Made by a program: the position numbers and the translations under genes. The notes under the pieces are model-generated. The model saw only the letters and a list, made by a program, of their open reading frames with translations, searched no databases and was not told the DNA's origin. This document shows positions 1-20,137 of a stretch of DNA of 20,137 nucleotides, piece after piece. Numbering within the stretch: position 1 is the stretch's first letter; every line of letters begins with the position of its first letter. The stretch comes from a virus, in IMG/VR virus record IMGVR_UViG_3300030406_000297, positions 1 to 20,137 of that record; one strand, 5' to 3'.

Positions 1-428
1 TTTTCAAATAGATCATAAACTACAGCTCCAGAACCACCACCATCTAAAATACAACCTTTGGTTTTACCGTTAGCTATAGTTACACTTGCTCCTGAACCTT
101 GCGAAATTGTTATAGATTGACCGCCTGATGTAGCATTTTCTATAAAAATTACTTTAGATACTGTATTTGGTAATATTGTTAAAGTTTTTGTTGCATCTAA
201 AGTAGCGCTTGAGGTAACTTTTAAATAAAAAGCTCTTCGTTTATCTGACTGGCCGTTTTGTATAGTAACTTCTTTATTAGCGTTTGCATCAAAGGTTGCT
301 TCTGTTTGATAAGAAAAAGCCTCTGCTATAAGGCTTAGATTAGTGTTTGTAGTAGTACCCCAAGAACCAATCTGTTCTCCAGTACCCATTTCCTCCAATC
401 GTAAATCATTATCGTATGAACTAGCCAT
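1..428 (-). CDS. Probable virion structural protein, 3' end cut by window edge
   Basis: An open frame runs from an ATG at 428 to the left edge with no stop, so only the first 142 residues are present and the C-terminus is missing. The N-terminus carries the phrase MGTGEQIGSWGTTTNTNL, which I recognise from conserved hypothetical structural proteins of marine phages. The rest is rich in Thr, Ser, Ala and Gly with short beta-strand-like segments such as KVIFIENATSGGQSITI. A ribosome-binding site (AGAGG) lies about 8 bases before the start. It is the last visible gene of the fiber region and is separated from its upstream neighbour by 37 bases, a long gap for this module. A fiber or tail-associated role is inferred from context; no catalytic motif is visible. 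Confidence 0.75.
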   Translation of the reverse strand, partial: MASSYDNDLRLEEMGTGEQIGSWGTTTNTNLSLIAEAFSYQTEATFDANANKEVTIQNGQSDKRRAFYLKVTSSATLDATKTLTILPNTVSKVIFIENATSGGQSITISQGSGASVTIANGKTKGCILDGGGSGAVVYDLFE

Positions 429-465
429 TATTAACCTCTACCAAATTATAATTAAATTATCATAT

Positions 466-1356
466 TTAAGCTACTTCTTCCCAAGAAGGCGTTTCTGAAT
501 CATCTATTTCAGACCATCCAGGCGTTTGTGTATCTGAGATAGCACTAAAGTTAGAAGTTTGACTATCATCTATTTCTGACCAAACTAGAACAATACCTAC
601 TTCACCATTAGCTGATACAGAAGAAGGAGTTACATTAGCTTTTCCTATTGTAACAACCGTGCCTAATCCAGACGTTAAACTGTAACCGCTTATTGAAATA
701 TTATTATTGGTTGAAAGCGAAGCTGTTCCAAGGGAGCTAGAAGCTGATTGACCGTTAGGAGTTACGTTAGCTTCTGCATCTGTAGTTACAGATACCGAAC
801 CAACAGTTCCTAATAAACTAGGTAAGGTAGCAACCGCTTGTGCGTTTACTCCTACTCCTGCTACGGCAGAGGTTGCGTTTTGACCAGTTACAGAAACATT
901 AGCTTCTGCATCAACTGTTGAGTTACCAAGAGCAGATGTGGATGATTGACTAGGTAAAGTTAAATTAGCTTTACCAGATACAGTTAGAGATCCTAATCCT
1001 CCCGTTGCTGCTAGACCAGTTACTCCTATCTCACCACCAGCTATAATCGCTACGCCAGATAAAGCAGAAGTTGCTGATTGTCCAGTTGGCGTTACATTAG
1101 CTTCAGCGTCAGTAGTTACTGCTACTGAACCTACAGTAGATACTAAGCTTGGTAAAGTTGCTACTGCTTGAGCATTTACCCCAACACCAGCTACAGCCGA
1201 AGTACCTACTTGGCCAGTTGGCGTTACATTTCCTAGTCCAGTTTGTGTAGTAGTGCCTAAAGCAGAAGTGGTTGCTACACCAGATATTTCTACGCTTACA
1301 GAAGTTCCGCCTAATGCTGCAAAAGGAGATTGAGCAAATGCGGATATACCAAACAT
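466..1356 (-). CDS. Repeat-rich beta-structured tail or fiber-associated protein
   Basis: This 296-residue protein is almost wholly Ser, Thr, Gly, Ala and Val, arranged as roughly 20-residue units of the form GQxATSALGxxxVxxxANVxxT. That pattern suggests stacked beta strands in an extended virion protein. Residues 52-99 recur at 162-209 with few changes. The C-terminus (259-296) holds three copies of a short acidic aromatic motif: WSEIDDSQT, FSAISDTQTPG and WSEIDDSETP. The opening MFGISAFAQSPFAALGG is a start I recognise from marine phage hypotheticals. No signal peptide or enzyme motif is seen. GGAGGG lies a few bases before the ATG, a strong ribosome-binding site, and the gene starts one base after its upstream neighbour stops. 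Similar repeat units occur in the protein at 9150-9944. Its exact role is unknown. Confidence 0.8.
   Translation of the reverse strand: MFGISAFAQSPFAALGGTSVSVEISGVATTSALGTTTQTGLGNVTPTGQVGTSAVAGVGVNAQAVATLPSLVSTVGSVAVTTDAEANVTPTGQSATSALSGVAIIAGGEIGVTGLAATGGLGSLTVSGKANLTLPSQSSTSALGNSTVDAEANVSVTGQNATSAVAGVGVNAQAVATLPSLLGTVGSVSVTTDAEANVTPNGQSASSSLGTASLSTNNNISISGYSLTSGLGTVVTIGKANVTPSSVSANGEVGIVLVWSEIDDSQTSNFSAISDTQTPGWSEIDDSETPSWEEVA
730..1203 (-). repeat. Internal duplication within the beta-repeat protein gene
   Basis: Two segments of about 144 bases, 1060-1203 and 730-873, encode nearly the same 48 residues exactly 110 residues apart. The stretch SAVAGVGVNAQAVATLPSL is identical in both copies. 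The DNA differs at many third codon positions while the protein is conserved, so the duplication is not recent and selection has apparently kept the amino-acid pattern. Confidence 0.8.
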
Positions 1357-1357
1357 T

Positions 1358-1579
1358 TTAGCCCTCCGCTACTTGTTTAGTTTCTACCTTTTCTTTTTCT
1401 AAAGAATTTTTAAGTTGTGCTACTAAAACTTGATTAGCAGCAGTTGCTACATCTATATCTTTTCTAGCTTGAGAAATTTTTATTTGTTGTTCTTGGACTA
1501 AAGATACTAGATATTTCTGTTCATCAGACATCTCATCTACATAGTAATCTTTACCGTCTAAATTAATTTTATTTGCCAT
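1358..1579 (-). CDS. Small conserved phage protein, helical (possibly DUF6447-like)
   Basis: This is a 73-residue protein. Residues 3-14 form a short strand-like segment, INLDGKDYYVDE. A long charged helix follows (about 16-66), rich in Gln, Lys, Glu and Leu with hydrophobic spacing that would suit a coiled coil. The arrangement of a short KINxxxYYVDEM start and a helix resembles small phage proteins grouped under DUF6447, but I cannot confirm membership. GGTGA precedes the ATG, and two bases separate it from the stop of the upstream gene. It lies among fiber genes, so a role in virion or fiber assembly is possible by association only. No catalytic residues are apparent. Confidence 0.75.
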   Translation of the reverse strand: MANKINLDGKDYYVDEMSDEQKYLVSLVQEQQIKISQARKDIDVATAANQVLVAQLKNSLEKEKVETKQVAEG

Positions 1580-1581
1580 AC

Positions 1582-1938
1582 TTAATCACCTATAGTTTTT
1601 GTTTGTACTATTGGATTAACTAACTCATTAATCTGAGCATCAAGATTATCTTTTTTAACTTGGACTTCATCTTCGCCCATAGCTTCTTCGACCCAACCTT
1701 GTACATCGCTTGTAGTTAAATCTGCAAAAGCAGTAAAGTCTGATAAATCAGAAGTATCTAAAGTTTGTGTGCCATATACTGAAATAGAGATAGGTACATC
1801 ATTACCAAAATCGTCTTTTACAGTATTAGCATCATCTTCAGCTTTTAGTCGCCAATGAACATTAAAGACAGTATCAGCTTTGCCGTCTATTTCTTTAACA
1901 TCTACAGTTTTGACATCCCATGTATAATTAATTGCCAT
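1582..1938 (-). CDS. Conserved phage protein of the MAITYxW / DUF7936-like type
   Basis: This 118-residue acidic protein opens with MAINYTWDVKTVDVKEIDG and continues with a beta-rich part that includes TVFNVHWRLKAED. It has a segment SVYGTQTLDTSDLSDF (about 53-68) and ends with a helix, VQGWVEEAMGEDEVQVKK, followed by INELVNPIV. This order matches a small family in marine phages, including cyanophages, that I associate with DUF7936; the name is from memory. GAGGTGA just before the ATG is a good ribosome-binding site. The gene sits directly downstream of the fiber-like genes. Its function is unknown. Because homologs usually lie beside tail-fiber genes, a minor virion or fiber-assembly role is a reasonable guess. 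Confidence 0.78.
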   Translation of the reverse strand: MAINYTWDVKTVDVKEIDGKADTVFNVHWRLKAEDDANTVKDDFGNDVPISISVYGTQTLDTSDLSDFTAFADLTTSDVQGWVEEAMGEDEVQVKKDNLDAQINELVNPIVQTKTIGD

Positions 1939-1952
1939 TTTTCACCTCGTTA

Positions 1953-2768
1953 TTAGTCTGCTCTATAAATACCTTGAAATAAGATAAGTTGATTACCACC
2001 ACTTACTTTATTGTAAATATAGCTATTGACTATACTACTCACTCCAGATGCACCATCTATTCTATGAAAATATATGTATGAAGAATTTCCTGGAATTATC
2101 GGAGCTCCAAACTCTGTAAAATCTGAGGCATAAGTATATCCGATGCTACCACCTCCGTATGCAGTTTGGTTCTTTGAAGTAAAAGGTAATGCACCTATAC
2201 GAAATTGATCTGAATTATTTTGTGTAGCACCTGCAATATAGGCTTCAACCATTACTAGCTGACCTATTTTAGTATAATGTGCTCCATAAATTGCTGCTGC
2301 TGCAACTCCTGCAAATGTAGGTGTCCAAGTACCCTCTTCATAATCATCTAAAGCATTTGCTGCTGTTGTAGTGCCGTCAAAACTAAGGCCATCACTTAAA
2401 TAAGAAACTCCATTACTGTCAAACCTTATTTCTTCATTTTGTGCAGAATCATGAATACTTAATCTACCATGACCTGATATTTCCGTTACTGAAAATAAAT
2501 TGTTCTGTGTTGAATCATCACTACCGCTTTTTAAAACTCTTAATGCTGTAGATGTAGTACCTGTAGAGAGGATTTCACAAGGCACTATAGGACTTATACC
2601 AGCACCTATCCTTGTTGTTTTTATATAACCACTTACATCTAATTTTTGAGCTGGACTTGAAGTACCAATACCCACCTTTTCATCACTTGTAATAGTGATA
2701 GCTGTAGCATCAGAACTGTCCGATATTCCTGGAGTGCTTGATAATTCTACAGGTATTTTAGTTGTCAT
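1953..2768 (-). CDS. Fiber-like protein, third paralog of the shared N-terminal module
   Basis: This 271-residue protein starts with a module shared with the genes at 3076-3795 and 3822-4772. Residues 10-45 hold STPGISDSSDATAITITSDE followed by KVGIGTSSPAQKLDV. The GIGTSSPxxKLDV phrase is typical of beta-rich fiber segments in marine phages. Residues 138-152 give NALDDYEEGTWTPTF, and HYTKIGQLVMVEAYI (about 164-178) follows; both are hallmarks of fiber receptor-binding ends. The last 90 residues differ from the paralogs. No peptidase-S74 domain is present, unlike the fiber at 4772-6970. The start overlaps the upstream stop as ATGA, implying translational coupling. A host-recognition or fiber-tip role is inferred. 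Confidence 0.82.
   Translation of the reverse strand: MTTKIPVELSSTPGISDSSDATAITITSDEKVGIGTSSPAQKLDVSGYIKTTRIGAGISPIVPCEILSTGTTSTALRVLKSGSDDSTQNNLFSVTEISGHGRLSIHDSAQNEEIRFDSNGVSYLSDGLSFDGTTTAANALDDYEEGTWTPTFAGVAAAAIYGAHYTKIGQLVMVEAYIAGATQNNSDQFRIGALPFTSKNQTAYGGGSIGYTYASDFTEFGAPIIPGNSSYIYFHRIDGASGVSSIVNSYIYNKVSGGNQLILFQGIYRAD
2667..2743 (-). repeat. Copy A of a DNA repeat encoding the shared fiber N-terminus
   Basis: These 77 bases align without gaps to 3691-3767. The first 45 bases differ at only about two positions; most mismatches cluster in the middle. A more diverged third copy lies near 4667-4741. They encode the DSSDATAITITSDEKVGI module at the start of each fiber-like gene and could serve as homology for recombination between the genes. 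Confidence 0.75.
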
Positions 2769-3052
2769 TCATCACCTAAAACAGTTTGAGCATCCTTCAT
2801 TTCTTGATAAGCAGTTTTGACTTGATCAGTCCATGTTGCGTTACAGATCGCTTGAACTTTTGGATCTTCGCCAGATATGTCTGTATCTTCCCAAGTATCA
2901 CTATTTTTAATACTTGGTTCTAAAACATGTCTATGAAAAGTACGGTTAAGTTCATTACCATCTTCCATAATTTTAGTAGCAGTTCTAACTTGTACTTGAC
3001 CCATTTCAAGTACTTCAATTTTATCTACTACTATTTCTTTAGTTATTGCCAT
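2765..3052 (-). CDS. Small conserved phage protein between fiber-like genes
   Basis: This 95-residue acidic protein begins MAITKEIVVDKIEVLEMGQV. Its first half is beta-like (VQVRTATKIMEDGNELNRTF) and contains the phrase FHRHVLEPS (about 39-47). The second half is polar with an alpha-helical end, TDQVKTAYQEMKDAQTVLG. I recognise the layout from small conserved proteins near phage fiber genes, but no function is known to me. GAGGT lies before the ATG. Its stop overlaps the next gene's start as ATGA, so the two are probably translated together. It may act in assembly of, or attachment to, the fiber encoded by its neighbours; this rests on position alone. Confidence 0.75.
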   Translation of the reverse strand: MAITKEIVVDKIEVLEMGQVQVRTATKIMEDGNELNRTFHRHVLEPSIKNSDTWEDTDISGEDPKVQAICNATWTDQVKTAYQEMKDAQTVLGDE

Positions 3053-3075
3053 TTTTTACCTCTTTTAAAAAATCT

Positions 3076-3795
3076 TTACCCATGTCCATATACTAAGTTT
3101 ATTATTAAATTAAAACCAGAAGGTACTTCATTATGAGTTACAGAATCATAACCAGAACCACTCCAATAAGCGAATAAACTAGAGCCACCGCCAGACCCAG
3201 ACCAAAAATAAACTGCTTTACCTTGTGTGCCTGTATCTCCCCAAGCAAAACCTATATTTGAATCTGAATGCATACTGTAAGGCAATCCACCGATTGTCAA
3301 ATGTGTACCATCAACGCTTGTAAAACTAAAACTTGACAGTCTTGCAGTTGCACGAACTATATTACCTATTTTTGTATAACGTGCTGATGTAGAAGTAACA
3401 CTACCACCACTAGCTATTGTAGGTGTCCAAAGACCCTCTTCATAATCGTCTAAGGCGTTTGTTGCTGCGGTATCTGAGCCAAACTTTAAACCATGAGAAT
3501 CAAAAGCAGCTATGCTTGTGCCTGAACCTGTGCCATTTAAAAACTGTATGCGTTCATCACCATGAGCCCAAATTTTAATATCTCCGTCAGTATTAAGTAC
3601 AAAGACTCCTAATTCAGAACCATTTTCTAACCTTAAATGGTTTTCACTACTAGATTTAACTGTAAGCATATAAGAAGGAGAAGTTGTATTAATACCCACC
3701 TTCTCATCACTTGTAATAGTAATAGCTGTAGCATCGCTGTTATCTACGATCCCTGGAGTGCTTGATACACTTTTATCTACTTTAGTTAATGCCAT
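3076..3795 (-). CDS. Fiber-like protein, second paralog of the shared N-terminal module
   Basis: This 239-residue protein has the shared module at residues 11-45, with DNSDATAITITSDEKVGI at about 18-35. A beta-rich middle carries GSELGVFVLNTDGDIKIW (about 59-76). The conserved NALDDYEEGLWTPTI follows at 113-127, then ARYTKIGNIVRATARL. The tail (about 170-239) is very rich in Gly, Ser, Trp and Tyr, as in SGSGGGSSLFAYWSGSG, which would suit a surface-exposed binding tip. No S74 chaperone domain is present. No good ribosome-binding site is seen before the ATG, where the leader is A/T only, so expression may be low or dependent on upstream translation. It is most similar to 1953-2768 at both ends of the conserved region. 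A receptor-binding or fiber role is inferred. Confidence 0.82.
   Translation of the reverse strand: MALTKVDKSVSSTPGIVDNSDATAITITSDEKVGINTTSPSYMLTVKSSSENHLRLENGSELGVFVLNTDGDIKIWAHGDERIQFLNGTGSGTSIAAFDSHGLKFGSDTAATNALDDYEEGLWTPTIASGGSVTSTSARYTKIGNIVRATARLSSFSFTSVDGTHLTIGGLPYSMHSDSNIGFAWGDTGTQGKAVYFWSGSGGGSSLFAYWSGSGYDSVTHNEVPSGFNLIINLVYGHG
3691..3767 (-). repeat. Copy B of the fiber N-terminus DNA repeat
   Basis: This copy aligns base for base with 2667-2743, differing at about 13 of 77 positions by eye. It lies at the 5' end of the second fiber-like gene. A more diverged third copy is at about 4667-4741. Confidence 0.75.
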
Positions 3796-3821
3796 TTTTT
3801 TATTATACCTATATTATTAAA

Positions 3822-4772
3822 TTATACTGACTGCCAACTTGTCCAAGTGCTACCAGTATTAGTACTATATCTTGTGTGTATAGCACCTGTAATACTTGTT
3901 GCTGTCTGAGTTATGTAAATACTACTTCCACCTGTATTTACTGTTCTTGATATTACGTGCCACCAATTAGAACCGCCTGGATTATTAGAAGGTTGGAATC
4001 CACTTGTGCCTTCAAATATACCTCTATTTTCAGATACATACGCTTCATCAAAATCTGTAAAAGGCACACCTTCTCTATTAACGCCACCATTTACTACAGC
4101 AACAGCATCACCTGCATTTGAACCGCCAGAAAAATGAGATGTTGTGCCAATAAACACATCGCCAGTAGAATCAATTCTCATTCTTTCTGTATTTGCAGTA
4201 CGAAATATCATATTAGCTGATTCACGTTGTATTAAATACATATCTGAACCAGATAAAGTAATAACAGAACCATCTGTTCCTGAACGACCTGTAGTATCAT
4301 TTACCATTACATAAGCTACAGATGTCAAAGAACCGCCATCTAAAACAACTTGTTTATTTGCCCATCCTGTTAATGTAGTACCACCAATACCAACATTTCC
4401 TACATCTCTATCTATAACTATTCTGTCATTCACGGTAGTTTGTGAACCTGATTTTAATCTTAATGTATTATCAGCACCATTAAGTTTTAATCTAAAACCA
4501 TAAACACCTGTTTGCCCAAAAGTATTTGTAGCACTAGCATAACTTGGTTGTTTTTCTATTAAATCTAAAGCTGCACCATCGGTAGGATTACTGTCGCTAT
4601 AATTAGCTACTTCTATTACAGGAAAAGTTGCAGATTGAACATTAAGTAATTGACTAGGATCTGATGTACCTATTCCAACTTTTTCTGCACTTGTTATAGT
4701 TATAGCAGTAGCATCAGAACTGTCTGATACGCCTGTGTTTAATAAATTTCTTGATACTTTTGTGATCGCCAT
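3822..4772 (-). CDS. Fiber-like protein with shared N-terminus and pyocin-knob-like C-terminus
   Basis: This 316-residue protein starts with the shared module: SDSSDATAITITSAEKVGIG lies at about 16-35, then SDPSQLLNV. Its middle has repeated fiber phrases, RIVIDRDVGNVGIGGTTLTG and RMRIDSTGDVFIGTTS, typical of long triple-stranded beta fibers. The last 76 residues (241-316) differ from the paralogs. They contain GIFEGTSGFQPSNNPGGSNW, then ITQTATSITGAIHTRYSTNT and GSTWTSWQSV, which resembles the pyocin-knob carbohydrate-binding domain found on fiber tips. The start overlaps the upstream stop as TAATG. It probably works with the S74-bearing fiber encoded just upstream, either as a separate fiber or as a distal part; the sequence alone does not decide this. 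Confidence 0.83.
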   Translation of the reverse strand: MAITKVSRNLLNTGVSDSSDATAITITSAEKVGIGTSDPSQLLNVQSATFPVIEVANYSDSNPTDGAALDLIEKQPSYASATNTFGQTGVYGFRLKLNGADNTLRLKSGSQTTVNDRIVIDRDVGNVGIGGTTLTGWANKQVVLDGGSLTSVAYVMVNDTTGRSGTDGSVITLSGSDMYLIQRESANMIFRTANTERMRIDSTGDVFIGTTSHFSGGSNAGDAVAVVNGGVNREGVPFTDFDEAYVSENRGIFEGTSGFQPSNNPGGSNWWHVISRTVNTGGSSIYITQTATSITGAIHTRYSTNTGSTWTSWQSV

Positions 4773-6970
4773 TACTCTATTTTACCTTCTAATTCTTCTA
4801 CTTTTGCTGATAGTTCTTGAATTGCTTTTATAAGTCTTGCTTCCCACCTTCCAAGAGTTGCAAGTGTTTTCATTCCGTCCGCTCTTTCTCCTACTAAGTC
4901 TGGATAAACTTCTTCTATTTCTTGAGCTATAAATCCTTCTTGGTGTCCGCCGCCTTCTTCTTCAATGTAGTCAAACTCACGTGGACGTAGAGCTTTTATT
5001 TTTTCTATTTGAGAAGGTAAGTCTGTAATATTTTCTTTTAACCTTCTATCAGAAAAACTGCCAAAAGCACATTGACCTGAGCCATTTGCATTAATTTGCC
5101 CAGAACCTGCATTGTATTGATTAATACCAAATCTTACAAAAACATTAGAAGTTGTATTGTCATTTGCAGTTTTAGCCGCTGCAAAAGCACAAGATGAAAG
5201 GTCGCTTCCTGTTGTCTGAAATCTTGCTACCCCAACATTATCGTTTTGAGAAGCAGTTTTTACATATAAACCACCAACAACGCCAGTTTCAGTCGTACCT
5301 ATCAGCAAACGACCAGAAGAATCAATTCTTGCTGCTTCTGTAAAACCGCCTTTAAAAAATCTTAAATCTTTTGTGTCGTTTTTAAATAAAATACCGCCAT
5401 CTAACTCAGCATCGTCATCACCAAAAGCTATACCAGCATTACCATCTGTAGCACCTATAACTTTTAAATAATTACTAGTAGTAGCATCTCTTACCACTAA
5501 TGGAAAATCAGGACTTGTATGACCAATACCAATATGGCCATCTGAATCCATAACTAATTTTTGATTTGAACCTACTGTAGAACCTGTGCCGATAACTAAA
5601 TCATCAGCTGAATCGTCTAAACCTATATGAAAATCTTGTGCGTTACCGTCAAATATCAAAGCTGTATCTTCTGCACCACCATCACCAATTGTTATTTTTG
5701 GTGTTGTCCCTTTCAAAGTCATAGCACTATTAGTTAGTGTTAATACTTCAGTACCAGCAATATCCATTCTAATGGTATCTTCATCAGAAGATTTTTCGAC
5801 CATAACTTTAGTATCACCATCTGCGTCTGATAACTGTATGGCGGAATTAATTTGTCCTACGGCTACAGATACTACTTCGATAGATACAGTATTAGCTGGT
5901 GCTTCAGAAAAAGTTAAAGTCGTACCACTTATACTGTAAGTTGCTTTTTCTTGATAAACACCACCAACAAAAACTTGCGTATTGTTTTCATTTGCTGGCG
6001 CTGCTGATAAGGTAAAAGTTGTATCAGATCCATCGCCAGTAAATTCATCTACTAAAATACTTGAGGCCGCTGCTGCTAAATCTGTAACAGTAAGTGTTAT
6101 AGCTTCTACTGCTACGCCAGTTGGTGGAGCTACACCAAAAGTTAAAGTTTCTCCAGAAATACTAAAACTATCTTTGTTTTGATAGACACCATCAAAATAA
6201 ACTTGTACTGCGTTTTCGCTTATTGGTGTAACACCTAATGCTAATGTTGTATCACTATTGTCCCCAGTCATAGTGGCCTTAACTACGTTGGCTCCCTGGA
6301 TATTATTTAGTGCAGAATAAACTGTAATTACTCTTCCATTTGCGGGAGCTGTAGCAAAAGTTAATGTAGTGCCAGATATTGAATAAACATTTTGTGCTTG
6401 AAAAACACCATCAATAAATACTAATAAATTATTCTCATCTGCGACTGCATTTGAAATGGTAAAGGTAGTATCACTACCGTCTCCTGTAAAAGTATTAGTA
6501 ACTAAAAAATTACCTACACCAATATCACCCCAAGCCGAACCAGAGTAACCTTCAAACTTTGAAGTTGTAGTATTAAATCTAAGATCACCAGCTGCTGGAG
6601 ATCCAGCTCTTTGCGCTGTAGTACCAGTTGGCACATTCAAAGCAGTATCGACTTCTCTTATGGTTTTACTAGCTGGCAGAGTACAAAATACATCTTTGGT
6701 TCCAGCTGAAAAATTAACAGCACTATCACTATTAGAACTACTTAGTATAGTTGTTCTTGATAGTGTATCTGGAGAAGCGTCAGTAACAGTACCTATACCT
6801 ACTTCAAACTCTGCTGTACCTTGGCCAGCAATACAATAATATGTTGTATTTGAATTACCTATACCAGCTACAAAAGTTTCAAAACCAGTAGCAGCACCAC
6901 CTAAGTTGATGGTGCCAGTACCAGTTGTAGTGGTAGTTTCTTTTACCCTATCGTTTAGGACAAGAGCCAT
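4772..6970 (-). CDS. Tail fiber with C-terminal peptidase-S74 intramolecular chaperone
   Basis: This is the largest complete protein here, at 732 residues. Residues 1-105 form the N-terminal part seen at the start of many marine phage fibers (MALVLNDRVKETTTTTGTGT), which probably anchors to the particle. Residues 118-150 hold AQRAGSPAAGDLRFNTTTSK. Three tandem repeats of about 65-75 residues follow near 158-220, 232-296 and 308-370, each built on FTGDGSDTTFTxS, a FxDGVYQ-type strand and YSISGTTLTF. Beta-fiber segments fill 375-630. The end (640-732) is a peptidase-S74 domain: SDRRLKENITD with the presumed cleavage serine at 640, then ALRPREFDYI, GFIAQEIEEVYPDLV and a terminal helix. This domain trimerises the fiber and then cuts itself off. 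GGAG precedes the ATG. Confidence 0.92.
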   Translation of the reverse strand: MALVLNDRVKETTTTTGTGTINLGGAATGFETFVAGIGNSNTTYYCIAGQGTAEFEVGIGTVTDASPDTLSRTTILSSSNSDSAVNFSAGTKDVFCTLPASKTIREVDTALNVPTGTTAQRAGSPAAGDLRFNTTTSKFEGYSGSAWGDIGVGNFLVTNTFTGDGSDTTFTISNAVADENNLLVFIDGVFQAQNVYSISGTTLTFATAPANGRVITVYSALNNIQGANVVKATMTGDNSDTTLALGVTPISENAVQVYFDGVYQNKDSFSISGETLTFGVAPPTGVAVEAITLTVTDLAAAASSILVDEFTGDGSDTTFTLSAAPANENNTQVFVGGVYQEKATYSISGTTLTFSEAPANTVSIEVVSVAVGQINSAIQLSDADGDTKVMVEKSSDEDTIRMDIAGTEVLTLTNSAMTLKGTTPKITIGDGGAEDTALIFDGNAQDFHIGLDDSADDLVIGTGSTVGSNQKLVMDSDGHIGIGHTSPDFPLVVRDATTSNYLKVIGATDGNAGIAFGDDDAELDGGILFKNDTKDLRFFKGGFTEAARIDSSGRLLIGTTETGVVGGLYVKTASQNDNVGVARFQTTGSDLSSCAFAAAKTANDNTTSNVFVRFGINQYNAGSGQINANGSGQCAFGSFSDRRLKENITDLPSQIEKIKALRPREFDYIEEEGGGHQEGFIAQEIEEVYPDLVGERADGMKTLATLGRWEARLIKAIQELSAKVEELEGKIE

Positions 6971-6979
6971 GCTCCTCTC

Positions 6980-7408
6980 CTACGCTATTCTTATAATAGC
7001 TGTACTTGCTGCTGCTGCAGGAAAAACTATTGTAAAGTCTCCAGCGGTTGAAGTTTTGTCTCCACCAAAATCTATAGTAGCTACTGATTTGTTAGAATCA
7101 GAACTATTATAAATCATACATCCTCTAGCCGTAATTGTAGCTGTGCTAAAAGTCAGATCTGAAAAATCTGTAATAGCAGTAGTGCTATCCAACGTAGGAG
7201 TAACATTTGTTAGTGTTCCGCCTCCCGAAGAATAATTAGTACCACTAGCTTCATTAGTAGTAGTAAAGGAAGTTGTAGTGGCTCCAAGAGTTGCAGAGCT
7301 TGTGTATAAAGCTAGTTTATAAGTATCTCCCGAACTATTGGTAAAATTGTGATTACCAAGTAGCAACTCTTTCTTAAAACTAGAGGTTAATGTAGATGTA
7401 ATAGCCAT
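6980..7408 (-). CDS. Conserved virion-associated protein, Thr/Ser-rich
   Basis: This 142-residue protein opens MAITSTLTSSFKKELLLGNH and continues with GDTYKLALYTSSATLGATTT. A TNEASGTNYSSGGGTLTNV segment follows, then SDLTFSTATITARGCMIYNS (about 82-101). It ends with FTIVFPAAAASTAIIRIA. It is a compact, beta-rich protein of a type I know as a frequent companion of fiber genes in marine phages, annotated without function. AAAGGT before the ATG serves as ribosome-binding site, and nine bases separate its stop from the fiber start. A role as a small tail or fiber-connecting protein is plausible, but only from position and composition. No enzyme or metal motif is visible. Confidence 0.8.
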   Translation of the reverse strand: MAITSTLTSSFKKELLLGNHNFTNSSGDTYKLALYTSSATLGATTTSFTTTNEASGTNYSSGGGTLTNVTPTLDSTTAITDFSDLTFSTATITARGCMIYNSSDSNKSVATIDFGGDKTSTAGDFTIVFPAAAASTAIIRIA

Positions 7409-7423
7409 AATTTACCTTTAATT

Positions 7424-7717
7424 TTATTTTATAGTTTTTGCTAATTCGTTTTCTCCACTTTTAATCAAATCTTGTTTCAAAGTGGATTGATATGATTTTA
7501 TAGCATTTTTTATGTAAATTAAACAAACTTTATAAATAACATCCTTAAAAGCTTTAGCTTGTTCTTTTACATGCGGTTCATTATCTTCAGAATAACCAAC
7601 AATTTTTTCTGTTAATCTTTCCGCCCAAAACTCAGGAGTATGTCCTCCGTAGTTTGTTGTTTTTGTTTCAACTATACCAAGCTCAAAAGAAACTCCAGGG
7701 GTTATTTCATCTACCAT
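7424..7717 (-). CDS. Small helical conserved phage protein with HTPEFWAERL motif
   Basis: This 97-residue protein has GGHTPEFWAERLTEKIVGYS at about 24-43. A long helical part follows (about 50-97), containing VKEQAKAFKDVIYKVCLIYI and then KNAIKSYQSTLKQDL. The GGHxPEFWAER motif followed by a helix that ends in short charged turns is a pattern I recognise in small proteins of many marine phages. Its function is unknown to me. The reading frame overlaps the upstream gene by seven bases, and GGAG lies upstream at suitable distance. Gene order places it between a Rossmann-like protein and a virion protein. It may be a chaperone or assembly factor, which is speculative. Confidence 0.78.
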   Translation of the reverse strand: MVDEITPGVSFELGIVETKTTNYGGHTPEFWAERLTEKIVGYSEDNEPHVKEQAKAFKDVIYKVCLIYIKNAIKSYQSTLKQDLIKSGENELAKTIK

Positions 7718-8448
7718 TTTTTTGGCTCTCCAAGAACATTAGGATCATTTCTATCTACCATAATAGGTGTTCTTTCTGGCCTAACTATGGAAGATTCATA
7801 CTCACTTTTTTTCAAAACTTTTAATTTTTTTTCTTCGTCTAAAACAACCACCATAGGGTCTTTCAATCTATGGTAGCCATATAATTTATCTTGAGCATCC
7901 TCATTAGAATCTAATAAAGCAGAACTATTAGCCACTTCTACTTGTATATCTTTGTGCATACATTTATCTAACCAAAATTCACAACAGCCTCTACCAGCTT
8001 CTGCAAAGTGCAAGTTTCCTTTGTAACTGAAATCAATACCAAACAATTTTAAATTACCCACCTCATTCCAATAAGCAAAAGCTATTGCGTAAGCAACAGT
8101 ATTATTTAAATAGTAACAATGACAGTCTCTGACAATTTGTTGTATTGGATATTCAACTACTGGCGGACACCTTTCATCGACTACACAAGAATATATTGGT
8201 TTGTCATGTTCTTGAAGAAGTTTTCGCATAGTTTCTGTTTGACCACCAGCATCATCACTATCTAAAAATCTTGATGGCGGATCCATCATAAAAACTCTGT
8301 CATGAAAAATTACACTTGCGACTGAGTTTATAGCCCAAACTTCATCAAAGTGTATTCCGTGTGATTTAGCTAAGTTGTAATCGTGCCAACTTTTTCCCAT
8401 ACCTACTATAGCTATGGTTTTCCCTTTTAGGGATTCTATCTTCTCCAT
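7711..8448 (-). CDS. Rossmann-like protein, possibly DUF115 / MptE-like
   Basis: This 245-residue protein begins with a beta-strand and glycine loop, KTIAIVGMGKSWHDY (10-24), typical of nucleotide-binding Rossmann folds. FDEVWAINSVASVI (35-48) and DRVFMMDPP (50-58) follow. The middle contains NNTVAYAIAFAYWNEVGNLK then LFGIDFSY (about 114-141), which resembles the strand-helix-strand of DUF115 proteins (MptE-like pyrophosphokinases and Maf-type flagellin glycosyltransferases). The C-terminal third is charged and not recognised. AGAGGAGGT before the ATG is one of the strongest ribosome-binding sites in the window. A sugar- or nucleotide-linked enzymatic role is inferred from fold-like motifs only. 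Its place inside a structural module makes virion glycosylation a thinkable but untested role. Confidence 0.75.
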   Translation of the reverse strand: MEKIESLKGKTIAIVGMGKSWHDYNLAKSHGIHFDEVWAINSVASVIFHDRVFMMDPPSRFLDSDDAGGQTETMRKLLQEHDKPIYSCVVDERCPPVVEYPIQQIVRDCHCYYLNNTVAYAIAFAYWNEVGNLKLFGIDFSYKGNLHFAEAGRGCCEFWLDKCMHKDIQVEVANSSALLDSNEDAQDKLYGYHRLKDPMVVVLDEEKKLKVLKKSEYESSIVRPERTPIMVDRNDPNVLGEPKKW

Positions 8449-8458
8449 TTTACCTCCT

Positions 8459-9133
8459 CTAAGTTGTTTGTGAACGTAGGGAGTCGTAACGGTATTCGTC
8501 TCTTCTTCCTCTACCTTCTGCTCTATTTTTTAGTCTTGAAATTTCTTCTTGGAATCTTCTTTCATATTGTTCTTGTAATTGTGCATCACCTTTCATAAAT
8601 AAATATGCTTCAGACAAACAAGCAAAAAGTAAACCATTTCTAGCATTTTGAGATAACCAAGTGCCAGTTGTACTAGAAACAAGTGATGCTGGTTTATAAA
8701 TATATTGTAATTCTACGGTGTAATTACTATCAGGTACTGGCGCTAAAACTAACGTAGAACCATTACTAGATGCAGTAGATAACTCTTTGTCATAATCTGC
8801 ATAATACAAAGGCTTACCTCTTAAAGAGCTATCTGTTGGATCTACAGTATATTCTTGCATGAAAGAAGAATGTTTTTTTTCTAAATATGTGTAATCTCCA
8901 CTACCATCGACAACTGCAAGATAGGTGCTCAAAATATAGTCTGAGGGCGCAGTTAAAAATCTATTACCAAGAGTTACATTACCTGAAACATTTTTTTTAA
9001 AAAAATCAAACTGAACTAATTCAAATATTCTTTCTTCTGCATTTTTAATAATGTCATCAAGGGTGCTGACAAAAGTAGTTTCATCATTCTCAACATAATT
9101 TTGTATCAAAGTTTTTAATTCAGTTAAGGTCAT
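8459..9133 (-). CDS. Head-tail adaptor protein (SU10-adaptor-like)
   Basis: This 224-residue protein starts MTLTELKTLIQNYVENDETT followed by DDIIKNAEERIFELVQFDFF, a helical N-terminus. A beta part (about 49-155) includes RFLTAPSDYILSTYLAVVDG and ELQYIYKPASLV. A C-terminal helical hairpin carries LLFACLSEAYLFMKGDAQLQ then EQYERRFQEEISRLKNRAEG. This layout matches the adaptor proteins that form a ring under the portal in podovirus-like phages; I associate it with the SU10-adaptor family. No Shine-Dalgarno is visible before the ATG, where the leader is only A and T apart from one G. An upstream ATTATA/TATAAT match on the minus strand sits too near the start to be a normal promoter. Together with 10501-11172 it probably closes the head. 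Confidence 0.83.
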   Translation of the reverse strand: MTLTELKTLIQNYVENDETTFVSTLDDIIKNAEERIFELVQFDFFKKNVSGNVTLGNRFLTAPSDYILSTYLAVVDGSGDYTYLEKKHSSFMQEYTVDPTDSSLRGKPLYYADYDKELSTASSNGSTLVLAPVPDSNYTVELQYIYKPASLVSSTTGTWLSQNARNGLLFACLSEAYLFMKGDAQLQEQYERRFQEEISRLKNRAEGRGRRDEYRYDSLRSQTT

Positions 9134-9149
9134 AATTTATTATATCAAA

Positions 9150-9944
9150 TTAAGGAGTATTTGCTTGTCCACCCATACCTGAGTGATTTGTACAATAGTA
9201 ATAAAGTGTTGGCGCACCTACGGCTACAGTTATTTGAGTGTAAGCACCTGAGCTACCAGGAGTACCATTGGTTGTTACGCCAGTTGTATATTCACTTCCA
9301 CCGCCATGAGTGCCGTTGGCAGTAGTAGAAAATCTTAATGGGTGCCCACCATTAGAAGAATCAGACTGATCAAATCTATAAGTCTCGCCTTCAGATAAGT
9401 TCAAAGTAGGACTTACTGAGCCATTTATATAATATTTATTACCGTAACCATACGAGTTAGTACCAGAAGCAACTGTTACTGTGTAAACAGTATCAGCACT
9501 AACAGTAGGACTACCTATGGCAGAAGTACCAGCTTGTCCACTTACTGAAACACTTTCAGTTATGTTCCCAGATACAGTAATAGAACCTAAAGCAGAGGTA
9601 ACAGCTTGAGAATCTAATGTTTGAGTTACAGTATTATCATTTTCTATAATACTGACAGAACCAACAGATGTATTACTTATTAATCCAAGTATTGTCCTAC
9701 CAACTAAATCGTTGTTAGTTGAAACTCTGCCATTACCAACCTCTAAATCTGTATCTGGTCTAGCCTCGTACAAAGCCTCGGGATCTATTATATTTCTTGT
9801 AGTTTCTAGTTGTGGGTGTTTTTCTTCATAACAAGAAGGACAAGTTTTTGCACCATTCCATTCTTTTCTTAAATCTTTATATTTGTATTTAAAACCACAT
9901 CTATCACATAAAGCGTATGCAAATTTGCCACTAGCATAAGCCAT
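9150..9944 (-). CDS. Zinc-ribbon / beta-repeat / cupredoxin-like fusion protein
   Basis: This 264-residue protein has three parts. Residues 13-38 form a CxxC-18-CxxC zinc ribbon (C13, C16, C35, C38). Residues 90-150 carry TSALG-type beta repeats like those of the protein at 466-1356. Residues 152-264 resemble a cupredoxin: YTVTVASGTNSYGYGNKYYI, then GGHPLRFSTT with H201 and a closing LYYYCTNHSGMGG with C251, H254 and M257. The His-Cys-His-Met set is the usual ligand group of a type 1 copper site, though the spacing C-x2-H-x2-M is shorter than in plastocyanin. There is no signal peptide. The start overlaps the upstream stop as TAATG. It lies between the two adaptor genes, so a head-neck or tail structural role is likely. 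Copper binding is inferred, not shown. Confidence 0.8.
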   Translation of the reverse strand: MAYASGKFAYALCDRCGFKYKYKDLRKEWNGAKTCPSCYEEKHPQLETTRNIIDPEALYEARPDTDLEVGNGRVSTNNDLVGRTILGLISNTSVGSVSIIENDNTVTQTLDSQAVTSALGSITVSGNITESVSVSGQAGTSAIGSPTVSADTVYTVTVASGTNSYGYGNKYYINGSVSPTLNLSEGETYRFDQSDSSNGGHPLRFSTTANGTHGGGSEYTTGVTTNGTPGSSGAYTQITVAVGAPTLYYYCTNHSGMGGQANTP

Positions 9945-10222
9945 TAGACTTTCCTCGTTTTTCTAATATCTTCTTTGCCTTTTTTAAATATATTTACAAC
10001 TTGGTTCTTACCCATAACTTTAGCTCTTTGTTCACCAACTGTTAATATTTGTATTTTTCTTGCAAATGGCTTATTGATTTTTTTTACTTTTGCAACAGTA
10101 GCTCTTGCATCTTTTGGGGTCGCAAATTTAATTTTTACGGTATCTTTAGGATTTTCATCCGTATATAAACGTCTGCCAGATCCTTTTGGTTTTTTTCCCG
10201 TTCCTTTTTTTGGGTCAGTCAT
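9944..10222 (-). CDS. Small basic conserved phage protein, KPKGSGRRLYTDENP type
   Basis: This 92-residue, strongly basic protein opens with KKGTGKKPKGSGRRLYTDEN (about 5-24). KDTVKIKFATPKDARATVAK and a C-terminal ARKIQILTVGEQRAKVMGKN follow. I recognise this order from small marine-phage proteins that have been grouped with DUF5872, but I cannot verify the assignment. Lysine and arginine make up about a third of it, so binding to DNA or to acidic proteins is possible. It starts inside the last codons of the gene at 10215-10400 and its stop overlaps the next start as TAATG. Only a weak AGAAA stretch precedes the ATG, so translation may depend on coupling. Its function is unknown. Confidence 0.78.
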   Translation of the reverse strand: MTDPKKGTGKKPKGSGRRLYTDENPKDTVKIKFATPKDARATVAKVKKINKPFARKIQILTVGEQRAKVMGKNQVVNIFKKGKEDIRKTRKV

Positions 10223-10400
10223 TTTTTCTAGGCCCGTTACCTTTGTTATTGCCAGAGTCGTACTCAGTTAAAGCTTTATAATACTTTCTAGTTTCTATAG
10301 AAACTTTATACCAAAAAATATTCATACCTCTAGGATTTGAATTTTCACCTATCATAACAATAATGCAAAAAAATAAAATTATAAATAAAAGAAAATCCAT
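10215..10400 (-). CDS. Small single-span membrane protein
   Basis: This 61-residue protein starts with a hydrophobic segment, FLLFIILFFCIIVMIG (3-18), long enough for one membrane helix. A soluble tail follows, rich in Tyr, Lys and Asn, with KVSIETRKYYKALTEYDSGN at about 32-51. I do not recognise the family. Small membrane proteins in phage late operons are sometimes holins, but holins more often have two or three spans, and no lysis gene is visible nearby. It begins two bases after the small gene at 10403-10501 ends and overlaps the next gene by eight bases, as expected of a real gene in a tight operon. The frame's existence is moderately supported; the function is open. Confidence 0.6.
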   Translation of the reverse strand: MDFLLFIILFFCIIVMIGENSNPRGMNIFWYKVSIETRKYYKALTEYDSGNNKGNGPRKND

Positions 10401-10402
10401 TT

Positions 10403-10501
10403 TTAAATATTACATAGTAGTTGTTGTTGCTTGATAAGCTCTTCAAGTTCAACAAAATTTATCTGTTGTACTTGTTGAGGGCGACTTTCTGAAAAGCCCA
10501 T
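10403..10501 (-). CDS. Very small protein (32 residues), TAATG-coupled to connector gene
   Basis: The frame begins at the ATG at 10501, whose first base is also the last base of the upstream connector's TAA stop (TAATG). AGAGGTG lies about five bases before that ATG, a good ribosome-binding site. The product starts MGFSESRPQQVQQINFVELE and ends in a Gln/Leu-rich helix, EELIKQQQLLCNI. It stops at 10403, two bases before the next start at 10400. Fitting exactly between two genes with coupled ends and a ribosome-binding site supports it as real. I do not know its function. Confidence 0.65.
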   Translation of the reverse strand: MGFSESRPQQVQQINFVELEELIKQQQLLCNI

Positions 10502-11172
10502 TAAACACCTCTTAAATGTGGCCTTATCCTAAAACTAGCTCTATCTTCGTCCTGGTCAGCAGCCCTTCTAAATTCCTCTTCATAAATTGCTTTTAGTTCT
10601 GCTGTTCTTTGTGGAGCTCTTTTTATGCTTATGTAATAAGCAAGACCAGCTGCAAAACAAGGGTAAAATCTAAAAGGTAAATCCATAGTATTAGTTGCAG
10701 TATCAGCATCATCCATTCTAACTAATTTATTAAAAACCAATATGTCTGTGGAATTTTCAGGCGTTGGATAAATTTTAATAGCTGGAGTTGTTTGTTTATC
10801 AAAAAAGAATTGATTAGGTCTAGCCTTTGTATCTTTGTTTGGAATATTTAAATACTCGCTTCTGCTGATTCTACTCATATTGGTGTCTGTATTTACAGAG
10901 TTAGTTGTTCTTCTAACAACCATATCCAATATATCAATTACATTAGTATTTAAACTATAACTATTTGTACCTTCCGTTACTGTTTGAGTAGTTTGCTCAA
11001 TAGTCCATTGATTCAAACCTCTGTTAGCCCATTCAGCTAACATAATGTTTATGGATCTTTTGGCGGTTTTTAAATCATAACCAGTCCTAAGTTCAATACC
11101 ACATCTTTCAAAAGCTTCTTCTATAAACTCTGTAACATTTGGTTCAAAATTTGTACTGCCTGATAACGCCAT
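10501..11172 (-). CDS. Head-to-tail connector / gp4-like adaptor protein
   Basis: This 223-residue protein has an N-terminal helical part, NFEPNVTEFIEEAFERCGIE, then LRTGYDLKTAKRSINIMLAE followed by WANRGLNQWTIEQTTQTVTE. These are features of the connector proteins of P22-like and related podoviruses (gp4 or tail-tubular-A type). The middle is beta-rich (SYSLNTNVIDILDMVVRRTT), and FRFYPCFAAGLAYYISIKRA with AELKAIYEEEFRRAADQDED form a C-terminal helical hairpin. A similar hairpin is visible in the protein at 8459-9133, so the two may be distant homologs forming successive rings. Start and stop both overlap neighbours as TAATG. It is expected to bind the portal after DNA packaging and receive the tail. 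Confidence 0.85.
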   Translation of the reverse strand: MALSGSTNFEPNVTEFIEEAFERCGIELRTGYDLKTAKRSINIMLAEWANRGLNQWTIEQTTQTVTEGTNSYSLNTNVIDILDMVVRRTTNSVNTDTNMSRISRSEYLNIPNKDTKARPNQFFFDKQTTPAIKIYPTPENSTDILVFNKLVRMDDADTATNTMDLPFRFYPCFAAGLAYYISIKRAPQRTAELKAIYEEEFRRAADQDEDRASFRIRPHLRGV

Positions 11173-11846
11173 TAATCTTCATATAAGTTATTAAAAGTTA
11201 TTGCAGGATCTAAGTAACTTTCGTGTCCTTCAGCAGAATGTGTCCATTGTGAAGGTTTAAAGTCAGGAGCACCATCTCCTGTTACCCAAAGAGCTGGACT
11301 TGTAGCCCTTACTCTATTGTTTGGTAAGGCTACTAAGTTACCTTTCCATTTACAATCTTCTGTTATATATAATACATGAGATTGTTTATGTTGTGCACTA
11401 TCGTCAGCAATATCGGAGTCAGTATAATCAACAGTAAACAAATATCTGCCTTTAAAAAATTCGCCATCTAATTTACAAAGCCAAGGTGATGAGCTTACTC
11501 TATCCATAACTATTACTGAATGGTTTCTAGATTCACAATCCCAAGGTTGTGCAATATGATCTTCCATCGGTTCAGGAAAATCATCCATAGGAATATCAGC
11601 CACTAAAGCTTGGATAGGCATTCTAGCCCACATAGCTCCGCCATGGATATTTGGCTCGTTGTTATCTTCACAATCTGACTCACAACCCGTAAAGACTACT
11701 TGAAAACTCAAAGACCTATCAGGAATAGTATTAACTGCAATTACTAAAGCATGTAAATACTCGTCATGGTATTTTTCGTGATTGTGAGTAAATTCCCTTC
11801 TTACCCAACATTTAAAATGTGGGACATTACTAAGTAAGTATGACAT
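11172..11846 (-). CDS. Conserved marine-phage protein of unknown function (VPHFKCWVRREF type)
   Basis: This 224-residue protein starts MSYLLSNVPHFKCWVRREFT and is rich in Trp, His and Asp. Its distinctive segments are HEKYHDEYLHALVIAVNTIP, SLSFQVVFTG and GGAMWARMPIQALV. It also carries IAQPWDCESRNHSVIVMD and then FFKGRYLFTVDYTDSDIADD followed by ALPNNRVRATSPALW. I recognise this order from a family that recurs beside connector genes in marine phages, always annotated as hypothetical. The many His and Asp residues would allow metal binding, but no known catalytic pattern is clear. No Shine-Dalgarno is seen before the ATG; the leader is AT-rich. Its stop overlaps the connector's start as TAATG, suggesting co-translation with head completion. 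Its role is unknown. Confidence 0.82.
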   Translation of the reverse strand: MSYLLSNVPHFKCWVRREFTHNHEKYHDEYLHALVIAVNTIPDRSLSFQVVFTGCESDCEDNNEPNIHGGAMWARMPIQALVADIPMDDFPEPMEDHIAQPWDCESRNHSVIVMDRVSSSPWLCKLDGEFFKGRYLFTVDYTDSDIADDSAQHKQSHVLYITEDCKWKGNLVALPNNRVRATSPALWVTGDGAPDFKPSQWTHSAEGHESYLDPAITFNNLYED

Positions 11847-11875
11847 AAATGTAAGTTGTTTTTTAAACTAAAAAG

Positions 11876-12148
11876 TTATTTCTTTTTACTGTTTAGATTT
11901 AAAGCTCCGCCCTTAGATTTTTTCATCATAGAACCCCCTTTTGATTTCTTCATTAAAGAACCACCTTTTGATTTCTTTAATATAGAACCACCTTTAGATC
12001 TCTTCATCATAGATCCGCCTTTTGATTTTTTCATCATGGCTCCGCCCTTAGACTTCTTCATTAAGGCTCCGCCCTTAGACTTCTTCATTAAAGCTCCGCC
12101 TTTGGACATCTTTCTTACGCTATAGCCTTTAGTTTTCTTATAAGTCAT
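11876..12148 (-). CDS. Lysine-rich nonapeptide-repeat protein
   Basis: This 90-residue protein is nearly all repeat. After a 14-residue lead (MTYKKTKGYSVRKM) come eight consecutive nonapeptides of the form SKGGxxxKK (15-86), then SKKK. Lysines occur at fixed spacing and would give a strongly positive, probably unstructured chain. Candidate roles are nucleic-acid binding, contact with an acidic partner such as the scaffold, or packaging with the genome; none is shown. A GAGGT ribosome-binding site precedes the ATG. It is the last of four small basic genes in a row. I recall similar KKSKGG-repeat proteins from marine phages without known function. The long plus-strand frame opposite it is produced by the repeat and is not a gene. 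Confidence 0.75.
   Translation of the reverse strand: MTYKKTKGYSVRKMSKGGALMKKSKGGALMKKSKGGAMMKKSKGGSMMKRSKGGSILKKSKGGSLMKKSKGGSMMKKSKGGALNLNSKKK
11891..12106 (-). repeat. 27-bp tandem repeat, eight units, in frame
   Basis: These 216 bases consist of eight direct units of 27 bases, each encoding SKGGxxxKK or a close variant. Units differ mainly at third positions and at the two or three variable residues (AL, AM, SM, SI, SL). The unit length is a multiple of three, so gain or loss of units keeps the frame. Confidence 0.88.
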
Positions 12149-12155
12149 TTTTACC

Positions 12156-12614
12156 TCAAGATATACTGGTTACTTTTTTACGGTCTTTCATGATGGCACC
12201 GCATCCATTGGCAACAAATCCGCCATTACTCATTTTAACTCTATTTTGTTTCGACATAGCACTTTTAATTGCTTTATCTCTTGAGCCAAAATATTCATCT
12301 TTAGATGATTCTATTTTGCCATCGCCATCATAATCTCTTTTTGCTTTTTTCATCGTAACCTCGCCTCCAGCGTTTAGTTTGTTAGAAACATTTATTGGTT
12401 TGCCTTTTCTTCTTGGGTTGGGATCTTTCTTTCTTTTTCTAGCTACTAGCTTTGCTCTTTCTTCTTTACTAAGACTGTTTGCTCTATTCCTTGGTAAACA
12501 CTTAGGTTTTCCTTCTGATTTTTTTCTATCTCCACATTTGCCTTTTATAGAACCATCAGCTCCAATTCTTACCCAATCTTCGTCTAACCAACTTTGTAAT
12601 TGTCCTTTACTCAT
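12156..12614 (-). CDS. Basic phage protein with WLDEDWVRI domain, EF-hand-like loop and GGFV tail
   Basis: This 152-residue protein has three recognisable parts. Residues 9-58 (WLDEDWVRIGADGSIKGKCG, then CLPRNRANSLSKEERAKLVA) match a small phage domain that I associate with DUF5872 or DUF6321. Residues 94-108 contain DYDGDGKIESSKDEY, a calcium-loop-like sequence of EF-hand or dockerin type, though position 12 is Lys instead of Glu. The C-terminus (130-148) has NGGFVANGCGAIMKDRKKV, also seen in shortened form in the next gene upstream. The start overlaps the stop of 12611-12829 as ATGA. The protein is strongly basic. Its function is unknown; calcium binding is a guess from the motif. Confidence 0.8.
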   Translation of the reverse strand: MSKGQLQSWLDEDWVRIGADGSIKGKCGDRKKSEGKPKCLPRNRANSLSKEERAKLVARKRKKDPNPRRKGKPINVSNKLNAGGEVTMKKAKRDYDGDGKIESSKDEYFGSRDKAIKSAMSKQNRVKMSNGGFVANGCGAIMKDRKKVTSIS

Positions 12615-12829
12615 CTTATTTTCTCTTTTAAAACTGCTCCTTGTCCAGGAATAGAAACAAAACCACCATTTCTTTTTTTTGATTTACTAGCATAATTTGG
12701 ATCCTTACAATATCTAGAAGCTGCTAAATTAGCATAAGCACTTGGATAGACATCAAATGTTCTTTTAGCCCAAGCCTTACCTTCTGGACATATTTTTCCT
12801 TTACTTTTTGGTTTTTTATTATCACTCAT
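12611..12829 (-). CDS. Small basic phage protein, KICPEGKAWAKRTFDVYPSA type
   Basis: I place the start at the ATG at 12829, giving 72 residues. An upstream in-frame GTG at 12868 exists but would overlap the previous gene by 38 bases, whereas this ATG lies one base after that gene's stop. The protein has KICPEGKAWAKRTFDVYPSA followed by YANLAASRYCKDPNY. The block with two cysteines and a YPSAYAN phrase is widespread among marine phages. It ends in NGGFVSIPGQGAVLKEKIR, a variant of the tail seen at 12156-12614. No clear Shine-Dalgarno lies before either start, so coupling to the upstream gene is likely. Its function is unknown. Confidence 0.78.
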   Translation of the reverse strand: MSDNKKPKSKGKICPEGKAWAKRTFDVYPSAYANLAASRYCKDPNYASKSKKRNGGFVSIPGQGAVLKEKIR

Positions 12830-12830
12830 A

Positions 12831-13109
12831 TTAACAATCCCAATCTTTTCTAGCCCAATAGTTTGCACTACACCTATCGGTAGTGCCTTTCATACCAGCA
12901 CTCCTTGAGCAATAAGATTTTTTTCTTGATTTATCCCTTTTGTGCATACCTAATTTAGCATCACCAAAGGTAATTCTTTTTACTCTTTTGCTTTCGCTAC
13001 TACACCCCATAACGAAAACTACTTTTCTTTTTTTTCCATAGCCAGGCTCCCCTTTACGGAGAGCTCTTGGACTATTTAAAGTTACTTTTTTGCCTTTATA
13101 CTCAGCCAT
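12831..13109 (-). CDS. Small basic cysteine-containing phage protein (MAEYKGKKVTLN type)
   Basis: This 92-residue protein starts MAEYKGKKVTLNSPRALRKG. KKRKVVFVMG comes next, then SKRVKRITFGDAKLGMHKRD (40-59). The C-terminus is SRKKSYCSRSAGMKGTTDRC followed by SANYWARKDWDC. The order (strand, FGD motif, basic segment, Cys-containing YWxxKxW end) resembles a common small phage family known also from cyanophages, whose function is not established. The three C-terminal cysteines (67, 80, 92) could bind metal or form a small core. Its start shares a base with the upstream stop (TAATG), and one base separates its end from the next start. It is the first of four small basic genes that probably act together. 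Confidence 0.8.
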   Translation of the reverse strand: MAEYKGKKVTLNSPRALRKGEPGYGKKRKVVFVMGCSSESKRVKRITFGDAKLGMHKRDKSRKKSYCSRSAGMKGTTDRCSANYWARKDWDC

Positions 13110-13516
13110 TATTCGTAGTCTTTTACTAATTCTAAAATTATAGAATAAGTATCGCCTGAACTATGTCCTACTGTAGTGAAGTCTATATCGCCAGTTTTAC
13201 CTGATCCAGCATTGTTTGGAATACCAGTAAAAACGTCAGAATAATATTCATCACCAGTAGAGTCAGCAGGTAAGCCTGTTATTAGAACATTAGTAGAAGC
13301 GTCAAATTCAATATTAACGCCCATACCTCTACAAGCCCACCATATTTTAGCTACTTTGACCGCAGTACATGCCTTGCCTTGACTACTACTAGCCAAAGCA
13401 GAGACATCTACTTTTTTTACAGCAGATTCACCTGTTCCGTCAGAAACATTAGTGAATTTCATAATAGCAACTCTTTCACCATCTTGGATGGTTTGTGATG
13501 TTACTGTATCAGCCAT
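13109..13516 (-). CDS. Conserved virion protein, MADTVTSQTIQDGER type
   Basis: This 135-residue beta-rich protein opens MADTVTSQTIQDGERVAIMK and continues FTNVSDGTGESAVKKVDVSA. It carries VKVAKIWWACRGMGVNIEFD (53-72) and closes with GIPNNAGSGKTGDIDFTTVG followed by HSSGDTYSIILEL. The pattern is a family I recognise next to capsid genes in marine phages, cyanophages included; homologs are annotated as hypothetical or structural. AAGGAG lies before the ATG and ten bases separate it from the preceding gene. The sequence is compatible with a small jelly-roll or head-accessory fold, but no specific assignment is possible. It is likely a minor capsid or neck component. Confidence 0.8.
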   Translation of the reverse strand: MADTVTSQTIQDGERVAIMKFTNVSDGTGESAVKKVDVSALASSSQGKACTAVKVAKIWWACRGMGVNIEFDASTNVLITGLPADSTGDEYYSDVFTGIPNNAGSGKTGDIDFTTVGHSSGDTYSIILELVKDYE

Positions 13517-13526
13517 AATTTACTCC

Positions 13527-14033
13527 TTATGCGTCAGCAAACATAGTTACTAGAGTTCCTGATCCTAAGACAATACCTTCAACGGCATACTTAGCAGAAG
13601 CAATTGCTGTAACTTTGATAATACTTCCAGCGATTCCGCCTTTGGTTGAACCATTTAACGTAATTACATCGTTAGATGCTCCAGAAATAAAAGTTTTACC
13701 TGTGCTGTCGTTTACACCTGTGTATAAACCTCCAACAAATTTGTCAGTACCATCTGTTTTAATATCTAAATCAGTAGCAGCAGTTTCTATTACAAAAAAG
13801 AAAGAAGCTCCTAAATTATTAGCTTGGTTCGGATCTGTTGGATCTGAAGGACTTGTAGTAACAATACTTGGCAAAGTGAATTTACCGTCTGCATCATTAC
13901 AAGTTAAAATTTTTCCTGCGTGAGCATCAACTGTTAAAGATGTGTCAGCAGTCAAGCTTACTACTGATGTACTACCAGCAGTTATAAAACCAGAGATAGA
14001 TTTAACTGGCCCTGAGAATGTTGATTTTGCCAT
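13527..14033 (-). CDS. Probable capsid-associated or decoration-like protein
   Basis: This 168-residue protein starts MAKSTFSGPVKSISGFITAG and is rich in Ser, Thr, Ala, Gly and Val. Segments such as SLTVDAHAGKILTCNDADGK, GASFFFVIETAATDLDIKTD and FVGGLYTGVNDSTGKTF suggest a compact beta fold. Conserved proteins with this start occur beside major capsid genes in marine phages and are usually called structural. AAGGAGG before the ATG is a perfect Shine-Dalgarno, so high translation is expected. A 93-base gap with a promoter candidate lies immediately upstream, so this gene may be the first of a separately started transcript. A decoration or head-accessory role is inferred from location and composition. 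Confidence 0.78.
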   Translation of the reverse strand: MAKSTFSGPVKSISGFITAGSTSVVSLTADTSLTVDAHAGKILTCNDADGKFTLPSIVTTSPSDPTDPNQANNLGASFFFVIETAATDLDIKTDGTDKFVGGLYTGVNDSTGKTFISGASNDVITLNGSTKGGIAGSIIKVTAIASAKYAVEGIVLGSGTLVTMFADA

Positions 14034-14056
14034 AATTTCCTCCTTCGGAAATAAGT

Positions 14057-14086
14057 CTTATAGTCTTGGCTTGTCTGCTAGGTCAG
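14057..14086 (-). promoter_or_regulatory. Candidate sigma70-like promoter in the longest intergenic gap
   Basis: On the minus strand CTGACC (14081-14086, four of six matches to TTGACA) is followed after 18 bases by TATAAG (14057-14062, five of six matches to TATAAT). A start a few bases further would leave a short leader that contains the AAGGAGG ribosome-binding site of the gene at 13527-14033. It lies downstream of the capsid terminator, where a fresh transcription start would make sense. In such AT-rich DNA similar matches arise by chance. Confidence 0.35.
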
Positions 14087-14126
14087 TCTATAAAACAATT
14101 AATTAATCCTAGATAAATTAATTTTA

Positions 14127-14543
14127 TTATACGGCTTGGTCATGTTCAATAGGTAATTTTTCTGTAGCTTCTAAAACTGACTTATGTGCCTCATATAATT
14201 TTTCGTAAGCTTCTTTTGTTAAATTATTTTTACCATAAGTTTTTATTAGATCTTCACCAATCATTTCTATCAAACATCTTGTTGTAACTAATCTGCCTCT
14301 TATATCTTCGCTTTTTTCTTTGTCGGTCATAATTTTAAATTGTTTCACTTGTCTAATTTCGTACTCTCTTGAGTTTCTAATATTAATTAATTTTTTTTCT
14401 AATTCAGTATAACTGCCCCAATCTCTTATTTCTGCGACAGTTCTCCCACAACCTTTGCATACATCATCAAATGGTATTACAGAGGTGGTACATCTACCCA
14501 CACATGGGGTTTCAGATAAATTATTTGGTTTGTGTAACCACAT
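14127..14543 (-). CDS. DUF1289-type cysteine protein
   Basis: This 138-residue protein has an N-terminal motif TPCVGRCTTSVIPFDDVCKG and then CGRTVAEIRDWGSYTELEKK, with cysteines at 14, 18, 29 and 32. That spacing and the CGRT-xxEIxDW follow-up match DUF1289, a small family proposed to bind an iron-sulfur cluster or metal. The remainder (50-138) is charged and helical and is longer than in typical short DUF1289 proteins. The start is fixed close to the cysteine motif, and the ATG at 14543 lies only four bases past the terminator's T run. No Shine-Dalgarno is therefore available; the region before the ATG is the hairpin itself. It is unusual among structural genes. Its function in the phage is unknown. 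Confidence 0.82.
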   Translation of the reverse strand: MWLHKPNNLSETPCVGRCTTSVIPFDDVCKGCGRTVAEIRDWGSYTELEKKLINIRNSREYEIRQVKQFKIMTDKEKSEDIRGRLVTTRCLIEMIGEDLIKTYGKNNLTKEAYEKLYEAHKSVLEATEKLPIEHDQAV

Positions 14544-14547
14544 TTTT

Positions 14548-14574
14548 AAAAAAAGGGAGAGCCGAAGCCCTCCC
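14548..14574 (-). terminator. Intrinsic terminator after the major capsid gene
   Basis: On the minus strand GGGAGGGC (14567-14574) pairs with GCTCTCCC (14555-14562) with one G-U wobble, closing a TTCG loop. Seven T residues follow (14548-14554). An eight-pair GC-rich stem with a C(UUCG)G tetraloop and a U tract is a textbook rho-independent terminator. It starts 13 bases after the capsid stop codon, and only four bases separate its T run from the next gene's ATG. Confidence 0.92.
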
Positions 14575-14587
14575 CTCTTTATGATTA

Positions 14588-15493
14588 TTAAGCTCCTTGA
14601 GAACCGTCAACACATCTCCAGTTAGAGAATCCAAATGAATATCTCTCTCTGGCTTTATATCTCATGTTTCCAGTATCAAAATCACCTTCTAATGCAGTTT
14701 GTAGAGGACTTCTAACAAACATTTTGAACCCATCAGGAACATCTGTTTTCAAGAAGAACGCATCTGGATCTACAAGATAGTGGTTTACCACATAACCTTG
14801 TGGAAGCATTCCTTGGTTTCTGATTGAGTTAATGTCGTTGTCTGAAGTAGCAACTCTACCAGGAGTATTTAAAAGACGATCCGCCACGAATTGTAATTGT
14901 GGTGGAATAATCAATTTAGTTCCTTGTAAAGCTATGTTCAAACCACGATCATCAGTTTGAGTTGAAATCCTTATCAAAGCATCTTCTAAAGATGTTTCGT
15001 TAAGGTCAGCAAAAGTTGTTGCTCTGTTAGCAGCAGTACCAGTGCTCAACGGGTGGTCAGTAGCGATTAACGGCTTACCGTCTCCACCAGGAAAGCTAGT
15101 GCTGAATGCGTTGTTCAGAATATTTGCAGCTTTAATTTGTTTAGTATGAGCCATACTTCTAGCTAATGCTTTGGTATATCTCGAACCTAAACGGTCATAC
15201 AAATTATCTTCAACAGCTTCTTCAGTTAATGCGAAAGCAAGAGCTACAGTTTCGTGTTCATAACGAGCTGTAAATCCTTCAGTTGCATTATCAAAAGCTA
15301 CGCCAGCACCTTCTGCTTTAGTTGGAGCATTACCAAAACCAACAATCATGACTTCTTCTTCGAAAGCTCTATCAGAAGTGTTTTCTTCAAAGATTTCAGC
15401 ATGTTCGTTGTCGTAACGGTTGTACTCCATACCAAAAAGTGCATTTAGACCTGGCTCTAACTCTTTAGCTAATTGTGCTCTATTAATTGCCAT
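14588..15493 (-). CDS. Major capsid protein
   Basis: This 301-residue protein is the likely shell subunit. It starts MAINRAQLAKELEPGLNALF, followed by GMEYNRYDNEHAEIFEENTS (21-40). It contains FTARYEHETVALAFALTEEA and LGSRYTKALARSMAHTKQIK (a long spine-like helix), then AANILNNAFSTSFPGGDGKP. Its C-terminal part has LQGTKLIIPPQLQFVADRLL and ends in MRYKARERYSFGFSNWRCVD. The order is that of major head proteins of many marine phages and fits an HK97-like fold. There is no separate protease gene in view. A good AGGGGTG ribosome-binding site precedes the ATG. Position after scaffold and decoration genes, and a terminator just behind it, agree with the assignment. The GroES-like gene upstream may help fold it. 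Confidence 0.88.
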   Translation of the reverse strand: MAINRAQLAKELEPGLNALFGMEYNRYDNEHAEIFEENTSDRAFEEEVMIVGFGNAPTKAEGAGVAFDNATEGFTARYEHETVALAFALTEEAVEDNLYDRLGSRYTKALARSMAHTKQIKAANILNNAFSTSFPGGDGKPLIATDHPLSTGTAANRATTFADLNETSLEDALIRISTQTDDRGLNIALQGTKLIIPPQLQFVADRLLNTPGRVATSDNDINSIRNQGMLPQGYVVNHYLVDPDAFFLKTDVPDGFKMFVRSPLQTALEGDFDTGNMRYKARERYSFGFSNWRCVDGSQGA

Positions 15494-15495
15494 GG

Positions 15496-16065
15496 TTACA
15501 CCCCTGTAGTAGTTGAGTAAAAGTGCTCGTTAATTTTAACGATCACATTCACGTTAGCAGAACCTCTTTCGTCATTGTCTGGGTCTTTTGAAAACCCAAC
15601 AATTCTAAAGTTTTCAGCAGCAGATGTTGCCCCTGAATCTACTTCAGCCTTTGATTGGCCAGTAACTGTAGAACCAGCTGTGTAAGCTAAATCCACGTTA
15701 GCACCAACCGCAGTTAACGCAAGAGAACCAGTACATTGTACTTCGTAAAGATTGTTTGGGTCATCTTCAACTAAAGCAGTAATTGTACTTGTAGATGTTT
15801 GTCCTGATGGATAGTGTGCTTTAAACACAACTTGTCCGTCAGTATCAACAAATTTACAACCCCTAAAAATTCCCAATATTGGTTGCTCACCCGCTGCATC
15901 GCAAACGAGTATAGTACCAGCAGCAGTCATTCTTACAGGGTCGCCTGAGAATATACTTCCAGTTGCACCAGAGGCTATTTCGTATTCGGTAGTTCCATTG
16001 TTTTGGACACTTGAACCTAATCTGCCTACTAGCTTAAAACCGAAAGGTGCATCTTTATTTGCCAT
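15496..16065 (-). CDS. Probable head decoration protein
   Basis: This 189-residue protein starts MANKDAPFGFKLVGRLGSSV and is beta-rich, with GSIFSGDPVRMTAAGTILVC (36-55), GEQPILGIFRGCKFVD, NNLYEVQCTGSLALTAVGAN and a closing NVNVIVKINEHFYSTTTGV. Proteins with the MANxDAPFGxxxV start sit immediately upstream of major capsid genes in many marine phages and are generally called structural or decoration proteins. AAAAGGT lies before the ATG. Two bases separate its stop from the capsid start, so both are probably made at high level. It likely binds the outside of the capsid and stabilises it, but the precise role is inferred. It does not resemble a protease. Confidence 0.82.
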   Translation of the reverse strand: MANKDAPFGFKLVGRLGSSVQNNGTTEYEIASGATGSIFSGDPVRMTAAGTILVCDAAGEQPILGIFRGCKFVDTDGQVVFKAHYPSGQTSTSTITALVEDDPNNLYEVQCTGSLALTAVGANVDLAYTAGSTVTGQSKAEVDSGATSAAENFRIVGFSKDPDNDERGSANVNVIVKINEHFYSTTTGV

Positions 16066-16114
16066 AATAAATACCTTTTAATTATGAAAGTTTAGTAAAC
16101 AGCGATACTCCCAT

Positions 16115-16597
16115 TTATCTTTTACCGCCACCAAAAGTAACGCTAGATGATCTTCTTGGCCTCTCTATTGGAGAACGATCATCAGATTCCTTCATTAAAT
16201 CATTATCTATTGCTTGTTGCATAGTTTGCGACCTATCTGTGAAATAATTATTTCTTTCTTGTCGAGTTTCTAAAGGAATCTTAGCTAATAAAAGTCCACC
16301 TACACTAATGACTCCAGCATGTTTTCCATCCTGAATCGTTGGTAATTCAAAATTTTGAATTTCCTCAGCCCTTACAAGCTCAAAGCCTTCTCTCAATCGA
16401 GACATAACATTTTTCTTGTCGGGTTGGTTAGCGATTTCAGCACGAATCCATCTGTATTCATAACCTTCAGGAGGTTCTGGAGTTTCTAGAGTTGATGGGC
16501 GTTGCCAAGGTTTGCGAGATTCAAGGGACTCTCGTGTGTCCGCAGAACGTGGAGCTCTGTTAAATTCTTGTTCCTTATTTGTTGTTTTCTTTGTCAT
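16115..16597 (-). CDS. Conserved phage protein between scaffold and decoration genes
   Basis: I choose the ATG at 16597 (160 residues) over an in-frame TTG at 16615. The ATG follows the previous stop by four bases and has AAAGG at proper distance. The protein starts MTKKTTNKEQEFNRAPRSAD and is basic at both ends. It has PPEGYEYRWIRAEIANQPDK followed by KNVMSRLREGFELVRAEEIQ and then GKHAGVISVGGLLLAKIPLE, and it ends PRRSSSVTFGGGKR. The EGYxxRWIR and GKHAGVIxVGGLxLAKIP phrases define a well conserved family next to scaffold genes in marine phages. Its function is unknown. Given its place, a role in capsid assembly is probable, for example binding scaffold or capsid subunits. Confidence 0.8.
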   Translation of the reverse strand: MTKKTTNKEQEFNRAPRSADTRESLESRKPWQRPSTLETPEPPEGYEYRWIRAEIANQPDKKNVMSRLREGFELVRAEEIQNFELPTIQDGKHAGVISVGGLLLAKIPLETRQERNNYFTDRSQTMQQAIDNDLMKESDDRSPIERPRRSSSVTFGGGKR

Positions 16598-16601
16598 GTT
16601 T

Positions 16602-17510
16602 TTACCTTTTAACAAATTTTGCGTACTCTTTCAAAGGTACGTTTAGTTTTTTAGCCATTTCTACCTCTGAAGGAGAAAGTCTAACCTGCTTTTTATTAGA
16701 TCCTTGAGAATCAGCTCTTGCAGCAGAAGCAACTCTTTGAGTAGCTTGTGGTGCTGGAACAGTTTCAGTTTCTACGCCAAAGTCGTTTGGAAACTTAGAC
16801 CTCAATCTATTATCTAATTCATTGTAATACTCATCAGTTTGACCGTCAAAGCCTTCTTTAACTAAATCATCATGAATAGTAAAGGCAGCAAGAGTTCTAA
16901 TTCTATCTTCGCCAAACCATTCATTTTTATCAGCCCAAGCTTCTGCTTTTGGATCAGGCTGAGGCGTTTGCTCTTGCATGTTTTGTTGAGGTATTACAGC
17001 ATCATTTGTAGGGGCTTCTTTAGCCATTTTTATTCTATTTTCTTCGACTGCAATTGTAGATAAAAGGCTAGTTGCTTTTGCAGCCTTATCATAGTCTTGT
17101 GCTTCTTGCGCTTCAGCTAAAACTCTTGTCGCTTGTTGTTTTTGACTTTCAAGCCTTGTTTCTGCTTCTGCATAATAATCTTGATTAATTTTTTCACTCT
17201 TACCTTTTAAGGTTTCATATTCTGATTTCATGCTATTAGCATAATTAAGAGCAGAATCTCTACCTCTTTCAGCTTCTCTTAGCTTTCGTGTAAGATTGTT
17301 TATTCTTTTTTGAACATTATCAGAATAATTTTCTAACTCATCATCTGACTCTGCTTTAGCTTCTTCAGCTTGTTCAGTTTGATTAGCTTCTGAATCTGTA
17401 TTTTCTACAGCTTCAGTTTCTTCTGTATTTTGTTCTTCCTCTATAACTTCAATTTCTTCTACAGCGTCTGTAGATTCTTGCAAGTTTTCTTCTTGAATTA
17501 ACTCAGACAT
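16602..17510 (-). CDS. Capsid assembly scaffolding protein
   Basis: This 302-residue protein is very acidic in its first 60 residues, rich in Glu, Gln and Asp. It then has a long coiled coil (about 63-165), with NVQKRINNLTRKLREAERGR near its start and a region of Ala, Glu, Gln and Lys heptads. A conserved block follows at 189-220 (AEAWADKNEWFGEDRIRTLA), and the C-terminus (about 268-302) is basic, ending LNVPLKEYAKFVKR. An acidic N-terminus, a coiled coil and a basic capsid-binding end are typical of phage scaffolds. AGGAGG precedes the ATG. It stands before the decoration and capsid genes, where scaffolds usually lie. It would guide prohead shape and then leave the shell. No protease domain is fused. 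Confidence 0.85.
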   Translation of the reverse strand: MSELIQEENLQESTDAVEEIEVIEEEQNTEETEAVENTDSEANQTEQAEEAKAESDDELENYSDNVQKRINNLTRKLREAERGRDSALNYANSMKSEYETLKGKSEKINQDYYAEAETRLESQKQQATRVLAEAQEAQDYDKAAKATSLLSTIAVEENRIKMAKEAPTNDAVIPQQNMQEQTPQPDPKAEAWADKNEWFGEDRIRTLAAFTIHDDLVKEGFDGQTDEYYNELDNRLRSKFPNDFGVETETVPAPQATQRVASAARADSQGSNKKQVRLSPSEVEMAKKLNVPLKEYAKFVKR

Positions 17511-17519
17511 AAAAACCTC

Positions 17520-18011
17520 CTATACAGCAACTATGTCGTCTGGATCTTTTATAGTAGCTAACACTTCATCATCGTTTATCAATCTACATTCGGCTTCATC
17601 ACCCAATTTAAAACGACACCCAGCGTATCTACCTATTAATACCCATTGTTTTTCTTGGCACCAAGCGGTACCCCCAAATTTAGATTCATCCTTATAACAA
17701 AGAGGCCCCATTTTAACTACATAAGCACATACAGAAGCCAATGACTCTCTTTCTACGTGTTGTTGTGTTAACAATATGCCTCCTTCAGATACACCTTTAC
17801 CTTTATAAGGCAAGACTAGAATCCTATACCCTGAAGGTTGTGGCATTCTATCTAATAAAGATGATTCTAATAAAGTTGGATCTAAAACTCTTTTGCTTTC
17901 TTCAACATAAGCTTTATCAGCTTCTGTTTCTTCAGACTGTTCTTCTTTTTGAGATTCTTCTATTTCTTTGGCTATGTGGTTAGGGACTACCACCTTGTTC
18001 TGGCTCTTCAT
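17520..18011 (-). CDS. GroES-like co-chaperonin with acidic N-terminal extension
   Basis: This 163-residue protein has a Cpn10 domain at about 56-163, compared with roughly 95 residues for bacterial GroES. MPQPSGYRILVLPYKGKGVS corresponds to the first strands, and GGILL (77-81) sits where GroES has the GGIVL mobile-loop tripeptide that contacts GroEL. ASVCAYVVKMGPL, WVLIGRYAGCRFKLGDEAE and DDEVLATIKDPDDI follow in the expected order. Residues 1-55 form an extra acidic, helical extension. T4 gp31 shows how a phage co-chaperonin works with host GroEL to fold the capsid protein; a similar role fits the position upstream of scaffold and capsid. The start is an ATG with AGGA about seven bases before; it overlaps the previous gene by 32 bases. 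A GTG at 17993 is an alternative. Confidence 0.85.
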   Translation of the reverse strand: MKSQNKVVVPNHIAKEIEESQKEEQSEETEADKAYVEESKRVLDPTLLESSLLDRMPQPSGYRILVLPYKGKGVSEGGILLTQQHVERESLASVCAYVVKMGPLCYKDESKFGGTAWCQEKQWVLIGRYAGCRFKLGDEAECRLINDDEVLATIKDPDDIVAV

Positions 18012-18189
18012 ACTCTTTTCCTAGCAGTTCTCTAAAAATACTTTCTGCGTCAACGAGAGAACTGTGTCGCCCACGCAAAAATTCATATTGAGACATATCT
18101 TTTACCCCATTCAACATTTGGGTTTTGACATCCTCTTGTCGTTCTCTAAGAGCTTTTAAATATTTCTCTCTTAAATCAAATATGGACAT
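17980..18189 (-). CDS. Small helical protein between portal and GroES-like gene
   Basis: This 69-residue protein opens MSIFDLREKYLKALRERQED and continues VKTQMLNGVKDMSQYEFLRG. Then comes RHSSLVDAESIFRELLGKEY and a short acidic end. It appears as two charged helices joined near residue 30, a pattern I know from small conserved phage proteins near portal genes. Its function is unknown. Its ATG shares one base with the TAA of 18189-18347 (TAATG), and no separate Shine-Dalgarno is visible, so translation probably depends on the upstream gene. It overlaps the GroES-like gene by 32 bases. It could be a portal- or packaging-associated accessory factor, but this is not shown. Confidence 0.75.
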   Translation of the reverse strand: MSIFDLREKYLKALRERQEDVKTQMLNGVKDMSQYEFLRGRHSSLVDAESIFRELLGKEYEEPEQGGSP

Positions 18190-18347
18190 TAATAAACGCC
18201 ATCGAACTTGGTACCAAATTCTGCAATACCACTTCCTTTAACTTTACCTTTACCCATTCCTGGCGTTGGAGTTGTACTTGCTGAAACATTTTTTTGTTGT
18301 TTTAGCTTAACAGTTCCTTTGCCTTGATATTTAATTGAACTTTTCAT
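18189..18347 (-). CDS. Small basic protein (52 residues) after the portal
   Basis: An ATG at 18347 opens a frame of 52 codons that stops at 18189. The product starts MKSSIKYQGKGTVKLKQQKN and ends with PGMGKGKVKGSGIAEFGTKF followed by DGVY. The end GxGKxxGxGxAxxGTKFxG is a phrase I recall from small proteins next to portal genes in marine phages. Its TAA overlaps the next ATG (TAATG), which supports it as a gene, although no convincing ribosome-binding site is seen. The 36 bases before it are almost pure A/T. It is basic and rich in Gly, Lys and Thr. Its function is unknown. Confidence 0.7.
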   Translation of the reverse strand: MKSSIKYQGKGTVKLKQQKNVSASTTPTPGMGKGKVKGSGIAEFGTKFDGVY

Positions 18348-18383
18348 TTTGCTATTCTATTGTATAAATTATAAAAAAGTAAA

Positions 18384-20137
18384 TTATTTATTTTGTAAAT
18401 CTATCGATTTAAAAAGTCTTTGTTGTTCTAATCTGTCTTGAGCAGTATCGTCTTTCATCCTAGCAATATCTTCAGAAGCATCAATTCTTTCTCTATCAAC
18501 ACTAATTCTTGCTTGGCTTTCTTGAATTTTTCTTTCTTGATCTGCAACAAATTGTCTTTGTTCTTGTGCTAATTCTTGACCTTTAAGAGCTAACTCTTGT
18601 TTTCTAATTGTTACTAAAGGATCTTCATCTGCTGGCGAAGATACAGTTTCAGTAAATTCAGAAACTAATTGAGCCAATATTGGAGCACTAAATTGACCTA
18701 ATATTTGTGCAGCTTGTTGCACTAATTGTTGTTGTTCTTGCCCAGAAGTTTGTTGAGAAGCTTGTTGTAATTGTTGATATTGAGCCATAGCTTCTGGTGG
18801 CATTTGCGATTGTGCTATTGCATCTGCTTTCATTTGCAAGTGTTCCATAATATGCGAAAAGATATTTGCTTGTACTTGTAAATTAGATTGAACTGGCGAT
18901 GTTTTTAAAAGAGATTTATGTATTTCTATATGAGCATCATGGTTTTGCTCAGGAAAAGCTTTAGCTGTTCCACCAAGCAACAAAGTATTATTTTCAACAC
19001 CAGCTTCTGTTGGTATTGGTTCTGTAGGCGGAGGTGGTTGTAGTAAGGAATCGATATTATCAACTCCTATGGCAGCATACATTCTTCGATAAGATTCATA
19101 AATACCATTAGGCCCATGAATCTGTGGATTAGATTGCACTAAATTCATCATTTCTTGAGCCATAGCTATTCTTTGAGCAGAACTAAATATGTCGGGATTA
19201 GATATAGGAATAATATCTACACGATCATCAAAGTCAGTAATTTTTAATTGACCACCGCCATTTGCAGTCATGTAAGGATATTCTGGCGGTAAGTATTCTT
19301 TAAATACTTTAGCCAATAATTTAAATTCTTTTCTTTGTGCTGAATGTAATCTTTTGTGTATTGCTGATAAAACTTTAGTAGATCTTTCCAACAAAGCCAT
19401 AGTTGTACCAACTGGTGCTTGTGGATTACCTTGTCCAGTATTTATTTCTGCAATAGAAGCAAATTGTTTACCAGAATTTACAAGAACAGATAACAAGGAC
19501 AATAAAGTTTGGCTTGGTTCTTTGAAAGGCAAAGGTTGTATTGCATCTGCAAGTGAACCTCCAGGTGCATCTACATCTCTAAATTCTCCAGGCTGAATAG
19601 GAGAATCTTCGTCTCGTATTCTAATCCCTCTTGTCTTGAATCCAGCAGGTAGATTCGCAAGAGTTCCTGCGTCTATAAGTTGCCTTAGTATAGATGTAGA
19701 TGCTTTTGATAAGCCACCAATCATGTGTGTTAGACCAAATCCGTAAAACCCTAATCCAGGTAAGAATTTAAAATGAACAAAGTATTCTATTTTACTTTTG
19801 TACGGATCTTGTTCTAAATAGTTTCTTCTAATTGATAAAACTTGTTGTGAATTTGAATCAATAGTAACTATGTAAGGTAATTTAACACCAGTTAATTGAC
19901 CTTCGCTATTGGTATCTTCAAAGCCATCTAAATCTAAATTACAATGAACTTCATATAAAACAGTTACTTCTGATGAATCGTAAGTCTGTTCTACTCCAGC
20001 TAATTCTTCTATTTCATCTTTTATCTGCGAAGATTCTTCAGCAGATACCCCATAATCTATATTTACATTTCGATAAAAACCTTGTGCTTGAAGTTTTCTA
20101 ACTTCGTTTTCTGGCATTTTTATTATGTTAGTAATTC
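18384..20137 (-). CDS. Portal protein, N-terminus cut by window edge
   Basis: The frame stays open through the right edge: codons for ITNIIK precede the first methionine at 20117 without a stop. That methionine is probably internal and the true start lies outside. The visible 583 residues start near MPENEVRKLQAQGFYRNVNI and include VTVLYEVHCNLDLDGFED, PYIVTIDSNSQQVLSIRRNY and HFKFLPGLGFYGFGLTHMIG. Then comes the region GTTMALLERSTKVLSAIHKR, a hallmark of P22-type portals. The last 160 residues are Gln/Glu-rich helices and a coiled coil, as in the barrel of such portals. P22 gp1 is about 725 residues, so roughly 100 or more may be missing. The protein forms the dodecameric DNA channel and contacts terminase, expected upstream. 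Confidence 0.92.
   Translation of the reverse strand, partial: ITNIIKMPENEVRKLQAQGFYRNVNIDYGVSAEESSQIKDEIEELAGVEQTYDSSEVTVLYEVHCNLDLDGFEDTNSEGQLTGVKLPYIVTIDSNSQQVLSIRRNYLEQDPYKSKIEYFVHFKFLPGLGFYGFGLTHMIGGLSKASTSILRQLIDAGTLANLPAGFKTRGIRIRDEDSPIQPGEFRDVDAPGGSLADAIQPLPFKEPSQTLLSLLSVLVNSGKQFASIAEINTGQGNPQAPVGTTMALLERSTKVLSAIHKRLHSAQRKEFKLLAKVFKEYLPPEYPYMTANGGGQLKITDFDDRVDIIPISNPDIFSSAQRIAMAQEMMNLVQSNPQIHGPNGIYESYRRMYAAIGVDNIDSLLQPPPPTEPIPTEAGVENNTLLLGGTAKAFPEQNHDAHIEIHKSLLKTSPVQSNLQVQANIFSHIMEHLQMKADAIAQSQMPPEAMAQYQQLQQASQQTSGQEQQQLVQQAAQILGQFSAPILAQLVSEFTETVSSPADEDPLVTIRKQELALKGQELAQEQRQFVADQERKIQESQARISVDRERIDASEDIARMKDDTAQDRLEQQRLFKSIDLQNK

Follow-up and report, generated by a model that had tools for sequence, protein, structure and literature searches.

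Whether a phage particle may carry a copper site of the blue-copper kind is the question raised by a gene at positions 9150–9944 of the window, the whole stretch of 20,137 nucleotides of viral record IMGVR_UViG_3300030406_000297 that was analyzed. The first-pass annotation described its product as a zinc ribbon, beta repeats, and a cupredoxin-like domain joined in one virion-module protein, with H201, C251, H254, and M257 as candidate type-1 copper ligands, and offered as an alternative that the fold had been reused for structure without metal. The gene runs on the minus strand from the ATG at 9944 to the stop at 9150, and translation of this open reading frame places C13, C16, C35, C38, H201, C251, H254, and M257 exactly where they had been assigned. 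The gene, its parts, and its neighbors are the following:

9150–9944, minus strand: whole gene, 264 amino acids, with Cys4 module, beta repeat, and cupredoxin-like domain (open reading frame; same-architecture homologs in many viral contigs)
9747–9944, minus strand: N-terminal module, residues 1–66, with two CxxC knuckles (Cys counts among relatives; ribbon models below cut-off)
9906–9908, 9897–9899, 9840–9842, and 9831–9833, minus strand: C13, C16, C35, and C38 of this module, spaced C13-x2-C16 and C35-x2-C38
9486–9746, minus strand: linker with beta repeat, residues 67–153 (low confidence in the full-length model; repeat like that of the open reading frame 466–1356)
9153–9485, minus strand: cupredoxin-like domain, residues 154–264, 111 residues (AlphaFold2 model, Foldseek, hhalign)
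9342–9344, minus strand: H201, first predicted copper ligand, followed by Pro (kept and lost jointly with C251 and H254)
9192–9194, minus strand: C251, predicted copper thiolate ligand and only Cys of the domain
9183–9185, minus strand: H254, predicted copper ligand (conservation counts and tree)
9174–9176, minus strand: M257, predicted axial ligand (conserved spacing to C251 and H254)
8459–9133, minus strand: SU10-type adaptor gene, downstream neighbor (SU10_adaptor PF24175, E 1e-23; matches the second adaptor of phage 023Pt_psg01)
10501–11172, minus strand: SU10-type adaptor gene, upstream neighbor (SU10_adaptor PF24175, E 1.2e-13)
9944–10222 and 10215–10400: two small open reading frames between the gene and the upstream adaptor

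The position between two adaptor genes, also claimed at first, is borne out by the Pfam matches of both neighbors, with the two small open reading frames intervening on the upstream side. The rest of the surrounding module comprises portal, major head protein, and fibre-like genes. Such a context, together with the names under which carriers of the domain have been deposited (an example is the 'virion structural protein' of S-TIM5), suggests that the 264-residue protein is a virion protein of this phage. In the tail of SU10, the long fibres are borne by the adaptor ring (PMC9509320); a surface location for a protein of the adaptor region is on that account plausible and nothing firmer. Several other minus-strand products of the window were noted in passing. 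Directly downstream of the major head gene lies a DUF1289 protein with a Cys cluster (14127–14543, Pfam E 2.8e-12). The product of 11172–11846 bears the PHROGs name 'ferredoxin' (phrog_3704, E 1.6e-26), which seems doubtful, and it has no Pfam match. A GroES-type co-chaperonin is encoded at 17520–18011, a fibre-like protein with a C-terminal Peptidase_S74 self-cleaving chaperone at 4772–6970, and a 90-residue protein with Lys/Gly-rich repeats of the MKKSKGG type at 11876–12148.

The three parts of the protein differ in how clearly they can be described, and the full-length model gives no reliable arrangement of them (pLDDT 73.3, pTM 0.47). The beta repeat, at about residues 112–150, resembles the repeat protein encoded at 466–1356 (BLASTP E 5e-6). 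The four cysteines proposed as a zinc ribbon are present, and Pfam and NCBIfam ribbon models match the N-terminal module below their cut-offs. The cysteines are optional in the family: among 138 distinct N-terminal modules, 63 keep all four, 55 have none, and 18 have only C13. Judged by these sequences, the module is of secondary importance, as it persists in many relatives without a metal. It also occurs without the cupredoxin domain, in proteins of phages DSL-LC04 and CRP-901.

The C-terminal domain is predicted far more clearly. An AlphaFold2 model of residues 154–264, computed from an alignment of 83 domains, reaches a pLDDT of 95.6 and a pTM of 0.88 and contains eight strands of at least three residues (DSSP), in agreement with the Greek-key beta-sandwich of 7–8 strands of the cupredoxin fold. 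In this model, C251 stands at the end of a strand, H254 and M257 in the loop that follows, and H201 just before another strand; this is the predicted placement of the four residues as in cupredoxins. Foldseek comparison with the PDB returns copper nitrite reductase, rusticyanin, McoA, CotA, CueO, and amicyanin as best matches, nearly all of the best being copper cupredoxins, at moderate similarity (best E 4e-4, TM about 0.5). A comparison independent of the fold model, by hhalign against plastocyanin-type proteins drawn from marine bacterial genomes, gives a probability of 92 and an E of 5.4e-7, with C251 and H254 falling on the ligand Cys and His. The best PDB sequence match of the profile is plastocyanin, not significant alone (E 0.46), with H201, C251, and H254 on its ligands; a single-sequence search of the PDB with the 264-residue protein found no match. 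Taken by its model, the segment 154–264 is a cupredoxin-fold domain. The first reading of the domain as cupredoxin-like is thus supported, since the confident model matches copper proteins and the four residues H, C, H, and M are retained jointly among the homologs. Among BFVD models, small 'beta-sandwich proteins' of Pithovirus and Marseillevirus relatives (A0A481Z6J5, A0A481Z7Q7, A0A481YVH3) were also retrieved, at 21–25% identity to the domain model.

The type-1 order, H...C-x2-H-xn-M with the first His before a strand, the Cys at a strand end, and the second His and the Met in the next loop, is found in the sequence, the DSSP assignment, and the hhalign comparison alike. Plastocyanin and azurin (PF00127), amicyanin, and rusticyanin share with the phage domain the predicted fold and the ligand order H...C-x2-H-x2-M, and the profile alignment superposes the ligands. 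The observation that the final spacing is tighter than in plastocyanin or azurin is correct; C-x2-H-x2-M equals the ligand-loop length of amicyanin, and the spacing is therefore a known type-1 variant. The phage domain differs from these proteins in having Pro after the first His, where Asn is usual, and in its fusion to virion or surface proteins, whereas they are free electron carriers. The PF00127 model Copper-bind gives no match to the 264-residue protein and its curated cut-off is not reached; five of 83 members match it weakly (best E 0.026), and a SAR86 relative scores 13.8 bits against the cut-off of 21.2. Among the best fold matches are cupredoxin domains of multicopper oxidases and of copper nitrite reductases (CueO, CotA, McoA, 2dv6), and His-Pro stands at the first type-1 ligand of multicopper oxidases as it does here. 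Compared with these enzymes, the phage domain would have a single mononuclear site, without a trinuclear or type-2 center and without a catalytic partner domain.

The conservation of the ligands was followed in 363 distinct homologous domains, collected by an iterated HMM over fetched loci. All four ligands are present in 312 of them and none in 42; six keep only the Met, and three have other partial sets, one each with C251 and H254 only, with all but the Met, and with H201 and the Met only. The core H/C/H is broken in only two of the 363. The spacing C-x2-H-x2-M holds in 311 of the 312 intact domains, the remaining one having C-x2-H-x3-M, and the Met is retained in 312 of the 314 domains that have C251 and H254. 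Some of the scans used peptides overlying the ligands, hence a separate count was made on the 198 distinct domains free of any such peptide, and 147 of these have all four ligands intact. The domains of bacterial genome contigs are intact in every case (41/41), although for many of them the search peptide itself spanned the Cys loop. In a tree computed from 67 representatives with the ligand columns left out, the state switches between intact and lost three times. With 312 domains intact and 42 without any ligand, the site is retained or lost as a whole; such conservation is far beyond chance, and the pattern looks like the behavior of a functional metal site. On the invariance that the first-pass annotation had asked about, the four residues are kept together in most homologs and absent together from a minority. 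Reuse of the fold without metal does take place in the family, in these 42 domains, but not in the 264-residue protein, whose ligands are intact.

The ligand-free domains lie mostly in cyanophage baseplate proteins. In the gp7-type baseplate protein of S-CAM22 (locus L088) and relatives among L170–L249, a second cupredoxin-like domain of the same protein is missing H, C, and H jointly, and a copy next to it retains all four ligands, a natural apo control. A disulfide role for C251 was considered separately and rejected: C251 is the sole Cys of the domain in 306 of the 312 intact domains, which rules out an internal disulfide.

The domain is present in 380 of the 50,697 phage records searched, and by name the carriers are cyanophages, Pelagibacter, Methylophilales, marine, or seawater phages, save one uncultured record. 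In these phages, it is part of tail fibres, gp9-type fibre connectors, gp7-type baseplate proteins, adaptors, and structural proteins. S-TIM5, P-SSM2, S-CAM22, and Pelagibacter phage Baldr are carriers available in culture. PHROGs 30742, 27200, 693, 708, and 6005 contain it within longer virion proteins; they are named for tail fibre, baseplate wedge, and virion structural proteins, one being of unknown function, and these are context names that carry no record of a fold or a metal. In phage 023Pt_psg01, the genes follow the same order of adaptor, N-terminal-module protein, and adaptor. There, the domain is fused to the N terminus of the first adaptor, the homolog of the window's 10501–11172 product, and the neighboring N-terminal-module protein lacks it. 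Compared with the window, this arrangement indicates that the domain moves between neighboring genes and is a mobile surface module.

Bacterial genomes encode the domain in lipoprotein-like SAR86 and Actinomarina proteins (loci L363:5836-6336, L364:5833-6363, and L354:5365-6276), in Prochlorococcus proteins, and in very large Bacteroidetes proteins, whose contigs reach up to 1 Mb. Open reading frames of more than 3800 residues containing it are found on large genome contigs of Bacteroidetes and Flavobacteriaceae (loci L342, L346, and L347), and each of the two SAR86 loci has, directly downstream, a gene for an uncharacterised protein of about 1000 residues. Other bacterial-genome loci clearly belong to phage contigs; among them are some that bear the N-terminal module seen here and some that bear a T7 tail-fibre N terminus. 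Library profile searches found no Pfam or NCBIfam family that covers the domain, and no description of a cupredoxin or blue copper protein in phage tails was found in the openly licensed literature. The family is large and unannotated, and it occurs both in phages of the sea and on the surfaces of ocean bacteria.

The explanation that we hold to be probable is that the domain is a cupredoxin with a type-1-like mononuclear copper site, a mobile module of virion and secreted proteins that is stabilized by copper and serves decoration or host-surface contact. The site would consist of H201, C251, H254, and the axial M257 on a loop of amicyanin length. Marine phages append this module to tail, baseplate, and adaptor-region proteins, and marine bacteria to secreted proteins. 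The copper would most likely come from the host envelope, the lysate, or seawater; by locking the Cys, the two His, and the Met together, it would give a stable displayed beta-sandwich, which may then decorate the particle or touch the host surface. Copper as the metal, a place in this virion, and display or contact as the role are what we infer.

Other uses of the fold and of the site have to be weighed against a copper-stabilized display module, and they are not all mutually exclusive, as redox use and docking both presuppose a metal site. It is rather improbable that the cupredoxin fold has been reused as a structural or carbohydrate-binding beta-sandwich in which H, C, H, and M are kept for packing and not for metal. 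The 42 ligand-free copies among the 363 domains, mostly in cyanophage baseplate proteins, speak for such reuse insofar as they belong to the same family, but they also show that the fold does not need the ligands. Moreover, the three core ligands go together when the site decays, and packing hardly accounts for the lone Cys of an exposed protein with two His and a Met in exact type-1 order. Carbohydrate binding draws on contexts of surface display and on weak CBM_4_9 matches; as these matches are sub-threshold only, we rejected a carbohydrate-binding module as the leading interpretation. That the intact ligand set instead holds another soft or transition metal, such as Zn, as a purely structural ion has little probability. 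Ligand sets of this Cys/His/His/Met kind also take Zn in vitro, and a zinc-ribbon-type Cys4 module is joined to the domain in this protein, but Cys/His/His with Met in cupredoxin order is the copper arrangement, and Met, a poor zinc ligand, is present wherever C251 and H254 are, with two exceptions.

A redox-active site, used for electron transfer or as a redox trigger in infection, is unlikely. The complete type-1 ligand set including the axial Met favors it, as type-1 copper sites usually carry electrons, and one Actinomarina relative adjoins an FAD/NAD oxidoreductase gene. The phage carriers, however, are adaptor-region, fibre, and baseplate proteins, and no conserved redox partner was found beside the cellular relatives, the SAR86 neighbors being a short-chain dehydrogenase, an uncharacterised protein, and an abhydrolase. 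Bound copper may also be imagined to serve docking through host copper-uptake receptors, by analogy with the Trojan-horse idea for iron, which we regard as quite improbable. Type-1 sites hold copper tightly and are mostly buried, we know of no copper receptor for such a role, and in the window the domain lies in the adaptor region and not in a recognised fibre; its presence in tail fibres and gp9-type fibre connectors of other phages is the point in favor. HxH motifs in phage tail fibres (T4 gp37, alterophage R22Y) bind iron and have been proposed to act in this manner, with relevance for marine systems (PMC11705849). The likeness to the phage domain is a metal carried, putatively here, by a phage tail protein; the fibres use repeated His pairs and octahedral iron, whereas the domain would use Cys/His/His/Met of a single chain, so that these iron sites, although the closest concept, share neither sequence nor structure with it.

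A copper-stabilized display module would have consequences beyond this phage. Given the spread of the domain in hundreds of marine phages, many virus particles of the sea may carry a copper site. A bolder claim, that marine tailed phages, including many T4-like cyanophages, bear working type-1 copper centers on their particles, on a module that secreted proteins of marine bacteria also contain, and that these centers serve infection as a redox trigger or in copper-dependent host docking, is doubtful. The copper reading is easily testable on the 111-residue unit, as cultured cyanophages and pelagiphages carry the domain and natural ligand-free relatives exist. Should the domain bind copper, virus particles of a very common oceanic class would count as copper proteins, and copper would enter both the discussion of phage-tail metals, which has so far concerned iron, and the trace-metal chemistry of the sea.
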